Positions 1 to 64,000 of a DNA stretch of 64,000 nucleotides are shown one piece after another. This DNA is from Chryseobacterium echinoideorum (GTDB taxonomy: Bacteria > Bacteroidota > Bacteroidia > Flavobacteriales > Weeksellaceae). The position numbers and the translations under genes are program-made. The DNA lies in contig NZ_VKNW01000009.1 of the NCBI RefSeq assembly GCF_007474535.1, positions 1 through 64,000 on the forward strand. Direction: 5' to 3'. Below the pieces are notes generated by a model, which was given only the letters and a program-made list of their open reading frames with translations, did no database searches and was not told where the DNA came from. Positions within the stretch are counted from its first letter, which is position 1. Every line of letters starts with the position of its first letter.

Positions 1-82
<82 letters not shown>

Positions 83-91
83 TTTTTTACA

Positions 92-122
92 AACCTCATA
101 CAATAATGTATGAGGTTTTTTT
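92..122 (+). terminator. Terminator of the rRNA operon
   Basis: A perfect 10-bp stem (AACCTCATAC, 92-101, with GTATGAGGTT, 108-117) closes a 6-nt loop and runs into a T tract, about 10 bases after the 5S 3' end. Confidence 0.9.
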
Positions 123-227
123 ATGCCCTTACTTTTTTGGCTCCTCATTCAAAAAATACTCCAACTCATCATCAATTCATCATCAAGTCACAACTCATTA
201 AGCAGAACTCATCTCAATTAAAATAAC

Positions 228-258
228 AAAAAACCGCTTTACAATAAAGCGGTTTTTT
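228..258 (-). terminator. Terminator downstream of gcvT
   Basis: A stem of AAACCGCTTT (231-240) and AAAGCGGTTT (246-255) with A/T runs on both sides. It lies 18 bp past the gcvT stop and probably ends the idi-gcvT transcript; the flanking runs would let it work in both directions. Confidence 0.85.
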
Positions 259-275
259 GTTGAGGGATAAAATTC

Positions 276-1352
276 TTAAACAAAAGGCATCTTAACTACT
301 TTTGCCGGAATACTTTTATTTCTTACCTGAATGAATATTTCAGAGCCTATTTTGAAGTGAGGTTTATCAACATAAGCGATTCCTAAACCGATCTTTTTCA
401 TCGGAGATTGTGTACCGGAAGTCACTTTTCCTATTACGTTTCCTTCTGCATCTACAACGGAATAATCGTGTCTTGGAACACCTTTCTCAGTTAGCTCAAA
501 ACCTACCAATTTTCTGTTTATTCCTTCTTCTTTTTGTTTTGCAAAAGTTTCTTTTGATATAAAATCTTTGTCAAATTTAGTAATCCATCCTAATCCTGCT
601 TCAATTGGAGAAGTTGTGTCATCAATATCGTTTCCATATAGACAAAATCCTTTTTCAAGCCTTAAAGTATCTCTTGCAGCTAATCCGCATGGAATAATTC
701 CCTCTTCAGATCCTGCTTCTATAATAGCGTCCCATAGTTTTTCTGCAGATTCGTTTTTAAAATAAATTTCAAAACCGCCGCTTCCTGTGTAGCCTGTGTT
801 TGAGATAATTACATCATTTACACCGGCAACAGAACCAACAGTAAAGTTATAATATGGAATTTCAGAAAGATTTGTTTCAGTTAATTTCTGTAAAATTTCA
901 GTTGCTTTCGGTCCCTGAACTGCCAACAGAGACATTTCGTCCGAAGCATTTGTCATGACAGCACCAAAAGTATTGTATTTTGAAATGTGATCCCAATCTT
1001 TATCAATATTGGAAGCGTTTACTACAACGAAATATTTTTCATCATCCATTTTGTAAACGATAAGATCATCCACAATACCTCCGTTCTCGTTCGGAAGACA
1101 AGAATATTGAGCTTTTCCATTCTCAAGAGCGTTTACATTATTGGTGGTTACATACTGCAAAAGATCTTTTGCACCAGCTCCTTCAATAAAAAACTGTCCC
1201 ATGTGGGAAACGTCAAATAATCCTGCTTTTTCTCTTACGGCAAAGTGTTCTTCTGTTACTCCAGAATATTGTACAGGCATTTCAAAACCTGCAAAAGGTA
1301 CTATTTTCGCTCCCAAAGAAACGTGCTTATCATATAAAGCTGTTTTTTTCAT
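276..1352 (-). CDS. gcvT: Aminomethyltransferase (glycine cleavage system T protein)
   Basis: T protein of the glycine cleavage system: it takes the aminomethyl group from lipoylated H protein and, with tetrahydrofolate, releases ammonia and forms 5,10-methylene-THF in the cytosol. The 358-residue length is normal. The N-terminal folate-binding domain carries [10 protein letters not shown] (91-100), which holds the conserved Asp of T proteins, and VNASN (111-115). The C-terminal barrel domain begins near residue 280 and contains GLGIAYVD. It is the last gene of an operon with idi and a secreted protein (10-bp gap upstream). The gcvH and gcvP genes are not in this window. Confidence 0.96.
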
Positions 1353-1362
1353 ATGTAGATAT

Positions 1363-1839
1363 TTATTTTTTTATTTTAAAACTTTCAAAAGCTTCGTTAA
1401 AAAGCTTCATATAATTTCCGTTCCAGTGTTTATGCTGGCAATTGATGGTTATAAGGTAAAGCTCCTTGTTTTTTTGAAATACTTTTGTGACCCAGAATAT
1501 TTTTTCTTTTTCGTCTAAATATTCATACAGATATTCTGTGTAACCTTTTTTATTACCTGTATTTTTTACTGTTCTTTCATCATCTCCAGATTGATACAAT
1601 GCGAGAATAAATTTTTTCACTTCTGTTTTTGGCAAATCCAGATCATGATATTCAGAAATAGTAATTGCTCCAATCTGACTTGTAGGAAAAATATTTATAA
1701 TTCCCTCATCATTAGTCAGTTTCCATGTATCAGGAGTTTCTATGGAATAGTTTTCACTTTCGTAAAGCTCAGTTTTTATTTTTTGTGAAAATGAAGCAAT
1801 GCTGTATAAAAAAGTGAATAATAAAAATAATTTTTTCAT
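1363..1839 (-). CDS. Secreted protein of unknown function (PsbP/DUF3805-like size)
   Basis: This 158-residue protein has a clear Sec signal peptide (residues 1-19, hydrophobic core [14 protein letters not shown], ending SFS-Q). The mature part looks like a small alpha/beta fold with a [14 protein letters not shown] stretch near residue 31, a wording common in small secreted proteins of the PsbP-like type. No catalytic motif is visible. It sits 6 bp after idi and 10 bp before gcvT, so it is cotranscribed, but the neighbours do not reveal a function. The family assignment is a guess from overall look. Confidence 0.75.
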
Positions 1840-1845
1840 GTGTTT

Positions 1846-2355
1846 TTAAAAATGATATTTATATTCTTGGAGGATGATTTTAAACCATTCCGTGAAAAGA
1901 TCAGGGTTTTCTGAAATTTCTTTGTCTAAATTTTCTAATGAAATGTACCGTACTTCTTCTACTTCTGCTTCGTTAAGATTAAAATCATCACAATAAATTC
2001 CGGTAAATACGTGATCTAGTTCATGTTCCCACAATCCATCTCCAACATTGGCTTTGTAAATAAAATGAAATTTTTCTGAAATATCAGCATCAATCCCCAA
2101 TTCTTCCTTAAGTCTTCTCTTTGCACCCTCAAGGTAGGTTTCTCCAAATCTCGGATGCGAACATACAGCATTTGTCCATCTTAAAGGGGAGTGATATTTC
2201 CCGGTCGCACGTTTCTGTAAAAGCATTTCACCTTTTTCGTTAAATAAGAATACCGAAAATGCACGGTGAAGCAAACCATTGATATGTGCCTGCTGTTTTT
2301 CCATGAGACCTAAAACTTCATCTTGTGGATTTACTAATACTACCAACTCTTCCAT
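1846..2355 (-). CDS. idi: Isopentenyl-diphosphate delta-isomerase, type 1
   Basis: NUDIX-fold enzyme that interconverts isopentenyl and dimethylallyl diphosphate for isoprenoid, menaquinone and carotenoid synthesis. The 169-residue protein shows the type 1 active site: TNAVCSHP with Cys65 and WEHELDHVF with Glu110/Glu112, plus the degenerate NUDIX helix ETYLEGAKRRLKEELGI (72-88). It is the first gene of the idi-secreted protein-gcvT operon. A TAAATTTG -7 box (minus strand, 2361-2368) lies so close to the ATG that the mRNA may be leaderless. Confidence 0.95.
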   Translation of the reverse strand: MEELVVLVNPQDEVLGLMEKQQAHINGLLHRAFSVFLFNEKGEMLLQKRATGKYHSPLRWTNAVCSHPRFGETYLEGAKRRLKEELGIDADISEKFHFIYKANVGDGLWEHELDHVFTGIYCDDFNLNEAEVEEVRYISLENLDKEISENPDLFTEWFKIILQEYKYHF

Positions 2356-2360
2356 TCCTA

Positions 2361-2368
2361 CAAATTTA
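2361..2368 (-). promoter_or_regulatory. -7 promoter box (TAAATTTG) for idi
   Basis: It matches the Bacteroidota TAnnTTTG consensus on the minus strand, with its last base only 5 nt before the idi start codon. No TTG is seen at the usual -33 spacing, so confidence is moderate. Confidence 0.4.
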
Positions 2369-2567
2369 GGCTTAATACATGATTTTGTAAAATAAATGTT
2401 TAGTTTTTTTACTATTTATGAAAATATCATCTTTTATAATCATAAAAAATATAAGCTTAATTATGAAATATGTAATAAAATATTCACCATTGTCCTCTTT
2501 TAATCACTTTTTAGGTTAAATTTTTAACATAAACAACAATTGATAAAGTTGTTTGAAACATAAAACG

Positions 2568-2575
2568 TAACTTTG
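2568..2575 (+). promoter_or_regulatory. -7 promoter box (TAACTTTG) for the HAD gene
   Basis: Exact TAnnTTTG match. It overlaps an in-frame TTG at 2573, so transcription must begin after that codon. This settles the start of the following gene as the ATG at 2594. Confidence 0.55.
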
Positions 2576-2593
2576 CACTTTAAAATTACAGCG

Positions 2594-2995
2594 ATGGAAT
2601 TAGAATATATTGAGCACATCAGTCCCATTCTGAAAGACGGAATTAAAAATTATCTTATTGATATAGACGGAACAATTACGGATGATGTTCCCAACGAAGA
2701 GCCGGAAAGAATGGTAACCTGTGAACCATACCATGATGCTCTTGAAACGATTAACAAATGGTATGACGAAGGTCATCAAATTTGTTTTTTTACTTCACGT
2801 ACAGAAAATTTAAAGCAAATAACTATTGACTGGCTTGATAAGCATGGGTTTAAATATCACAGTGTTTTGTGCGGAAAGCCTCGAGGCGGAAACTATCACT
2901 GGATTGATAATCACCTTGTGAGAGCAACAAGATATAAAGGTAAATTTACCGATTTGGTTGAAAAGCAAGTTACCATAGAGGTTTTTAAAGATTAA
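2594..2995 (+). CDS. HAD-superfamily phosphatase-like protein
   Basis: Small (133-residue) soluble HAD-like protein. Motif I is LIDIDGTITDD (21-31), with the Asp nucleophile Asp23 and Asp25. FFTSRT is motif II-like, and WIDNHLVRA may serve as the distal acidic motif. Proteins of this size lack a full cap domain. Homologues in flavobacteria are sometimes labelled phosphoheptose isomerase, which the sequence does not support. The frame is open from a TTG at 2573, but the -7 box overlaps that codon, so the ATG at 2594 is preferred. The substrate is unknown. Confidence 0.85.
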   Translation: MELEYIEHISPILKDGIKNYLIDIDGTITDDVPNEEPERMVTCEPYHDALETINKWYDEGHQICFFTSRTENLKQITIDWLDKHGFKYHSVLCGKPRGGNYHWIDNHLVRATRYKGKFTDLVEKQVTIEVFKD

Positions 2996-3000
2996 ACAAA

Positions 3001-3075
3001 TTAAAAGATTTAAAAGTTATAGGTAAAGAATATCCTTTATATTAATTTTTTAAATCTTTCAACTTTTAAACAAGA
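3001..3075. repeat. AT-rich intergenic inverted repeat
   Basis: AAAGATTTAAAA near 3005 is mirrored by TTTTAAATCTTT near 3048-3059, and AAAAGTT by AACTTTT further in. The repeat lies between the HAD gene and serA. It resembles the degenerate A/T phrases seen upstream of ychF and accD in this window. It could form a weak hairpin but lacks the T run of a terminator. Confidence 0.4.
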
Positions 3076-3084
3076 TATTTATTT

Positions 3085-4041
3085 ATGAAAGTTTTGGCAA
3101 ATGACGGTTTAGATCAGTCAGGAATTGATGCATTAACGGAAAAAGGATTTGAAGTGATCACCCAAAAAGTTCCACAGGAGTCTCTTTTAAATTACATTAA
3201 TGACCATAAGATCCGTACTCTTTTGGTAAGAAGCGCCACTCAGGTAAAAAAAGATATTATAGATAACTGTCCTTCTTTGGAAATAATTGGACGCGGTGGA
3301 GTAGGAATGGATAATATTGATGTAGATTACGCAAGAGAGAAAGGAATTCATGTCATCAATACGCCTGCGGCATCTTCAGAATCGGTAGCTGAACTTGTTT
3401 TTGCACATTTGTTTTCTGGAGCAAGATTCTTACAGGATTCTAACAGAAAAATGCCTTTGGTAGGAGATACAGAATTTGCTTCACTCAAAAAAAACTATGC
3501 TGCAGGAATTGAGCTGAAAGGAAAAACTATCGGTATTGTTGGAATGGGAAGAATCGGTCAGGAAGTAGCAAAAATAGCATTAGGATTGGGTATGAGAGTG
3601 ATTGCTGCAGATAATATGATCGGAAAAGCCAGCATAAAAGTAACTTTTTATAATAATCAGTACATTAATGTAGACATTGAAACAGAACCGTTACAAGATG
3701 TATTGAAGCATGCGGATTTTATAACTCTTCATGTTCCGGCCCAGAAAAACGGTTATATGATTTCTAAGGAGGAATTTGAAATAATGAAAAATGGTGTTGC
3801 GATTATCAATTGCTCAAGAGGTGGGGTGATTGATGAAAAGGCTCTATTAGAGGCATTAGATTCAGGAAAAGTAAGATTTGCAGGACTGGATGTTTTCATT
3901 AACGAACCTACACCTTCCAAACAAATCATTTCTCATCCGAAAATTTCTGTGACTCCTCATACAGGTGCTTCAACACTTGAGGCCCAGGATAGGATCGGAC
4001 TTTCTTTAGCCGATCAGATTTCGAGTATTTTTCAAATGTAA
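3085..4041 (+). CDS. serA: D-3-phosphoglycerate dehydrogenase (short form)
   Basis: NAD-dependent D-2-hydroxyacid dehydrogenase, best read as the first enzyme of serine synthesis. The 318 residues include the nucleotide-binding GMGRIG (153-158), catalytic Arg245 in NCSRGG, Glu274 in NEP and His292 in PHTG. The short form lacks the C-terminal ACT domain found in E. coli SerA, so it may not be inhibited by serine. serC, often adjacent in Bacteroidota, is not here. Another 2-hydroxyacid substrate cannot be excluded, but the GGVGMDNID and PHTGAST wording favours SerA. Confidence 0.88.
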   Translation: MKVLANDGLDQSGIDALTEKGFEVITQKVPQESLLNYINDHKIRTLLVRSATQVKKDIIDNCPSLEIIGRGGVGMDNIDVDYAREKGIHVINTPAASSESVAELVFAHLFSGARFLQDSNRKMPLVGDTEFASLKKNYAAGIELKGKTIGIVGMGRIGQEVAKIALGLGMRVIAADNMIGKASIKVTFYNNQYINVDIETEPLQDVLKHADFITLHVPAQKNGYMISKEEFEIMKNGVAIINCSRGGVIDEKALLEALDSGKVRFAGLDVFINEPTPSKQIISHPKISVTPHTGASTLEAQDRIGLSLADQISSIFQM

Positions 4042-4042
4042 T

Positions 4043-4088
4043 AAAAAGATCCGCCATAATTAAAAAATTATAGCGGATCTTTTTTTTC
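4043..4088. terminator. Bidirectional terminator between serA and mscL
   Basis: A long stem (AGATCCGC, 4047-4054, with GCGGATCT, 4073-4080, extended inward by ATAATT/AATTAT) is flanked by an A run and a T run. It separates two convergent genes. Confidence 0.9.
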
Positions 4089-4095
4089 GTCAATA

Positions 4096-4539
4096 TTATT
4101 TTTTCTTCAATTCATCACGAATTTCAGATAACAATTGTTCTGTGGTAGTAGGAGCAGCCGGAGCCGCCGGTGTTTCTGCTTCAGTTTTTCTCATTTTATT
4201 GATTGTTCTTACAAGTAAAAAAACAACAAGTGCAAGAAGCAGAAAATTGATTGCTACAGTAATAAAATTCCCATAAGCAAAGATGGCTGCTTCAGGAGCA
4301 ATTTCTTTTGCTTTTGCTAGCGTAGATCCTGCAGGTATATTTTCAGCACCTTTACCCATAGCAAAATAAATACTGCTGAAATCTGGCTTTCCGGCTACTG
4401 CTGCAACAACAGGCATAATCAAATCATCAATAACGCTGGTTACGATTTTTCCAAATGCACCACCAATAATTACCCCTACTGCAAGATCAAATGCATTTCC
4501 TTTAACAGCAAATTCTTTAAATTCTTTTACAAATCCCAT
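4096..4539 (-). CDS. mscL: Large-conductance mechanosensitive channel MscL
   Basis: Inner-membrane tension-gated channel that releases solutes on hypoosmotic shock; it works as a homopentamer. The 147-residue protein begins MGFVKEFKEFAVKGNAFDLA, the family's N-terminal amphipathic helix. TM1 follows (VGVIIGGAFGKIVTSVIDDLIMP, about 22-44), a periplasmic loop, and TM2 (about 87-110, NFITVAINFLLLALVVFLLV). The C-terminal helix ends LLSEIRDELKK. A proline/alanine linker (APAAPAAPTT) lies before that helix. It is convergent with serA. Confidence 0.97.
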   Translation of the reverse strand: MGFVKEFKEFAVKGNAFDLAVGVIIGGAFGKIVTSVIDDLIMPVVAAVAGKPDFSSIYFAMGKGAENIPAGSTLAKAKEIAPEAAIFAYGNFITVAINFLLLALVVFLLVRTINKMRKTEAETPAAPAAPTTTEQLLSEIRDELKKK

Positions 4540-4669
4540 AATTGTTTTTTTAGTTGTTTAAACAAAATTATCAATTAAAATAATAATATAATGTTGTTTG
4601 GGTATTTTTTTGCATTAAGAATTTAGTCGTCTTTAATATTTATGATTAAATTTATTAAAATCGAATCGC

Positions 4670-6190
4670 GTGAAAATTCTTCCTAAAGAAAAAATAAGAT
4701 TAGCAGATCAGTTTACGATAGAAAATGAACCCATTTCATCAGTCAATCTGATGGAGAGAGCTGCATTAAGCTGTGTGGAATGGGTGGAACAAAACGTAAA
4801 GCACTACACAAAGTTCTATGTTTGCTGCGGTAACGGCAACAATGGCGGTGATGGCTTCGCAATTGCCAGACTTCTTTATTTGAGAGGTTTTGACGTAGAT
4901 GTTTTTTTTGACCAGCAAGATCAAAATTTCTCTACAGACGCATTGGTCAATTTTAAAAGACTAAAAGAAATTTCAGGGATTTCTTTAAAAGATTTTGATG
5001 AAATCGAAAAATTAAGATCTGATGAACAAACCATTATTATTGATGCGCTTTTCGGAATCGGTTTATCAAGAAAGCTGGATGGCAGAAATCAAAAGCTGAT
5101 TGAAAATTTAAACAAAAAGAATAACCCTAAAATATCAATAGACATTCCGTCGGGAATGTTTGCAGATAAAATCAACAGCAAGGATGATGTTATCTTTAGA
5201 GCGGATGTCACACTAACATTTCAAAGCTGGAAAAAATCTTTTTTACATCCTGAAAATGGAATTTATGCCGGAAAAGTAGTTGTGTTGGATATAAAACTAA
5301 GCTCAAAATTCATAGAAACCGCTCAAACTGATGATTTTGTGATAGATGATACATTGGTCACAGAAATATTCAAACCAAGAGATGATTTTTCGCATAAAGG
5401 AACTTATGGCAAATCCGTTATTGCAGGGGGAAGTTATGGTAAAATAGGAGCCGTTGTTTTGGCTGTAAAATCAGCATTAAAGACAGGTTCAGGTCTTACA
5501 TTTGTTTTGGCTCCGGATTGCGGTTACGAAATATTGCAGACAAGCTGTCCGGAAGTCATGTTTATCAATGGCGGAGAAAAAGTTATTTCCCACATTGAAA
5601 TACAGGAAAATACCGTTTACGGAATTGGTCCGGGCTTGGGAACTGAAGATAGTACGGAAAAATCTCTGCTAAAATTTCTTGAAAATTATCATTCTCCATT
5701 GGTATTGGACGCAGATGCTTTGAATATTCTTTCACAAGAAAAACATCGTTTAGATTTGATTCCGAAAAAATCAATCATCACACCGCACCCGAAAGAATTT
5801 GAAAGACTATTCGGAACAACAGAAAATTCATTTGAAAGATTGAGCTTAGCTAAAATAAAAGCTAATGAACTGGATATTATTATTGTATTAAAAGATCATC
5901 ACACCCAGATTATTACTCCTGAAGGAAAAGTTTATTATAATATTACCGGAAATTCTGGTCTGGCAAAAGGCGGAAGCGGAGATATACTTACAGGAATCAT
6001 TACTTCACTTTTGGCTCAAAAATATTCTTCTGAAGAAGCGTCTGTTTTAGGAGTCTGGCTTCACGGTAAAAGTGCAGATTTTGCTGCTGAAAGGTATTCC
6101 AAAGAATCGATGCAGCCAAGTGACGTGATTGATGAATTGGGAAATGTTTTTCTGAATCTTAACAGAAGAAAACTTTTCTTCGGAAGGTAA
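4670..6190 (+). CDS. nnr: Bifunctional NAD(P)H-hydrate repair enzyme Nnr
   Basis: Fused metabolite-repair enzyme of 506 residues. The N-terminal YjeF epimerase domain (about 1-215, with GNGNNGGDGF near 54-63) interconverts the R and S forms of NAD(P)HX. The C-terminal ADP-dependent dehydratase of the ribokinase fold (about 230-500, with GGSYGKIGA, DADALN and AKGGSGDILTGI) restores NAD(P)H. The start is a GTG at 4670; the nearest upstream ATG (4642) is out of frame. Both halves are intact and of normal length. It is transcribed alone, with the lipoprotein gene 76 bp downstream. Confidence 0.94.
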   Translation: MKILPKEKIRLADQFTIENEPISSVNLMERAALSCVEWVEQNVKHYTKFYVCCGNGNNGGDGFAIARLLYLRGFDVDVFFDQQDQNFSTDALVNFKRLKEISGISLKDFDEIEKLRSDEQTIIIDALFGIGLSRKLDGRNQKLIENLNKKNNPKISIDIPSGMFADKINSKDDVIFRADVTLTFQSWKKSFLHPENGIYAGKVVVLDIKLSSKFIETAQTDDFVIDDTLVTEIFKPRDDFSHKGTYGKSVIAGGSYGKIGAVVLAVKSALKTGSGLTFVLAPDCGYEILQTSCPEVMFINGGEKVISHIEIQENTVYGIGPGLGTEDSTEKSLLKFLENYHSPLVLDADALNILSQEKHRLDLIPKKSIITPHPKEFERLFGTTENSFERLSLAKIKANELDIIIVLKDHHTQIITPEGKVYYNITGNSGLAKGGSGDILTGIITSLLAQKYSSEEASVLGVWLHGKSADFAAERYSKESMQPSDVIDELGNVFLNLNRRKLFFGR

Positions 6191-6266
6191 TGATGATGTA
6201 TGAAATTTTACTAAGTGAATAAAAGATGAATGATTTTTGTATTTACTCTCAAAAAATAATTTATAT

Positions 6267-7091
6267 ATGAAAAAAACAATTGCTTTTGCAGCACTCTCTA
6301 CAGTATTTCTTTTTACTGCCTGCAAAAAAAACAATTCTGAAAATACAGAAAATGCAGTTCAGATGGAAACTAAAGATCATCAATTTGTTGTTGATTCGGT
6401 TTCAGTAAAAGATTCCGCAAAAATAAATGAGAAGCTATCTCTAAATTACGAAGCCAAAATGCTGGTTTTTCCATCTGTAAAAGACAAAGCGCTTCTAGAC
6501 AGTATTTACTACTATAAAGATGGAATTACCGATTTTTCCAAAGAAGGGTTAAAGACATTTCTCGAAAAAGACAGACAGGATTATTTTTCATCAGTAAAAA
6601 ATAAAGATTCAGGCTGGATGAGAAATTTAACCAATCCTCAGACTTGGGAAACAGGCTCTTATATGAAACTAAAATCTCTTTCCGAAGATTTTCTTCAGAT
6701 TGAATATCTGTTCAGCTCATACGAAGGTGGCGCCCATGGAAATTATGGTTTTTCTGAAAGAGTTTTTGATCTGAAAAATAACAAAAAGCTTCAGCTGAAA
6801 GATATTACCAATATAGAAAAGGCAAAGCTGGAAGAACTTTTAAAGAAAAATATTGATAAAATACCAAGCGGAACTACTTCCGGGCAAGAGACGGTAAAAA
6901 ATTCGGATATGCTTTTAGTAGATACTATTCCTGCTAATGATAATTTTTATTTTGACGATAAAAGTCTGTATTTTCATTACAGTCCTTATGAAATTACTGC
7001 TTATGCGGCAGGTGATATTGTGATCCCGGTTTCATGGGAAGAATTGAAAGGTACGATAAACCCTCAATTTGAGAGTAGAATTAAAAAATAA
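6267..7091 (+). CDS. RsiV-family (DUF3298) lipoprotein
   Basis: The 274-residue lipoprotein has a signal peptide with lipobox LFTAC (Cys19). The body has the DUF3298/RsiV look: FSSYEGGAHGNYG in the middle, FDLKNNKKLQLKDIT, and the C-terminal YFHYSPYEITAYAAGDIVIPVSWEELK. RsiV-like folds bind lysozyme in Bacillus, but most Bacteroidota members are uncharacterised. The frame is open from a TTG at 6237, yet the signal peptide begins at the ATG at 6267. It is expected in the periplasm or anchored to a membrane. Confidence 0.85.
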   Translation: MKKTIAFAALSTVFLFTACKKNNSENTENAVQMETKDHQFVVDSVSVKDSAKINEKLSLNYEAKMLVFPSVKDKALLDSIYYYKDGITDFSKEGLKTFLEKDRQDYFSSVKNKDSGWMRNLTNPQTWETGSYMKLKSLSEDFLQIEYLFSSYEGGAHGNYGFSERVFDLKNNKKLQLKDITNIEKAKLEELLKKNIDKIPSGTTSGQETVKNSDMLLVDTIPANDNFYFDDKSLYFHYSPYEITAYAAGDIVIPVSWEELKGTINPQFESRIKK

Positions 7092-7205
7092 TTGTTTTTT
7101 TTATTGACTGAAAACATATAATTCTTTAATTAAAATTCAAACATACTCAATATTTTTATCAGAAATGAATGGATATTCAGTATAAATAAATCAACTTAAA
7201 TTGCG

Positions 7206-7213
7206 TAAATTTG
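7206..7213 (+). promoter_or_regulatory. -7 promoter box (TAAATTTG) for the META lipoprotein
   Basis: Exact TAnnTTTG match 76 bp upstream of the ATG at 7289. It overlaps the alternative TTG at 7211 and so supports the later start. Confidence 0.5.
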
Positions 7214-7288
7214 GCTCTTATCAAAAAGAACAAACCGTTTTTTCGAGTGATAAAGCCGAACTGGCATGAAATAATAAAAAAGTATACA

Positions 7289-7699
7289 ATGAAAAATCTT
7301 TTTTTAGGGATATGTACATTTGCCGTTTTGGCATCTTGCGGAACAATGAAAAATACATCTTCAGCAAAAGTTGGAAAAGAGCAGCCTTCGATTGCCAATA
7401 CAAAGTGGACTTTAGCAGATAATGTGAGAGGACAGTCTCCAACTTTGCATATTGAAGGAGCCAAGATCAACGGAAATTCCGGTTGTAACCGTTTTTTCGG
7501 CGGAGTGATGATGGATACCATTTCGGGGAAGTTTGAAACTTCAGGCGTAGGTTCTACGAAAATGGCGTGCGATAATATGTCTGTTGAAAGGAATTTCTTG
7601 GATATGCTTCAGAAAGCCAATAAATATGTTGTTTCTGGAAATACATTGGAATTGTATCAGGATAATCTTCTGCTGTTGAAATTCAATAAGTCAGAATAA
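7289..7699 (+). CDS. META domain lipoprotein (HslJ-like)
   Basis: The 136-residue lipoprotein has lipobox VLASC (Cys17). The mature part is one META domain: NTKWTLAD, GNSGCNRFFGGVMM (the invariant GxxGCNRF core) and TKMACDNMSVERNFLDML, as in heat-shock lipoprotein HslJ. The exact role of META proteins is unknown; they are linked with envelope stress and antibiotic tolerance in enterobacteria. An upstream TTG gives a 26-residue extension that would bury the signal peptide, so the ATG at 7289 is used. Confidence 0.88.
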   Translation: MKNLFLGICTFAVLASCGTMKNTSSAKVGKEQPSIANTKWTLADNVRGQSPTLHIEGAKINGNSGCNRFFGGVMMDTISGKFETSGVGSTKMACDNMSVERNFLDMLQKANKYVVSGNTLELYQDNLLLLKFNKSE

Positions 7700-7704
7700 T
7701 AAAT

Positions 7705-7735
7705 AAAAAAGGAACTCAGCTGAGTTCCTTTTTTT
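7705..7735. terminator. Bidirectional terminator
   Basis: A perfect palindrome GGAACTCAGCTGAGTTCC (7711-7728) is flanked by A6 and T7 runs, between the convergent META lipoprotein and the acidic mini-protein. Confidence 0.9.
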
Positions 7736-7746
7736 ATGAGTAAATT

Positions 7747-7986
7747 TTAGTCTTCCTCTTCTTCGTCGTACTTAGCCAACTCTTCGTCACACCATTTGAA
7801 TGCTGCTTCCACTACTTTAGTAGCTTCGTCTGCCATCGTCTCTTCGTCGTCTCCTTCAAGATCATCAAGCCATTCTACTTCCTCTTCTTCAACGTTTAAG
7901 ATAAATCTTGGATATTCTGTGTGTACTACAAACAAATCTTCAGGAAAGTCTGAATTATCTGCTAATAAAAACTTTGGTAACTTCAT
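7747..7986 (-). CDS. Small acidic conserved protein
   Basis: A 79-residue protein, extremely acidic (runs such as EEEEVEWLDDLEGDDEE and a DEEEED tail), with a basic N-terminus MKLPKFLLADN. It has no signal peptide or membrane segment. The reading frame uses GAA/GAT codons consistently, and its own terminator supports a real gene. Similar short acidic proteins are common in flavobacterial genomes without known function; the charge would suit a nucleic-acid mimic or a partner of a basic protein, which is speculation. Confidence 0.75.
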   Translation of the reverse strand: MKLPKFLLADNSDFPEDLFVVHTEYPRFILNVEEEEVEWLDDLEGDDEETMADEATKVVEAAFKWCDEELAKYDEEEED

Positions 7987-8023
7987 TTTTTTAATGTTTA
8001 AACTTTATCAAAGATATATAAAA

Positions 8024-9340
8024 TTATTGGTATTTGTTCTTGTCAATCTTAATTTTTTGTAAAACTTTATACCTTGTTAACGTATTTTTACGAAGTGTGT
8101 CCTGCGGCTTAAAAGTGAGCTCTATATTAGCATTCACGGTGCTTATCAGCTCGGCAACCTGTATTTTTTCCAGATCTTCCATGGTCTCCAGATAAAATTT
8201 TATCGGTTTTTTATCAAGTTTTTCATTTACCAGAAAATTTTTTATTTCTCTTCTGTTTTCAAGATAATTTCCCCGGGAAAGAAGTGTGAAAAACAAGCCG
8301 GAACATATACTCAAAAATCCTGCAGCGTAAGTTTTCATACCTGAAATCTGAAACATTTTTCTGAAATACAATAACCATAAAGGCATACTGAAAGTAACAA
8401 GCAAACGATAATCTATAGCGTTTACGGAGTAAAAATATTGAATGAAATAGGAACAGATAATCCCGAAAACTCCGATAAAAATAAAAAATACTTCTGTTTC
8501 GCTAAGCTTTGTTTTAACGAAAAGAAAGATCATAAAAAGAATATTGAATGCTCCTAAACCATAAATTCCATAATTAATGATTCCGCCATTAGGATCCGCC
8601 ATATGAATAAAAGGATTGAACGTGGTGCAGAGTCCTAAAAATAATTCTTTCAACAGTTTTGAAGTGGGATGCAGACCTATTTCCAGAAAGTCTTTTACAT
8701 AATTTTCATTAAAATAATCAATGAAAAAGAATTTGTATAAAACTACAAAAATCCCTCCAGTAATTCCGGAAATGATGAATGAGGAAGCATATTTTCTTTT
8801 CAGGAAAACCCAACCGAATAATCCGGTTCCGCCCATGATAAAAAGTGCACTGTATCGTATGTTATAAAGTAAAATCAAACTTAAAGAAAGATAAAAAACA
8901 GCTTTTCCTTTTTCTAAATTTCCTGAAATAATTTGCGATGAAATATATAGAAACCATACTACAAAAGGCAAGATCAAAGCTTCGCTCATGGTGAAGGAGA
9001 AAATAGACACAAAACTAAATAATGAGCATACTACAAGTGTTTCTCTGAAAAAAAAGTTTTTCCTGTAAGTAAAAAAAAGAATCGCTGCCAAAGCCGTCAA
9101 TCCCACAATTTTGCTGCTCCAGAACTCGTCAAGCCCAAACAGAGTAAAAAATTTGATACTTAAAGGATAACCTAATGGCGTTGTCGTGTTATCAATAGTT
9201 GGGAAAATATTTGCAAACCGCATAAAACGGATAGAATCCGGGCTTGTACGTCCTTTCTCGTTGAGCAGAAAACGAAAAATGGTCATCAAAACAGTGATGA
9301 TGACCAATAATATCTGAATATTTTTTTCTTTTAATTTCAT
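8024..9340 (-). CDS. Polytopic membrane protein, glycosyltransferase-39-like
   Basis: A 438-residue inner-membrane protein with about 10-11 hydrophobic segments and a soluble tail of roughly 70 residues. The first loop after TM1 carries SPDSIRFMRFANIFP and a TTPLGYPLSIKFF stretch. This resembles the DSxxY and GYP loops of lipid-linked sugar transferases of the GT39/ArnT/Wzy type. No reliable catalytic DD motif is visible, so the call is structural. The frame extends to a TTG at 9373, but the ATG at 9340 (MKLKEKNIQILL) directly precedes TM1. It appears monocistronic. Confidence 0.75.
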   Translation of the reverse strand: MKLKEKNIQILLVIITVLMTIFRFLLNEKGRTSPDSIRFMRFANIFPTIDNTTTPLGYPLSIKFFTLFGLDEFWSSKIVGLTALAAILFFTYRKNFFFRETLVVCSLFSFVSIFSFTMSEALILPFVVWFLYISSQIISGNLEKGKAVFYLSLSLILLYNIRYSALFIMGGTGLFGWVFLKRKYASSFIISGITGGIFVVLYKFFFIDYFNENYVKDFLEIGLHPTSKLLKELFLGLCTTFNPFIHMADPNGGIINYGIYGLGAFNILFMIFLFVKTKLSETEVFFIFIGVFGIICSYFIQYFYSVNAIDYRLLVTFSMPLWLLYFRKMFQISGMKTYAAGFLSICSGLFFTLLSRGNYLENRREIKNFLVNEKLDKKPIKFYLETMEDLEKIQVAELISTVNANIELTFKPQDTLRKNTLTRYKVLQKIKIDKNKYQ

Positions 9341-9448
9341 GAAATGTGAAATGAATGAATTTTGCGAAGTCAATCACTTTTTAAAGTGAATTAAAATTTA
9401 AGCTATTAAAAAATTAACTATGAACGATTCACAAACCCACTCCTTTCT

Positions 9449-10342
9449 TTATTTTGCAAACATTTTTGCCACTTTTTCGGCTTTTTTGCTTTCAGAATAA
9501 TCATAAAAGCCTTCTCCTGATTTCATACCTAATTTTCCTGCCATCACCATGTTGACCAATAGCGGATTCGGAGCGTATTTAGGATTTTTGAAACCGTCAT
9601 ACATTACATTTAGGATAGCAAGGCAAACATCAAGACCGATAAAATCGGCTAACTGAAGTGGTCCCATCGGATGAGCCATTCCCAATTTCATTACCGTATC
9701 AATTTCCTCAACTCCGGCAACACCGTTGTATAAAGTTTCGATAGATTCGTTGATCATCGGCATCAGAATTCTGTTGGCAACAAATCCGGGATAATCGTTT
9801 ACTTCTACAGGTACTTTGCCCAAAGTTTTGCTCATGGTGTAGATCGCATCAAAAGTTTCTTTGGATGTAGAGTAGCCTTTGATGATTTCTACCAGTTTCA
9901 TAATAGGAACCGGATTCATAAAATGCATTCCGATCACTTGATCTGCTCTTCTTGTAGCGGCAGCGATTTTCGTAATAGAAATAGAGGAAGTATTGGTCGC
10001 CAGAATGCAGTTTTCCGGAGCTAAATCATCCATCTGACCGAAGATTTTAAGTTTCAGATCCTGATTTTCCGTTGCTGCCTCCACAATAAGATCAGCATGG
10101 GTTACGGCATCTTTCAGCTCCGTAAAAGTCTTGATATTTCCTAAGGTTTCTGCCTTTTGTTCTTCGGTAAGGTTTCCCTTTGCAATTATTCTGTCGAGAT
10201 TGGTGGTAATGGTTTTCAAGCCTTTGTCTAAAGCGTCCTGAGAAACATCTACAAGATTTACACTAAATCCGCTTTGTGCAAAAGTATGTGCAATACCATT
10301 TCCCATGGTTCCTGCTCCGATAACTACAATGTTTGTGATCAT
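9449..10342 (-). CDS. hbd: 3-hydroxybutyryl-CoA dehydrogenase
   Basis: NAD(P)-dependent 3-hydroxyacyl-CoA dehydrogenase of 297 residues, without a fused crotonase half. The Rossmann motif GAGTMG lies at 9-14. The catalytic dyad is His140 in GMHFMNP and Glu152, with Ser119 in NTSS; the C-terminal dimer domain contains GPLQLADFIGLD. It acts in short-chain fatty acid or butanoate metabolism (acetoacetyl-CoA to 3-hydroxybutyryl-CoA). Its start overlaps the stop of the upstream secreted protein by 4 bp, indicating translational coupling. Confidence 0.94.
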   Translation of the reverse strand: MITNIVVIGAGTMGNGIAHTFAQSGFSVNLVDVSQDALDKGLKTITTNLDRIIAKGNLTEEQKAETLGNIKTFTELKDAVTHADLIVEAATENQDLKLKIFGQMDDLAPENCILATNTSSISITKIAAATRRADQVIGMHFMNPVPIMKLVEIIKGYSTSKETFDAIYTMSKTLGKVPVEVNDYPGFVANRILMPMINESIETLYNGVAGVEEIDTVMKLGMAHPMGPLQLADFIGLDVCLAILNVMYDGFKNPKYAPNPLLVNMVMAGKLGMKSGEGFYDYSESKKAEKVAKMFAK

Positions 10343-10761
10343 TTTGATTGTTCTTTTTTATATATAATTAAATTATCAATGTTTAATAAAGCAGCTTTTT
10401 TTACAGTTTCTGAACTGCTGAAATCAACTTTTCCTTTGCTTGTTTTGCTATTGGTTTTGTTTTGTGAGTTGACAACATCTTGCAGTCCTGCAGTAAATTT
10501 TGTTTTTATTTTCGGACTCAGCTGGTCTGTTCCTACAAATAATTTAAACTCACCTTCACGCCCCAAACCCGATTGGCGGAAGATTTCAAACGGTTTTGTT
10601 TTGTTTTTTTTCTGAAATAAGGAGATATAATTCATCACCGGCTCTGTAGAAGGAGTTCCGCAGCAGATACTGTTATAGCTGATTTCGAGATAGTTTTCGC
10701 TTTTCTGAGCAAAGAAAAACCCAAAACAGACTAAGCTTAATATGAAAAAAGTTTTCTTCAT
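10339..10761 (-). CDS. Secreted protein of unknown function
   Basis: The 140-residue protein has an N-terminal signal peptide (1-18, ending FFFA-Q). The mature part contains a vicinal Cys-Cys (YNSICCGTPS, about 30-38) and is otherwise polar and Lys/Ser-rich, with no recognisable domain. It is cotranscribed with hbd (4-bp overlap) although the two products would be in different compartments. The double cysteine could bind metal or form a disulfide; nothing more can be said. Confidence 0.72.
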   Translation of the reverse strand: MKKTFFILSLVCFGFFFAQKSENYLEISYNSICCGTPSTEPVMNYISLFQKKNKTKPFEIFRQSGLGREGEFKLFVGTDQLSPKIKTKFTAGLQDVVNSQNKTNSKTSKGKVDFSSSETVKKAALLNIDNLIIYKKEQSK

Positions 10762-10791
10762 TTTTATGGTTTTAAAATTAAGCTTTAAATT

Positions 10792-11664
10792 TTACTTATT
10801 AAAATAATCCCAAACTGTTTTTGAAATATCCGAAATCATTTGGCAATTTACTGCTTCAGGCTCTGTAGAATCGCTGATAAAAACAATTATTGAGTAATGC
10901 TTGCCATTCGGCAGGGTTACTATTCCCGAATCATTTTCGGCTACAGTCAGATTTCCGGTTTTTCCTGATGAACCTGTTTTGTGAGCAATTGTTTTTTTGG
11001 GAAGCTGTTCTTTCAGCTTATTGGTACCGGTTTCGGTATTAAGCATGATATTGTATAAATAGTCTGTTGATTTTTTAGACAAAATTTTGCCAAGATAAAA
11101 ATCTTTATAAAGTTGAGCCAAAGAATGCGGAGTTGTATAATTATCGTACAAATATTGTATTCCTTTGTGCATCTGCTCCTCATTGTTCTTGATTCGGAAA
11201 TTTTTTACGCCTTTAGAATCCATCAATTTTTGGACAGTTTCCGTACCACCAATTAATCTTAGAAGTATATCACAACCATTATTATCACTCCATGCTACGG
11301 TGTAATAAATCATTTCACCAAGACTCATTTCGATATTTCCGTTGGGGAATTTTTCGCGGATGGGCGACCACGTATCCTCCAGCAAATCTTTTTTTGTAAT
11401 GAAAATTTTCTGATCTAAAGACAGTTTCCCCTGATCTACCCGGTCTAAAACTGCTGCCGCAATATGAAACTTAAAAACACTGAGCATCGGCAGCTTTTTA
11501 TTGGCGTTTTTATTATATCGGAAATTGTCTTCAATGCTCAATACAGCAACTCCGACTGTAGCATTTTTATCTTTGATGATCGTGTTTATTTTTTGATCTA
11601 AAACAGATTGCTGAGCAAAAATAATTGTCGAAATGAGCAGAAATAGAAATTTAATTTTTTTCAT
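10792..11664 (-). CDS. bla: Class A beta-lactamase (subclass A2, CIA/CGA type)
   Basis: Periplasmic serine beta-lactamase of 290 residues that hydrolyses penicillins and probably cephalosporins. Signal peptide 1-18. All class A motifs are present: SVFK (62-65, nucleophile Ser62), SDN (126-128), an omega-loop NEEQMHK (161-167) with the deacylation Glu, and KTG (229-231). The NEEQMHK omega-loop and length fit the chromosomal CIA/CGA/CME enzymes of Chryseobacterium and Elizabethkingia. No LysR or BlaR regulator is adjacent, so expression is probably constitutive. Confidence 0.95.
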   Translation of the reverse strand: MKKIKFLFLLISTIIFAQQSVLDQKINTIIKDKNATVGVAVLSIEDNFRYNKNANKKLPMLSVFKFHIAAAVLDRVDQGKLSLDQKIFITKKDLLEDTWSPIREKFPNGNIEMSLGEMIYYTVAWSDNNGCDILLRLIGGTETVQKLMDSKGVKNFRIKNNEEQMHKGIQYLYDNYTTPHSLAQLYKDFYLGKILSKKSTDYLYNIMLNTETGTNKLKEQLPKKTIAHKTGSSGKTGNLTVAENDSGIVTLPNGKHYSIIVFISDSTEPEAVNCQMISDISKTVWDYFNK

Positions 11665-11679
11665 TTTGTTAATTTAAAA

Positions 11680-11726
11680 AAAGAAACTGTCTCAAAAGTC
11701 AAATAAATTTGTGTTTTGAGACAGCC
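11680..11726 (-). terminator. Terminator of the small membrane protein gene
   Basis: An 11-bp stem (CTGTCTCAAAA, 11687-11697, with TTTTGAGACAG, 11714-11724) is followed on the minus strand by TTTCTTTTTTT. It stands between the 54-residue gene and the beta-lactamase, making them separate transcripts. Confidence 0.85.
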
Positions 11727-11750
11727 CTTTGATAATCAAATATAAAAAAA

Positions 11751-11915
11751 TTAGAAGTGACTTCCAACTGTAGTCAGCATTAACCAGATAAACAGCATAA
11801 CGTAAAACGAAATTAAAATCAGAGTCAGAATACCAATGAATTTATAATGAGACTTTAAATATTCAAATGCATTTGTAAGCGCAGACTGATTGTTGTTTCT
11901 GAGAGCGTTTTTCAT
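11751..11915 (-). CDS. Small single-pass membrane protein (54 aa)
   Basis: This frame reads MKNALRNNNQSALTNAFEYL, then KSHYKF, then a 26-residue hydrophobic segment (about 28-50, IGILTLILISFYVMLFIWLM) and a short TTVGSHF tail. The positive N-terminus suggests the N-in orientation. It has an ATG start, a TAA stop and its own strong terminator downstream, which argue for a real gene in the otherwise empty 290-bp gap between the beta-lactamase and the GH5 gene. Function unknown. Confidence 0.7.
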   Translation of the reverse strand: MKNALRNNNQSALTNAFEYLKSHYKFIGILTLILISFYVMLFIWLMLTTVGSHF

Positions 11916-11957
11916 ATTGCTTGAGAATGAAATTTCATCAAATGATGAAATGCGAGT

Positions 11958-13679
11958 TTAGTTCAACTCGAAATAGCTTAAGTTAATTCCGTCGTTTCTA
12001 AATCTTATTCTGATTTTATTTTCTCCTTTTCTGAGATTGATTGGTTTTGCAGAAGTTGTTTTCCAGTTTTCATATCCTCCTGTTGATGGCAATTTTATGA
12101 TTGTTATTTGTTTTCCGTTGTGATCTTCAATGATTATCTCCGAATCTTTTACGGCAGAATACTGCAAGGCAATATTATATTTCCTGTCTGTGTTTGACTG
12201 AATGGTGTATTGAAGCCATTCATCTTTTTCAGTCTTGCCTACATAATAGATATTGTTATTGGTTTTGTAAATATCAACCCCGTCATTTCTTAGTTGGTTT
12301 CCGGAATTCCATTCGGATCTTTTTTCAGGATCACTCACCCAAAGATTAATAAAGTCTTGATCATCATAAGCGAGTCCTATTTTCCCGAGATCATAATCTA
12401 CAGCAGATATTTTTCCCGGAGCTTGATGGTATTTGAATGGTTTTGTTAAATTTTCATTGGTTTGTCTGAACATCGCATCAATCACATCTTTCTTTATTTC
12501 CACATTACTGAATTTGTAGTTTTCAGCAATTTGCATCAAAGCTTTTTCGGAAAATTCTTTTGTTGGTTTTTTGCCTCCGTTCTTCCAGTAATCTAAAAGT
12601 TTCTGATACTCTGGAGTAATTTTTACGTTGGTGATCCCGGCAATATTATCAATTTTTTTCATCGGCCAGAAAGCATAGCCTATGTTGTGTTTATTTAGTA
12701 GCTCAATAAGCTGTGTAAACCACACATTTGAGTTTTCCCCGGTTTCACCAAGCCAGACAGGGATATTGTATTTTTCTCTTAAATCTAAAATAAATTTCAG
12801 AGTTGCATCATCATTATTATTCCAGTATTTATGAAAGCTGAATACAAGGTTGTCGTCCCAAAGCTCAGTAAGACCGTTATAGTTGTTTCCCCATCCGTTT
12901 CCTTCCAGAAAAATGATATGTTTTTTGTCTACAGACCTTATGGCTTCTGTAATTTCTTTCTGTAGTTTCCAAAGCGGAGCATTCGACATTTCATCAGTTC
13001 CATTTGGGTTTTTACCGGTAAAGTTGATATTAGGTTCATTGATGAGATCATAGCCTCCGATCCACGCTTCATCTTTATATCGTTCTGCTAATTTTTTCCA
13101 TAAAGCAATTGTTTTTTTCTGGTTTTCTTCGTTTTTCCAAAGTGATGGCTTGCTTTTGTCGTTATCTGAAATGTTGACATCATTTCCTTGTCCACCCGGA
13201 GCGGCATGAAGATCCAGAATAAGATATATTTTATTGTCTTTACACCATTGAAGAAGCTGATCTGTCATTAGAAATCCTTCTTCGATCCAGGTATTTTGCC
13301 CTTTTACAGGTTCTTTTTCAATTGGCAGCGTGTAAAGATTGTAGTGCATGGGTAACCTTACGGAATTAAAGCCTGTTTTAGCCAGAAATTGGATGTCTTT
13401 TTCAGTAATTCCATTATCTAGATACGCTTTATAAAATTTTTTCATTCCCTCTTCACCAATAAGTTCAGAAATTTTTTCTTTGATTTTATATTGTGGACCA
13501 GCAAACTCTGCTGTTTTCAGCATATAGCCTTCCTGCAGCATCCAACCGCCCAATCCTAGTCCTCTAAGCTGAATGTTATTTCCTTTATCATCAATTATTT
13601 TTTGGTTTTGAGTAGTGAGTATTTGTGATGTCCCAAATTGAGACAATAAAAAAGCGGATATAAGAATAGTCTGTTTCAT
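11958..13679 (-). CDS. Secreted glycoside hydrolase family 5 enzyme with C-terminal CBM
   Basis: Extracellular or periplasmic beta-glycanase (cellulase/exo-glucanase/mannanase superfamily) of 573 residues. Signal peptide 1-18. The GH5 barrel spans about 30-370: RGLGLGGWMLQEGY at the start, RLPMHYNLY, the acid/base Glu215 in DLINEPN, SFHKYW, and the nucleophile Glu312 in WLGETGE. A linker follows, and residues about 435-573 look like a CBM6/CBM35-type beta-sandwich (EWLQYTIQ, GYENWKTT, LRKGENKIRIRF). The GH5 substrate cannot be fixed from sequence alone; the N-terminal wording resembles exo-1,3-glucanase-like members. Promoter box at 13734-13741. Confidence 0.9.
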   Translation of the reverse strand: MKQTILISAFLLSQFGTSQILTTQNQKIIDDKGNNIQLRGLGLGGWMLQEGYMLKTAEFAGPQYKIKEKISELIGEEGMKKFYKAYLDNGITEKDIQFLAKTGFNSVRLPMHYNLYTLPIEKEPVKGQNTWIEEGFLMTDQLLQWCKDNKIYLILDLHAAPGGQGNDVNISDNDKSKPSLWKNEENQKKTIALWKKLAERYKDEAWIGGYDLINEPNINFTGKNPNGTDEMSNAPLWKLQKEITEAIRSVDKKHIIFLEGNGWGNNYNGLTELWDDNLVFSFHKYWNNNDDATLKFILDLREKYNIPVWLGETGENSNVWFTQLIELLNKHNIGYAFWPMKKIDNIAGITNVKITPEYQKLLDYWKNGGKKPTKEFSEKALMQIAENYKFSNVEIKKDVIDAMFRQTNENLTKPFKYHQAPGKISAVDYDLGKIGLAYDDQDFINLWVSDPEKRSEWNSGNQLRNDGVDIYKTNNNIYYVGKTEKDEWLQYTIQSNTDRKYNIALQYSAVKDSEIIIEDHNGKQITIIKLPSTGGYENWKTTSAKPINLRKGENKIRIRFRNDGINLSYFELN

Positions 13680-13733
13680 AGTAATTTGTTTAAAATTGGG
13701 TGATTGTTACTTTTTTAAGAATTTAGATGATTA

Positions 13734-13741
13734 CAAATATA
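13734..13741 (-). promoter_or_regulatory. -7 promoter box (TATATTTG) for the GH5 gene
   Basis: Exact TAnnTTTG on the minus strand, 55 bp upstream of the GH5 start. It is one of two divergent boxes in this 135-bp intergenic region. Confidence 0.5.
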
Positions 13742-13788
13742 TTTAAAATTTTTTGTTTAAAATTAAAATCAGTAAACTCATACATTAT

Positions 13789-13796
13789 TATCTTTG
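13789..13796 (+). promoter_or_regulatory. -7 promoter box (TATCTTTG) for the methyltransferase gene
   Basis: Exact TAnnTTTG 18 bp upstream of the ATG at 13815, leaving a leader of about 12-14 nt. Confidence 0.55.
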
Positions 13797-13814
13797 CAGA
13801 CTATACATTGAAAT

Positions 13815-14522
13815 ATGAAAGATTTAATGGGACAGGCAATATGGGATTATTTTCACAACGAAAATCCTGAAGATCTGCAGACTGAAACCTCAATTTCTGA
13901 GCTTGATGAGCTTCCGGTGGAATATCTCTTCAGAGATTTTAAATCAATGAATATAATCGAAAGAAAAGCTTTACAAGCATCCTCAGGAAAAGTACTCGAT
14001 GTAGGAGCAGGAGCGGGTTCTCATTCATTATATCTTCAAAACGAAAGAAACTTAAATGTTACTGCATTAGATATTTCGCCAAAATCAGTTGAGGTTTGTA
14101 AGCTGAGAGGAATTAAGCAGGCTGTTGTGGAGAATATACTGAATTTTTCGGGAGAGACATATGATACTATTCTTCTTCTTATGAATGGAACCGGAATTTT
14201 TCAAAGTCTGAAAGTAATTGATATTTATCTGCAGAAACTGCATTCACTGCTCAATAAAAATGGACAAATCTTGATTGACAGCACAGACATTATCTATATG
14301 TTTGATGTGGATAAAGATGGCGGAGTTTATATTCCTGCAGAAGGCTATTACGGAGAGCTTGATTATATCGTTCATTATAAAGATCAATCGGAAGATCCTA
14401 TCAAATGGCTTTATCTTGATTTTAATACTTTAAAAAATGCTGTCGAAAATAATGGTTTTATAATAGAAAAAGTGGTGCAGGATGAATATTCTTATCTGGC
14501 TAAACTTACAAAGAAAAATTAA
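13815..14522 (+). CDS. Class I SAM-dependent methyltransferase
   Basis: A 235-residue cytosolic methyltransferase. Motif I is VLDVGAGAGSH (60-70), followed by the acidic end of strand 2 (ALDIS) and a post-I segment ILLLMNGTG. Residues 1-50 form a polar N-terminal extension that may serve in substrate recognition. No residue pattern identifies the substrate (small molecule, lipid or tRNA). It is transcribed alone from a nearby -7 box and is divergent from the GH5 gene. Confidence 0.85.
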   Translation: MKDLMGQAIWDYFHNENPEDLQTETSISELDELPVEYLFRDFKSMNIIERKALQASSGKVLDVGAGAGSHSLYLQNERNLNVTALDISPKSVEVCKLRGIKQAVVENILNFSGETYDTILLLMNGTGIFQSLKVIDIYLQKLHSLLNKNGQILIDSTDIIYMFDVDKDGGVYIPAEGYYGELDYIVHYKDQSEDPIKWLYLDFNTLKNAVENNGFIIEKVVQDEYSYLAKLTKKN

Positions 14523-14726
14523 TATACTGTTTTAAACTTAGTCGCCTTATTATTAATTATTATTACTTTTTTGAATAATTTTTTTATTTTAGATTCACTA
14601 TAAATTAAATCCCTAATTATCTGAAATACAATTCGTTGATTTTATTGTAATTAAAATTTTTATAAAAATAATCTTCGGGGAATCATTTTTGTATTTTTAA
14701 TCATAATCACAATAAAATATACAATT

Positions 14727-15278
14727 ATGAATACCAACAGACTTTCACCTGCAATTGAAAAAGCATTGAGCGATCAAATGAATAAAGAAATTCATGCTTC
14801 CCACACTTTTTTATCATACGGAATTTGGGCAGATGATAAAGGTTATCAGGGAATTGCCAATTTTTTGTATCGTCACTCGCAGGAAGAAAGAAATCATTCT
14901 ATAAAATTTATGGAATATGTCTTGAATCGTGGCGGAAAACCAAAAGTTGATGCGATTCCGGCTCCGCCGAATGATCCTAAGTCTCTTACAGAATGCTTTG
15001 ATAATGTTTTTAAGCATGAGGTGGATAATACTACTTCCATCTACAAATTGGTCGACATGTCGTTGGATGAAAAAGACTGGGCAACGTGGAATTTTATGCA
15101 ATGGTTTGTTCAGGAGCAGATTGAGGAAGAAACTTTAGCTCAGGATCTTATAGATAAGCTGAAAATAGCAGGAGGAGATCAGGCATCCAACGAGTCATTA
15201 TTTACACTAGATAAAGCACTGGAGTCTGCTCCCAATGATGTTTCTTTAGCACAGGAAGCGACTGGAGATAACCCATAA
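14727..15278 (+). CDS. ftnA: Bacterial non-heme ferritin
   Basis: Iron-storage four-helix-bundle protein that assembles into a 24-mer cage. The 183-residue sequence carries ferroxidase ligands in MNKEIHASHTFLSYG (Glu near 21) and HSQEERNHSIKF (Glu-Glu-Arg-Asn-His, about 50-55), and FVQEQIEEE near residue 130. The tail after about 160 is slightly longer than in E. coli FtnA. It lacks the heme-ligating Met of bacterioferritin. A T-rich leader of about 200 bp precedes it; a terminator lies at 15305-15335. Confidence 0.95.
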   Translation: MNTNRLSPAIEKALSDQMNKEIHASHTFLSYGIWADDKGYQGIANFLYRHSQEERNHSIKFMEYVLNRGGKPKVDAIPAPPNDPKSLTECFDNVFKHEVDNTTSIYKLVDMSLDEKDWATWNFMQWFVQEQIEEETLAQDLIDKLKIAGGDQASNESLFTLDKALESAPNDVSLAQEATGDNP

Positions 15279-15304
15279 ACATCAATTAATTAAAATTATT
15301 TCTG

Positions 15305-15335
15305 AAAATCTGTCAAAATTCTTGGCAGATTTTTT
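15305..15335 (+). terminator. Terminator of ftnA
   Basis: AAAATCTGTCAA pairs with TTGGCAGATTTT through one G-T wobble across a 5-nt loop and ends in a T run, 27 bp past the ferritin stop. Confidence 0.85.
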
Positions 15336-15360
15336 ATTATGAAATACATCTTAAAAATAC

Positions 15361-15368
15361 TATCTTTG
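15361..15368 (+). promoter_or_regulatory. -7 promoter box (TATCTTTG) for ychF
   Basis: Exact TAnnTTTG. It leaves an unusually long leader of about 100 nt before the ychF ATG, containing GAAAGTTGAAAGT and AAACTTTAAAT phrases that could pair. Confidence 0.5.
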
Positions 15369-15474
15369 CACGCTGAAAGTTGAAAGTAATCATCTTAAAC
15401 TTTAAATCTGAACTTTGAATTTAATGTTATGAAACTGTGAGGCTTTGTAACACAACCATAAAATAAATTTCATT

Positions 15475-16566
15475 ATGAAATGTGGAATCGTAGGCTTACC
15501 GAATGTAGGTAAATCAACTCTTTTTAATTGCTTAAGCAATGCTAAAGCACAGTCGGCAAATTATCCTTTCTGTACTATAGAACCCAATTTGGGAACTGTT
15601 TCTGTGCCGGATCAAAGATTATTTGAGCTTGAAAAACTGGTAAATCCTGAAAGAGTTTTACCTGCCGTTGTAGAGATTGTAGATATTGCAGGTCTTGTAA
15701 AAGGAGCCAGTAAGGGAGAAGGTTTAGGAAATCAGTTTCTTGCCAATATCCGTGAATGTGAAGCGATTATTCACGTTTTAAGATGTTTTGATAACGGAAA
15801 TATTGTACACGTTGAAGGATCGGTAGATCCGTTGAGAGATAAAGAAATTATAGATATTGAACTTCAGTTGAAAGATTTAGAAACAGTAGGAAAAGCTGTT
15901 GAAAAAGCAAAGAAGTTCATCAAATCCGGAAAAAAAGAAGATATTCTGGTTTATGAAACCCTGCAAAAGCTGCAAAAACACCTTGAAGACGGTAGAAATG
16001 CAAGAGAATTTGCAGTTGATGATTTAACGAAATCTATTATCGGAGATGTTCAGCTTTTAACCAATAAGCCAGTTTTATATGTTTGTAATGTAGATGAAAA
16101 TTCTATAAAAAACGGAAACGACTGGGTTGGAAAGATTGAAGAAATGGCAAAAAATGAAGGTGCTGAAACTGTTGTTTTAGCAGCTCAGATCGAAGCAGAT
16201 ATCAACGAACTGGAAACTTATGAAGAAAGAGAAATTTTTCTTGACGAATTAGGTCTTACAGAACCTGGTGTTAATCGTTTAATAAGAAAAGCTTACGATT
16301 TACTGAAGCTTCAGACGTATTTTACGGCTGGTGTAAAAGAAGTAAGAGCTTGGACAATAGGGCAGGGTTGGACGGCTCCACAAGCAGCAGGAGTGATTCA
16401 CACAGATTTTGAAAAAGGTTTCATCCGTGCGGAAGTGATCAAATACAATGATTATGTGAATTATGGCTCAGAGTCTAAAGTAAAAGAAGCCGGAAAGCTT
16501 TCTGTAGAAGGAAAAGAGTACATCGTTCAGGACGGTGATATTATGCACTTCAGATTTAATGTTTAA
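15475..16566 (+). CDS. ychF: Redox-regulated ATPase YchF (OLA1 family)
   Basis: Universally conserved TRAFAC-class P-loop ATPase that associates with ribosomes and prefers ATP over GTP. The 363 residues show P-loop GLPNVGKST (7-15), switch/G3 DIAGLVKGAS, the altered G4 motif CNVDE and a C-terminal TGS domain (about 278-361, TYFTAGVKEVRAW and the final GDIMHFRFNV). Length and motifs are standard. It is monocistronic with its own promoter and terminator. Confidence 0.97.
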   Translation: MKCGIVGLPNVGKSTLFNCLSNAKAQSANYPFCTIEPNLGTVSVPDQRLFELEKLVNPERVLPAVVEIVDIAGLVKGASKGEGLGNQFLANIRECEAIIHVLRCFDNGNIVHVEGSVDPLRDKEIIDIELQLKDLETVGKAVEKAKKFIKSGKKEDILVYETLQKLQKHLEDGRNAREFAVDDLTKSIIGDVQLLTNKPVLYVCNVDENSIKNGNDWVGKIEEMAKNEGAETVVLAAQIEADINELETYEEREIFLDELGLTEPGVNRLIRKAYDLLKLQTYFTAGVKEVRAWTIGQGWTAPQAAGVIHTDFEKGFIRAEVIKYNDYVNYGSESKVKEAGKLSVEGKEYIVQDGDIMHFRFNV

Positions 16567-16598
16567 AAATATTAAAAGTTAGTTATATAATATTTTAA

Positions 16599-16629
16599 AT
16601 ACGCTTCCAAGAATTTGGGAGCGTTTTTT
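16599..16629 (+). terminator. Terminator of ychF
   Basis: ACGCTTCC (16601-16608) pairs with GGGAGCGT and is followed by TTTTTT. It overlaps a possible TTG start (16628) of the next frame and so supports the later ATG there. Confidence 0.85.
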
Positions 16630-16651
16630 GTTGGATGTAAAAAAACATTGC

Positions 16652-17752
16652 ATGAGATATTTATTTTTATTATTTCTGATTTTTTCGTGCTCCCAAAATA
16701 TGGAAGACAGGTGTTTTACAACTTCTGATGATAGCTGGCTTAAACATTTTAAAAATGATGAGGAATTAATAAACGATAATTATTACAGACAGGCTCAGAA
16801 ATACAATGTGAAAAAGATCATTGCTGAAAAGCCGGATTATCTACAAATCGTTGATCTCAGGAAATTTATAAGTTTTAAAAAAGATAGTATAAAGTCGAAA
16901 TCAGAAGAAATTATAGAAAAGAAATGGGAAGAATATGATTCGGAATTTAAAACTTTCAATGATTTATTTTCAAAGCAATTTACTTTTTCTAATCAGCAAA
17001 AAATCGGTAATATAGAGTATGCTTTTGGCAAGAATCAGCTCGGATTCTGGCTCTGTAAAATTGAAAATGAAAAACCTTCTGCTTATTTTTTAGGATTAAG
17101 TTTCAGTCATTATTATATCAACAAATTTCAGGAAAAACCGATGATCAATAATGGTTTTTTGGAACTGGAAGGAAGTTTTGTTCAAATCATAAGAGTTCCG
17201 GGATTACCGGGCTATGATGATTATTCTGCTATTGAAGATGGAAAATTGTTTAAAATAAAATTGGAAGATCTGATAAAAGATTCTGATAATGATGGCTATA
17301 ATGATATTTTTGAAAAGAATTTTGGCTTAAATCCTACTAATAAAGATACTGATGGAGATGGAGTAAATGATTTTCTTGATTTGAATCCGTTGTTTAAGTC
17401 TGAAAACAATAAGTTTACCCGGCTTTATGAAATGTTGTTGCCCGATTATGGATCTGAAAATCTACGCAATAGCAATTATTATTTTGAAGTTTTTATCAGT
17501 GACTGCGATTATTTTCATCAGATAAATCCTAAATATCATGTTTTGTTTATTCCTGAAAGTTTACAATCAAAAACTGATTATCAGAAAATTACGGATGTTT
17601 CATCACACGGGATGGGGAAAATCAAAAAGAATAAAAATAATTCTAATATTTTTTACATAAAAAAATGGGGAAGTAGTAGTTCCATAGATTATTCAGCAGA
17701 ATATAAAAATGGTAAATGGATTTTAGAAATTAGTGGAGGATATGTCATATAA
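16652..17752 (+). CDS. Lipoprotein with thrombospondin type-3 calcium repeats
   Basis: The 366-residue lipoprotein has signal peptide MRYLFLLFLIFSCSQ with lipobox Cys13. The centre (about 210-250) has two TSP3-like calcium-binding repeats, DSDNDGYNDIFE and DTDGDGVNDFLD, separated by NFGLNPTNK. The regions before and after have no recognisable domain. TSP3 repeats usually form rigid linkers in outer-membrane or surface proteins of Bacteroidota. The ATG at 16652 begins the signal peptide; an upstream TTG lies in the ychF terminator. Confidence 0.85.
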   Translation: MRYLFLLFLIFSCSQNMEDRCFTTSDDSWLKHFKNDEELINDNYYRQAQKYNVKKIIAEKPDYLQIVDLRKFISFKKDSIKSKSEEIIEKKWEEYDSEFKTFNDLFSKQFTFSNQQKIGNIEYAFGKNQLGFWLCKIENEKPSAYFLGLSFSHYYINKFQEKPMINNGFLELEGSFVQIIRVPGLPGYDDYSAIEDGKLFKIKLEDLIKDSDNDGYNDIFEKNFGLNPTNKDTDGDGVNDFLDLNPLFKSENNKFTRLYEMLLPDYGSENLRNSNYYFEVFISDCDYFHQINPKYHVLFIPESLQSKTDYQKITDVSSHGMGKIKKNKNNSNIFYIKKWGSSSSIDYSAEYKNGKWILEISGGYVI

Positions 17753-17769
17753 TTAATTCGGTAAATTCT

Positions 17770-17777
17770 TATATTTG
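17770..17777 (+). promoter_or_regulatory. -7 promoter box (TATATTTG) for the AraC regulator
   Basis: Exact TAnnTTTG 20 bp upstream of the ATG at 17798. Confidence 0.55.
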
Positions 17778-17797
17778 ATTTTTACAAATTTCTCTTT

Positions 17798-18736
17798 ATG
17801 GAAAAACTTGCTCATGCATCATTAGAAGATTTTTATCTTGAAATGACTCAAAGACTGGGAAAGGATATGGAAAGTATCTTTCCGAAGGGCCTTCATAAAG
17901 ATATTGGTCATTTTAATGTTTTCGATATTGCGCAAACAATTGCGACAGTTAAGAAAACCTGCGAAATGCCTTACAATAGGAGAAAGTATTATAAAATAAG
18001 CTTAATTCGAGGCAAAAACAGAGCAGAATATGCAGATAAAATAATTTCCGTAAAAAAGAATGCATTATTATTTGCAACACCGAAAGTTCCATATCATTAT
18101 GTTCCGGAAGATGAAAATCAATCTGGGAATTTCTGTGTATTTACCGACGATTTTTTCAATAAAAATTCTTCTCAGAATATTCTGGAAGATTTACCTTTGC
18201 TTCAGCCGGGCGCAATTCCTATTTTCGAAATTGATGATGATCTGGCGGATGAAATAGATTTAATTTTTGCGAAAATCAAAAAAGAAATCAATTCAGATTA
18301 TGAATTTAAATATGATTTAATCAGAAATTACGTTTCAGAATTAATTCATTACGGACAGAAGCTTCAACCTGCCGAGAAAGTTCAAAATACTCACAATGCT
18401 TCTTTAAGAGTTGTTTCTTTGTTTATCGAACTTTTAGAAAGGCAGTTTCCGATTGAATCTCCAAACCAAAGAATTCAATTGAAGATAGCTAATGATTTTG
18501 CTGAAAGATTATCAATTCATGTCAATTATTTAAATAAAAATTTAAAGGAAAATACAGGGAAAACAACTACTGAATTTATCGCCGATCGCATCATTCAGGA
18601 AGCAAAAATTCTACTAAGACAAACCAACTGGAATATTTCTGAAATTTCTTACGCATTAGGTTTTGAAGAAATAGCTCACTTTTCCAATTTTTTTAAACGT
18701 AAAACGTCATTTACACCGATGCAATTCCGTTCTTGA
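17798..18736 (+). CDS. AraC-family transcriptional regulator
   Basis: A 312-residue regulator. The N-terminal half (about 30-170) is a cupin-like ligand domain, with TPKVPYHYVPEDE as its conserved strand. The C-terminal 100 residues hold the two helix-turn-helix units: RLSIHVNYLNKNLKENTGKT, then WNISEISYALGFEEIAHFSNFFKRKTSFTPMQFR. In Bacteroidota this type often controls a neighbouring oxidoreductase; here an SDR gene follows 86 bp downstream on the same strand, so it is the likely target. The ligand is unknown. Confidence 0.92.
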   Translation: MEKLAHASLEDFYLEMTQRLGKDMESIFPKGLHKDIGHFNVFDIAQTIATVKKTCEMPYNRRKYYKISLIRGKNRAEYADKIISVKKNALLFATPKVPYHYVPEDENQSGNFCVFTDDFFNKNSSQNILEDLPLLQPGAIPIFEIDDDLADEIDLIFAKIKKEINSDYEFKYDLIRNYVSELIHYGQKLQPAEKVQNTHNASLRVVSLFIELLERQFPIESPNQRIQLKIANDFAERLSIHVNYLNKNLKENTGKTTTEFIADRIIQEAKILLRQTNWNISEISYALGFEEIAHFSNFFKRKTSFTPMQFRS

Positions 18737-18822
18737 TTTGAATTTTGCAAATTTCAGATTGATTTTGATAACAATTTGGTTCTTAAATTGAAGCAATTTT
18801 GTAACATCAATAAAAATCAGTT

Positions 18823-19587
18823 ATGAATAATAAAACAAAAATTGCCCTTATCACAGGCGGAAGCAGGGGCTTGGGGAAAAATTCAGCATTAAAGATTGCA
18901 GGTAAAGGTTTAGATGTAATTATCACTTATAATTCAAACAAATTAGAAGCAGATAAAACCGTAGCTGAAATTCAGGCTCTGGGAAGAAAAGCAGTCGCTT
19001 TTCAGCTAGATACAAGAAAGGTGAAAACCTTTGACGAGTTTGTAAAAAAAGCAGGTGATTATTTAGAGGGAAATACAGGAAGCAGAAATATAGATTTCCT
19101 GATCAACAATGCAGGAACAGCTTTATATTCTCCAATTACGGAAACCACAGAAGAACAGCTCGACGAGATGGTAGATATTCATTTCAAAGGTGTATTCTTT
19201 CTAACTCAGAAATTTTTACCATTCATCAATGATGGAGGTGGAATTATCAATATTTCCTCAGGTTTGGCAAGATTTGCTTTGCCGGGATCATCTGTTTACG
19301 GATCATTAAAGGCAGGTGTCGAAATGTTGACTAAATATATGGCTAAAGAGTTGGGCGATAGAAAAATTAAAGTAAATGCAGTTGCACCAGGTGCAATTGA
19401 AACTGATTTTGGCGGCGGAAGAACAAGAGACGACAAAAATATAAATGCAATGATTTCTAATAATACAGCTTTGGGAAGAGCCGGTTTGCCGGATGATATT
19501 GGCGGAGTAGTTGCTTTTCTTTGTACAGAAGATGCAGGATGGATTACAGCGCAAAGAATTGAAGTTTCCGGGGGAATGTTTTTCTAA
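18823..19587 (+). CDS. Short-chain dehydrogenase/reductase
   Basis: NAD(P)-dependent SDR of 254 residues, classical type. TGGSRGLG (11-18) binds the cofactor, NNAG is at 95-98, and the catalytic residues are Ser146 and Tyr159-x3-Lys163. Loops resemble FabG-like and glucose-dehydrogenase-like SDRs; the substrate cannot be assigned. It is downstream of an AraC regulator, and such pairs often respond to reactive aldehydes or aromatic compounds. Start ATG at 18823, preceded by a near-consensus CAATTTTG box. Confidence 0.92.
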   Translation: MNNKTKIALITGGSRGLGKNSALKIAGKGLDVIITYNSNKLEADKTVAEIQALGRKAVAFQLDTRKVKTFDEFVKKAGDYLEGNTGSRNIDFLINNAGTALYSPITETTEEQLDEMVDIHFKGVFFLTQKFLPFINDGGGIINISSGLARFALPGSSVYGSLKAGVEMLTKYMAKELGDRKIKVNAVAPGAIETDFGGGRTRDDKNINAMISNNTALGRAGLPDDIGGVVAFLCTEDAGWITAQRIEVSGGMFF

Positions 19588-19604
19588 AAATAAACATAAT
19601 TTCT

Positions 19605-19648
19605 CTCGCAGATTGAGCAAATTTAGTCTCAACCTGCGAGGGTTTTCT
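19605..19648. terminator. Bidirectional hairpin between SDR and aminotransferase genes
   Basis: CTCGCAG...TGAG pairs with CTCA...CTGCGAG (19605-19640). The loop arm reads GCAGATTGAGCAAATTTAG, a phrase that also occurs in altered form at the reconstructed IS110 target, so it probably belongs to a genome-wide intergenic repeat. The flanking T runs are modest. Confidence 0.65.
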
Positions 19649-20796
19649 TAAAGCTTTTGTAGATTTTCTATCGCCTTTTCGAGAGTTTCATTTTTCTTTG
19701 CAAAACATAATCTGATAACATTTTCATTCATCTTATCTTTGTAAAAAGAAGAAAACGGCACTGTTGCTACTTTGTGATGAATGGTAAGTTCCTGTGCAAA
19801 ATCGAAGTCTTTTTTATCAGAAATTTTATCATATTTTACCGCCTGAAAATATGTTCCTTCGCAATCCAGAAGTTCAAAAGAGGTGTTTTTAAGACCTTCT
19901 CTCAGAAAATCACGCTTTTCCTGAAAAAAATGGTTGAGGTGGAGATAGTTATTTTCATTTTTCATATAATCTGACAATGCCAACTGTAAAGGGGTATTTA
20001 CACAAAAAACATTGAATTGATGTACTTTTCTGAATTCTTCGGTCAGTGATTTCGGTGCTGCGCAGTAACCTATTTTCCAGCCGGTAATGTGAAAAAGTTT
20101 CCCGAAAGATGCGATAAGAAAACTTCTTTCTTTGAGTTCCGGATATTTGCAGATGCTTAGATGCTTATGTCCGTCAAAAACGATGTTTTCATATACTTCG
20201 TCACTCAGGATAAAAATAGAGTTGTCTTTTACAATCGCCATGAGTTCCTGTATATCATTTTCAGCTAAAATCTTTCCGGAAGGGTTATTCGGATTATTGA
20301 GAATGATGAGTTTTGTTTTTTCTGAAACCAGTTTTTTAACTTCATTCCAATTAATAACATAATCTGGAGCAGTCATCCTAAATCTTTTGACGATTCCTCC
20401 AAAAAGCTCTACGGTAGGTTCGTAGCAATCATACGCAGGTTCAAAAATAATTACTTCATCTCCATCTTTTATTAATGTGGCAATAGCTGTAAAAATTGCC
20501 TGCGTTCCGCCTGCGGTAATAGTTATTTCCGTATCGGGATGATATATGGCTCCATGAGAATTTTCTATTTTTTGCGCAATTTTTTCCTTTAGCGGTAACA
20601 TTCCACCCATCGGCGCATACTGATTAAATCCTTTTTTGATATAATGATCTGCAAGACTCAGAAGTTCAGGATCCGCAGAATAATCCGGGAATCCCTGAGA
20701 TAAATTGATTGCCTCATTGTCATTGGCAAGCTGTGTCATCAGACTGAAAATGGTCGTTCCTACATTAGAAAGCTTAGATAAAGGAAGTTGTATCAT
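19648..20796 (-). CDS. PLP-dependent aminotransferase, YbdL/methionine aminotransferase type
   Basis: Fold-type I aminotransferase of 382 residues. SQGFPDYS (33-40), YAPMGG (60-65), NNPNNPSG (167-174) and the Schiff-base Lys233 in SFGKLFHITGWKIGY are the hallmarks of the YbdL/KAT subgroup, which uses methionine, phenylalanine or kynurenine with 2-oxo acids. Length is typical. It could serve methionine salvage (KMTB transamination), but no salvage genes are adjacent. It is monocistronic and convergent with the SDR gene. Confidence 0.9.
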   Translation of the reverse strand: MIQLPLSKLSNVGTTIFSLMTQLANDNEAINLSQGFPDYSADPELLSLADHYIKKGFNQYAPMGGMLPLKEKIAQKIENSHGAIYHPDTEITITAGGTQAIFTAIATLIKDGDEVIIFEPAYDCYEPTVELFGGIVKRFRMTAPDYVINWNEVKKLVSEKTKLIILNNPNNPSGKILAENDIQELMAIVKDNSIFILSDEVYENIVFDGHKHLSICKYPELKERSFLIASFGKLFHITGWKIGYCAAPKSLTEEFRKVHQFNVFCVNTPLQLALSDYMKNENNYLHLNHFFQEKRDFLREGLKNTSFELLDCEGTYFQAVKYDKISDKKDFDFAQELTIHHKVATVPFSSFYKDKMNENVIRLCFAKKNETLEKAIENLQKL

Positions 20797-20873
20797 AGAT
20801 CAATATGGATTTTATAACTAAAATAGGTTATTTTTCAACAAATTAGTATTAAATAAATTAAAAAAATAAAATT

Positions 20874-21656
20874 ATGAATAATCACGAAATTGATTACAAA
20901 ATTCACGGCGAGGAAATGCAGTGTGTTGAGATTGAACTTGATCCACAAGAAAGTGTGATTGCTGAACCTGGAAGTTTTATGATGATGACAGAAGGGATAA
21001 AAATGGAAACGCTATTCGGAGATGGCAACGAAAAAGGATTAATGGGTAAACTTTTTTCCGCAGGGAAAAGGCTGCTTACAGGAGAAAATCTTTTTATGAC
21101 TGTTTTCACCAATATCGCTCATAGTAAAAAGCATGTAACTTTTGCAGCTCCGTATACGGGTAAAATTATTCCTTTGGATTTGAGCCAGCTGGGTGGAAAA
21201 GTAATTTGTCAGAAAGACTCTTTTCTCTGTGCTGCAAAAGGTGTTTCTGTGGGAATTGAATTTCAGAAAAAACTGGGAACCGGGCTTTTTGGTGGCGAAG
21301 GATTTATTATGCAAAAGCTTGAAGGAGATGGGATGACGTTCGTACACAGCGGGGGTCACGTTATTGAAAAAGACCTGCAGCCGGGAGAAATTCTTAAAAT
21401 TGATACAGGTTGTATTGTTGCATTTACAAAAACGGTTGATTATGATATTCAGATGGTTGGCGGAATCAAAAATACACTTTTTGGTGGTGAGGGCGTGTTC
21501 TTTGCTCAACTTCGGGGGCCTGGAAAAGTCTGGATTCAGACATTGCCTATTTCACGTCTTGCAGGAAGAATTCTTCAGTTCGGAACCGGACAACGAAAAG
21601 AAGAAGGCAGTATTCTGGGAGGTTTGGGAAATATTCTCGACGGTGATCGTTTCTAA
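20874..21656 (+). CDS. AIM24/TIGR00266 family protein
   Basis: A 260-residue cytosolic beta-rich protein of the AIM24 family (TRAP-like fold). The repeated family signatures are CVEIELDPQESVIAEPGSFM, LTGENLFMTVFTN, GTGLFGGEGFIMQKLEGDG and FFAQLRGPGKVWIQTLP. The yeast relative affects mitochondrial inner-membrane organisation; the bacterial role is unknown. It is followed by a strong terminator and then by the accessory IS110 region. Confidence 0.9.
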   Translation: MNNHEIDYKIHGEEMQCVEIELDPQESVIAEPGSFMMMTEGIKMETLFGDGNEKGLMGKLFSAGKRLLTGENLFMTVFTNIAHSKKHVTFAAPYTGKIIPLDLSQLGGKVICQKDSFLCAAKGVSVGIEFQKKLGTGLFGGEGFIMQKLEGDGMTFVHSGGHVIEKDLQPGEILKIDTGCIVAFTKTVDYDIQMVGGIKNTLFGGEGVFFAQLRGPGKVWIQTLPISRLAGRILQFGTGQRKEEGSILGGLGNILDGDRF

Positions 21657-21688
21657 AAAAAGACACAACCAAAGAGTTGTGTCTTTTA
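21657..21688 (+). terminator. Terminator of the AIM24-like gene
   Basis: AAAAGACACAAC and GTTGTGTCTTTT form a 12-bp stem with a 6-nt loop right after the stop codon. Confidence 0.9.
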
Positions 21689-21689
21689 T

Positions 21690-22019
21690 GGTTTAATTCA
21701 TTTAATATTTCAACATATTTTTCTTTTGTAAAAAGATCCTTATTTATATTATCTGCCATAACAAACGGAACCTTTATTTACACACCTGAAACATTACAAT
21801 AATTTTAAGCGATTTACATTTACCGGATCATTAATCCCCGGTCATCCATCCACGGATATTTTAGGTGTAATCAACCGTTTGAAGTGGCACAGAAGCCGTT
21901 CCGCCGACTTTTTTGATTTTGAGCTGCGAAAGTTCGTTGTACTCGTTTTAGGAGAGATAAAATGCTTATTACCAAAAAATTTAAAGACTTCTTTAATAAA
22001 AATGTAGCTGCGCTATAAT
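21690..22019. other. Decayed intergenic stretch with short ORF remnants
   Basis: About 330 bp without an intact gene. On the minus strand there is an ATG-initiated segment MADNINKDLFTKEKYVEILN (start at 21759) that runs into the AIM24 terminator and antisense sequence. There is also an ATG-less 28-codon segment (21861-21947) ending VGGTASVPLQTVDYT-stop, which looks like the C-terminus of a real protein. On the plus strand an ATG-less frame stays open for about 80 codons (21760-22013). Base composition at 21830-21950 is less AT-rich than the surroundings. This may be the residue of an older mobile element; the family was not identified. Confidence 0.35.
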
Positions 22020-22021
22020 AC

Positions 22022-22050
22022 AAAAAGCCTCGCAAAATGCGAGGCTTTTT
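22022..22050. terminator. Hairpin flanking the IS110 element (low-coordinate side)
   Basis: AAAAAGCCTCGCA pairs with TGCGAGGCTTTTT across a 3-nt loop. It lies about 22 bp outside the predicted right end of the IS110 element. The CTCGCA/TGCGAG core is shared with the hairpin at 23423. Confidence 0.85.
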
Positions 22051-22113
22051 ATTTATTTATCCGCGCAAAGATTCTGTGTTAAAAACCAAATGTTTTTCAA
22101 TATTTTTGTAAAA

Positions 22114-23178
22114 TTAAAGCGACCAAGAGTCAGCTTGTGTAGGGTGGAAATCTTTTTGATTTTTCGCCCTATTTTCTTCAAAGTTAGATTCGTAAAATGT
22201 TTTGTTTTTGAATAAGATGTACATTAATTCCAATAATTTTCTTTGTACGGCAACCAGACCTTTCATTTTTATTCCTGTTTTATTTACAATTCGGTAAAAT
22301 AATTCGCGATGCTCCTTATTTAATCGCACTGCTGTCATTGCAGGAAAATGAAGCGTTTTACGTAAATTTTTATTTCCTTTTTTGCTGATCCTAGGCTTGC
22401 CCTTTACTGATGTACCCGATTGTTTTTCCCGAATATCCAGCCCTGCATAACTCGTTAGTTGTTTTTTGTTTCGCATTAATTCAAAACCGTTGGTTTCTGC
22501 TAAAACTGCAATAGCCGTAGCTTTTCCAACACCCGGAATACTACTCAGAAAAGCCACACCATCGGTAGCTTCAGTGCTGTTTCGAACCTCTTTATGCATA
22601 TCGCTACTGATTTCTTTTTCCTGTTTCTTAAGCAATGAAATTCTTGCTTTCAAACGCTTGATGGTTTTAGCATTGGGCATAGCTTCGGTCTTTTCTGCGT
22701 GAAGCTGATTCATGCAAACAACACGCTCGCTAATCACTTGGTTTTTCTCCCGGCTTAACTGCTGAAGCTCTTTATATACTTTGTCTGAAGGGTGCCATTG
22801 CTCTAATTTTCTGCTTAATCCGAATTGTGCAATAGCGATGGAACAACTTTTATCAGTGATGGTTTTAATGTCCAAAGTACGCATGAAATTGCTTATTTTA
22901 TTGGGCAAAACAATTACTACTTTCTCTCCTTTATCATAAAGAAAATAAGCAAACCGCTCGTGATAAACTCCCGTAGACTCCATCACAAAAACGAGATCTG
23001 CATCGGTGCTTTTTTTCTCATAAACCCATTTAATCAGCTTTTTAAAACCTTTTTCATTGTTGCTGAAAATCTGATAATCTCTCGTTTCTGTAGTCAAATC
23101 TTCTTTCAATTGTCCTAAAGCAACTACAAGTTCATTCTGTGCAACATCGACTCCTAAAACCTGTTTTAATACTTTCAT
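22114..23178 (-). CDS. IS110-family transposase (DEDD recombinase)
   Basis: RNA-guided recombinase of IS110 elements, 354 residues. The N-terminal RuvC-like DEDD_Tnp_IS110 domain (about 5-155) has Asp11 in GVDVAQ, Glu67 in VMESTG and Asp109 in TITDKSCS. A coiled-coil-like linker follows (about 140-200). The C-terminal Transposase_20 domain (about 205-290) has SSIPGVGKATA, LTSYAGLDIREKQSGTS with the likely catalytic Ser254, and KGNKNLRKTL. The position where most relatives have the last Asp (DxxD) reads Asp-Lys-Ser-Cys. The frame is otherwise complete. Confidence 0.95.
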   Translation of the reverse strand: MKVLKQVLGVDVAQNELVVALGQLKEDLTTETRDYQIFSNNEKGFKKLIKWVYEKKSTDADLVFVMESTGVYHERFAYFLYDKGEKVVIVLPNKISNFMRTLDIKTITDKSCSIAIAQFGLSRKLEQWHPSDKVYKELQQLSREKNQVISERVVCMNQLHAEKTEAMPNAKTIKRLKARISLLKKQEKEISSDMHKEVRNSTEATDGVAFLSSIPGVGKATAIAVLAETNGFELMRNKKQLTSYAGLDIREKQSGTSVKGKPRISKKGNKNLRKTLHFPAMTAVRLNKEHRELFYRIVNKTGIKMKGLVAVQRKLLELMYILFKNKTFYESNFEENRAKNQKDFHPTQADSWSL

Positions 23179-23214
23179 ATCTGCAAATTTTAATAAAGCA
23201 AAATCTTCCTTCGT

Positions 23215-23380
23215 TTTGTCTCCTGACTGTTATTCTAGATGTTTAATAAACTCTTTACATTCTGTTCAAACTCTAAAAGAAGTAAAGGAATGAGGATGTT
23301 TCTTTGCGCGAATATATCTTTTAGATTATTGAGCCCCAAATGTTCTCTCATCCCTTTTGCTTTTTTTGTAAATTTATTAC
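23215..23380 (-). ncRNA. Candidate IS110 bridge RNA
   Basis: The leader upstream of the transposase is non-coding and folds by hand into two stem-loops on the minus strand. Loop 1 has an 8-bp stem (23354-23347 with 23294-23287, one G-U) and an inner ATCT/AGAT hairpin. Its strands contain GCUCAA (23334-23329) and CGCGCAAAGA (23310-23301). Loop 2 has an 11-bp stem with one bulge (23278-23268 with 23244-23233). Its loop has ACAGAAU (23265-23259) and GAGUUU (23253-23248). These four pieces match or complement sequences beside an AA core at the element ends and flanks, the arrangement known for target- and donor-binding loops of IS110 bridge RNAs. The transcript ends are estimates. Confidence 0.6.
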
Positions 23381-23384
23381 TTTA

Positions 23385-23392
23385 CAAACATA
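23385..23392 (-). promoter_or_regulatory. -7 promoter box (TATGTTTG) at the IS110 left end
   Basis: Exact TAnnTTTG on the minus strand, just inside the predicted left end. No TTG is seen at the -33 position in the integrated form. In a circle joined at the inner AA core, the right end would supply TTTGG, giving TTG-N20-TATGTTTG. This suggests a junction promoter for the leader RNA. Confidence 0.55.
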
Positions 23393-23422
23393 GGAGTTTC
23401 CCGACTTTGAGCAGATAGAAAT

Positions 23423-23448
23423 AACCCCTCGCAATTTTGCGAGGGGTT
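23423..23448. terminator. Hairpin flanking the IS110 element (high-coordinate side)
   Basis: AACCCCTCGCAA pairs perfectly with TTGCGAGGGGTT around a 2-nt loop; a weak T tract (TTTGTTTA) follows. It may terminate transcription coming from the IS side, or belong to the same intergenic repeat class as the hairpin at 22022. Confidence 0.75.
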
Positions 23449-23533
23449 TGTTTATATATCCTAATTACCTCCATTCAGTTGTGTTTTTCTACCATTCGGT
23501 TATATAAAGTTGATTGAGGATACTTTTCCGACA

Positions 23534-23541
23534 TACATTTG
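23534..23541 (+). promoter_or_regulatory. -7 promoter box (TACATTTG) for the 2TM genes
   Basis: Exact TAnnTTTG with a TTG 17 bp upstream (23514-23516), 38 bp before the first 2TM start. Confidence 0.6.
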
Positions 23542-23579
23542 TCTCAAGAAAACAAATTAATTTTTAAAATAAAAATATC

Positions 23580-23876
23580 ATGGAAAATTTATCATTTAAC
23601 AAAGAAAATTTAGCGTACGAAAAAGCTGCAAAGAGAGTTAAAGACTTAAAAAGTTTTTACGGAAATCTGATCTCATATTGTTTGGTCATCCCTTTTTTAC
23701 TTATCATCAATCTACTTACATCACCGGAGCATTTGTGGTTTTACTGGCCAATGTTGGGATGGGGATTGGGTTTAACAATTCATGGTTTAAATACTTTTGG
23801 AATCGGAAAAGAATGGGAGGAAAGAAAAATAAACCAACTCATGGAACAGGAAAAAAATCAGTCAAAATCACTTTAA
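23580..23876 (+). CDS. 2TM domain-containing protein
   Basis: The 98-residue membrane protein has two hydrophobic helices (about 31-48 and 55-76) within the 2TM domain signature: YEKAAKRVKDLKSFYGNL, then WFYWPMLGWGLGLTIHG, then the C-terminal GKEWEERKINQLM. The domain is a common membrane module of Bacteroidota, found alone or fused to LytS-like histidine kinases. It is first in a run of 2TM-2TM-LytTR genes, so it probably helps the regulator sense or anchor; that is inference. Confidence 0.88.
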   Translation: MENLSFNKENLAYEKAAKRVKDLKSFYGNLISYCLVIPFLLIINLLTSPEHLWFYWPMLGWGLGLTIHGLNTFGIGKEWEERKINQLMEQEKNQSKSL

Positions 23877-23902
23877 TCAACCATCATTAATAATCTGTTA
23901 TC

Positions 23903-24166
23903 ATGAATCATACATCAGCGCAGCAACGAGTAAAAGAGCTTAAATCATTCTACAAAAACTGTATGTGGTTTGGTATTGTGGCAATAATTATCTTAGGAAG
24001 AAATTTTATTAAATGGATAAACACCGACTATACCTTTCACGGATCACTGGTTCTGACGGTTTGGGCAGTTGTTCTTACAGTAAAAGCAGTAAAATTATTT
24101 GTTCTGAATTCTGAATGGGAACAGAATGCCATCAAGAATGAAATGAATAATCTGAAAAAACATTAG
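23903..24166 (+). CDS. 2TM domain-containing protein (second copy)
   Basis: An 87-residue paralogue of the preceding protein. It has AQQRVKELKSFYKNCMWFG, two membrane helices (about 22-38 and 47-68) and the typical NSEWEQNAIKNEM end. It lies 26 bp after the first 2TM gene and 64 bp before the LytTR regulator. Tandem divergent copies suggest that the two proteins form a hetero-complex in the membrane, though no partner is proven by the sequence. Confidence 0.86.
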   Translation: MNHTSAQQRVKELKSFYKNCMWFGIVAIIILGRNFIKWINTDYTFHGSLVLTVWAVVLTVKAVKLFVLNSEWEQNAIKNEMNNLKKH

Positions 24167-24206
24167 TTTCTTAACGGAAATATTTATTTAATTTTAGCAT
24201 TACATT

Positions 24207-24214
24207 TAACTTTG
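24207..24214 (+). promoter_or_regulatory. -7 promoter box (TAACTTTG) for the LytTR regulator
   Basis: Exact TAnnTTTG 16 bp before the ATG at 24231, so the regulator may have its own promoter besides read-through from the 2TM genes. Confidence 0.5.
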
Positions 24215-24230
24215 AAATTATACCTCAGAA

Positions 24231-24974
24231 ATGATTAAAACTGTCATTATCGAAGATGAGAAGCCGGCTGCAAGAAAGCTTGAAAGAATGTTAGGTTTGT
24301 TTCCTGATTTAGAAATAGTTGCCAATCTGGATTCCGTGGAAGCCGCAGTAGAATGGCTTGCTGAAAATGATCATCCGCAGCTTATTTTTTCGGATATTGT
24401 TTTGGGTGATGGTCTTTCGTTTGATATTTTCGATAAAATCTCAACCAAAGCCTTTATTATTTACACAACGGCCTTCGATCAGTATACTTTAAAAGCATTT
24501 AAACTCAATAGTATAGATTATCTTTTGAAACCAATCATGGAAGAAGATCTTGCAGGAGCAATTGAGAAATTCAAGTCATTTATTCCTTCAGATAATTCTG
24601 TTAATTCATTAGAAATTAAGCAATTAATTAAAAAGGAGAAAAGCACGCTTTCCAGAATTTTAGTGAAAATCGGATATAACCTGAAAATCGTTCAGACGCA
24701 TGAAGTAAGCTGTTTTTTCAGTGAAAATAAAATTGTCTATCTGCAGACTCTGGAAAGAACATATCCTTCGGATTTTACGCTGGAAGAACTGGAAGATGTT
24801 CTGGATGAAAAGAAATTTTTCCGGGTAAACCGACAGTTTATCATCAATTCAGATTACATCAAAAATATTCACACTTCGCCCAATTATAAAGTTGAGCTTG
24901 AATTTCAACCAAAGGAAGAAATTACCGTAAGCCGCGACCGCGTGAAAGATTTTAAAGACTGGCTGATAAGTTAG
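24231..24974 (+). CDS. LytTR-family response regulator
   Basis: A 247-residue two-component regulator. The receiver domain (about 1-120) has acidic pocket residues EDE (8-10), phospho-acceptor Asp55 in IFSDIVLG, Thr in YTTAF and Lys in LLKPI. The LytTR DNA-binding domain covers about 140-245 (VSCFFSENKIVYLQT, FFRVNRQFIINSDYI). Such regulators are normally paired with a LytS/YehU-like histidine kinase, often carrying a 2TM segment. No kinase is present on either side; upstream are only the two 2TM genes and the IS110 element. Confidence 0.93.
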   Translation: MIKTVIIEDEKPAARKLERMLGLFPDLEIVANLDSVEAAVEWLAENDHPQLIFSDIVLGDGLSFDIFDKISTKAFIIYTTAFDQYTLKAFKLNSIDYLLKPIMEEDLAGAIEKFKSFIPSDNSVNSLEIKQLIKKEKSTLSRILVKIGYNLKIVQTHEVSCFFSENKIVYLQTLERTYPSDFTLEELEDVLDEKKFFRVNRQFIINSDYIKNIHTSPNYKVELEFQPKEEITVSRDRVKDFKDWLIS

Positions 24975-25047
24975 TTGGAAAGATAATAGAGAAAAAACAA
25001 AACCCCGAAACTGAATGCTTCAGGATTATTATTTAAATAAATTTGTT

Positions 25048-26235
25048 TTAAGAAATTACTCCGCTTCCAATCAGTTCTTCACCGATGTACCAAGATGCAA
25101 ACTGACCTTCTGCAATAGCAGACTGCGGTGCTTCAAATTCTACATAGAATCCTTCTTCAAACTGATACAAAGTTGCTCTCTGCAACGGCTGTCTGTATCT
25201 GAATCTTGCCATTACTTCCATTGATTCTCCGTTTTTCAGTTTTAAATCTTCCCGGACCCAGTGCAGTTCAGAGTTATCAATTTTTAAAGCCCTTTTCAAC
25301 AAACCGGGAAACTGATGTCCTTCTCCTACGAAAAGAATATTGTTTTCCATGTCTCTGGAGATGATAAAACAGCTTTCTTTATGTCCGCCAATTCCAAGTC
25401 CTTTACTTTGTCCGATCGTGAAAAACTGAGCGCCCTGATGTTTTCCGATCACTTTACCGTCGGGTTTTTTATAATTGACTTTTCGACTCAGATATTCCAA
25501 TTCTTCCTGTTTTGATGAAAATTCAGGCATTTCTTCAGCAAAAAGTGGAGAATCTTTAAAAATTTCCACAATTTCGCCTTCTTTCGGAATCAATTGTTGC
25601 TGTAAAAACTGCGGTAAACTTACTTTTCCGATAAAACACAATCCCTGAGAATCTTTTTTATCTGCCGTTACCAAGCCGATTTCTTTAGCGATTTCCCGAA
25701 CCTGAGGTTTCGTTAATTCTCCAATCGGAAACAAAGCTTTAGACAATTGATCCTGACTCAGCTGACATAAAAAGTAGGACTGATCTTTATTATTGTCTTT
25801 TCCGGCTAAAAGGTGAAAAATTTCTTTTCCGTTTTTGTCAAAAGTAGAATCTACTCTTGCGTAATGTCCGGTGGCCACTTTATCTGCGCCCAGAGACATT
25901 GCCGTCTTCATAAAAACATCGAATTTTACTTCTCTGTTGCACAGAACATCAGGATTGGGGGTTCTTCCTTTCTGATATTCATCGAACATATAATCTACGA
26001 TTCTTTCTTTGTAAAGATCGCTCATATCAATCACCTGAAACGGAATTCCAAGTTTTTTAGCCACCATTAAGGCATCATTGCTGTCCTCTATCCACGGACA
26101 CTCATCTTCTAATGTTACCGAAGCATCGTTCCAGTTTCTCATAAACAAAGCCACCACTTCGTGTCCTTGTTGTTGCAGCAAATATGCTGTAACGCTAGAA
26201 TCCACTCCTCCGGATAATCCTACAACTACTTTCAT
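25048..26235 (-). CDS. mnmA: tRNA-specific 2-thiouridylase MnmA
   Basis: ATP-dependent enzyme that thiolates U34 of tRNA Lys, Glu and Gln in the cytosol. The 395 residues show PP-loop SGGVDS (8-13), catalytic Cys99 in [10 protein letters not shown] and Cys200 in SQGLCFIG, the pair that relays persulfide sulfur. The C-terminal beta-barrel (about 300-390) is complete. Sulfur donors of the Tus relay are absent here, as is usual in Bacteroidota. It is monocistronic, with a TATTTTTG box at 26286-26293. Confidence 0.96.
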
Positions 26236-26285
26236 GTTATTTCAATTTTACGAAACTCTTAACGGGAGTTCTTAGTTTGATGCGG

Positions 26286-26293
26286 CAAAAATA
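26286..26293 (-). promoter_or_regulatory. -7 promoter box (TATTTTTG) for mnmA
   Basis: Exact TAnnTTTG on the minus strand, 50 bp upstream of the mnmA start codon. Confidence 0.5.
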
Positions 26294-26352
26294 CGACTAA
26301 AAAGATTCGCAGAAAAGTTATAATTTTAAACATTGATAAAAACGATTTATAT

Positions 26353-26877
26353 ATGAAAAAACTAATTATTTCTTTATGTGTTTTATGTTCAGGGTTGCTG
26401 ATTTCTCAGGTTGCGGCAGATACGTCTCCTGAAAATAACCGTTGGACTTTCGGAGGAGGCGTCGGATTTGGTTTCGGAAACAATAATTATCTTAACCTTT
26501 CAGCTGCTCCAAGAGTGGGATACAGACTTACCGATGATCTTGAAGGCGGAGTTTTGGGAAGTATTTCGTGGCAGAAATCGAATGCTTACAGTTCAACGAT
26601 GTTTGGAGTAGGTCCTTTTTTGAATTATTATATTGCAAGAACATTCTTTGTAAGTGCCAATTATCAGCATTATTTCATTAATTATAAAGATAAGTTTTAT
26701 GATTTTAAAACCACTGAAAACGAAGACGCTTTGTATCTTGGTGGAGGTTATATGCAGAGAATCGGCAATAATTCTTATCTACAGCTTGGGCTGATGTATA
26801 ATGTTTTGTGGAAAGAAAATTCGAGTATTTTCTCAAGTGGTCTAGTTCCTAATATTGGATTTGTGATAGGACTTTAG
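26353..26877 (+). CDS. Small outer-membrane beta-barrel protein
   Basis: The 174-residue protein has a signal peptide (1-21, ending SQVAA) followed by a mature chain made of alternating amphipathic strands rich in Gly and aromatics (WTFGGGVGFGFG, AAPRVGYRLTDDLEGGVLGSI, FLNYYIARTFFVSANYQHYF). It ends in a hydrophobic strand (IGFVIGL). This is the pattern of an 8-stranded barrel of the OmpW/OmpX or porin-family type. Function unknown. Confidence 0.85.
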   Translation: MKKLIISLCVLCSGLLISQVAADTSPENNRWTFGGGVGFGFGNNNYLNLSAAPRVGYRLTDDLEGGVLGSISWQKSNAYSSTMFGVGPFLNYYIARTFFVSANYQHYFINYKDKFYDFKTTENEDALYLGGGYMQRIGNNSYLQLGLMYNVLWKENSSIFSSGLVPNIGFVIGL

Positions 26878-26907
26878 TGAATTACCTTTATTTTTTATAA
26901 ATCAAAA

Positions 26908-26946
26908 AAGCACCGGAGAAATTCTCCGATGCTTTCTTTTTTTATA
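26908..26946. terminator. Terminator between the OM barrel gene and clpC
   Basis: AGCACCGGAG pairs with CTCCGATGCT (one mismatch), with A and T runs outside; the two genes are convergent. Confidence 0.8.
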
Positions 26947-26961
26947 GTTTAGTTATTTAAT

Positions 26962-29496
26962 CTAAGACTGTGACTTTTCAGCAGATGATTTTTTAGGTTT
27001 TGAAGTTTTACCTTCTAAGCCGTCTTTCGCTTCATTCAAGTCCAAAACAACGGTTTCTCCTTCGGTTAATTGTTTATTAACCAGCATTTCTGCTAACAAA
27101 TCTTCAATATATTTCTGAATAGCTCTTTTCAGCGGTCTTGCCCCGAAATCTTTATCCCATCCTTTTTCTGAAATGAAATCTTTGGCTGCGTCAGTTAACT
27201 CAACTTTATAATTCAGTTTTTCAAGTCTTCCGTACAGTTTGTTGAGTTCAATATCAATAATTTTCTTAATGTCATCTTTTTCAAGAGAGTTAAAAATAAT
27301 GATATCGTCAATTCTGTTAAGAAATTCTGGAGCAAATGCTTTCTTAAGAGCATTTTCAATAGTGCTTCTCGCTCTTGAGTCTGAGTTGGTTTTTTTAGCA
27401 TTGGTTCCAAAGCCAACACCATCGCCAAAATCTTTAATATCTCTTGTTCCGATATTGGATGTCAGGATAATAATGGTGTTTCTGAAATCAATTTTTCTTC
27501 CCAAGCTGTCGGTAACGTGACCTTCATCCAAAATCTGAAGTAAAATATTGAATACATCAGGATGGGCTTTTTCAATTTCGTCCAAAAGAACTACTGCATA
27601 AGGCTTTCTTCTTACGGCTTCAGTCAATTGTCCGCCTTCTTCATAACCAACATATCCCGGAGGCGCACCCACCAATCTTGAAACGGCAAATTTTTCCATG
27701 TACTCACTCATGTCAATTCTGATCAAAGCTTCGTCAGAATCAAAAAGCTCTCTTGCCATTACTTTACCAAGCTCGGTTTTTCCGACACCTGTAGTTCCAA
27801 GGAAAATAAAGGTTCCGATAGGTCTGTTAGGATCTTTCAGTCCGGCTCTGTTTCTCTGAATGGCTTTTACCACTTTTTTCACCGCATCTTCCTGTCCGAT
27901 TACTTTTCCGTTGAGCTTCTCATCCATCTGAGCCAGCTTATCAAGCTCATTTTTGCCCACTTTAGTTACGGGAACACCACTCATCATAGAAACAACTTCT
28001 GCAACATTTTCTTCTGAAACGGTTTCTTTCTTTTCTTTAACATCTTTGTCCCATTGATCCTGAGCAGAATTCAGTTCCATTTGTAAACGCTCCTCCTCAT
28101 CCTTCAGTTTTCTGGCTTCCAGATAATCCTGTGCTTTAACAGCTTTTTGCTTTAATTCTTTGATTTCTTCAATTTTCTTTTCAAAATCAATAATGGCTGT
28201 AGGAACTTTCATGTTTTTGATATATACACGAGATCCGGCTTCATCCATTGCATCAATTGCTTTGTCTGGTAAAAAGCGATCGGTAATATATCTTGAGGTA
28301 AGGTTTACGCAAGCAGCAATTGCTTCCGGAGTATATACTACATTGTGATGCTCTTCGTATTTATCTTTGATCTGATTCAGAATCTGAATAGTTTCTTCAA
28401 TAGTAGTAGGCTCTACCATTACCTTCTGAAATCTTCTTTCTAAAGCTCCGTCTTTTTCAATATACTGGCGGTATTCGTCTAGCGTTGTAGCTCCAATGCA
28501 TTGAATTTCACCTCTGGCCAAAGCCGGTTTGAACATATTGGAAGCATCTAAACTTCCAGTAGAACTTCCTGCCCCTACAATAGTGTGAAGCTCATCAATG
28601 AATAAAATTACATCACGGTTCTTTTCAAGCTCTGTCATGATGGCTTTCATTCTTTCTTCAAACTGACCACGGTATTTTGTCCCTGCAACTAAACTTGCAA
28701 GATCCAGCGTAATCACTCTTTTGCCAAAAAGAACTCTTGAAACTTTTTTCTGTTGAATTCTTAGCGCAAGACCTTCTGCAATTGCAGATTTACCGACACC
28801 TGGTTCACCAATTAGCAAAGGATTGTTTTTCTTTCTTCTTGATAAAATCTGAGAAACTCTTTCAATTTCTTTCTCACGTCCGATCACAGGATCTAATTTC
28901 CCATCACGTGCCAAAGAGGTAAGATCTCTTCCGAAATTGTCTAATGTGGGAGTTTTGCTTTTGGCAGAACCCAAATTCCCTGTCGGCTTTCTCATCTGCT
29001 CAAAATCTTCTCTGTCATCATCGTCATCATAAGCAGAATTTTGAGGGGATTGACCAGAATTTTTCAGCATAGTCTGGTACTCTTTTGAAACTCCTTCATA
29101 GTCAACGTCGTAAGCTCCCAAAATATTGGAAGTAGGATCTTCATATTTATACAGAATACCTAAAAGCAAATGAACGGTATTAATTTCATTTGTTTTATAC
29201 TGTCTGCATTCCAGTTCTGCACGTTTTACGGCATGATCTGCCATTTTAGTGAAAGAAATATTGGTAACCTCTTCAGAAATAGGGTTTAAACTTGCTGTAT
29301 TTAAAGTTTCAATTTTTCTTCTGATTTGTGTTAAATCCGCATTAAGGTTCTGAAGGATTTCTTTTGCAGAGTTTTCTGTTTTTATAATACCTAAAAGTAG
29401 ATGTTCTGTATTAAGAAATTCACTTTTCAGCCTTCGAGCTTCATTTTTGCTTTGCTTGAACACTTGGCTCAAACCTTGTGAAAACTTATAATCCAT
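26962..29496 (-). CDS. clpC: ATP-dependent Clp protease ATP-binding subunit ClpC
   Basis: AAA+ unfoldase of 844 residues that feeds substrates to ClpP. The Clp_N double repeat covers about 1-145, including NTEHLLLGII and NTVHLLLGIL. The first AAA module has Walker A GEPGVGKS and Walker B VILFIDELH. A middle domain with a UVR-like motif (KAVKAQDYLEARKLKDEE) distinguishes ClpC from ClpA and ClpB. The second AAA module has GTTGVGKT. A Lys/Ser-rich tail ends the protein. No McsA/McsB or CtsR genes are near. It is monocistronic and preceded by an AT-rich leader. Confidence 0.95.
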   Translation of the reverse strand: MDYKFSQGLSQVFKQSKNEARRLKSEFLNTEHLLLGIIKTENSAKEILQNLNADLTQIRRKIETLNTASLNPISEEVTNISFTKMADHAVKRAELECRQYKTNEINTVHLLLGILYKYEDPTSNILGAYDVDYEGVSKEYQTMLKNSGQSPQNSAYDDDDDREDFEQMRKPTGNLGSAKSKTPTLDNFGRDLTSLARDGKLDPVIGREKEIERVSQILSRRKKNNPLLIGEPGVGKSAIAEGLALRIQQKKVSRVLFGKRVITLDLASLVAGTKYRGQFEERMKAIMTELEKNRDVILFIDELHTIVGAGSSTGSLDASNMFKPALARGEIQCIGATTLDEYRQYIEKDGALERRFQKVMVEPTTIEETIQILNQIKDKYEEHHNVVYTPEAIAACVNLTSRYITDRFLPDKAIDAMDEAGSRVYIKNMKVPTAIIDFEKKIEEIKELKQKAVKAQDYLEARKLKDEEERLQMELNSAQDQWDKDVKEKKETVSEENVAEVVSMMSGVPVTKVGKNELDKLAQMDEKLNGKVIGQEDAVKKVVKAIQRNRAGLKDPNRPIGTFIFLGTTGVGKTELGKVMARELFDSDEALIRIDMSEYMEKFAVSRLVGAPPGYVGYEEGGQLTEAVRRKPYAVVLLDEIEKAHPDVFNILLQILDEGHVTDSLGRKIDFRNTIIILTSNIGTRDIKDFGDGVGFGTNAKKTNSDSRARSTIENALKKAFAPEFLNRIDDIIIFNSLEKDDIKKIIDIELNKLYGRLEKLNYKVELTDAAKDFISEKGWDKDFGARPLKRAIQKYIEDLLAEMLVNKQLTEGETVVLDLNEAKDGLEGKTSKPKKSSAEKSQS

Positions 29497-29647
29497 AATT
29501 TATCTCATTAGAATAAAAGCAGCGTTGCTTTGTATTCGTTATCTAAATTACAAATATTTTACCAAAAAACAATTAATGACTTTATGGCAGAAAAAAGTTT
29601 TTTATCTTCCTGAAAATGATTAAGTTTGTTGTTCTCAAATTTTCCTC

Positions 29648-29872
29648 ATGAATCCCGAAATCGCTACTTATATTGGTTATACCGCTTCTGTTTTTATTGT
29701 TTTAAGTTTTATTCTTAAAGATTTAACCAAAATAAGAATTGTTAACCTTATCGGATGCATCTGTTTTGTGGTATATGGTGTATTCAGCGGGATGCTTTGG
29801 CCGGTTATTATTCCCAACGGGATTATTTGTTTTGTGCAAATTTACCATCTACTGACTGCAAAAAAGAAATAA
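29648..29872 (+). CDS. YgjV/SemiSWEET-like small membrane protein
   Basis: The 74-residue protein has three hydrophobic helices (about 5-22, 30-46 and 49-68) and only short loops, the three-helix-bundle topology of SemiSWEET/YgjV half-transporters. The segment GYTASVFIVLSFILKDL is typical of the first helix. SemiSWEETs dimerise to move sugars, but transport has not been shown for this branch. Its TAA stop overlaps the ATG of the next gene (TAATG), so translation is coupled with the glycosyltransferase. Confidence 0.8.
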   Translation: MNPEIATYIGYTASVFIVLSFILKDLTKIRIVNLIGCICFVVYGVFSGMLWPVIIPNGIICFVQIYHLLTAKKK

Positions 29873-30972
29873 TGGCTTATAAAAAAGTTCTTGTTTCTGC
29901 TTTTAGCAACCTTTACACCGATCAGAGAATAGAAAAAGTCTGCAGAACTTTACATGAAAAGGGATATGATGTTGAGCTTATCGGAAATAATTGGGGCGGA
30001 GAAGCCATCATGCAGCGTCCTTATCCTTTTTCAAGGATTCCACTGCTTTCAAAAAGTTTAAAAACGGCTTATTTTGAATTTAACTGGAAGTTGTATCATT
30101 GTCTTAAATCAAAAACTGATAATAATACCATTCTTCTCGCAAATGATCTGGATGCACTTCTTCCGAATTATTTAATTTCAAAAAAAAGGAATATCCCTCT
30201 GATTTTTGACAGTCATGAAATTTTTTCCGAAATGCCTGCCATCCAGGGCAAAATGTCTCAAAAACTGTGGCGGTATCTGCAAAATAAAATTGTTCCGAAA
30301 TTGAATTTTATGATAACGGCAAGCGAAAGCTATGGGAAATGGTTTCAGGATCAGTATAAAATTCAGCCGGTTATTGTTCAGAATTCGCCGAGAAAAATAG
30401 AGTTGAATATGAAGATTTCGGATCATCAGCCAAAAATATTGTTGTATCAGGGCGCTATTAATCCGTTTCGAGGAATTGACAAAGCCATTTTGGCAATGCA
30501 TCATCTTGAAAATGTCATTTTTAAAATTGCAGGCGACGGACCCATGAAAAAAGAATATGAAGCATTGGTGACTCAGGAAAAACTTCAGGACAAGGTACAG
30601 TTTTTAGGAAAACTATTACCGGAGGATTTGAGAAAAGAAACATTATTGGCAGATTGCGGAATGAGTATCGAAGAAAATGGCGGAGAAAGTTATTTTTATT
30701 CTTTACCCAATAAAGTTTTAGATTGCATTCAGGCGAGGGTGCCTTTGATTCTGACACCGTTTCCGGAAATGGAAAATATCAAAAAGCAGTTTGATGTAGG
30801 GGAAATTATTCATAATCATCAACCCGGGTCAATTGCAGAGGCAGTAAAAAAAGTTTTAGATAAAGGCAGAAATAACTACCAGTACGAGCTGGAAAATGCC
30901 GCAGATTTTTTTTGCTGGGAAAATGAAGAGGTAAAAATTCTTTCTGTTTTTGAAAAAGCGGCTTCTCAATAG
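29872..30972 (+). CDS. Glycosyltransferase, GT4-like (GT-B fold)
   Basis: The 366-residue GT-B transferase has an N-terminal domain with SAFSNLYTDQRIEKV and FDSHEIFSEMP (catalytic-cleft region). The C-terminal nucleotide-sugar domain contains YQGAINPFRGIDKAI, FKIAGDGPMKKEYE and SYFYSLPNKVLDCIQARVP, the E-x7-E-like segment. It likely transfers a sugar in LPS, capsule or exopolysaccharide assembly. The frame is open from 29755, but that start lies within the upstream gene; the ATG at 29872 overlaps its stop by one base. Confidence 0.88.
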   Translation: MAYKKVLVSAFSNLYTDQRIEKVCRTLHEKGYDVELIGNNWGGEAIMQRPYPFSRIPLLSKSLKTAYFEFNWKLYHCLKSKTDNNTILLANDLDALLPNYLISKKRNIPLIFDSHEIFSEMPAIQGKMSQKLWRYLQNKIVPKLNFMITASESYGKWFQDQYKIQPVIVQNSPRKIELNMKISDHQPKILLYQGAINPFRGIDKAILAMHHLENVIFKIAGDGPMKKEYEALVTQEKLQDKVQFLGKLLPEDLRKETLLADCGMSIEENGGESYFYSLPNKVLDCIQARVPLILTPFPEMENIKKQFDVGEIIHNHQPGSIAEAVKKVLDKGRNNYQYELENAADFFCWENEEVKILSVFEKAASQ

Positions 30973-31024
30973 CAAAAGGTCTATAAAATCCCTGAACAGA
31001 TTCCATAGGCAAATTTTTATCAAT

Positions 31025-31032
31025 TATCTTTG
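31025..31032 (+). promoter_or_regulatory. -7 promoter box (TATCTTTG) for the bestrophin gene
   Basis: Exact TAnnTTTG 17 bp before the ATG at 31050. Confidence 0.55.
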
Positions 31033-31049
31033 CAAAAGACAATAATTGC

Positions 31050-31931
31050 ATGAGAGTTTATAATACGAAACATTTTCTGAAAATTCTTTTCAGCTTACAT
31101 AAAAGTGATACTTTAAAAATCCTATTTCCGACGATGGTTTTGATGTCGGTATATTCTTATGGTGTGCAATATCTTGAGATTGAATATTTTCATTTAACAT
31201 CAAAGTCAAAAGTCAGCAATGTAGGAATGATTCATTCTTTACTGGGTTTTGTCCTGTCATTACTACTGGTTTTCCGAACCAATACAGCGTATGACAGATG
31301 GTGGGAAGGCAGGAAGCTTTGGGGAAAACTGGTGAACGATTCCCGTAATTTTGCCATAAAAATCAATACGATTCTTGTGGATGACAGGCAATCTGCGCAT
31401 CAGATCGCAAGATATGTAAAATATTTTCCTCACTTTCTGGCAAAACATCTTTCAAAAGAATCTACCAGACTTGCCTTAGACGAAGATTATTCTGAAATTG
31501 AAAAATCGCTGACGAATCACGGACCTTCGGATTTAATCGTGCTTCTTTCCCACAAATTATATCAGCTTAAAAAAGAAGGAAAGATTTCGGATACGGAAAT
31601 GCTGTTTCTGGATACTCAGCTTTCGGGTTTTCTGGATGTCTGCGGAGGCTGTGAAAGAATTAAAAATACACCGATTCCTTATTCTTATTCATCATTTATT
31701 AAAAAGTTTATCATTCTGTATGTTTTGGCATTGCCGGTGGCGTATGTCATTAATCTCGGATATTTTATGATCCCGCTTACCGTTTTTGTGTATTATGTTC
31801 TGATGAGTCTGGAACTCATTGCAGAAGAAATTGAGGATCCTTTTAATAATGATGAAAATGATATTCCGATGGAAGCTATTGCTCAGAATATCGAAAGGAA
31901 TGTACATCAGATTATGGGCGGAAAGAAATAA
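31050..31931 (+). CDS. Bestrophin family ion channel
   Basis: Inner-membrane channel of 293 residues, homologous to bacterial bestrophins (YneE/KpBest). Family landmarks are LGFVLSLLLVFRTNTAYDRWWEGRKLWGKL (the conserved RTNxAYxRWWE region, about 68-97), a cytosolic helical middle, YSYSSFIKKF before the last two helices, and the gate-side end EEIEDPFNNDENDIPM. Bacterial members form pentamers and conduct cations. It is monocistronic. Confidence 0.92.
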   Translation: MRVYNTKHFLKILFSLHKSDTLKILFPTMVLMSVYSYGVQYLEIEYFHLTSKSKVSNVGMIHSLLGFVLSLLLVFRTNTAYDRWWEGRKLWGKLVNDSRNFAIKINTILVDDRQSAHQIARYVKYFPHFLAKHLSKESTRLALDEDYSEIEKSLTNHGPSDLIVLLSHKLYQLKKEGKISDTEMLFLDTQLSGFLDVCGGCERIKNTPIPYSYSSFIKKFIILYVLALPVAYVINLGYFMIPLTVFVYYVLMSLELIAEEIEDPFNNDENDIPMEAIAQNIERNVHQIMGGKK

Positions 31932-32013
31932 GAAGGGTTTCAATATTATAAAGATTAAAATCCAATGTCAAAGAAGAATTCGTAAATAAATAATAAGAAA
32001 TAAATCAATTATT

Positions 32014-32544
32014 TTGGTACATAAATTAAAACTTGAGGAACTCAACAGAATAGATGTAGAAACATTTAAAAAGACCAATAAAATTCCTTTAGTAGTTATT
32101 TTAGACAATGTTAGGAGTATGCATAACGTAGGAGCAGCTTTCAGAACGGCAGATGCGTTTTTGGTTGAAAAAATTGTACTCTGCGGTATTACACCACAGC
32201 CGCCGCACCGTGAAATTCATAAAGCAGCTCTGGGAGCTACAGAAAGTGTTGACTGGAGTTATGAAAAAGATATTAATACGGCAATTGACGATCTGAAAAA
32301 TAAAGGTTTTGAAATTCTCGGAATTGAGCAGACATCAGACAGCAAAATGATTTCGGATTTTGTGATTGAACAATCTAAAAAATATGCAGTGATTTTAGGA
32401 AATGAAGTTGACGGAATCAGTGATGAGGCACTTCCAAATATTGATGCCTTTCTTGAAATTCCGCAATTGGGAACCAAACATTCTCTAAATGTAAGTGTTT
32501 GTGGTGGTATTGTGATGTGGGAGTTTGCAAAAGCCCTAAAATAA
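32014..32544 (+). CDS. SpoU/TrmH-family RNA 2'-O-methyltransferase
   Basis: SPOUT-fold methyltransferase of 176 residues. Motif 1 is ILDNVRSMHNVGAAFRTADAF (about 28-48), motif 2 ILGNEVDGI and motif 3 IPQLGTKHSLNVSVCGGIVMWEF, which together make the trefoil-knot SAM site. It acts on tRNA or rRNA ribose; the exact site is not predictable. No ATG precedes motif 1; the best start is the TTG at 32014 (reading VHKLKLEELNRID after it), with an in-frame stop upstream at 31987. A hairpin at 32546-32577 follows the stop. Confidence 0.88.
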   Translation: MVHKLKLEELNRIDVETFKKTNKIPLVVILDNVRSMHNVGAAFRTADAFLVEKIVLCGITPQPPHREIHKAALGATESVDWSYEKDINTAIDDLKNKGFEILGIEQTSDSKMISDFVIEQSKKYAVILGNEVDGISDEALPNIDAFLEIPQLGTKHSLNVSVCGGIVMWEFAKALK

Positions 32545-32545
32545 A

Positions 32546-32577
32546 AAACTGCTTCTGTCCGAAAGACAGTGCAGTTT
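32546..32577 (+). terminator. Hairpin after the SpoU methyltransferase gene
   Basis: AAACTGC/GCAGTTT and CTGTC/GACAG stack around a GAAA-like loop right after the stop. The T run is missing, so termination may be weak. Confidence 0.55.
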
Positions 32578-32728
32578 GAAATAAATCTAATAAAAAGTAA
32601 AAATGAAAGGCGACAAAGATACGTTTTTTTTATAATCCGACAAAATTTTTAACTCAAAGTTTTAAAATTTCAAAAAAAAACTTTATTATTAGGAAATGGT
32701 TTCGTTGAATTTTTTATAAATTAGCACA

Positions 32729-33379
32729 ATGTTTATCAAGGACTATGTCTCAAAAGATTTTCCGTGTTTTCACCTTACTGACTCTATAGAATCGGCAAGA
32801 GAAACAATAGAAGCATTTGGATATACACATATTTTCATCAAAAAATCTCATCACTTTTATGGTGCGATTGCCAAAGACTTTCTCTACGAAGAAGAGGGTC
32901 TGCTCAAAAATCTGGAACATCAGATTGAGCGTTTTGCTATTTTTGAGGACAATAATATTTTAGACAGCATTCGTCTTTTTTATACTTTTAATGCGAATGT
33001 GATACCTGTTATCAATAAATCTGAAAAGTACTTAGGATATATAACCTGCGATGATGTTTTTCAGACATTGTCAAGATACCCTCTTTTTTCAGAAACAGGA
33101 GCCATTATTACCGTAGAAATTCCTGCCAGAAAATATTCGATGACAGAAATTGCCAATATTGTTGAAAGCAACAACTCAAAATTTTACGGAGGCTTTATCA
33201 GTATGATTTCTGATGAGGTGATACAGGTTACTGTAAAAATGAGTAATGAAAATCTGGCTTCCATTGATGCAACATTCGACAGATACGACTACAGAGTTGT
33301 AGAGAAATACTATTCTGACGAAAAAACAGATTTGTTGAAAGACCGGTTCGGCTTTTTACAGAAATTTATAGAAATCTAA
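32729..33379 (+). CDS. CBS-domain protein with ACT-like C-terminus
   Basis: The 216-residue soluble protein has a CBS pair (about 1-125, with GYTHIFIKKSHHFYGAI and VIPVINKSEKYLGYITCDDVF) that would bind adenine nucleotides. It is followed by an ACT-like domain (about 130-210, ITVEIPARKYSMTEIANIVE and YGGFISMISDEVIQVTVKM). It ends one base before the nadK start, so the two are cotranslated. The pairing with NAD kinase recurs in flavobacteria and suggests that it senses adenylate levels for that pathway (inference). Confidence 0.88.
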   Translation: MFIKDYVSKDFPCFHLTDSIESARETIEAFGYTHIFIKKSHHFYGAIAKDFLYEEEGLLKNLEHQIERFAIFEDNNILDSIRLFYTFNANVIPVINKSEKYLGYITCDDVFQTLSRYPLFSETGAIITVEIPARKYSMTEIANIVESNNSKFYGGFISMISDEVIQVTVKMSNENLASIDATFDRYDYRVVEKYYSDEKTDLLKDRFGFLQKFIEI

Positions 33380-33380
33380 T

Positions 33381-34247
33381 ATGAAGGCAGCCATTTATTC
33401 TCAGAAAAAAGATCTTGATACTTTTTTATATTTAAGCAAATTTATTTCTGAACTGGAAAGCAGGGGAGTACAGTCTGTTTTGTATAACGAAATGGCAGAA
33501 GCGCTTCAGTTTTCAAAGATTTTTGAGACTTTTGCCCATAAACAGGACCTTATCGAGAAAAAAGTAGACTTATTCTTTACTTTTGGAGGAGACGGAACTA
33601 TTGTAAACTCATTAACTTTTATTGAAGATCTGGAAATTCCGATTGTCGGGGTTAATACCGGACGACTGGGTTTCTTGGCAAGTTTTACCAAAGAAGAAGC
33701 TTTCAAAGAATTAGATTCTATACTGAAAGGAAATATAAAAACCAGCCGCCGCTCTGTGATTGAAGTAGTATCTCCAAGATCAGATGCATTTTTTCCTTAT
33801 GCATTAAATGATGTTACGATTTCCAGAAAAGAAACAACATCCATGGTTACGGTAGATTCTTACATTAATAACGAATTTCTGAATGTTTTCTGGGGTGATG
33901 GAGTTATCGTTTCTACCCCAACAGGATCTACTGCTTATTCATTAAGCTGCGGAGGTCCTATCATTTCTCCCAACAACGAAAATTTTGTCATCACACCCAT
34001 TGCACCACACAATCTCAATGTGAGACCTTTGGTCGTTAATGATAAAGTAGAAATTAAATTTAAAGTTGAAAGCCGCGTTCCTCAATATTCACTTTCATTA
34101 GATTCAAGATTGATTCATATTGAAACAGATCAGGAAATTGTGATCAGAAAAGCAGGTTTCCAGATTTTGCTGGTACAGCCGGACAATCTCAGCTTCTATG
34201 AAACCATCCGACAGAAGCTTCTGTGGGGGAGAGACAAAAGAAATTAA
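33381..34247 (+). CDS. nadK: NAD kinase
   Basis: Phosphorylates NAD to NADP with ATP in the cytosol. The 288 residues include the GGDGT motif (FTFGGDGTIVNS, about 68-79) with its catalytic Asp, NTGRLGFLA, NDVTI, and the conserved WGDGVIVSTPTGSTAYSLSCGGPI block. Length and motifs are standard. It is the second gene of the CBS-nadK operon, with a 1-base intergenic gap. Confidence 0.96.
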   Translation: MKAAIYSQKKDLDTFLYLSKFISELESRGVQSVLYNEMAEALQFSKIFETFAHKQDLIEKKVDLFFTFGGDGTIVNSLTFIEDLEIPIVGVNTGRLGFLASFTKEEAFKELDSILKGNIKTSRRSVIEVVSPRSDAFFPYALNDVTISRKETTSMVTVDSYINNEFLNVFWGDGVIVSTPTGSTAYSLSCGGPIISPNNENFVITPIAPHNLNVRPLVVNDKVEIKFKVESRVPQYSLSLDSRLIHIETDQEIVIRKAGFQILLVQPDNLSFYETIRQKLLWGRDKRN

Positions 34248-34318
34248 TTATTGATCAAAAAATATTATCTTTACAAGAATTTTTTAAACTAAACTTAATC
34301 TTATATAAAAGCTAAAAT

Positions 34319-35389
34319 ATGAGCAGAATTTTCCCGGCAGGAGTTGCCACAGGTCAGTTAGTTACAGATATTTTTCAGTATGCAAAAGAAAATAAATTTG
34401 CATTACCTGCAGTAAACGTAATCGGTTCAAGCAACGTAAACGCTGTAATGGAAACTGCTGCAAAATTAAATTCACCTGTTATTATTCAGTTTTCCAACGG
34501 AGGAGCTGCTTACAACGCAGGAAAAGGATTAAGCAACGATGCGCAGAAATCTGCTATTTTGGGAGGTATTGCAGGAGCTAAACATATTCATACTTTGGCG
34601 GAAGCTTACGGAGCAACGGTAATTCTGCATACAGATCACGCTGCAAAAAAATTGTTGCCTTGGATTGACGGTTTGATGGAAGCTAACGAAGAATTCTACA
34701 AGCAAACAGGAAAATCACTTTATTCTTCTCACATGCTTGATCTTTCTGAAGAATCTTTAGAAGAAAATCTTGAAATTTCAGCTGAATATTTCGAGAAAAT
34801 GGCAAAAATGCAAATGACTTTGGAAGTTGAAATCGGGGTAACCGGAGGTGAGGAAGATGGTGTTGATAATTCTGATGTTGACAATTCTAAATTATATACT
34901 CAGCCGGAAGATGTAGCATATACCTACGAAAAGCTTAAAGCTATTTCTGACAATTTTACAATTGCAGCTGCTTTCGGAAATGTTCATGGAGTTTACAAAC
35001 CGGGTAACGTAGTTTTAACTCCGAAAATCTTAGATAATTCTCAGAAGTTTGTACAGGAGAAATTTGGTACTGCTGAAAAGCCAATCAATTTTGTATTCCA
35101 CGGTGGTTCAGGTTCTACTTTAGAAGAAATCAGAGAAGCAATTGATTACGGGGTAATTAAGATGAATATTGATACCGACCTTCAGTTTGCTTATACAGAA
35201 GGAATCAGAGATTATATGACAGAAAATATCGAATATCTGAAAACTCAGATCGGAAATCCTGATGGAGAAGATAAGCCAAACAAGAAATTCTATGATCCAA
35301 GAGTTTGGATCAGAAAAGGAGAAGAAACTTTCTCTAAAAGGCTGATAAAGGCATTTGAAGATTTAAATAACGTAAATACGCTTAAATAA
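34319..35389 (+). CDS. fbaA: Class II fructose-bisphosphate aldolase
   Basis: Zn-dependent aldolase of glycolysis and gluconeogenesis, 356 residues. Catalytic Asp106 and Zn ligand His107 are in LHTDHA; the Zn/Na site continues with VHGVYKPGNV, FHGGSGS and the phosphate-binding NIDTDLQFAYTEGIRDY. It belongs to the longer E. coli-like class IIA. It is monocistronic, with a near-consensus TATCTTTA box about 50 bp upstream. Confidence 0.96.
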   Translation: MSRIFPAGVATGQLVTDIFQYAKENKFALPAVNVIGSSNVNAVMETAAKLNSPVIIQFSNGGAAYNAGKGLSNDAQKSAILGGIAGAKHIHTLAEAYGATVILHTDHAAKKLLPWIDGLMEANEEFYKQTGKSLYSSHMLDLSEESLEENLEISAEYFEKMAKMQMTLEVEIGVTGGEEDGVDNSDVDNSKLYTQPEDVAYTYEKLKAISDNFTIAAAFGNVHGVYKPGNVVLTPKILDNSQKFVQEKFGTAEKPINFVFHGGSGSTLEEIREAIDYGVIKMNIDTDLQFAYTEGIRDYMTENIEYLKTQIGNPDGEDKPNKKFYDPRVWIRKGEETFSKRLIKAFEDLNNVNTLK

Positions 35390-35426
35390 ATTGTAAATTT
35401 TGGATTATAAATTTTAAATGACCTTT

Positions 35427-35461
35427 AAAATCTAAAATTCAAAATCTAAAATCTAAAATTT
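35427..35461. repeat. Tandem 7-bp repeat upstream of accD
   Basis: Five consecutive heptamers of AAAATCT with variants AAAATTC and AAAATTT end 6 bp before the accD start. A-tracts spaced at 7 bp could influence DNA bending or the accD leader; or this is just one of the degenerate AT phrases common in these genomes. Confidence 0.6.
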
Positions 35462-35466
35462 TATAA

Positions 35467-36321
35467 ATGGCATTCGACTGGTTTAAAAGAAAAGCACAAA
35501 ATATTACCACTTCTACAGACGAGAAAAAGGATGTGCCGAAAGGTCTTTGGCATCAGACTCCGTCGGGAAAAGTTGTGGAACACGAGGAGCTGAAAAAAAA
35601 CAACTATGTTTCTCCTGAAGACGGATTTCATGTAAGAATAGGGAGTGCAGAGTTTTTTGACATCCTTTTTGACGAAGGCAAATTCACAGAGCTGGACGCT
35701 AATGTTGAAAGCATTGATATGCTTAATTTCAAAGATACCAAATCTTATACAGACCGTTTGAAGGAAGTAAAAGCAAAAACAAAACTTACAGATTCTATCA
35801 GAAATGCGGTCGGTGATGTCAACGGAACCAAACTGGTCGTTTCGTGTATGGATTTTGCTTTTATCGGAGGTTCTTTGGGTTCTGTAATGGGAGAAAAAAT
35901 CAGAAGAGCAGTAGATTACTGTCTGGAGAAAAAACTTCCTTATATGATTATCTGCCAATCTGGTGGAGCAAGAATGCAGGAAGCTACATACTCTTTGATG
36001 CAGCTGGCAAAAGTACAGTCAAAACTGGCTCAGCTTTCTGAAGCTGGACTTTTGTACATTGCTTATCTTTGTGATCCTACTTTTGGAGGAATTACCGCAT
36101 CTTTTGCAATGACAGCAGATATCATCATGGCAGAACCAAAAGCGTTGATCGGATTTGCAGGACCAAGAGTAATTCGTGAGACCATCGGAAGAGATCTACC
36201 GGAAGGCTTCCAGACTTCAGAGTTTTTACAACAGAAAGGTTTTGTAGATTTTATCGTGAAAAGAACAGAAATAAAAGATAAAGTATCTAAGACAGTAAAT
36301 CTATTGGCTGCAAAAGCATAA
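35467..36321 (+). CDS. accD: Acetyl-CoA carboxylase carboxyltransferase subunit beta
   Basis: The beta half of the carboxyltransferase that makes malonyl-CoA for fatty acid synthesis; it pairs with AccA. The 284 residues contain the crotonase-type core: SCMDFAFIGGSLGSVMGEKI, QSGGARMQEATYSLMQ, and the oxyanion segment AEPKALIGFAGPRVIRETIG. Unusually, the N-terminal zinc-ribbon region (about 27-56, GLWHQTPSGK and NNYVSPEDGFH) has lost all four cysteines present in E. coli AccD, while the rest aligns normally. accA is not in the window. Confidence 0.95.
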   Translation: MAFDWFKRKAQNITTSTDEKKDVPKGLWHQTPSGKVVEHEELKKNNYVSPEDGFHVRIGSAEFFDILFDEGKFTELDANVESIDMLNFKDTKSYTDRLKEVKAKTKLTDSIRNAVGDVNGTKLVVSCMDFAFIGGSLGSVMGEKIRRAVDYCLEKKLPYMIICQSGGARMQEATYSLMQLAKVQSKLAQLSEAGLLYIAYLCDPTFGGITASFAMTADIIMAEPKALIGFAGPRVIRETIGRDLPEGFQTSEFLQQKGFVDFIVKRTEIKDKVSKTVNLLAAKA

Positions 36322-36339
36322 AGTTTCAACTAATAAAAC

Positions 36340-36372
36340 AAATCTCTCTCAGTTTGGGAGAGATTTTTTGTT
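36340..36372 (+). terminator. Terminator of accD
   Basis: AATCTCTC pairs with GAGAGATT around a short loop, followed by TTTTT, 18 bp after the accD stop. Confidence 0.88.
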
Positions 36373-36450
36373 GTAATACCCATAATAATTTAATCTAATT
36401 TTAAAACTTGTATAGCTTTATATTGAAGTTAAACCACAAAACAGCAGTTT

Positions 36451-36963
36451 ATGAGAACTTTTAAAGTGATTTTCAATACGATACGAAGCATGAGTTTCAA
36501 AAAAATTCTCAAGCTTTTATCTGCTGTTTTGCCACATCCTCTTTTTTCGGTTCTAAGTTTTTATGCAACAGTAAAAGCTTTTTCTATTGCGCAGAAGCTC
36601 TATCCTAAAACAGCATCTAAAAACGGAAAAGGAAATGCATTCAGACATGCTTTTTGGTGCTGTCTTATTATGATGTACTGCAGTAAAGTATCTTCTCCGG
36701 AGAAAGCCTTTAACTTCTGCAAAAAAATTACAGATCTTCATGAAGAATTGTTCCCGAATGAGCCTTTAGAAACCAAAATGGATCTGCATAACAATAAAAT
36801 CGGGATGGATTATTTCATGGAACTTTTACCCGGAATCCACCGGCAGTTTTTTGAGAAAAGCTTTTTCATTGATGAATTGCAGAAAAAAACGGCTCATGCA
36901 AAAGTCTTAAAAAGTTTAGACGATGATTTTGAAGGCTTCTTGGTGTATTTGGATGAAAAATAA
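36451..36963 (+). CDS. DUF6973-like protein
   Basis: A 170-residue protein with the signature GNAFRHAFWCCLIMMYCSK (about 64-82) and a second conserved patch MDLHNNKIGMDYF, where His and Asn could bind a metal. An N-terminal hydrophobic stretch (about 20-44) may be a membrane anchor. The family is widespread in Bacteroidota and sometimes lies in polymorphic-toxin C-termini; no toxin scaffold or immunity gene is seen here. The family assignment is from motif memory. Confidence 0.7.
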   Translation: MRTFKVIFNTIRSMSFKKILKLLSAVLPHPLFSVLSFYATVKAFSIAQKLYPKTASKNGKGNAFRHAFWCCLIMMYCSKVSSPEKAFNFCKKITDLHEELFPNEPLETKMDLHNNKIGMDYFMELLPGIHRQFFEKSFFIDELQKKTAHAKVLKSLDDDFEGFLVYLDEK

Positions 36964-37113
36964 CTTTTGATTTTAACGATTAAAAAAACTAATATTTAAG
37001 GTAAGTTACGCTTAATCATTTTAACATCTAATCAATCTTAATAGTTCAAAAAGTAAAAGTTTTTTTAGGTTTTACTTTTAATTTATTATCTTTTCTAAAA
37101 TTAATTCAATAAA

Positions 37114-38517
37114 ATGGTTCTCAGTAGAATTTGGTCAGCATTTATCATTATTGCAATTGCCGTTGCAAGCGTTAAATATATTTCTTCGGGTCATTATAAG
37201 ACCATTTTCAATGATATGGTTGTTGGAAGGGGTGGAGATACGGTACGAATTGCGACTCAAACGATGAACGAGTTTTCACCTGTTGTAAAAGAAGGTCTCA
37301 CGAAGAGCAGTGATTTTGTAAATAACAGGATTCACTACAAAACAGATTCTCTTAAGCAAAATGTTCAGGTCTACCGGGTTCAGCAAACCGATGGTGTCAT
37401 TGGAACTTCTGAGACCGCTGTGAAAATTTGTTTGGGATTAATAGGAATTATGGCTCTTTTTATGGGGTTTATGGCGATTGCTGAAAAAGCAGGCGGAATC
37501 AATTTATTAAGCAGATTAATTCAGCCTTTTTTCTCAAGATTATTTCCCGAAATTCCAAAAAACCATCCTGCTTTCGGACATATGCTGATGAACTTCAGCG
37601 CCAATCTTTTAGGTTTAGATAATGCAGCAACTCCTTTCGGACTCAAAGCAATGGAAAGTTTACAGGCATTAAACCCCAATAAAGACACAGCGAGCAATTC
37701 GCAGATTATGTTTCTTTGTCTTCATGCAGGAGGGATGACCCTTATTCCTGTTTCTATTATTGCATTGAGAGCTTCTGCCGGTTCACAAAATCCGACAGAC
37801 ATATTTCTTTATTGTATGATAGCGACTTTTGCAGCAACATTGGCAGCAATGATTATTGTATCAATTTATCAGAAAATAAACCTTTTACAGCCTGTTCTTT
37901 TAGCCTATATCGGCGGGATTTCTTTGCTTGTCGGGCTTCTTGTCGCTTATTTAGTTGGTTTAAGCAAAGAAAATCTGGATACTTTCAGTCAGGTTTTGAG
38001 CAACGGATTGATACTTTTTATCTTTATTGCCATTGTTTTGGGAGCTCTTTATAAAAAAATAAATGTATTTGATGCTTTTATTGATGGTGCTAAAGAAGGT
38101 TTTACGACAAGTGTGAAAATTATTCCTTATTTAGTAGGAATGCTGATTGCCATTTCGCTTTTGAGAACTTCCGGAGTTTTTGAAGTCATCATTGATGGCA
38201 TGAAATGGGTAGCGAATTTTTTCAGCCTTGATGCAAGATTTGTAGACGGACTTCCGACAGCTTTAATTAAACCTTTATCAGGCTCCGGAGCCCGCGGAAT
38301 GATGATGGATACAATGGCAACTTTCGGACCCGATAGTTTCCAAGGGAAATTGGCAGCCGTACTTCAGGGAAGTTCGGATACGACATTTTACGTGATTGCA
38401 GTTTACTTCGGTGCAGTAGCTGTTAAAAATACGAGATATACTGTAATTGCGATGCTTTTGGCAGATTTGGTAGGCGTGATCACTGCTATTTTATTGGCTT
38501 ATATGTTTTTTGCTTAA
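37114..38517 (+). CDS. SpmA-SpmB fusion (nucleoside recognition/Gate domain membrane protein)
   Basis: A 467-residue polytopic membrane protein made of two Gate (nucleoside recognition) domains. The N-terminal SpmA-like half (about 1-215) contains HPAFGHMLMNFSANLLGLDNAATPFG; the C-terminal SpmB-like half (about 290-467) has ALIKPLSGSGARGMMMDTM and VLQGSSDTTFYVIAVYFG. In Bacillus the two are separate spore-maturation proteins; the non-sporulating Bacteroidota have them fused. The substrate is unknown. It heads a three-gene operon (2-bp gap to the next gene). Confidence 0.92.
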   Translation: MVLSRIWSAFIIIAIAVASVKYISSGHYKTIFNDMVVGRGGDTVRIATQTMNEFSPVVKEGLTKSSDFVNNRIHYKTDSLKQNVQVYRVQQTDGVIGTSETAVKICLGLIGIMALFMGFMAIAEKAGGINLLSRLIQPFFSRLFPEIPKNHPAFGHMLMNFSANLLGLDNAATPFGLKAMESLQALNPNKDTASNSQIMFLCLHAGGMTLIPVSIIALRASAGSQNPTDIFLYCMIATFAATLAAMIIVSIYQKINLLQPVLLAYIGGISLLVGLLVAYLVGLSKENLDTFSQVLSNGLILFIFIAIVLGALYKKINVFDAFIDGAKEGFTTSVKIIPYLVGMLIAISLLRTSGVFEVIIDGMKWVANFFSLDARFVDGLPTALIKPLSGSGARGMMMDTMATFGPDSFQGKLAAVLQGSSDTTFYVIAVYFGAVAVKNTRYTVIAMLLADLVGVITAILLAYMFFA

Positions 38518-38519
38518 TT

Positions 38520-38798
38520 ATGAGAAGTAATATCTTTGAGAAATTTATAGAATTAATCGGTTGGGTTCAAATATTTCTTTCTCCTTTCTTGATTGGAGCA
38601 GTCATTTCAGCAATAATATACTTTATGAATCCAAAAAGCGTCACTCTTATTATTGCCATTTTAATTCTTTTTTCAGGAGCTATTATTGGAGCAAAATTAG
38701 CATCTAAAATGTATCGAAGCCAAGAAGGGACTATTGGTTTTATTTCTAAAAAAGATTCAACGCCAGATATTGATAAAATGATAAATACAGAAAAATGA
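38520..38798 (+). CDS. Small two-helix membrane protein
   Basis: The 92-residue protein has two membrane segments (about 15-35 and 41-60) and a polar C-terminus ending DKMINTEK. The second helix, ending GAIIGAKLASKMYRSQEG, is Gly/Ala-rich, which favours helix packing. It starts 2 bp after the SpmAB fusion stop and overlaps the next start by 4 bp, so it is in the same operon and may be an accessory subunit of the SpmAB protein. No family recognised. Confidence 0.8.
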   Translation: MRSNIFEKFIELIGWVQIFLSPFLIGAVISAIIYFMNPKSVTLIIAILILFSGAIIGAKLASKMYRSQEGTIGFISKKDSTPDIDKMINTEK

Positions 38799-39187
38799 TA
38801 ACAGATAAAGAATTCACCTTAAGACTCATACGTCAGTTAACTCAAGCATTGGAAAAACTGATTTTAGACAAGCCTGAAGAAAGTTTAATGCAAAAAGAAC
38901 TTGATTTTGATTCGTTAATGAAAGATATTTTCAAGTTTGATTTTGTGACCCTCTCTTCAAAAACAAAAGAAGAGATCATTGAAATCGTTCAGGAAAGACA
39001 AGAGCGTGATCACAAAGATTATTATGAAATGCTTGGAAATCTTTTCTATTACAACGGAAAAGTACTCAATAACAATGATTTTTTAGACAAGGCAAAAACC
39101 TTTTATGAGATTTATCTTAAAACCAGCGGTATTTTTGCACTCCCCATTATCAACAGGATCAGCGAAATAAAAAAAGCACTTGAATAA
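38795..39187 (+). CDS. Small soluble helical protein, SpmAB operon
   Basis: A 130-residue all-helical cytosolic protein (MITDKEFTLRLIRQLTQALEKL...), with an acidic middle and a TPR-like final third (YEMLGNLFYYNGKVLNN, FLDKAKTFYEIYLKTSG). It overlaps the preceding gene by ATGA and ends at a terminator, closing the operon. The N-terminal part resembles short DUF6483-type proteins, but this is not certain. Function unknown. Confidence 0.8.
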   Translation: MITDKEFTLRLIRQLTQALEKLILDKPEESLMQKELDFDSLMKDIFKFDFVTLSSKTKEEIIEIVQERQERDHKDYYEMLGNLFYYNGKVLNNNDFLDKAKTFYEIYLKTSGIFALPIINRISEIKKALE

Positions 39188-39201
39188 AGTGCTTTTGTAT
39201 T
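39172..39201. terminator. Terminator between the SpmAB operon and the tonB gene
   Basis: AAAAGCAC and GTGCTTTT form the stem; the upstream arm overlaps the last codons of the helical protein. It separates convergent operons. Confidence 0.8.
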
Positions 39202-39202
39202 T

Positions 39203-40081
39203 TTAGAAAGTTATATTATAGGTTCCAGTAGAAGATACTGACGCTTTTTCTGCTTTTACATATTTCTTTACCCAACCAACCGAAGTGGAAACTACGCAAG
39301 GATCTGAGGTTCCGCCTGATCTTCTTGCAGTGACTACATTTCCTGCTTTATCAACGGTGTATGCAATGGTGATTGATCCGCTTGCTGAGCAGTTATGACC
39401 AGGCTGTGTACCACCTCTTCCCATTGTTCCCGGAATATATCCTACCAATCTTCTGTCGATTCCTACTTTACTGTCCCCATTTCCGTCACCGCCTAAAGGG
39501 TCTCCGTTGTTGCCGATTCCGGTTCCGGTTCCCTGACTTCCGGATTTTGTGCCTCGTCCTTTAATCAGATTTCCGATTGCTGCAGTTCCTTTTCCATCCC
39601 CGCTTCCTGTTTTGGAATTGGTTGTGTTGGCTGAGCTTTTAGTGCTTTTTACCGTAGAACTTGCGGTAGATTTTTTATTTTTTTCCGAAACTTCTTTTTT
39701 GGGAACTGTAACTTTGGTATTATTTCCGGTAATGATTCTGTCTTTTGCCTCTGTTTTTTTTGATTCCGGTTTGGGATCCGGAGTAATAATCGTTTTAGGT
39801 TCAGAAGCCGAATTTTCTACGAGTTCATTGCTGTTTTCTATAGCTTGTGCAGCTAAACTCCCTTCCTGATTGGCGGGTTCATCAATGCCGGCTCCGTTTC
39901 TGTTGTCTCCAAAATTGACAAGCATTGTGGTAACAATTTCGGGTTCTTTTTCAGAAGGTTTAGGTTTCATTTTGTAGATGAAAACGAATAACAAAATGGC
40001 AGACCAGATCAGCACAGAAATTACCGCACTTTTGATTTTGTCTTTATTTTCTTCGTTTCTGTCTATAGTGTAACCTCTCAT
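39203..40081 (-). CDS. TonB-like energy transducer
   Basis: The 292-residue periplasmic-spanning protein has one N-terminal membrane anchor (about 18-38) with a short basic cytoplasmic tail. A long low-complexity linker follows, first Lys/Pro/Ser-rich and then Gly-rich (GSGDGKGTAAIGNLIKGRG). The C-terminal domain of about 90 residues (SGSITIAYTVDKAGNVVTARRSGG, KKYVKA, GTYNITF) has the AgmX/PglI or TonB-C fold. It is the last gene of the ExbB-ExbD-TonB operon (3-bp gap) and would carry proton-motive energy to outer-membrane receptors. Confidence 0.88.
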   Translation of the reverse strand: MRGYTIDRNEENKDKIKSAVISVLIWSAILLFVFIYKMKPKPSEKEPEIVTTMLVNFGDNRNGAGIDEPANQEGSLAAQAIENSNELVENSASEPKTIITPDPKPESKKTEAKDRIITGNNTKVTVPKKEVSEKNKKSTASSTVKSTKSSANTTNSKTGSGDGKGTAAIGNLIKGRGTKSGSQGTGTGIGNNGDPLGGDGNGDSKVGIDRRLVGYIPGTMGRGGTQPGHNCSASGSITIAYTVDKAGNVVTARRSGGTSDPCVVSTSVGWVKKYVKAEKASVSSTGTYNITF

Positions 40082-40084
40082 TTC

Positions 40085-40480
40085 TTATTCTTTTACCGTT
40101 GCAATAGCAATGCTCAGTTTATGTTTTTCGGCAATTTCCATTAGAAAAACAACGTCTTTATGCATCGTACTTTCATCTGCTCTTATGGTGAAAGATTTTG
40201 CAGATTTGTTTTGTAAATCACTTACGATAGTTTGCTCTACCAATTCCCGGCTTACAGGTCTGTCATCCACATAATAAGTGCCATCGGGTTTTACACTTAC
40301 TGTCATCGGGTTGGGAATATTATTCTCCACACTTGCGGTTTGTGGCAACTTCACATCAATTGCACTTTGATTAGCCGCTGATGAGGTAATCATAAAGAAA
40401 ATCAGCATCAGCAAGATAACGTCTGTCATCGCTGCTAAACTGAATTCCGGGTGTGCTTTATTTCTTCTCTGAATTTTCAT
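40085..40480 (-). CDS. exbD: ExbD/TolR family biopolymer transport protein
   Basis: A 131-residue inner-membrane protein with one transmembrane helix (about 16-37) bearing the functional Asp of the proton path in AAMTDVILLMLIFFM (Asp near 19). The periplasmic ExbD domain follows (VKLPQTAS..., FTIRADESTMHKDVVFLMEI). It forms the stator with ExbB in the same operon (9-bp gap upstream). Confidence 0.94.
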   Translation of the reverse strand: MKIQRRNKAHPEFSLAAMTDVILLMLIFFMITSSAANQSAIDVKLPQTASVENNIPNPMTVSVKPDGTYYVDDRPVSRELVEQTIVSDLQNKSAKSFTIRADESTMHKDVVFLMEIAEKHKLSIAIATVKE

Positions 40481-40489
40481 CCCTTTTAA

Positions 40490-41194
40490 TTATAAAGGTT
40501 TATTAATAATATCTAAAAATTCTCCCGATATATTTTGAGCTCTCAAAACAAATTTATCAATCTTCGTCAATAGAAGATTATAAAAAAAGTTGGCAGGAAT
40601 TGCTACCGCCAAACCAACGGCTGTTTGTCCAAGTGCTGTGTAAATACCTTCTGAAAGTGTTTTTGGCGAAAAAGCTCCTTCAGAATGAGATAGATCAAAA
40701 AATGCAATAATCATCCCGATTACCGTTCCTAAAAGCCCTAACATCGGAGCAATACTGGGTACGGCAGCCAAAAGGTTGAGGTTTTTCTCCATATTGGCAA
40801 CTTCGATCTGTGCCTGAGATTCCATTGCGCTGACAATATCAGAAACAGGTCTTCCCAGTCTTGAGATTCCTTTTTCCAGAATGCGGGATTCCGGGGAGTT
40901 TTGGGTTTTGCAATAATCTGCTGCAGCTTCTATTTTTCCGTCTCTTATGAAGTCTTCAATATTATTCATAAAATTAGAATCTGTTTTGGAAGCCATTCTT
41001 CTGATGAAGAAAAATCTTTCAAAAAAAAGATATACAGAGAAAACACCCAATGTAAGAACTGTTACCATCACGATTTTTGCGAAAGCACCACCGTGAAAGA
41101 GGATTTCCCAAAATGAAAATTCGGTTTTATTAATTGTAACAGCAGGCGTTGTTGCCTGTGCAAACAAAAGTTGTGTAAGTTCCGTTAGCAGCAT
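40490..41194 (-). CDS. exbB: MotA/TolQ/ExbB family proton channel
   Basis: The 234-residue stator protein has three membrane helices (about 37-57, 140-165 and 185-205). The signature region IAPMLGLLGTVIGMIIAF and the TAVGLAVAIPANFFYN helix contain the conserved Thr that lines the ion path. It powers the TonB-like protein of the same operon. A TATTTTTG box (41224-41231, minus strand) precedes the start by 29 bp. Confidence 0.94.
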   Translation of the reverse strand: MLLTELTQLLFAQATTPAVTINKTEFSFWEILFHGGAFAKIVMVTVLTLGVFSVYLFFERFFFIRRMASKTDSNFMNNIEDFIRDGKIEAAADYCKTQNSPESRILEKGISRLGRPVSDIVSAMESQAQIEVANMEKNLNLLAAVPSIAPMLGLLGTVIGMIIAFFDLSHSEGAFSPKTLSEGIYTALGQTAVGLAVAIPANFFYNLLLTKIDKFVLRAQNISGEFLDIINKPL

Positions 41195-41223
41195 TATATG
41201 ATAATTTACAATAGTTTAAACGA

Positions 41224-41231
41224 CAAAAATA
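41224..41231 (-). promoter_or_regulatory. -7 promoter box (TATTTTTG) for the exbB-exbD-tonB operon
   Basis: Exact TAnnTTTG on the minus strand, 29 bp before the exbB ATG. Confidence 0.5.
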
Positions 41232-41359
41232 AACGAATATTATCAGATTTTATCTTAAAATAAGCTTAAAAAATTATTTTTGAGAGTATTTTCCCTAAAA
41301 AGCAAATTTCTCTCCAAAATATTGAAAAGAAATTTATATTGTTTTAATAAGATTTATTT

Positions 41360-41821
41360 TTAGTCTTCGTCTACGATGATCTCATCCTGCTTAAATTCAC
41401 ATTTCATACGAAAAGGAAGAGGACTATCTGAGCCGGTGTAAAAATCATCTATTGTACCCTTCCAGATTACCTGAAGTTCGTTTTCGTCATTTTTTTCAAA
41501 ACACAATTCATTATCATAGATAAAAGCGTCTTCATCATCAAATAAATCTACTTCTGTATAACTTTCTTCCTCAGAGTCATTGATGAGGAAAGTTTTGCCT
41601 TCAATCTCATCAGAATCTATCGGGAAATCGAAAATCTCCATAGAAATTTGAGGAAAATTGTATTGCAGCGAGTCATCATCTACATGATCCAGACTGTCAT
41701 CTGTGATGATTTCTACTTCCAGTAAGTGTTTTTGATTACTATAAACAGCCTTGCAGTAAGAGCTTTTTATGTTGTATTTAAGTGTTTCGTCCGGATGGTA
41801 AATTTTTAAAATCCCTTTCAT
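41360..41821 (-). CDS. Acidic cytosolic protein of unknown function
   Basis: A 153-residue soluble protein, strongly acidic in the centre (VDDDSLQYNF, IDSDEIEGKTF, VDLFDDEDAFIYD), predicted mostly beta-strand. There is no signal peptide and no known motif. It is transcribed alone from a TATCTTTG box at 41871-41878. The 296 bp upstream to the DUF885 gene hold only this promoter and AT-rich sequence. Function unknown. Confidence 0.78.
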   Translation of the reverse strand: MKGILKIYHPDETLKYNIKSSYCKAVYSNQKHLLEVEIITDDSLDHVDDDSLQYNFPQISMEIFDFPIDSDEIEGKTFLINDSEEESYTEVDLFDDEDAFIYDNELCFEKNDENELQVIWKGTIDDFYTGSDSPLPFRMKCEFKQDEIIVDED

Positions 41822-41870
41822 TATTTCTTAAAAAAAGAACAGTAATACGATGAGTGTTAAATGGTTCAGA

Positions 41871-41878
41871 CAAAGATA
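41871..41878 (-). promoter_or_regulatory. -7 promoter box (TATCTTTG)
   Basis: Exact TAnnTTTG on the minus strand, 50 bp upstream of the acidic protein's ATG. Confidence 0.5.
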
Positions 41879-42117
41879 GAAAAATGTGTGAATGTGAAAA
41901 ATATTTTGAAATTTTTTTTATGAAATTCTGCGTAATAAAATCAATTTACATCCTGATATTGGTTATTTTTGTTTCTGTAATATTTAAAAAATAAATATGT
42001 ATACAAAATCAGGGATAATGATTTTGATTACAGACCACTGTTAATATCAACTTCGTTCGGCTCAGGAAAGTTATTGTTGAACGAATAGTATATGAACATT
42101 AAATTAAAAATCAGCCT

Positions 42118-43914
42118 ATGAAAAAGATTATAGTGAAAGCTGCACTGGGGATATTTATTGCACTGGGAATTTCTTCCTGCAAAAAATCAGATTCGCCCCT
42201 TACGAAAGTTACTCCTACAAATATTGATTCTATTGCCTCCAAATATTATGAGCAATATTTAAAACTTTATCCTTTAGAAGCCACTTCTCAAGGAGATTTA
42301 AGATACAATGATCAGTTGCCGGTTAATATTGACAAAGATTTTATTTCGGGTGAAATAGCATTTTACAATTCTGTGCTTACTCAGCTGAGAAATGTTGATT
42401 ATAATACTCTTTCAGACGAAGATAAAGTGGTGTATGATGTTTTGGATTTTACACTGAATGATAAAATTGAAACTTTCGCTTATCATCCGGAGTACATTCC
42501 TTTTACGCAATTCGGAGGTTTGCCTTTGAGTTTTCCTTTATATGGAAGCGGACAGGGAAGTCAGCCTTTCAATACCGAAAAAGATTATGAAGACTGGCTC
42601 AAGAGAATGGAAAAGTTTCCCGACTGGATGAATGCCGCAACAGAGAATTTCAGAGAAGGAATCAACAATAAAATGGTTTTACCTAAAAAGCTTGTTGTAA
42701 AAATGATTCCCCAGATGAGATCAGAAGAAATTGTGACAACAGATATGGAAAAAAATATTTTCTACGGACCGATCAATAATTTCCCCAAAAGTTTTACTAA
42801 AGAGCAGAAAGAAAAGCTGACGAAACTTTACAGAGAGTCTATCTTAAAAAATATCATCCCGGCTTATCAAAAAATGGGAGATTTTCTTGAAAAGGAATAT
42901 CTGCCAAAAGCAAGAGAAACTGATGGTTACAACAGTCTTCCTAATGGGGAAAATATTTATGCATTTTATGCTAAAAGCTGGACAACTACTGATAAATCAC
43001 CCGAAGAAATCAATAAAATAGGATTGGGGCAAGTAGCAATGTTGCGTTCTGAAATGGAAAAGGTAAAGCAGCAGGTAGGTTTCAACGGAACATTAGAACA
43101 GTTTATTACATCGGTAAAAACAGATCCTAAAGCAATGCCTTACAAGACCTCCAAAGAAGTGTTGGATGGTTTTAACGGGATACTTGCTAAAATTACTCCT
43201 AAACTCAAAACGATGTTTAGCGTTACGCCTAAAACTAAATTTGAGATCAGACAGACCGAAAAATTCAGAGAAGCAAGCGCAAGTGCAGAATACATTCAGG
43301 GAACGCCCGACGGAAAACGCCCGGGAATATTTTATATGCCGCTTCCTGATCCTGCAAAATTCAATGTTACTTCCGGAATGGAATCTCTTTTTTTACATGA
43401 AGCAATTCCGGGACATCATTATCAGGTTTCTTTACAGCAGGAAAATACCAATCTACCAAAATTTATGAGATTCGGTTGGTTTGGAGCTTATGGAGAAGGG
43501 TGGGCTCATTATTGTGAAACTTTAGGTCCGGAATTCGGTCTGTATACAGATCCGTATCAGAAAATGGGATATTTGAGCGACCAGATGCTTCGTGCCGTTC
43601 GTCTTGTTGTGGATACAGGAATTCACACAGGTAAAATGACCAGAGAAGAGGCAATTACTTACTTTTTGAACAATATTGCCTATGACGAAGCCGGTGCAGT
43701 TGCAGAAGTTGAAAGATATATGGCAATGCCGGGACAGGCTTTAGGGTACAAAATCGGGTCTTTGAGAATAAGAGAACTGAGAGAAAAATATCAGAAAGAA
43801 TTGGGAAAAAAATTCAGTCTGGCTAAATTTCATGATGAAATTCTGAATCAGGGATGTCTTCCTTTGGATGTTCTGAACAGAAAAATGGAACTTTGGGCGA
43901 AGAAGCAGAAATAA
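42118..43914 (+). CDS. DUF885 family lipoprotein, putative metallopeptidase
   Basis: The 598-residue lipoprotein has lipobox ISSC (Cys21). DUF885 proteins are distant M32-like gluzincins: here FLHEAIPGHHYQ (about 425-436) gives the HExxxxHH zinc site, and EGWAHYCE (about 459-466) gives the third ligand. The N-terminal half is helical (ASKYYEQYLKLYPLEAT). It probably acts as a peptidase in the periplasm; substrates are unknown. Promoter not clear. The DUF1398 gene follows 26 bp downstream. Confidence 0.92.
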   Translation: MKKIIVKAALGIFIALGISSCKKSDSPLTKVTPTNIDSIASKYYEQYLKLYPLEATSQGDLRYNDQLPVNIDKDFISGEIAFYNSVLTQLRNVDYNTLSDEDKVVYDVLDFTLNDKIETFAYHPEYIPFTQFGGLPLSFPLYGSGQGSQPFNTEKDYEDWLKRMEKFPDWMNAATENFREGINNKMVLPKKLVVKMIPQMRSEEIVTTDMEKNIFYGPINNFPKSFTKEQKEKLTKLYRESILKNIIPAYQKMGDFLEKEYLPKARETDGYNSLPNGENIYAFYAKSWTTTDKSPEEINKIGLGQVAMLRSEMEKVKQQVGFNGTLEQFITSVKTDPKAMPYKTSKEVLDGFNGILAKITPKLKTMFSVTPKTKFEIRQTEKFREASASAEYIQGTPDGKRPGIFYMPLPDPAKFNVTSGMESLFLHEAIPGHHYQVSLQQENTNLPKFMRFGWFGAYGEGWAHYCETLGPEFGLYTDPYQKMGYLSDQMLRAVRLVVDTGIHTGKMTREEAITYFLNNIAYDEAGAVAEVERYMAMPGQALGYKIGSLRIRELREKYQKELGKKFSLAKFHDEILNQGCLPLDVLNRKMELWAKKQK

Positions 43915-43940
43915 TTAAATTAAAAATACAACGAAAAAAA

Positions 43941-44330
43941 ATGTTTACAGTAGAGCAAATTGAAAAAGCACACCGCAAGGTAAAATCGGGAGCCGATTTT
44001 CCGGATTACATTAAAGAGATCAAAGAATTAGGAGTAAAATCTTTTGAAACATGGGTAAAAGACAGCCATACAGAATATTTTGGCGAAAATGGTTTCGCTA
44101 CTAAGTCTGAACCTAAATATTCTGATCTGACAATTGAAAATCAAACGGATAAAGAGAAATTCATACAACAACTGAAAAGCCATCAAAGGGGAGAAACAGA
44201 TTATAAGAAGTTTTGTGAAGACTGCGCCGAAACAGGAATTGAAAAATGGATTGTCGATTTGGGTCAGTTCACCTGTATTTACTACGACAAAGCCGGAAAC
44301 GAAATTCTGGTAGAAGAAATACCTCATTAA
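43941..44330 (+). CDS. DUF1398 (YbcV-like) protein
   Basis: A 129-residue cytosolic protein of the DUF1398 family: IEKAHRKVKSGADFPDYIKEIKELGV, VKSFETWVKDSHTEYFGENG, and the C-terminal GIEKWIVDLGQFTCIYYDKAGNEILVEEIP. The E. coli homologue YbcV lies on a prophage and is uncharacterised. The frame is open from 43854, inside the DUF885 gene, but the family start is the ATG at 43941. It is followed by a clear terminator. Confidence 0.88.
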   Translation: MFTVEQIEKAHRKVKSGADFPDYIKEIKELGVKSFETWVKDSHTEYFGENGFATKSEPKYSDLTIENQTDKEKFIQQLKSHQRGETDYKKFCEDCAETGIEKWIVDLGQFTCIYYDKAGNEILVEEIPH

Positions 44331-44337
44331 AAATAGA

Positions 44338-44365
44338 AGTCACAAATTAATTTTTGTGACTTTTT
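44338..44365 (+). terminator. Terminator of the DUF1398 gene
   Basis: AGTCACAAA pairs with TTTGTGACT and is followed by TTTTT, 8 bp after the stop. Confidence 0.88.
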
Positions 44366-44483
44366 AGTTTTACTTACACTTTAAATCAGCTCGTGGTAAA
44401 GACATTGTATTTCATTATATTTTTATTTTGGCTGTGTACTTTTTAAGTTGTAAATCTGAAAACAGTAATCAGAAAGAAAAACC

Positions 44484-45104
44484 TTATTTTTCGAACAGCA
44501 TTTTCGTAATAAAATCTTTTTCTCCTTTTCCTCTTGCAGGCGAATATTCTCTTCCGTAAAAAATAATCTGAAGATGTAGTTTATTCCATACGTCCTCTTT
44601 CCAAAGGTTTTTGGCGTCTTTTTCGGTTTCTACGACGTTTTTGCCTGAAGTGAGTTTCCATTGCGTCATCAATCTGTGAATGTGCGTATCTACAGGAAAT
44701 GCGGGAAATCCAAATCCCTGACTCATGACTACGGAAGCCGTTTTATGACCTACTCCCGGTAGTGCTTCCAGCTCTTCATAGGTTTGAGGAACCACTCCGT
44801 TGTGCCTTTCCAGGAGAAGCTCTGCCATTCTTTTCAGGTTTTTGGCTTTCGTATTAGAAAGCCCTATTTCTTTAATAAGCTCTTTGATCTGATATTCTTC
44901 CAGATTAGCCATTCTTTGCGGAGTTCCTGCAACAGCAAAAAGTTCCGGTGTAACCTGATTCACTTTTTTATCTGTTGTCTGTGCAGAAAGTGCTACGGCA
45001 ACCATTAATGTATAAGGATCAGTATGATCCAGCGGAACAGGAACTTCCGGATATAATTTTTCCAGTTCGGTCTGAACCAACTCTGCTCTTTGCTTTTTTG
45101 TCAT
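44484..45104 (-). CDS. nth: Endonuclease III homologue without Fe-S cluster
   Basis: Bifunctional DNA glycosylase/AP lyase of base excision repair, 206 residues. The helix-hairpin-helix is LPGVGHKTA (115-123) with catalytic Lys121, and the second catalytic residue is Asp139 in FPVDTHIHR. The C-terminal region that holds four cluster cysteines in E. coli reads YGREYSPARGKGEKDF and has none; the whole protein lacks Cys. An upstream ATG (45137) lies before the -7 box, so the start at 45104 is used. It is divergent from bcp. Confidence 0.93.
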   Translation of the reverse strand: MTKKQRAELVQTELEKLYPEVPVPLDHTDPYTLMVAVALSAQTTDKKVNQVTPELFAVAGTPQRMANLEEYQIKELIKEIGLSNTKAKNLKRMAELLLERHNGVVPQTYEELEALPGVGHKTASVVMSQGFGFPAFPVDTHIHRLMTQWKLTSGKNVVETEKDAKNLWKEDVWNKLHLQIIFYGREYSPARGKGEKDFITKMLFEK

Positions 45105-45113
45105 TGAAAACAC

Positions 45114-45121
45114 TAAATTTG
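45114..45121 (+). promoter_or_regulatory. -7 promoter box (TAAATTTG) for bcp
   Basis: Exact TAnnTTTG 17 bp before the bcp ATG, inside the nth leader and only 2 bp from the opposing nth box. Confidence 0.6.
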
Positions 45122-45123
45122 AA

Positions 45124-45131
45124 CAAAAATA
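45124..45131 (-). promoter_or_regulatory. -7 promoter box (TATTTTTG) for nth
   Basis: Exact TAnnTTTG on the minus strand. It places the nth transcript start near 45118 and rules out the ATG at 45137. Confidence 0.6.
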
Positions 45132-45138
45132 AATCATT

Positions 45139-45588
45139 ATGCTGAAAGTAGGAGACCAATTACCACAATTTGAAGGAATAAATCAGAATGGAGAGCCGGT
45201 TAAATCAGAAAAACTGCTTGGAAAAAAGCTTGTTGTTTTCTTTTATCCAAAAGCAAGTACGCCGGGTTGCACAGCAGAAGCCTGCAGTTTGAGGGATCAT
45301 TATTCTGAACTGAAGAACCAAGGTTATCAATTGCTTGGTGTAAGTGCAGACTCTGTGAAGAGACAGAAAAGCTTTAGTGATAAATATGAATTGCCTTTTG
45401 ATGTCATTGCAGATGAGAACCATGATGTGATCGAAAAATTTGGAGTTTGGCAAATGAAAAAATTCATGGGCAGAGAATTTATGGGGATTGTAAGAACTAC
45501 TTTTATCTTTGATGAAAAAGGGGTTTGTACACAGGTTATTGATAAAGTTCGAACAAAAGATCATGCAGCCCAAATTTTAGAAGGGTAA
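45139..45588 (+). CDS. bcp: Thioredoxin-dependent thiol peroxidase (Bcp/PrxQ)
   Basis: Atypical 2-Cys peroxiredoxin of 149 residues that reduces hydroperoxides. The peroxidatic Cys44 and resolving Cys49 lie in FFYPKASTPGCTAEACSLRD. RTTFIFDEKG is the conserved Arg/Thr strand. It is cytosolic, with no signal peptide, and pairs divergently with the DNA repair gene nth from overlapping promoters, which would suit a shared oxidative-stress role (inference). Confidence 0.96.
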   Translation: MLKVGDQLPQFEGINQNGEPVKSEKLLGKKLVVFFYPKASTPGCTAEACSLRDHYSELKNQGYQLLGVSADSVKRQKSFSDKYELPFDVIADENHDVIEKFGVWQMKKFMGREFMGIVRTTFIFDEKGVCTQVIDKVRTKDHAAQILEG

Positions 45589-45694
45589 TTTTTTCGAAGC
45601 ATATAGTCTTTATACGTAAGAAACTTTATTTTTTCATTAATGATCAAAATCGGTATATCATTTTATGCAAATCAATTGATAAAATATTGATTTT

Positions 45695-45802
45695 ATGATG
45701 AACTTTGATGATGACGATTATTATGAAAAACGCTTAACGAAAACTAAAAAACCCTTTCATAAAAAAATGAAAGGGTTTTTATCAATTAAATTGAGAGATT
45801 AG
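45695..45802 (+). CDS. Possible 35-aa ORF read through a hairpin
   Basis: An ATG-ATG start leads into MMNFDDDDYYEKRLTKTKKP, then continues FHKKMKGFLSIKLRD. The first half is acidic, the second basic. The terminator hairpin at 45746-45780 lies within the frame, so the full peptide would be made only on read-through. It may be the remnant of a longer gene or a chance ORF. Confidence 0.25.
   Translation: MMNFDDDDYYEKRLTKTKKPFHKKMKGFLSIKLRD
45746..45781. terminator. Bidirectional terminator between bcp and the FKBP gene
   Basis: AAAAAACCCTTTCAT pairs with ATGAAAGGGTTTTT around an A-rich loop; the two genes are convergent. Confidence 0.88.
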
Positions 45803-45813
45803 AGTATATATGA

Positions 45814-46497
45814 TTATTTAAAATCTACCAGCTCAACATCAAAAATAAGTGTTGCTCCGGGAGGAATTACGTTTCCTGCTCCATTATCTCCATACGCAAG
45901 ATCGGAAGGAAGATAGAATCTGTATTTAGCTCCTTTGCTCATAAGCTGTATTCCTTCTGTCCATCCGGGAATTACGCTGGATAGGTTGAGCTCAATAGGT
46001 TTTCCTCCATTTTTATCGGTAGAGTCAAAAACAGTTCCGTCCATCAGCTTTCCTGTATACATTACATTTGCCGTATTTGAAGCTGTTGGTTTTGTTTTGC
46101 CATCACCTTCTTTCAAAACTTCGTATTGCAGACCGGTTGCCGTAGTTTTTATATTTTTTTTCAGCTTGTTTTTAGCAAGAAAATCTGCTCCTGCTTTTTT
46201 GTTTTCTTCAGCTTTTACTTTGGCTTCGGCTTGTTTCTTTTCGTTTTGCTTTTGCATAAAGCCTTGCAGGAAAGTTCCCATTTCTTCTTTCGGGAAAAGT
46301 GCAGGTTTTTCGGTAAGAGCATCTTTGATGCCTTGTGCCAAAAGTTCTGCATCCGCAGGGAACCCCTGTCTTTTCATATTTTCTGCGATATCAAGACCGA
46401 TATAATAGGAGGCTTTCTGCTCATCGGTATAAGATTTTTGCGCGAATACGAGGTTTGCTCCGGTAAGAAGAGCTAAGGTAAATAAGGTTTTTTTCAT
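45814..46497 (-). CDS. FKBP-type peptidyl-prolyl cis-trans isomerase (Mip/FkpA-like)
   Basis: Periplasmic folding helper of 227 residues. Signal peptide 1-19. The N-terminal dimerisation helix region covers about 22-110 (SYTDEQKASYYIGLDIAENM, then a Lys/Glu/Ala coiled coil). The FKBP domain (about 115-227) contains VMYTGKLMDGTVFDST, VIPGWTEGIQLMSKGAKYRF and IPPGATLIFDVELVDF. This is the usual FkpA/Mip arrangement. Confidence 0.95.
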   Translation of the reverse strand: MKKTLFTLALLTGANLVFAQKSYTDEQKASYYIGLDIAENMKRQGFPADAELLAQGIKDALTEKPALFPKEEMGTFLQGFMQKQNEKKQAEAKVKAEENKKAGADFLAKNKLKKNIKTTATGLQYEVLKEGDGKTKPTASNTANVMYTGKLMDGTVFDSTDKNGGKPIELNLSSVIPGWTEGIQLMSKGAKYRFYLPSDLAYGDNGAGNVIPPGATLIFDVELVDFK

Positions 46498-46571
46498 TGT
46501 TGAGATATAAATATATTTTGCGAATTTAAGATTTTGTAACGGAATACGTGATAAGAATATTTATTTGTATT

Positions 46572-47111
46572 TTATTCTGTTTCGTAATACATCAGTTCTT
46601 TTGTGTCATTCGGGATGGTAACCATTTTTTTGAACTTTAAACCCAGTTTTTCAATAAGTTTTCTGGAAGAAAAATTGTCTTTAGTTGTAATGGCTGAAAT
46701 TTTTTTTAACCCAAAATCACTCATTCCTACTGAGATGATCTTTTGTGCAGCTTCAAACATCAGACCTTTGCCTTCGAACTTTTCAAGCACGGAAAAACCA
46801 ATATCCATCACATCCAGACCTTCTCTTTCAAATATTCCTACCCCGCCAATTTTATGATTTCCTTCTTTTAAAATAATGAGATAATTCCCAAAGCCCAGCT
46901 TCTCAAATTGAGGTAAAAATTTAGATTGAATATAAGTCTCTGCATCACCAACAGTAAGTATATTTCTGTTTCCGATATATTGGATGAAAGAAGGCATATT
47001 ATACAACTCAAAAATAAAATCGGCATCTTCCAGAGACATAGGACGAATGAGAAGTCTCTCGGTTTCGTAAAAATTATCTTCTTTTTTTAGCAGACTGTTT
47101 TGATGGTTCAT
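46572..47111 (-). CDS. GNAT-family N-acetyltransferase (RimJ-like)
   Basis: A 179-residue acetyltransferase of the RimJ/RimL type: TERLLIRPMSLEDADFIFELY at the start, IGGVGIFERE, the acetyl-CoA loop region EKFEGKGLMFEAAQKII (with degenerate Q/RxxGxG/A) and TTKDNFSSRKLIEKLGLKF. It acts on protein N-termini or small molecules; the target is unknown. Its first 38 bp overlap the 3' end of the upstream secreted-protein gene, so it is the coupled last gene of the tolC operon. Confidence 0.88.
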   Translation of the reverse strand: MNHQNSLLKKEDNFYETERLLIRPMSLEDADFIFELYNMPSFIQYIGNRNILTVGDAETYIQSKFLPQFEKLGFGNYLIILKEGNHKIGGVGIFEREGLDVMDIGFSVLEKFEGKGLMFEAAQKIISVGMSDFGLKKISAITTKDNFSSRKLIEKLGLKFKKMVTIPNDTKELMYYETE

Positions 47112-47742
47112 CTTTTGGTTCTTCTTTCTTTTCTAATTTTAAAAGTCTTGGGTTGTTTTTGCAGTTTTTAGTATACACTTCCATATACGATCCGTGGTCT
47201 TCTACATTCGAAATCTTTCCTGTCGCCTTGCTGACTGTTAATGTATAATGGGTCTTCTGGTAAGGACATTCGGTTGAGGTAACTTTACCCAAATCCAGAT
47301 AGTAATTGTTTTTGTCTTCGTAATGATTGGCTGCAACATCTACAAACTGCTCATCTATCATATATCCTTCCAGAACAGCAGATAAGGCAGCCTCATCTAC
47401 ATTGTTTACCTTTCCGATGAAGCCTTTAAGGTCTTTAATATCAGTAATGTAAGTTATTTGATCACCTTTTCCTGAAACGATATAAAAGAAGCTGTTTTCT
47501 CCCGGTCTCAGACTAAATCCTGAAAACTGCGGAGTATAATCTTTTTTTGTCCCGGAAACTTTTATTTCTTTATTTCTTCCGTAGCTGTTATGTACCAAAA
47601 CCCAGAAATCTGCTGTTTGGTGATCAGGTGAAATTTTAGATAAAACTCCTTCCACGTTGACGAATTTTTTCTTCTCCTGAGAAAAAGAAAATATCCCAAG
47701 AAATAAGAAAACAGAAAAAAAAGTACTTTTATATAATGTCAT
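47074..47742 (-). CDS. Secreted protein of unknown function
   Basis: The 222-residue protein has a signal peptide (MTLYKSTFFSVFLFLGIFSF, cleaved after FSFS). The mature part looks beta-rich (ADFWVLVHNSYGRNKEIKVSG, SFFYIVSGKGDQITYITD), with three Cys in the last third (TECPYQKTH, TKNCKNNPRL), and ends in a Lys-rich tail. The frame opens at a TTG (47763), but the signal peptide begins with the ATG at 47742. It overlaps the GNAT gene by 38 bp. No family recognised. Confidence 0.75.
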   Translation of the reverse strand: MTLYKSTFFSVFLFLGIFSFSQEKKKFVNVEGVLSKISPDHQTADFWVLVHNSYGRNKEIKVSGTKKDYTPQFSGFSLRPGENSFFYIVSGKGDQITYITDIKDLKGFIGKVNNVDEAALSAVLEGYMIDEQFVDVAANHYEDKNNYYLDLGKVTSTECPYQKTHYTLTVSKATGKISNVEDHGSYMEVYTKNCKNNPRLLKLEKKEEPKDEPSKQSAKKRR

Positions 47743-47776
47743 AGCTTTGGAAATTCGACACAAATCATGCCATATT

Positions 47777-48856
47777 TTACATATATTTTTCGCCTTTTTT
47801 GAGGCTTTTCAGATCTAAAACATAGTCTTTAATCTGCTGATCGTGTTCTCTGGGGCAGATTAAAAGAACTTTGTCTGTATCTACAACGATAAAATCCTTC
47901 AATCCGTCTATGACGACAGCTTTATTATTTTTAATATGAATAATATTTCCCTTAGAATCGTAAGTGAGGGCAGTTTTGATGTTAATTGAATTATCATGTT
48001 GATCCTTTTCGCTGTTTTCGAAAACAGAAGTCCAAGTTCCTAGATCGCTCCATCCTAAATCCGCAGGAATCACATACACATTTTTCGCTTTTTCTAAAAT
48101 TCCGTTGTCGATAGATATTTTCTGGATTTTAGGGTAAATGAGCTCAATACAGCTGGTTTCATTGACCGCATTGTATTCACACACGGTAAACTGCTGTGTC
48201 ATTTCCGGAAGAAAATTTTCAAAAGCTTTTTGAATAGATTGTACATTCCAGATAAAAATCCCGGCATTCCAAAGAAAATCACCACTTTCAAGGAAACTTT
48301 TGGCAATTTCCAGAATTGGCTTTTCGGTAAATGTTTTTACTTTATAATAATCTGAATTTTTCGTTTCTACAAACTGGATATATCCATATCCTGTATCAGG
48401 TCTTGTTGGGGTAATTCCTAGTGTTACCAGGTAATCGTTTTTGGAGGCTATTTCAAAAGCCAGCTTTACTTTTTCAAGGAAAGTTTCTTCTTTTAAAATT
48501 AAGTGATCTGCCGGTAAAACAATCATCGTTGCTTCAGGATTGATCTCTGCGATTTTATTTGCCATATAAAGATTGCAGGCTGCGGTGTTTTTCATAAGTG
48601 GTTCTCCCACAATGTTTTGTTCCGGAATTTCCGGCAGCTGCTGATGAGAAATCGCCGTGTACTCTTTATTGGTAATTACAAAAATATTCTCGTTAGGAAT
48701 AATCTTGCTGATTCTGTCATAGGTCTGCTGGATCATGGTACGACCCGTTCCTAAAATATCCTGAAACTGTTTTGGAAATTTCTGTGTGCTTAAAGGCCAG
48801 AATCTGCTCCCGATTCCTCCCGCCATTATCACGCAGTATTGATCTGATTTCGACAT
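47777..48856 (-). CDS. manC: Mannose-1-phosphate guanylyltransferase
   Basis: Nucleotidyltransferase that makes GDP-mannose from mannose-1-phosphate and GTP for glycan synthesis. About 359 residues. The signature is CVIMAGGIGSRFWPLSTQKFPKQF (GxGxRxxP plus the catalytic Lys), followed by VLPADHLI and GDFLWNAGIFIWN. The C-terminal isomerase domain of bifunctional ManC is absent. Two upstream in-frame ATGs (48928 and 48868) overlap the sprT-like gene; the ATG at 48856, just after its stop, is preferred. Confidence 0.93.
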   Translation of the reverse strand: MSKSDQYCVIMAGGIGSRFWPLSTQKFPKQFQDILGTGRTMIQQTYDRISKIIPNENIFVITNKEYTAISHQQLPEIPEQNIVGEPLMKNTAACNLYMANKIAEINPEATMIVLPADHLILKEETFLEKVKLAFEIASKNDYLVTLGITPTRPDTGYGYIQFVETKNSDYYKVKTFTEKPILEIAKSFLESGDFLWNAGIFIWNVQSIQKAFENFLPEMTQQFTVCEYNAVNETSCIELIYPKIQKISIDNGILEKAKNVYVIPADLGWSDLGTWTSVFENSEKDQHDNSINIKTALTYDSKGNIIHIKNNKAVVIDGLKDFIVVDTDKVLLICPREHDQQIKDYVLDLKSLKKGEKYM

Positions 48857-48858
48857 AT

Positions 48859-49449
48859 TTAACTGCATTTTATCACTCTCGCCAAAGGTCTGAAAGAATA
48901 CTTTCTTCCCGTAGCCAGATGAATACAAAGATAGTTCTTTTTAATCAGACCCTGCAAAACGTATTTTCCGCTTCTGTATATAAAATGATCCCCACTTTTA
49001 AGCTCATGGATATATACTGAACCATCATCTTCATTTCTCATGTCAAAATACTGTACCAATTCAGGACTTGCCATAAAATTGGCTTTTGGAGCATTAGAAA
49101 AATTAGCAATGAAAGGTTTTAAATCTTCTGAATAAACATCAATGCTTTCTAAAAGCATAAGGCGGAAAGTTTGTTTCCATTCGGTACCATGAGGAGCTAT
49201 TTTACGACCATATTTTTCAAAGGCGATGAGATGAGCCAGCTCATGAGTAAGCACAAAAAAGAAAAGCTGTGGAGAAAGGGTAGAGTTGATGGTAATTTCG
49301 TGAGACTGATCTTTCAGTTTTCTGTAATCTCCAAGCTTTGACTCTCTGTTTCTTGTTATTTTAATATGAATATAATGATCTGAAAACCATTTTTTTAAAT
49401 ATGGAAGAGTGTTCTCGGGTAAATAATTTTGTAAAGACTGAACAGACAT
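48859..49449 (-). CDS. SprT-like zinc metalloprotease domain protein
   Basis: A 196-residue protein with the SprT zinc motif THELAHLIAFEKYGRKIAPHG: HELAH at 69-73 and the third ligand His87. It is followed by a zinc-ribbon-free beta segment (DHFIYRSGKYVLQGLI, KYSFRPLARV). Eukaryotic Spartan relatives cleave DNA-protein crosslinks; the bacterial role is not settled. It is packed tightly between tolC (1-bp gap) and manC (2-bp gap). Confidence 0.9.
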   Translation of the reverse strand: MSVQSLQNYLPENTLPYLKKWFSDHYIHIKITRNRESKLGDYRKLKDQSHEITINSTLSPQLFFFVLTHELAHLIAFEKYGRKIAPHGTEWKQTFRLMLLESIDVYSEDLKPFIANFSNAPKANFMASPELVQYFDMRNEDDGSVYIHELKSGDHFIYRSGKYVLQGLIKKNYLCIHLATGRKYSFRPLARVIKCS

Positions 49450-49450
49450 T

Positions 49451-50791
49451 TTACAAGCTTAGCGGAATTCCTGCATAGAAATTCAATAATTTTAAACTGA
49501 AAATATAATTATATTTTGCCTGTTCCACAGAACCCTGTGCATTAGCGTAATTGTTTCTTGCAATATTAAGATCATAAATAGTTGTACGTCCCGCTGCATA
49601 GCTTTTATCTGCAAAATCCATTGCCAGTTTTGTGCTTTTCTCGGCTTCTACTGCGGCAAGATATACCTCATAATTGGCATCTACATCAAACTGAGCTTGC
49701 TGTACATTTTGTCTCACAGCTTGTTTTTGCTGTTCCAAAGCATTTTTAGCAATAAATTCGTTGATCTTTGACTGTTCTACCTGAAGTTTGGTAATTCCTT
49801 TATTAAAAATTGGAATGTTGAGATTGATTCCGCCCTGTTGCCCGAAATTATCCTTATATTGTTGAAAAAGACTTCCCTCTTTCACATAGAATAAACTGCT
49901 TCCGACATTATTGGTATTCAAAAGGTTGTTATAAAATGTTCCAATGCCAATGCTTGCGGTTAATGTTGGCCAGAAAGCTGTTTTTGTAACTTCTGTCTGA
50001 GCTTCTGCAGACTTTATTCTGCTTTGTGCGGCCTTTACCTGTGGTTGTGTTTCATAAGCTGTTTCCAGAACATCATCTGTCGAAATAAGCTGCGGACTCA
50101 ATGTTTCGGAAATTTCCACATCTTCCACATCAAAATCTTTATATTCTTTAAGCTGAAGAAGCTGCGCTAAAGCAAATAGACTTCTGTCTACATTGATTTC
50201 GGCAGTTTTCAGGTTTTGTTTTTCTCTTGCCCATGCTGCTTCTGCTTCTGCAACAATAGTTTGCGCTGTAGTTCCAACTTCCGTAGTGATTTTTGCTCTG
50301 TCGTATTGTTTCTTAGCGTTTTCTGTTGCACTTAGAGCGATTTTCACAATCTCTTTATTGAGCAAGGTAGTTAAATATTGTCTTGCAATCTGAAGCGAAA
50401 TATCATTTTTAATTGTTTCAATATCATACTGGCTGGCTTCTACATCGAACTCTGTTTTCCTTATTGTTTTTTCCAGTCTTCCGTTGTTAAAAATCAAAAC
50501 ATCTGCTCCAATATTTATATTATTGCTGAATCTGTCGTTTCTGATACTTCCCGTTCCTAAAGATGCCTGTCCGAAACTCACATTGTTTCCCATATTTGCA
50601 CTTACAGATGGGAGATAGTTTTTCTGAGCAATTTTCAGATTGGTATCCTGTATTTGTTTTGAATATTCATTTTGAATTACCTGAAGGTTGTGTTTCACGG
50701 CATAATCTACACACTCCTTCAGAGACCATTTTTCCTGAGCACTTATTCCGGCAAAGGATAATCCTAAAATAATCGTCAAAACTTTTTTCAT
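49451..50791 (-). CDS. TolC-family outer-membrane efflux protein
   Basis: Outer-membrane factor of 446 residues. Signal peptide 1-18 (ending ISA-Q). Two homologous OEP halves follow, each with long coiled-coil helices: WSLKECVDYAVKHNLQVIQNE at the start, and SYAAGRTTIYDLNIARNNYANAQ near the end. It forms the trimeric exit duct of RND or ABC efflux pumps. No inner-membrane pump or adaptor gene is adjacent; instead it heads an operon with sprT-like, manC, a secreted protein and GNAT genes. Confidence 0.93.
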   Translation of the reverse strand: MKKVLTIILGLSFAGISAQEKWSLKECVDYAVKHNLQVIQNEYSKQIQDTNLKIAQKNYLPSVSANMGNNVSFGQASLGTGSIRNDRFSNNINIGADVLIFNNGRLEKTIRKTEFDVEASQYDIETIKNDISLQIARQYLTTLLNKEIVKIALSATENAKKQYDRAKITTEVGTTAQTIVAEAEAAWAREKQNLKTAEINVDRSLFALAQLLQLKEYKDFDVEDVEISETLSPQLISTDDVLETAYETQPQVKAAQSRIKSAEAQTEVTKTAFWPTLTASIGIGTFYNNLLNTNNVGSSLFYVKEGSLFQQYKDNFGQQGGINLNIPIFNKGITKLQVEQSKINEFIAKNALEQQKQAVRQNVQQAQFDVDANYEVYLAAVEAEKSTKLAMDFADKSYAAGRTTIYDLNIARNNYANAQGSVEQAKYNYIFSLKLLNFYAGIPLSL

Positions 50792-51028
50792 ACGTAGATG
50801 TTTATTTTTTTAAAGGTCATATATATTCGCCAACATTTACAGGGATTTTTGCTTCAAAATTTGCAATGGCGATTTAATGATGAAATATTTATTCTTTTCA
50901 AATTACACAAACTCATTCATAGGTGTGTTTGTATTGGCTTTCCTCCATTAGACGAAGAGAACGGAAAAAAGTTACAAAAAACAAAAAATATTGTTTCAGA
51001 ATAATAAAAGATTTGAGAATTTTGCATT

Positions 51029-52273
51029 ATGACAAACGAACAGTATCAGGAAGCGGTAGAGTGGCTTTTTGTGCAGGCTCCGAATTATCAGATTGATGGT
51101 GAAAAAGCTTATAAGCCAGGATTGGATAATATCAGGAAACTGTGTGCTTTTTTCGGAAACCCGCAGGATAAAATAAAATGCGTTCATATTGGCGGAACCA
51201 ACGGTAAGGGGTCTACAAGCAATATGCTGGCTTCGGTTCTTCAGGAGTCGGGTTACAAGACAGGATTGTATAACTCGCCTCACCTTATTGATTTTACCGA
51301 AAGAATCAAAGTAAACGGTAAAAATTGTGACAAACAGTTTGTGGTTGATTTTATTCAAAAACTGCAGCATCTACCAGAGGATATTCAGCCTTCTTTTTTT
51401 GAATTTACCACCATCATGGCATTCGAATATTTTTATCGTCAGAAAGTTGATTTTGCTATTATTGAGGTAGGTTTGGGCGGAAGGTTAGATTCTACAAATA
51501 TTATTACACCTTTAGTTTCCGCAATTACCAATGTTCAGCTTGATCATCAGAATATTTTGGGGAATACTATTGAAGAAATAGCTTTTGAAAAGGCGGGAAT
51601 TATTAAAAATAATATTCCTGTAATTTTTGGAGACGATAATGAAGTGGTTAAGAGTATTATTAAAGCTAAAGCTGAAAAAGAAAATTCTCTATTAATTGAT
51701 GCAACGCACATAGAGGCAGATTTAAAATCAGATCTGGAAGGAAGCTATCAGGTGAAAAATATCAAAGTTGTTTTAGCACTGATTGAAGAATTAAAGAAGT
51801 TGGGCGTACTTATTTCTGAACAAAACATTGAAAAAGGATTGCTGAATGTTCAGAGAAACACGGGTTTTATCGGAAGGTGGTTTGAGTTTTCAAAAAATCC
51901 GCTTATCATCTGCGATACCGGACACAATCAGGCGGGATTGGAGTATGTTTTTCAACAGTTGGAAAATATTGATAAACACAAGCATGTTATTTTGGGTTTT
52001 GTGAATGACAAAAAAATAGATGAGGTGATGGCTTTGCTACCTGAAAATTCCAGGTTTTATTTTGCTAAACCAGCCATTCATCGCGGTCGTCATCCAAAAG
52101 ACTATGAAGATTTACTATTGAAGACAAAAATTAATTATAAAATTTTTGATTCTGTGCAGGAAGCCTATCTTTCTGCAAAACAAGATTGTAGGGAATCAGA
52201 AATGATTTTTGTTGGTGGAAGCAACTTTGTAGTGGGAGAATTTTTAGAAAAAAATTTGGAGATTTCTAAATAA
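51029..52273 (+). CDS. folC: Bifunctional folylpolyglutamate/dihydrofolate synthase
   Basis: Mur-ligase-fold enzyme of 414 residues that adds glutamate to (dihydro)folates. GGTNGKGSTSNMLASVLQESGYKTGLYNSPHL holds the P-loop (about 53-60) and the substrate loop. NVQLDHQNILGNTIEEIAFEKAGIIK (about 165-190) is the FolC signature, and DTGHNQAG starts the C-terminal domain. Length is standard. A TATATTTG box overlapping its 3' end starts the following tRNA transcript. Confidence 0.96.
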   Translation: MTNEQYQEAVEWLFVQAPNYQIDGEKAYKPGLDNIRKLCAFFGNPQDKIKCVHIGGTNGKGSTSNMLASVLQESGYKTGLYNSPHLIDFTERIKVNGKNCDKQFVVDFIQKLQHLPEDIQPSFFEFTTIMAFEYFYRQKVDFAIIEVGLGGRLDSTNIITPLVSAITNVQLDHQNILGNTIEEIAFEKAGIIKNNIPVIFGDDNEVVKSIIKAKAEKENSLLIDATHIEADLKSDLEGSYQVKNIKVVLALIEELKKLGVLISEQNIEKGLLNVQRNTGFIGRWFEFSKNPLIICDTGHNQAGLEYVFQQLENIDKHKHVILGFVNDKKIDEVMALLPENSRFYFAKPAIHRGRHPKDYEDLLLKTKINYKIFDSVQEAYLSAKQDCRESEMIFVGGSNFVVGEFLEKNLEISK

Positions 52274-52285
52274 GTCGTATATTTG
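52256..52285 (+). promoter_or_regulatory. Consensus promoter TTG-N19-TATATTTG for the tRNA-Val pair
   Basis: TTG at 52256-52258 and TATATTTG at 52278-52285 with exactly 19 bp between them: the best match to the Bacteroidota vegetative promoter in the window. The -33 element lies within the folC coding end, and the predicted start is about 27 bp before the first tRNA. Confidence 0.85.
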
Positions 52286-52317
52286 CACCACTCTAATCGA
52301 GAAAACAGCGACAAAGA

Positions 52318-52392
52318 GGGTTCTTAGCTCAGTTGGTTCAGAGCATCTGGTTTACACCCAGAGGGTCGGGGGTTCGAATCCCTCAGGACCCA
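52318..52392 (+). tRNA. tRNA-Val (anticodon TAC)
   Basis: Full cloverleaf of 75 nt: acceptor GGGTTCT/AGGACCC with discriminator A, D stem GCTC/GAGC, anticodon stem TCTGG/CCAGA with loop TTTACAC (anticodon TAC), and T arm GGGGGTTCGAATCCCTC. The 3' CCA is not encoded. Confidence 0.97.
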
Positions 52393-52425
52393 CAGAAAAG
52401 GAAACGAAACCTTTCAAAAAAATTC

Positions 52426-52500
52426 GGGTTCTTAGCTCAGTTGGTTCAGAGCATCTGGTTTACACCCAGAGGGTCGGGGGTTCGAATCCCTCAGGACCCA
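52426..52500 (+). tRNA. tRNA-Val (anticodon TAC), second identical copy
   Basis: Identical over all 75 nt to the copy at 52318-52392, after a 33-bp spacer. Both are read from one promoter and end at the hairpin at 52503. Identity points to recent duplication or gene conversion. Confidence 0.97.
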
Positions 52501-52502
52501 CA

Positions 52503-52535
52503 GAAATCTCTCTTTTTTAAGGGAGATTTTTTTTA
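52503..52535. terminator. Terminator of the tRNA-Val operon
   Basis: AAATCTCTC pairs with GGGAGATTT (one wobble), followed by TTTTTTT. Its end touches the stop of the convergent glycosyltransferase gene. Confidence 0.85.
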
Positions 52536-53435
52536 TTTCATTACCCTTAAAAGCAATCCCAGCTTATATAAATCTAAAAACCGTAGATTTGGATTAGTCG
52601 ACAAAAGATTCCTCTTAAAACTATTTTCAAAAACAGATAAAATTGCAGATACAGCAAATTTCAAAATACCAATACCAGAGATCAACTGATAGGTTTTTAC
52701 AATTTTTATTTCAGATAATTTTGAGTTGAATGTTTCGTCTTTCAGTAAAATAGTGAGATTTTCCACAGATTCTTCCACCTTTTTCAGGTAAATTTCATTA
52801 GATTCAATATCGTTATTTAAAACCGGGTTTTCAATATGATTAATCGGAATATGGAGCGCTTTTAAATCCATGGCAAAAATCAGATCTTCATAACCATATT
52901 TATAAAGAGAAGTGTTGAATTGTACTTGTTCAAAAATTTTTCTGCTGATTACAAAATTATTGGTCTGAAAACTTAAATAAGGCTTTTTCTCTCTTTCAGT
53001 TAAAGACAGATTTTCTCTTTCAGAGGCAAATTTCCATCTTAAAATATACTGTGGAGAAGTTAGTTTTTGCACTGCAGTTCTTCCTCCGTAAATAACTGAA
53101 GAGGTAGTGTTTAAATTTAAAAATTCAAAATAATTTTTCAAAAAATTTTTAGAAACCAATTTTCCGTCACAATCCAGAAAAAGCAGGTAATCACCATTTG
53201 CATATTGTAAAAACAGATTCCTTATTTTAGATCTTCCAATATTTTTTTCAAGAAAAACTGACTGATCACAGAGTTGAGAGATTTCCTTATTGATTTGTTT
53301 GAATTGAGAGCCAGATGCGTCATCTATAAGAATAATTTCTGCATTAAGAGCATCTTTTTCAATTTGATGTTTCAGATCCGTAATCAGTTCTCGCACATCA
53401 AAATTATAGATGGGAATGCATACAGAGATCTTCAT
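52533..53435 (-). CDS. Glycosyltransferase family 2 protein
   Basis: A 300-residue GT-A transferase. MKISVCIPIYNFDVRELI is the opening strand, ILIDDASGSQ carries the nucleotide Asp pair, and LLFLDCDGKLV is the DxD metal motif. FVISRKIFEQVQFNTSLYKYGYEDLIFAMDL holds the acceptor-side ED motif. The last 40 residues include a possible membrane-associated helix. It is third in the sufE-GT9-GT2 operon (3-bp gap), so it likely serves LPS or surface glycan synthesis. Confidence 0.92.
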   Translation of the reverse strand: MKISVCIPIYNFDVRELITDLKHQIEKDALNAEIILIDDASGSQFKQINKEISQLCDQSVFLEKNIGRSKIRNLFLQYANGDYLLFLDCDGKLVSKNFLKNYFEFLNLNTTSSVIYGGRTAVQKLTSPQYILRWKFASERENLSLTEREKKPYLSFQTNNFVISRKIFEQVQFNTSLYKYGYEDLIFAMDLKALHIPINHIENPVLNNDIESNEIYLKKVEESVENLTILLKDETFNSKLSEIKIVKTYQLISGIGILKFAVSAILSVFENSFKRNLLSTNPNLRFLDLYKLGLLLRVMK

Positions 53436-53438
53436 CAG

Positions 53439-54404
53439 TTATATTTTTTCTAAAATCTGCTGAATGCTGATCTCTCCAAGACAAGCCCAATCTCCACGGA
53501 AACATTCTTTATCTCCGAAAACCGAACACGGTCTGCAGCTGAGATCATTGATTTGTACTGTATCATCTTCGCTCTGTCCAAACCCTAAAAAACCCGCAAA
53601 AGGATGCGTAGATCCCCAAATGGAAACACATCTTGTTCCTACAACGCTTGCTAGGTGCATATTAGCAGAATCCATAGAGATCATCACTTCAAGTTTTGAA
53701 ATTCTATCAAGCTCTTCCGAAAGACTTAGTTTCCCTGCGAGACTTTTAGTATTCGGAATCTGCTGTTCCCATTGTTCTAGGGTTTCAATCTCTTTTTTAC
53801 CGCCGCCAAAAAAATAAATTGTATTTTTTTCAGAAAGAATTTTTACCAGTTCAAATGACTTTTCTAAAGGCAGCATTTTTCCTTGGTGCTGGGCAAATGG
53901 CGCAAAGCCAATTCCGGATTTTTTTTCTGAACTGGGGCGAAGCTGATGTGAAAGCTCTATTTGGAAACCCATTTCCCGGAAAACATCCGCATACCGTTCC
54001 GTTGTTTTTTTAAGACGAAATTTATTCAGATTCCAGATGTCGGTAAGCTCTTCTTTTTCTTGTTTTCCTTTATTGATTTTGAAAACTTTAAAACCTTTTC
54101 TGGTGTATATTTTATTCAAAATTTTGGTGCGGATTACATCATGCAAATCTGCGACATAATCTGGCTTGTACAGATGGATTAATTCTTTAGCAAGCCTTCT
54201 TACTCCAAAAAAACCTTTATAATCGTCAACATCAATTCCGTGGAATGTAACATTCGGAATATCAGTAAACAAGCGTTCGAAATTCTTTCTGGAAACCATC
54301 ACGATTTCTACATCAGGATTCTGTTCCAAAAACTCTCTGAAAACAGGAACGGTCATGGCGACATCTCCAAATGCTGAAAAACGGTATGCTAAAATTCTGG
54401 TCAC
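53439..54404 (-). CDS. Glycosyltransferase family 9 (heptosyltransferase-like)
   Basis: The 321-residue GT-B enzyme of the ADP-heptose:LPS heptosyltransferase type begins RFSAFGDVAMTVPVFREFLEQNP. It has IGFAPFAQHQGKMLPLEKSFELVKIL and FFGGGKKEIETL, then the donor site MISMDSANMHLASVVGTRCVSIWGSTHPFAGFLGF. Four Cys near the C-terminus (CRPCSVFGDKECFRGDWAC) match the CxxC-type tail common in Bacteroidota members. It probably transfers a sugar to lipid A core. It lies between sufE and the GT2 gene. Confidence 0.93.
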   Translation of the reverse strand: MTRILAYRFSAFGDVAMTVPVFREFLEQNPDVEIVMVSRKNFERLFTDIPNVTFHGIDVDDYKGFFGVRRLAKELIHLYKPDYVADLHDVIRTKILNKIYTRKGFKVFKINKGKQEKEELTDIWNLNKFRLKKTTERYADVFREMGFQIELSHQLRPSSEKKSGIGFAPFAQHQGKMLPLEKSFELVKILSEKNTIYFFGGGKKEIETLEQWEQQIPNTKSLAGKLSLSEELDRISKLEVMISMDSANMHLASVVGTRCVSIWGSTHPFAGFLGFGQSEDDTVQINDLSCRPCSVFGDKECFRGDWACLGEISIQQILEKI

Positions 54405-54407
54405 GCT

Positions 54408-54827
54408 TTATGATTTCAATTGATAAGCAACTGCGTAAAACTTAATCTGTTTGGTCATTGCCATCAATCCGTTGGCTCTGGAAGGCGACAAAAATTCCTG
54501 CAGACCGATTTGTGAAATAAAATCAAAATCAGAATCCAGAATTTCCTGTGTAGAATGACCACTGTAAATGCTGATGAGAAGAGAAACAATTCCTTTAGGC
54601 AAAATACCGTCCGAATCTGCATCGAAAAACAATTTTCCGTCTTTAAAGTCAGCATCAATCCACACTTTGCTTTGGCAGCCTTTAATTAGATTTTCGTCTG
54701 TTTTTTTATCATCAGCAAGCCCTTTCAGTTCTTTTCCGAGATCAATAATATACTCATATTTCTGTTCCCAGTCTTCCAGAAAGGCAAACTCGTCAATGAT
54801 TTCCTGCTGTTTTTCTTTGATGGTCAT
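54408..54827 (-). CDS. sufE: SufE-family sulfur-acceptor protein
   Basis: The 139-residue cytosolic protein accepts persulfide sulfur from SufS on a conserved Cys (Cys51 in KGCQSKVW) for Fe-S cluster assembly. Flanking features are the LIKGCQSKVWIDADF strand and ANGLMAMTKQIKFYA near the C-terminus. The other suf genes are elsewhere. It heads an operon with two glycosyltransferases (3-bp gaps), an unrelated pairing. A TATCTTTG box is at 54848-54855. Confidence 0.94.
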   Translation of the reverse strand: MTIKEKQQEIIDEFAFLEDWEQKYEYIIDLGKELKGLADDKKTDENLIKGCQSKVWIDADFKDGKLFFDADSDGILPKGIVSLLISIYSGHSTQEILDSDFDFISQIGLQEFLSPSRANGLMAMTKQIKFYAVAYQLKS

Positions 54828-54847
54828 ATTTGGTTGGTTTCTTTTTG

Positions 54848-54855
54848 CAAAGATA
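54848..54855 (-). promoter_or_regulatory. -7 promoter box (TATCTTTG) for the sufE operon
   Basis: Exact TAnnTTTG on the minus strand, 20 bp upstream of the sufE start. Confidence 0.55.
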
Positions 54856-54958
54856 CTATTTTTAGAGTTTTTATTCTGATGAGCATCTTGGAGTTTATCT
54901 CCTTGAATGCTTCTGTTTTATTTCTTACTTTTACCATCCCAATTTTAAGACAGATTCC

Positions 54959-57547
54959 ATGGCAAAAGCGGCGAAAAAAGAAACTCCTTTAATGACACAA
55001 TACAATACCATCAAGGCGAAATATCCTGATGCACTTTTGCTTTTCAGAGTGGGAGATTTCTACGAAACGTTCGGTCAGGATGCCGTGAAAACTTCCCAGA
55101 TCCTGGGAATTGTTTTAACGAAAAGAGCCAACGGAGAAGGACACATAGAATTGGCAGGATTTCCGCATCATTCTGTAGATTCTTATCTTCCAAAACTAGT
55201 AAGAGCCGGGATGAGAGTGGCTATCTGCGACCAGCTGGAAGATCCAAAATCGGTAAAAGGAATTGTGAAACGCGGTGTTACAGAACTGGTAACTCCAGGA
55301 GTAACATTTAATGACCAGGTTCTGACTTCCAAAAAAAATAATTTTCTTCTTTCGCTTCATAAAGAAAAAGAAAAATACGGAATCGCTATGGTAGATGTTT
55401 CTACCGGGGAATTTTTGGTTAGTGAAGGAAATCTTGAAAAGTTGCTTCACATTGTCAGTACTTTCGACCCTAGCGAGATTATTTATCAGCGTAGCGTTCA
55501 GATCCCTGAGCAACTTAAGAATAAGAATGTTTTCAAACTGGAAGATTGGGCTTATCAGTACAATTTTGCCTACGAAAAACTGACAAATCATTTCAAAACC
55601 AATTCATTAAAAGGTTTTGGAGTAGAAAGTTCACAACTGGCAATTACAGCTGCAGGAGCTATTTTTGCTTATCTTGTAGAAGATACCCATCATAATCTGC
55701 TCTCGCATATTACCAAAATCCAGATCATTCCGCAGGAAGATTACCTGATGATGGATCATTTTACGCTGAGAAATCTGGAAATTGTTTATCCCAGTAATCC
55801 GAAAGGGAAATCTCTTTTAGATATTATTGATAAAACTTCCACACCAATGGGAGGAAGACTGTTGAGGAGAAGAATTATCCTGCCTTTAAAGTCTGTAAAT
55901 GAAATTTCCAGAAGACTTTCTCTGATTGATTTCCTTAACGAAAACGACCAGCTTAAATATGAAATTTCAATTTTATTGCGTTCCATTTCAGATTTAGACC
56001 GATTGATGGGAAAACTGGCGGCTGAAAAAATTTCACCGAAAGAATTAGGTTATCTTCGGCAGAGTTTAATCAATATTCAGAAAATTAAAGAATTGATCCA
56101 TCCTCATGCAGATGTTTTGGCATGGCTTGAACCTTTAAATAATTTAGAAGAACTTATTCTTTTGCTCGAAAACCACCTGAATGAAGAGCTTCCGGTGAAT
56201 CTTGCCAAAGGAAATGTGATCAAAGAAAATATTTCTGAAGAGCTAGATCATTTGCGAGGACTTCAAAGCAAAGGAAGGGGGTTTCTGGACGAAATGTGCC
56301 AGAGAGAAATCGAAAGAACCGGAATTTCCAGTCTGAAAATAGACTTCAACAATGTTTTCGGCTATTTTATTGAGGTAAGGAATACCCATAAAGATAAAGT
56401 TCCTGCGGAATGGTTGCGAAAACAAACCTTGGTAAATGCGGAGCGGTACATCACCGAAGAGCTGAAAGAATACGAAAATCAGATCTTAGGAGCGGAAGAA
56501 AAAATAAGTGTTCTGGAAAACGAACTCTATCGTAAGGTTTGCAGCGATACGATGATTTATATAGATAAAATTCAGGAAAACTCTAATATTATTGCTCAGC
56601 TTGATGTTGCTGTCGGATTATCTGAACTCGCTGTATCTGAAAGTTATACTAAGCCTATTCTCAACGAAAGTTTTGCGATTGATCTGAAAGAAGCAAGACA
56701 TCCGATCATCGAAAATGCACTTCCTTTAGGCGAAAAATATATTCCAAATGATATTTTCTTAGATAAAGATTCTCAGCAGATTATTATGGTGACCGGGCCC
56801 AATATGGCAGGTAAATCGGCAATTCTTCGGCAGACGGCAATTGTTTGTTTATTGGCTCAGATCGGAAGTTTTGTGCCTGCAAAATACGCCGAAATAGGAA
56901 TTTTAGATAAAATTTTCACAAGAGTAGGAGCCAGTGACAATATTTCTGCAGGAGAATCAACTTTTATGGTGGAAATGAATGAAGCTGCCAATATTCTGAA
57001 TAATATTTCTGAAAGAAGTTTGATTTTATTAGACGAAATCGGGCGCGGAACCTCTACATATGATGGAGTTTCTATTGCGTGGGCAATCGCAGAATACCTT
57101 CATCAGCATCCTACTCAGGCTAAAACTTTATTTGCCACCCATTATCATGAGCTCAACGAAATGACAGTGAATTTTGAGCGAATCAAAAATTTTCACGTTT
57201 CTATTCAGGAGAATAAAGGAAATATTATTTTTCTGAGAAAACTGATTCCCGGTGGAAGCGAACACAGCTTCGGGATTCATGTGGCAAAGTTGGCGGGAAT
57301 GCCTTCCAAAGTTGTCAACAGAGCGAATGAAATTTTGAAAACTCTTGAAGCAAGCCGTTCTCAAAATGGTTCTTCAGAAAACATTAAAAGAGTGACGGAA
57401 GAAAATATGCAGCTTTCTTTTTTTCAGCTGGATGACCCCGTTCTGGAAAATATCAGAGAAGAATTAACAAAAATCGATATCAATACTTTGACACCGATTG
57501 AAGCTTTGATGAAATTGAATGCGATTAAAAAGATGATCGGGAAATAA
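54959..57547 (+). CDS. mutS: DNA mismatch repair protein MutS
   Basis: Mismatch-recognition ATPase of 862 residues (MutS1). The N-terminal mismatch-binding domain has the Phe-x-Glu motif in FRVGDFYETFGQDA. Then come connector, lever and clamp domains, and the ABC ATPase with Walker A GPNMAGKSAILRQ, LLDEIGRGTSTYDG (Walker B) and FATHYHEL. The C-terminal tail includes the MutL/dimerisation helices. Full length. It is monocistronic and divergent from sufE. Confidence 0.97.
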   Translation: MAKAAKKETPLMTQYNTIKAKYPDALLLFRVGDFYETFGQDAVKTSQILGIVLTKRANGEGHIELAGFPHHSVDSYLPKLVRAGMRVAICDQLEDPKSVKGIVKRGVTELVTPGVTFNDQVLTSKKNNFLLSLHKEKEKYGIAMVDVSTGEFLVSEGNLEKLLHIVSTFDPSEIIYQRSVQIPEQLKNKNVFKLEDWAYQYNFAYEKLTNHFKTNSLKGFGVESSQLAITAAGAIFAYLVEDTHHNLLSHITKIQIIPQEDYLMMDHFTLRNLEIVYPSNPKGKSLLDIIDKTSTPMGGRLLRRRIILPLKSVNEISRRLSLIDFLNENDQLKYEISILLRSISDLDRLMGKLAAEKISPKELGYLRQSLINIQKIKELIHPHADVLAWLEPLNNLEELILLLENHLNEELPVNLAKGNVIKENISEELDHLRGLQSKGRGFLDEMCQREIERTGISSLKIDFNNVFGYFIEVRNTHKDKVPAEWLRKQTLVNAERYITEELKEYENQILGAEEKISVLENELYRKVCSDTMIYIDKIQENSNIIAQLDVAVGLSELAVSESYTKPILNESFAIDLKEARHPIIENALPLGEKYIPNDIFLDKDSQQIIMVTGPNMAGKSAILRQTAIVCLLAQIGSFVPAKYAEIGILDKIFTRVGASDNISAGESTFMVEMNEAANILNNISERSLILLDEIGRGTSTYDGVSIAWAIAEYLHQHPTQAKTLFATHYHELNEMTVNFERIKNFHVSIQENKGNIIFLRKLIPGGSEHSFGIHVAKLAGMPSKVVNRANEILKTLEASRSQNGSSENIKRVTEENMQLSFFQLDDPVLENIREELTKIDINTLTPIEALMKLNAIKKMIGK

Positions 57548-57566
57548 CTTTTTTATAGGGAGGAGT

Positions 57567-58040
57567 TTAATATTTTTTAGAAACCAGCGGAAAGTAATAT
57601 AAATATCTTACAGACTCACCATTCAGCTTTGCAGGTTTCCATCGCTCAAAAATTCTTCTCATTCCCATTTCTGCTTCTTTAGCGTGTTTTTTATTGGTTC
57701 CGACTGCGGTTACATTTCTCACATAGCCATTTTTTTCAACAATGAAATACAGTCTGGTGTCTATTTTTTCTTTATGTTTTAAATCTAAAGTCTGGATATT
57801 TTCGAAATATTTTTTGTGAAAAGCTTTCATTCCTCCCGGAAATTCGGGTAATTCATCTACTTTTGTAACCACGCCCTTCATATCCAATTTTGTTTTTATA
57901 AATTCAAGGTCAGGAATCTCTGAGAGACTGACGGGTTGATTTTTTTGCGTGTTTGTTTCGCTTACATTCGAAGAATTGTTTGTTTGTGCAAAATATAACG
58001 TGCTGAAGGTTATTGCTAAAAGCGGAAAAAATTTTTTCAT
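57567..58040 (-). CDS. Secreted TonB-C domain mini-protein
   Basis: The 157-residue protein has a signal peptide (1-18, ending YFA-Q), a short polar linker, and one TonB C-terminal-like domain (about 65-155). The domain has ELPEFPGGMKAFHKKYFEN (the EFPGG signature), TRLYFIVEKNGYVRNVTAVGTN and RWKPAKLNGESVRYLYYFPLV. Such mini-proteins lack the membrane anchor of a real TonB. The frame is open upstream to 58094, but the signal peptide starts at the ATG at 58040. A frameshifted paralogue lies at 59922-60325. Confidence 0.88.
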   Translation of the reverse strand: MKKFFPLLAITFSTLYFAQTNNSSNVSETNTQKNQPVSLSEIPDLEFIKTKLDMKGVVTKVDELPEFPGGMKAFHKKYFENIQTLDLKHKEKIDTRLYFIVEKNGYVRNVTAVGTNKKHAKEAEMGMRRIFERWKPAKLNGESVRYLYYFPLVSKKY

Positions 58041-58125
58041 AATAGTGAAATATTTATCTCTGTGTTTAATTTTGTTTAACAAAATTTGTTCCATTATATT
58101 AGAAACATTTTTGCTAATTTTGAGT

Positions 58126-58626
58126 ATGAAGAAATTACTTGTTTTAATTGTTCTTTTTTGCAGCGGTTCTTTTTTGATTTCACAAAATAAAAAATTTATT
58201 AGTGATGTTCCTCTTATTCAATATGAACTTCTTCAGGATAAAATCAAAGAGAACAAAGATGTCTTACTGGTTCTTAATTTTTGGTCGACTACTTGTGCTC
58301 CTTGCGTGAAAGAACTCCCGGATTTTATAGAAATCAATAATAAATTCAGTGGTAAAAAGAATTTTAAAATGCTTTTGGTTTCTCTTGACAGAGCAAAAGA
58401 TAAAGAAAAAGTCATACGATTTATTGAGAATAAAAATCTGACAGCCGAAGTTATCATTTTAGATGATATTAAGAGAATGAACACATGGATTCCTGCTTTT
58501 GAAGAAAAATGGGAGGGCAATATTCCTGTGACGATTATCTATAAAAATTCAGAAAAAATACATTTTAACGATGGGGAAATGTCAAAAGAAGAGTTGGAAA
58601 GAATTATCGAAAAAAATTTGAATTAA
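58126..58626 (+). CDS. TlpA-like periplasmic thioredoxin-fold protein
   Basis: A 166-residue exported disulfide oxidoreductase. Signal peptide 1-19. Thioredoxin active site WSTTCAPC (53-60; Cys57, Cys60), LLVSLDRAKDKEKV and the cis-Pro loop NIPVTIIY. It probably reduces disulfides in the cell envelope (cytochrome or lipoprotein maturation). The long open frame upstream (from 57949) is antisense to the TonB-C gene and is rejected. It lies 33 bp before another thioredoxin-fold gene. Confidence 0.9.
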   Translation: MKKLLVLIVLFCSGSFLISQNKKFISDVPLIQYELLQDKIKENKDVLLVLNFWSTTCAPCVKELPDFIEINNKFSGKKNFKMLLVSLDRAKDKEKVIRFIENKNLTAEVIILDDIKRMNTWIPAFEEKWEGNIPVTIIYKNSEKIHFNDGEMSKEELERIIEKNLN

Positions 58627-58659
58627 CTACAAACAAAACTTTATAATAATTACGAAAAT

Positions 58660-59316
58660 ATGAAAAATCTAAAATTTTTAGTAACGCTGATCGCAGTCTT
58701 CAGTATCAGTACCCTTTCTTTTGCTCAAAAAGCAGCAGCAAAAAAAGAAACAACAGAAAAAAGCACGTCAAAGAAAGGATATCAGATTGGAGATATAGCC
58801 ACAGATTTTAGGCTGAAAAATATCAACGGAAAAATGGTCTCACTAAGTGATTTTGATAATGCAAAAGGTTTTATTGTCATTTTTACCTGTAATCATTGTC
58901 CATATGCGAAAAAATACGAAGAAAGGATCATTGAGCTAGATAAGAAGTTCAAGGAAATGGGGTATCCTGTAATTGCCATAAATCCTAATGATCCTAATGT
59001 ACAGCCGGAAGACAGCTACATCAATATGATAGAAAGAGCAGCAGAGAAAGGTTTTACATTCCCTTATCTTCTGGATGAAGAACAGAAAGTTTTTCCGCAG
59101 TATGGAGCGACAAAAACACCGCATGTTTTTGTACTGCAAAAAGATGGCGAGAGAAATATTGTAAAATACATAGGAGCAATTGATAATAATTATGAAAATC
59201 AGGATGATGTTTCTGAGCGATATGTCCAGGATGCAGTGTATGCTTTGGCAAACGGACAGGAGGTGAAAACTTCAAAAACAGTAGCTATTGGATGTTCAAT
59301 AAAAGTAAAAAAATAG
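58660..59316 (+). CDS. Redoxin/AhpC-TSA domain periplasmic protein
   Basis: A 218-residue exported thioredoxin-superfamily protein. Signal peptide 1-23, then a Lys/Ala/Thr-rich linker (to about 40). The redoxin domain has IGDIATDFRLKNINGKMVSLSDF and active-site TCNHCPYAKKYE (Cys77, Cys80), then YGATKTPHVFVLQ with the cis-Pro. The family is typical of Bacteroidota and may act as a peroxidase or disulfide reductase. It probably forms an operon with the preceding TlpA-like gene. Confidence 0.9.
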   Translation: MKNLKFLVTLIAVFSISTLSFAQKAAAKKETTEKSTSKKGYQIGDIATDFRLKNINGKMVSLSDFDNAKGFIVIFTCNHCPYAKKYEERIIELDKKFKEMGYPVIAINPNDPNVQPEDSYINMIERAAEKGFTFPYLLDEEQKVFPQYGATKTPHVFVLQKDGERNIVKYIGAIDNNYENQDDVSERYVQDAVYALANGQEVKTSKTVAIGCSIKVKK

Positions 59317-59326
59317 AATTGATATG

Positions 59327-59353
59327 ATTTCGGCGGCCTTTGGCCGCCGAAAT
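59327..59353 (+). terminator. GC-rich perfect hairpin
   Basis: ATTTCGGCGGCC and GGCCGCCGAAAT form a perfect 12-bp stem with loop TTT, much richer in GC than its surroundings. The downstream T tract is interrupted (TTATATTTTT), so this may be a non-canonical terminator or a repeat element. Confidence 0.7.
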
Positions 59354-59406
59354 TTATATTTTTCCTGTGAGAATTATTAATCACAGATAATACATATAAA
59401 AAACAA

Positions 59407-59793
59407 GTGGATAAAGAAGAATTGCCATTTCGGTTTGATTATAAATATTTTCTGGCTACTATTTTAATATTCCTAACAGAAGTTTTAATTGCCACCGTCT
59501 TAAAAGATAATTTTTTTATCAGAGCTTATCTCGGAGATGTAATCGTAGTGATGTTGCTTTATACGTTTGTAAAAAGCTTTTTTACGGTAAACGATACAAA
59601 ACTCATCTTGGGAATTTTTGCCTTTTCCTGTGTTGTTGAATTTGCCCAATATTTTAATGTAGCCGAAAAATTAGGCTTCCAACCGGGAAGCCTAATGTAT
59701 ATTGTGATCGGAAATTCTTTTTCCTGGGTTGATATTGCGTGTTATGCTGCAGGATGTTTGCTGCTTTATTTATTGGTAAGATTAAGGAAGTGA
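59407..59793 (+). CDS. DUF2809 family membrane protein
   Basis: The 128-residue membrane protein has four hydrophobic helices (about 11-28, 35-52, 59-76 and 100-125) and a central GDVIVVMLLYTFVKSFF plus a VVEFAQYF segment, the DUF2809 pattern. It starts with GTG at 59407; no ATG precedes the first helix. Function unknown, but the topology resembles small VanZ-like proteins. Confidence 0.85.
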   Translation: MDKEELPFRFDYKYFLATILIFLTEVLIATVLKDNFFIRAYLGDVIVVMLLYTFVKSFFTVNDTKLILGIFAFSCVVEFAQYFNVAEKLGFQPGSLMYIVIGNSFSWVDIACYAAGCLLLYLLVRLRK

Positions 59794-59921
59794 AAATTAT
59801 CTTCCAAATTTGGCATATTGTCTTCTGCATATTGATTTTCAGAATCAGTCAAAAAAATGTCCAAATGCTGTTATCAAAAGGATTTTTGAAGTATTTAAGA
59901 TGTTTTTTGGGGCGCAAACAT

Positions 59922-60325
59922 TTAATCAATATTTATTGTGATGGGTAGTTTAAACCTAAACCGGTATTCCGTTAAGTTTTGCAGGCTTCCATTTGGTTTT
60001 TGATATTTTTTTCAGAGTACGTGCCATTTCCTTATTCATTGACTTATTGGCACCAATCGTTGTAATTTCGGTAATTGAACCTTGCTGATCTATAACAAAT
60101 CTCACTTCTGATTTTATCTGTCCTTTACCCGCTACCTTTTCTATCTTGAAAGTTTCAGTAAATTTTTTTCGAAAAGCATTCAATCCACCCGGATATTCTG
60201 CCTTGTCCGCAAGGTTTTCGTAAACTGTATTTTTCAGTACTTTCTTTTTCCTGATTCTGTATTACCTCCTGAGAAAACAAGGTCATAGAACCTAGGAATG
60301 CCAATAGAATAAACGTTTTTTTCAT
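59922..60325 (-). pseudogene. TonB-C domain mini-protein, two frameshifts
   Basis: A paralogue of the gene at 57567-58040, broken by two single-base insertions. Frame 1 gives the signal peptide and linker (MKKTFILLAFLGSMTLFSQE, start 60325) up to STEK. One extra A in the A5 run (T5 at 60230-60234 on the plus strand) shifts the frame; removing it restores NTVYENLADKAEYPGG, then LNAFRKKF and WKPAKLNGIPV. Near 59958-59961 one extra T makes a stop after PV; removing it restores RFKLPITINID and the stop at 59922. Sequencing error at homopolymers is the alternative. Confidence 0.82.
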
Positions 60326-60333
60326 AAATATTT

Positions 60334-61536
60334 TTAGTTTAAATTCAAATCCTGCGCAATCAGCCAAGCCTCACTCCAGCAAGCCTGAAAATTAAAACCA
60401 CCAGTTACGGCATCAATGTTTAAAACTTCCCCTGCAATATAGAAATTCTGAAGAATTTTCGAAGACATATTTTTAAAATTAATTTCCTTTAAATCTACAC
60501 CACCTGCTGTTACAAATTCATCTTTAAAAGTCGATTTTCCGGTTACATTAAATTTCTTTTTGCATAAATTTTCCACAACTGTCTGCATTTCTTTTCCTGA
60601 AATTTGTGCGACTTGTTTGTTTAAATTAATATTTGAAACTTCTAAAACTCTTTGCCAGAAACGATTTGTTACATCAAAAATTTTCGCTTGTCCTATAGTT
60701 TTTTTAGGGTTGGATATTTTAAAATTCTGAAACAGTTCTTCTGCTTCACCCATGTCTTTTGAGATAAAATTTACTTCAATCTCAAAATTGTATTTCACTT
60801 TTGCCAAATTAATTGCTTCCCAAGCCGAGATTTTAAGAATTGCAGGTCCCGAAAGTCCCCAATGTGTAATTAATAATGGTCCGCTTTCTTCAGTTTTCAG
60901 TTTTGGAATAGATGTTTCTGCCACTTCGAAACTCGTTCCTGCCAAATCTTTCAGCAGCGGATCTTTAATATTGAAGGTGAAAAGAGAAGGAACTAAATCA
61001 ATGATTTTATGTCCTAAATTTTGAATCATTTTTAAAGATTTCGGGGAACTTCCTGTTGTATAAATTACGAAATCAGTTTCAAAATCGCCTAAACTTGTTT
61101 TTACTATATATTTTTCATTCAGTTTTTCAATTTCTTTTACCGAACATTTGGTTTTTACTTCAACATTTTTCTGTTGAATTTCATTCAGAAAAGTATTGAT
61201 AATGGTCTGCGAAGAATTGCTTTCAGGAAAAACTCTATTATCATTTTCGATCTTTAACGAGATTTTTCGGTTTTCAAACCACTCCATTGTATCTCCCGGC
61301 TGAAATTTGGTGAATACACTTAGCAATTCTTTGTTTCCGCGTGGGTAAAACTGTACCAGTTCTCTCGGATCAAAACACGCATGGGTAACATTACAGCGTC
61401 CGCCTCCCGAAATTTTTACTTTCTGAAGAACATCTGAATTTTGTTCCAGTATCGTGATTTTATATTTCTTTTCGTCCAGATTTGCAGCGCAGAAAAAACC
61501 TGATGCACCACCCCCGATAATGATTATTTGCTTCAT
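60334..61536 (-). CDS. HI0933-family NAD(P)/FAD-dependent oxidoreductase
   Basis: A 400-residue flavoprotein with N-terminal FAD-binding GGGASGFFCA (7-16), KISGGGRCNVTH (about 42-53, the HI0933 signature) and a C-terminal FAD segment GEVLNIDAVTGGFNFQACWSEAWL. It belongs to the YhiN/BaiN family, whose bacterial substrates are mostly unknown (a gut member reduces steroid enoates). A TAGTTTTG box (61571-61578, minus strand) precedes it. The TonB-C pseudogene follows 8 bp after its stop, so the two may have shared a transcript. Confidence 0.93.
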   Translation of the reverse strand: MKQIIIIGGGASGFFCAANLDEKKYKITILEQNSDVLQKVKISGGGRCNVTHACFDPRELVQFYPRGNKELLSVFTKFQPGDTMEWFENRKISLKIENDNRVFPESNSSQTIINTFLNEIQQKNVEVKTKCSVKEIEKLNEKYIVKTSLGDFETDFVIYTTGSSPKSLKMIQNLGHKIIDLVPSLFTFNIKDPLLKDLAGTSFEVAETSIPKLKTEESGPLLITHWGLSGPAILKISAWEAINLAKVKYNFEIEVNFISKDMGEAEELFQNFKISNPKKTIGQAKIFDVTNRFWQRVLEVSNINLNKQVAQISGKEMQTVVENLCKKKFNVTGKSTFKDEFVTAGGVDLKEINFKNMSSKILQNFYIAGEVLNIDAVTGGFNFQACWSEAWLIAQDLNLN

Positions 61537-61570
61537 AAATTAGTAATCTTATGCTGAAGATTATTTTTGC

Positions 61571-61578
61571 AAAACTAC
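61571..61578 (-). promoter_or_regulatory. -7 promoter box (TAGTTTTG) for the HI0933 flavoprotein
   Basis: Exact TAnnTTTG on the minus strand, 34 bp upstream of the start codon. Confidence 0.5.
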
Positions 61579-61696
61579 AATTTTTATAAACCATCTTATT
61601 TGAGTAATTTTGAGGAATATAATTTCATAAACTTTGAGACAAAAATCTTAAAAGTATCAGATACTTATATGTCTATATTTTAAAACAAATTTTTAA

Positions 61697-62191
61697 ATGA
61701 TATTCTACCATAAATTCGAAGTTCGTTGGAGTGATCTTGATGCCAACAAGCATTTAGCAAATTCATCTTATGTTCAGTACTGTGCGCAAACCAGAATGGC
61801 TTTTATGAAGCAGGAAAAAATGGGCGTTACCCAAATGAGCCGATGGGGAATTGGCCCGGTGATTATGCATGAAAGATTTTCTTTTTTTAAAGAAATATTT
61901 GCAGATCAGACCGTGATTGTAAGTCTGGAAATTGATGCCTGTGCTGAAGATTCTTCTATTTATCGTTTTGTGCACAAATTTTATCTTCCCGATGGTTCGC
62001 ACTGTGCTACAGCAGAAGCAACCGGCGTGTGGATTGATACGATGCTGAGAAAAATGACAACGCCACCGGATGATGTGGTAGAAGCAATCAATAAATATAA
62101 GTCTCCTGAAACAGTGGTCTTAACAAAAGAAGATTTTAAAAAACTTCCTTTCCGTCCGGAAAATATTGATCCGCAAGCGTTCAATGTATAA
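61697..62191 (+). CDS. Acyl-CoA thioesterase, hotdog fold (4HBT)
   Basis: A 164-residue cytosolic thioesterase of the 4HBT/FatA-like class. FEVRWSDLDANKHLANSSYVQYC contains the catalytic Asp (near 15) and the Asn-His of the hotdog helix, followed by VIMHERFSFFKEI. It cleaves acyl-CoA or acyl-ACP; chain preference is unknown. thiL follows 77 bp downstream. Confidence 0.92.
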   Translation: MIFYHKFEVRWSDLDANKHLANSSYVQYCAQTRMAFMKQEKMGVTQMSRWGIGPVIMHERFSFFKEIFADQTVIVSLEIDACAEDSSIYRFVHKFYLPDGSHCATAEATGVWIDTMLRKMTTPPDDVVEAINKYKSPETVVLTKEDFKKLPFRPENIDPQAFNV

Positions 62192-62268
62192 ACTCAAAGT
62201 GCAAGATTTAAAGCTGGTAAAACATCTATCATCTAACTTTCTGCATCCAACAATAATAATTAAAATTT

Positions 62269-63333
62269 ATGTTTGAAGATAAAAATCCACAACTAACACC
62301 GATTTCGAAATTAGGAGAATTCGGATTGATAAAGCATTTAACGGAATTTTTTCCTTTATCCAACGAATCTTCTGAGGTTGGAGTAGGAGATGATGCTGCA
62401 GTAGTCAATCCCGGAAACAAAAAAGTAGTTTTAACAACCGATGTTTTGGCAGAAGGGGTTCATTTCAATTTAGGATATGTTCCGTTGAAACATTTAGGCT
62501 ACAAAGCGGTGGTGGTAAACCTAAGTGATATTGCAGCAATGAATGCAACTCCAACACAGATTTTGGTTTCTTTGGCAGTTTCCAACCGTTTTCCCGTGGA
62601 AGCTTTAGAAGAAATTTACGCTGGAATTCAGGCTGCCTGTGGAAGATATAAAGTAGACTTAATTGGCGGAGACACAACAAGCTCCAATTCCGGTTTGGTG
62701 ATGAGCATTACAGCAGTTGGAATCGAGAATGAAGAAAATATTGTGAAAAGAAATGGTGCGAAACCCAACGACTTACTTGTCGTAACAGGTGATTTGGGGG
62801 GAGCGTATATGGGACTTCAGGTTTTGGAAAGAGAACATGCTGTTTTCTTGGCGGATCCCAATATGCAGCCTGAAATGGAAGGCTTCGACTATATTTTGGA
62901 AAGACAATTGAAGCCGGAAGCAAGAACAGATGTCAAAGGAATTTTGGAACAATTGGACATCAAGCCAACGTCTATGATTGATATTTCAGACGGTTTGGCT
63001 TCGGAAATTCTGCATCTATCTGATCAGTCAAAAGTTGGTTTCAGATTGTATGAAGAGAAAATTCCGATGGATAACTTAACGATTACTACAGCGGATGATT
63101 TTAATCTGAATCCTGTAATGACAGCTTTAAGCGGTGGAGAAGATTACGAATTACTATTCACAATTTCGCCGAATGATTTTGATAAAATAAAAAACCATCC
63201 AGATTTTACCATCATCGGTCATGCTGTTGAAAAAGAAGACGGGAATCTTATGGTGGCAAGAGGTTCTAATCAATTGGTTGCGTTGACGGCGCAAGGGTGG
63301 GATGCCTTTTTAGGCAATCAAAAAGAAGATTAA
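62269..63333 (+). CDS. thiL: Thiamine-monophosphate kinase
   Basis: Last step of thiamine diphosphate synthesis: phosphorylates thiamine monophosphate with ATP. The 354 residues show the AIR-synthase-like fold: VGVGDDAAVVNP (about 38-49), TTDVLAEGVHF, LSDIAAMNATP, IGGDTTSS and SMIDISDGLASEI with the Mg-binding Asps, and the C-terminal LSGGEDYELLFT. Standard length. No TPP riboswitch is visible in the 77-bp leader. Confidence 0.96.
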   Translation: MFEDKNPQLTPISKLGEFGLIKHLTEFFPLSNESSEVGVGDDAAVVNPGNKKVVLTTDVLAEGVHFNLGYVPLKHLGYKAVVVNLSDIAAMNATPTQILVSLAVSNRFPVEALEEIYAGIQAACGRYKVDLIGGDTTSSNSGLVMSITAVGIENEENIVKRNGAKPNDLLVVTGDLGGAYMGLQVLEREHAVFLADPNMQPEMEGFDYILERQLKPEARTDVKGILEQLDIKPTSMIDISDGLASEILHLSDQSKVGFRLYEEKIPMDNLTITTADDFNLNPVMTALSGGEDYELLFTISPNDFDKIKNHPDFTIIGHAVEKEDGNLMVARGSNQLVALTAQGWDAFLGNQKED

Positions 63334-63361
63334 AAAAAAATTATTTAATTTTAAATATTGT

Positions 63362-63391
63362 AAACCGCTGCAATTTTGTAGTGGTTTTTGT
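63362..63391 (+). terminator. Terminator of thiL
   Basis: AAACCGCTGCA pairs with TGTAGTGGTTT through two G-T wobbles, then a T run. Confidence 0.75.
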
Positions 63392-63426
63392 TTTAAATAA
63401 TTAATTTGCAATTGAAAAATCGGTTG

Positions 63427-63825
63427 ATGAAATTGTTAATTTATGCTCTTTTCTTATTCATTATGTCTTGTCAAGGAATCAATCAAAATGATGTTTATGG
63501 CAAGTATTCGCCCATGTCATATAAAAACACTTTTGATACATTAATTATTAAAAAAGAAGGTAAATATAGAAGGGTGGTTTATGATAAAATGGAAACAAAA
63601 CTTTTAGATTATGAGTCTACATATAGTTTAGAGGGTAATTTAATTAATTTTGATAGTTTCTATTTTAATCTAGATAAAGATTTAGTTGCTTTCCCAAATG
63701 ATGTTAAAGATGTTGATATGACTTTTACAACATATTTTGAAGAAATTGATGGAAATGTAAGCCTTTGTTTTGGCTATCATGAAGGAGAAAATTGCTATAA
63801 AAAAAATATAGTGTTAGATAAATAA
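63427..63825 (+). CDS. Small lipoprotein of unknown function
   Basis: The 132-residue lipoprotein has signal peptide MKLLIYALFLFIMSC with lipobox Cys15. The mature part is beta-rich, like small lipocalin-type or copper-resistance-like folds (VYGKYSPMSYKNTFDTLIIKKEGKY), but no family is recognised. Codon use is more AT-rich than its neighbours. The frame is open to a TTG at 63406; the ATG at 63427 begins the signal peptide. Confidence 0.75.
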   Translation: MKLLIYALFLFIMSCQGINQNDVYGKYSPMSYKNTFDTLIIKKEGKYRRVVYDKMETKLLDYESTYSLEGNLINFDSFYFNLDKDLVAFPNDVKDVDMTFTTYFEEIDGNVSLCFGYHEGENCYKKNIVLDK

Positions 63826-63826
63826 A

Positions 63827-63856
63827 AAATCCAGCTCAAAAATGAACTGGATTTCG
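63827..63856. terminator. Bidirectional terminator between the lipoprotein and pepT
   Basis: AAATCCAG pairs with CTGGATTT around a loop, with A and weak T runs. The two genes are convergent. Confidence 0.75.
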
Positions 63857-63873
63857 ACTTATATTTTAATATT

Positions 63874-64000
63874 CTACGCTTTCACAATATTCACAATTAC
63901 CTCAACCGCTTTCTCCATACTTTCCAAAGCTACATATTCATACGGTCCGTGAAAATTCATTCCACCGGCAAAAATATTCGGACAAGGCAATCCCATATAG
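63874..64000 (-). CDS. pepT: Peptidase T, C-terminal part (partial)
   Basis: The last 41 codons run into the window edge on the minus strand: [20 protein letters not shown], then [17 protein letters not shown] and VKA-stop. This is the C-terminus of peptidase T (M20B tripeptide aminopeptidase), whose family ends with a metal-ligand His in a GG-NFHG motif followed by the SMEKAVEV helix. The start lies beyond position 64000. Confidence 0.88.

What the first reader, a model, noticed from the sequence alone, without database searches (positions are those of the whole stretch)
23215..23392. Non-coding leader of the IS110 element looks like a bridge RNA gene
Seen: the roughly 220 bp between the element end and the transposase start carry no ORF. 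They begin with a TATGTTTG promoter box and fold by hand into two consecutive stem-loops (stem 23354-23347/23294-23287 with an inner hairpin; stem 23278-23268/23244-23233 with one bulge and a 23-nt loop). Established: IS110 elements such as IS621 encode, upstream of the transposase, an RNA with a target-binding and a donor-binding loop that guides recombination. Inference: this is the bridge RNA of a Chryseobacterium-type IS110, transcribed from a flavobacterial sigma-factor promoter.
Basis: partly seen in the sequence, partly recalled or inferred. Interest (0 to 1): 0.85.

Follow-up and report, generated by a model that had tools for sequence, protein, structure and literature searches.

The report
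Bridge RNA of Bacteroidota IS110 element
The non-coding stretch in front of this jumping gene encodes a guide RNA that base-pairs with the DNA site where the element inserts; the system is of a known kind, but its enzyme lineage lacks one of the four catalytic acids thought to be essential.

Summary
The leader of the minus-strand IS110 element is a bridge RNA gene. A covariance model from 49 related leaders, leaving out the window and its two nearest relatives, finds it at 23360-23200 (143.5 bits, E 1.9e-34). Its helices covary: 96.2% of cells paired, 30 of 34 pairs with double changes.

Guides match targets. In 45 non-redundant elements the right guide matches its target at 213 of 225 positions (shuffled 78.9, sd 7.6, 0 of 2000); the left guide matches more loosely.

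The element is 22069-23396, core CT. Circularisation creates TTG-N20-TATGTTTG, a Bacteroidota-type promoter (38 of 47 circles, 2 of 53 integrated). Its second lacks covariation, and the RNA runs past 23215, to about 23200.

The surprise is the enzyme: 55 of 55 clade rows lack the fourth Asp of DEDD (mostly Cys or Ala); 36 of 36 scorable rows outside keep it. In IS621 its mutation abolishes recombination. Three clade elements are 9-12 kb and carry metal-resistance and other ion-transport genes. No RNA or activity was measured.

The parts
22069..23396 (-). whole IS110 element between and including the two CT cores (1326 bp with one core)
   Evidence: ends shared with relatives and with a second copy in the genome
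22069..22070 (-). right-end CT core
23395..23396 (-). left-end CT core
22114..23178 (-). IS110 recombinase, 354 aa
22843..22845 (-). codon of Cys112, aligned with IS621 Asp105
22087..22089 (-). TTG that lies 20 nt upstream of TATGTTTG in the joined circle
23385..23392 (-). TATGTTTG, sigma-A type -7 box
23200..23380 (-). predicted bridge RNA, about 181 nt; start inferred from the -12 to -5 place of the box, end from the last helix
23285..23356 (-). target-binding loop: stem 23356-23344/23296-23285 and inner hairpin 23330-23324/23318-23311
23332..23340 (-). left target guide UUUGGGGCU
23302..23308 (-). right target guide CGCAAAG (7 nt; the match to the present site runs to 9 nt, 23310-23302)
23204..23280 (-). 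donor-binding loop: outer stem 23280-23275/23209-23204 and inner hairpin 23254-23247/23245-23237
23259..23266 (-). left donor guide AACAGAAU, same as the right end ACAGAAT
23220..23224 (-). right donor guide AGGAG, complement of the left end CTCCT
23397..23403 (-). left target, 7 nt next to the core
22064..22068 (-). right target, 5 nt next to the core (TTGCG)

Best explanation
The leader is the bridge RNA gene of a 1326-bp IS110-group element. On excision the right end joins the left end through the CT core; this places a TTG 20 nt upstream of TATGTTTG and so completes a Bacteroidota-type promoter (sequence shown, use inferred). It would drive an RNA of about 181 nt with a target-binding loop and a donor-binding loop. 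The left target guide (7 nt plus core) pairs with the bottom strand and the right target guide (core plus 5 nt) with the top strand of a 14-bp site (shown by covariation); the donor loop matches the element's own joined ends. The recombinase then exchanges strands at CT (inferred from IS621). In this element the right guide reads the conserved arm of a repeated extragenic palindrome while the left guide faces its variable centre, which would explain the loose left match. The recombinase belongs to a clade without the fourth Asp of the DEDD tetrad (identity shown; activity inferred from multiple copies).
For: Independent covariance model hit, 143.5 bits. Covarying helices, 30 of 34 pairs, 0 of 500 shuffles as high on any of five measures. 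Right guide against right target 213 of 225, left guide 136 of 225 and 47 of 90, each 0 of 2000 shuffles; chance level just outside both guides. Six of six left junctions in genome G002 carry the 9-nt left guide sequence. Right donor guide AGGAG in 51 of 52 leaders against left end CTCCT in 87 of 87. TTG at exactly 20 nt in 38 of 47 circles and 2 of 53 integrated elements.
Against: No transcript was observed. The window's left guide fits its two present sites poorly: 1 and 3 of 7 exact, 5 and 6 of 7 with G-T pairs. The window's single-sequence minimum-energy fold does not show the conserved donor loop. The left donor guide reads GT where the core is CT. One of 45 elements, L124, matches none of the five right-target positions. 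Handshake pairing at the donor loop is weak (18 of 45 against 14.0, sd 1.8). The recombinase lacks a residue needed in IS621.
Confidence: 0.96

Rival explanations
1. The leader is a structured 5' untranslated region that only controls transposase expression and guides nothing.
For: It lies directly upstream of the ATG and folds.
Against: Two loop segments covary with DNA outside the element, each with a sharp edge; a leader that only regulates has no reason to track the insertion site.
Confidence: 0.02
2. The element is dead or moved only in trans: without the fourth Asp the enzyme cannot work, and another IS110 recombinase moves it.
For: Mutation of D105 abolishes IS621 recombination (PMC11208158, passages). 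The left guide fits the present sites poorly.
Against: The frame is open; the second copy has the same 88-bp ends; a protein search of the own genome found only this one match at E <= 0.001; clade members are multi-copy; the residue is lost across one whole clade, with transposase and RNA kept.
Confidence: 0.12
3. The enzyme is active, and an acid elsewhere, for example the clade-specific Glu16, takes the place of Asp105, so that the active site is DEDD-like in space.
For: Glu16 in 52 of 55 clade rows; outside it Thr or Ser are the commonest.
Against: No structure was made; no acidic residue near position 112 is conserved in the clade (position 114 is E in 24 of 55, Ile in the window).
Confidence: 0.25

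Closest known systems
IS621 bridge RNA and recombinase (PMC11208160, PMC11208158)
   Same: RNA in the left end upstream of the recombinase; target loop then donor loop; CT core; promoter completed in the circle; left guide of 9 nt with core; insertion into extragenic palindromes
   Different: Right target guide naturally 7 nt with core here (4 in the IS621 structure); Bacteroidota-type promoter instead of sigma-70; fourth Asp of DEDD replaced; sequence match E 1.6e-24 only
ISCro4 (PDB 9t56)
   Same: Second sequence match in the PDB, E 3.5e-24
   Different: Keeps Asp where the window protein has Cys112
seekRNA of IS1111 and IS110 types (PMC11187229, passages)
   Same: Same kind of guide RNA from the non-coding region
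   Different: In IS1111 the region lies downstream of the transposase; here upstream
D-bearing IS110 relatives in Bacteroidota (L143, L138, L134, L140, L139, L141, L050, L018, L133, L135, L017)
   Same: Model R1 finds a related RNA upstream of the transposase, 28-68 bits
   Different: They keep the fourth Asp

Membership tests
IS110 family recombinase | RuvC-like PF01548 and Transposase_20 PF02371 domains | tested here: met
   both above cut-off; NF033542 183.3 bits, cut-off 140
IS110 family recombinase | DEDD tetrad | tested here: not met
   D11, E67, D109 kept, fourth position Cys112
IS110 family recombinase | conserved Ser in the Tnp domain | tested here: met
   aligned Ser kept at 254 and 257
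IS110 group bridge RNA | structured RNA in a long left end, short right end | tested here: met
   leader 218 nt, right end 45 nt with core; structure
IS110 group bridge RNA | two loops whose strands are complementary to target and donor | tested here: met
   target by covariation; donor by sequence match only, as the ends hardly vary
IS110 group bridge RNA | promoter completed across the joined ends | tested here: met
   sequence only: 38 of 47 circles, 2 of 53 integrated
IS110 group bridge RNA | RNA expressed and bound by the recombinase | not testable with these tools
   needs RNA sequencing and binding assay
IS1111 group | long right end with the RNA downstream of the transposase | tested here: not met
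   right end only 45 nt with core; RNA upstream

The most novel reading that the evidence does not exclude
A Bacteroidota-wide clade of bridge recombinases catalyses RNA-guided recombination with a three-acid active site, Cys or Ala standing where IS621 needs Asp105, reads a natural 14-bp target, and in one branch has grown into 9-12 kb transposons that carry ACR3-type, chromate, MerT-type and sulfate transport genes to one guide-defined site.
Probability: 0.55. Interest if true: 0.78.

Novelty: new variant of a known kind. Interest (0 to 1): 0.62.

Why it matters
Bridge recombinases are being developed as programmable DNA-rearrangement tools. This clade offers natural examples with a longer right guide and a different active site, which makes the role of the fourth acidic residue directly testable. 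The cargo-bearing branch suggests that bridge RNAs move whole operons in nature, not only minimal insertion sequences.

Tried and rejected
The Rfam gathering search of the window found two tRNAs and a 5S rRNA and nothing at the leader. One scan of viral contigs found no relative of the recombinase; plasmid hits were all below 60% identity. RNAalifold's five pairs between leader bases 1-5 and AGGAG are not taken as a helix: those bases lie upstream of the promoter, and the match is that of donor guide to left end. Handshake pairing at the donor loop was too weak to claim (18 of 45 against 14.0, and 19 against 13.8). A compensating acid for the lost Asp was looked for; Glu16 is clade-specific (52 of 55), but nothing shows that it does the job. 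IS621's water-holding Thr12 is absent inside and outside the clade, so it explains nothing. No orthologous empty site for the window insertion was found; the nearest are related palindromes in other genomes of the genus. No structure prediction was run.

Rows dropped: of 93 loci, 6 lacked a left-end motif in the stretch searched, three of these cut by a contig end. The 87 others gave 54 clusters at 92% identity. L082 and L125, with long leaders, were left out of A2 (52 rows). Of the 54 clusters 45 entered the guide test; left out were L013, L049, L064, L075, L082, L085, L107, L117 and L125, for want of a right end within 900 nt, of a full left flank, or of an A2 row.

Full report
What is there. 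The window holds a 354-aa IS110 recombinase on the minus strand, 22114-23178, with PF01548 and PF02371, NF033542 above its cut-off and IS621 as the best solved relative. A second copy in the same genome is broken at two contig ends; its 88-bp matches bracket the element. Relatives fix the ends: of 93 loci, 87 have a left end, 77 of these CTCCTATGTTTG, and 64 a right end within 900 nt, 61 of these AACACAGAATCT. With core CT the element is 22069-23396, and the leader to the ATG is 218 nt.

Structure. The 87 leaders form 54 clusters, of which 52 were aligned (A2). A structure of target-loop stem, inner hairpin, donor-loop outer stem and donor-loop hairpin pairs 96.2% of 1757 cells, against 81.7% shuffled and at most 53.8% when slid; 30 of 34 pairs show a change on both sides. 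The structure was derived from the same alignment (and by eye), so the slid control leans towards it, and related sequences can exceed shuffles; the number of double changes (300 cells against 82) is the stronger sign. A model built from 49 leaders, without the window and its two nearest relatives, scores the window at 143.5 bits. The other window hits were an antisense overlap at 23281-23399 (22.2 bits, E 0.00096) and three of 11.7 bits or less. The model also finds RNAs upstream of the transposase in 11 of 36 relatives that keep DEDD, at 28 to 68 bits, and weaker or no matches in the other 25; of 7 clade loci in that call it found 6, missing L011, whose 5' part is lost.

Guides. The targets were fixed by the element ends, and the alignment used leaders only, so the test is not circular. 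In 45 non-redundant elements the right guide is complementary to the five bases after the core at 213 of 225 positions; 37 elements match all five, 7 match four and one (L124) none. The next three positions are at chance (23 matches at 128 positions with letters; shuffled 19.9, sd 3.1, 410 of 2000 as high). The left guide matches at 136 of 225 (positions 2-6; shuffled 61.7) and 47 of 90 (positions 7-8; shuffled 27.0), and is at chance beyond (46 of 180; shuffled 44.3). Allowing a shift of up to 2 nt, 38 of 45 match five or more of seven, against 4.5 on average and 12 at most in 300 shuffles. In rows with four or more left matches, 18 mismatches are G-T compatible, 6 are reverse transitions and 30 transversions. 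In genome G002 six of six left junctions with different flanks read GTTTTGGCT, as does the guide of that element.

Donor loop. The right donor guide AGGAG stands in 51 of 52 leaders, and the left donor guide holds CAGAAT in most. They match the two ends, CTCCT and ACAGAAT, but the left guide reads GT where the core is CT. Since the ends hardly vary, this is a match and not covariation.

The window's own targets. Both copies lie in a palindrome, GCNCAAAG-centre-CTTTGNGC, beside terminator-like hairpins. Of seven stretches taken from other genomes of the genus, five hold related palindromes that run across the insertion point without the element. A strict pattern finds 12 matches in the window's genome, both strands counted and several being the two strands of one site, against 2 for the reversed control. 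The right guide reads the conserved arm and the left guide the variable centre. This would account for the weak left match of copies A and B (1 and 3 of 7 exact, 5 and 6 with G-T). Insertion of IS110 elements into repetitive extragenic palindromes is known (PMC11208160, section read).

Promoter. TAnnTTTG at -12 to -5 is the flavobacterial sigma-A box (PMC9723704, passages); that TTG is its upstream partner is recalled. The joined circle puts TTG exactly 20 nt upstream in 38 of 47 elements, and no other spacing from 15 to 26 has more than 3. In the integrated state it is there in 2 of 53, and in neither copy of this genome. So the promoter looks complete only in the circle, as reported for IS621 with a sigma-70 type promoter (PMC11208160, section read).

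The catalytic residue. In IS621 the tetrad is D11, E60, D102 and D105, and mutation of D11, E60, D102, D105 or S241 abolished recombination (PMC11208158, passages). The window has D11, E67, D109 and Cys112, aligned without a gap near the site. In a tree of 92 rows (90 different) the 55 rows without Asp form one side of a 100/100 branch and the 36 rows with Asp the other; one row lacks the position. The residue is C in 28, A in 22, M in 3 and S in 2; with redundant members counted, 0 of 90 clade loci have Asp. The clade spans several Bacteroidota families and one Ignavibacteriota bin. Multiple copies argue for activity: five hits of equal score in G213, four in G726, two copies here. Activity is inferred, not shown. 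A text search for IS110, DEDD and Bacteroid together found no paper; that library lacks most subscription journals and bioRxiv, so prior notice elsewhere is not excluded.

Cargo branch. Some clade members with a guide for TTTTGCTT/CT have no right end within 900 nt. In L176 and L178 the element is 11,943 bp and in L177 9,263 bp, with right target CTTTTCTTTGG at the far end; by inspection the right guide fits 4 of 5 variable bases there, the fifth a G-T, in L176 and L178, and 5 of 5 in L177. Pfam finds inside them an SBF-family (ACR3-like) transporter, a GNAT acetyltransferase, a low-molecular-weight phosphatase match below its cut-off (possibly an arsenate reductase), a flavin oxidoreductase, an ArsR-type regulator, a protein with MerT and HMA domains, a TonB receptor, a sulfate permease and a chromate transporter; the next gene outside has a ThiF domain (ten proteins tested). 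Six loci (L090, L093, L095, L096, L100, L101) have the right end about 1,976 bp after the transposase, with one 511-aa permease-like ORF between. The right ends of several others lie outside the DNA held. A paper search found none with three of the terms IS110, cargo genes, arsenite and Chryseobacterium.

Verdict. The RNA is a new member of a known kind; the recombinase clade and its cargo branch make it a variant.

Noticed in passing
22843-22845 (codon 112 of the recombinase) and 55 clade rows of the tree: The fourth Asp of the DEDD tetrad is replaced in the whole sampled clade (28 C, 22 A, 3 M, 2 S), against Asp in 36 of 36 scorable rows outside.
   Followed up: partly
L176, L177, L178; L090, L093, L095, L096, L100, L101: IS110-type elements of the same clade with 2 to 10 kb of passenger genes (ACR3-like, chromate, MerT-type and sulfate transport) and a guide-matching target at both ends.
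   Followed up: partly
22014-22070 and 23397-23456; G000 contigs C12, C13, C14: Repeated extragenic palindromes GCNCAAAG-centre-CTTTGNGC next to terminator-like hairpins; both copies of the element sit in one, and in other contigs they lie near RHS-repeat genes.
   Followed up: partly
L193, and L189-L192 (G002): L193 is a 226-bp derivative with both ends, part of the bridge RNA and no transposase, MITE-like; L189-L192 are left-end fragments at other sites.
   Followed up: partly
L194 (G726), 580-3357: Two copies of a clade element stand head to tail, about 1.4 kb each, sharing a target-like spacer.
   Followed up: no
G000 C14:1-88 and C15:1-88: The second copy of the element breaks the assembly; its left flank holds the end of an HTH-like ORF and its right flank the end of another ORF in an RHS-type locus.
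   Followed up: no
52318-52392 and 52426-52500: Two tRNA genes of equal Rfam score, 33 bp apart.
   Followed up: no
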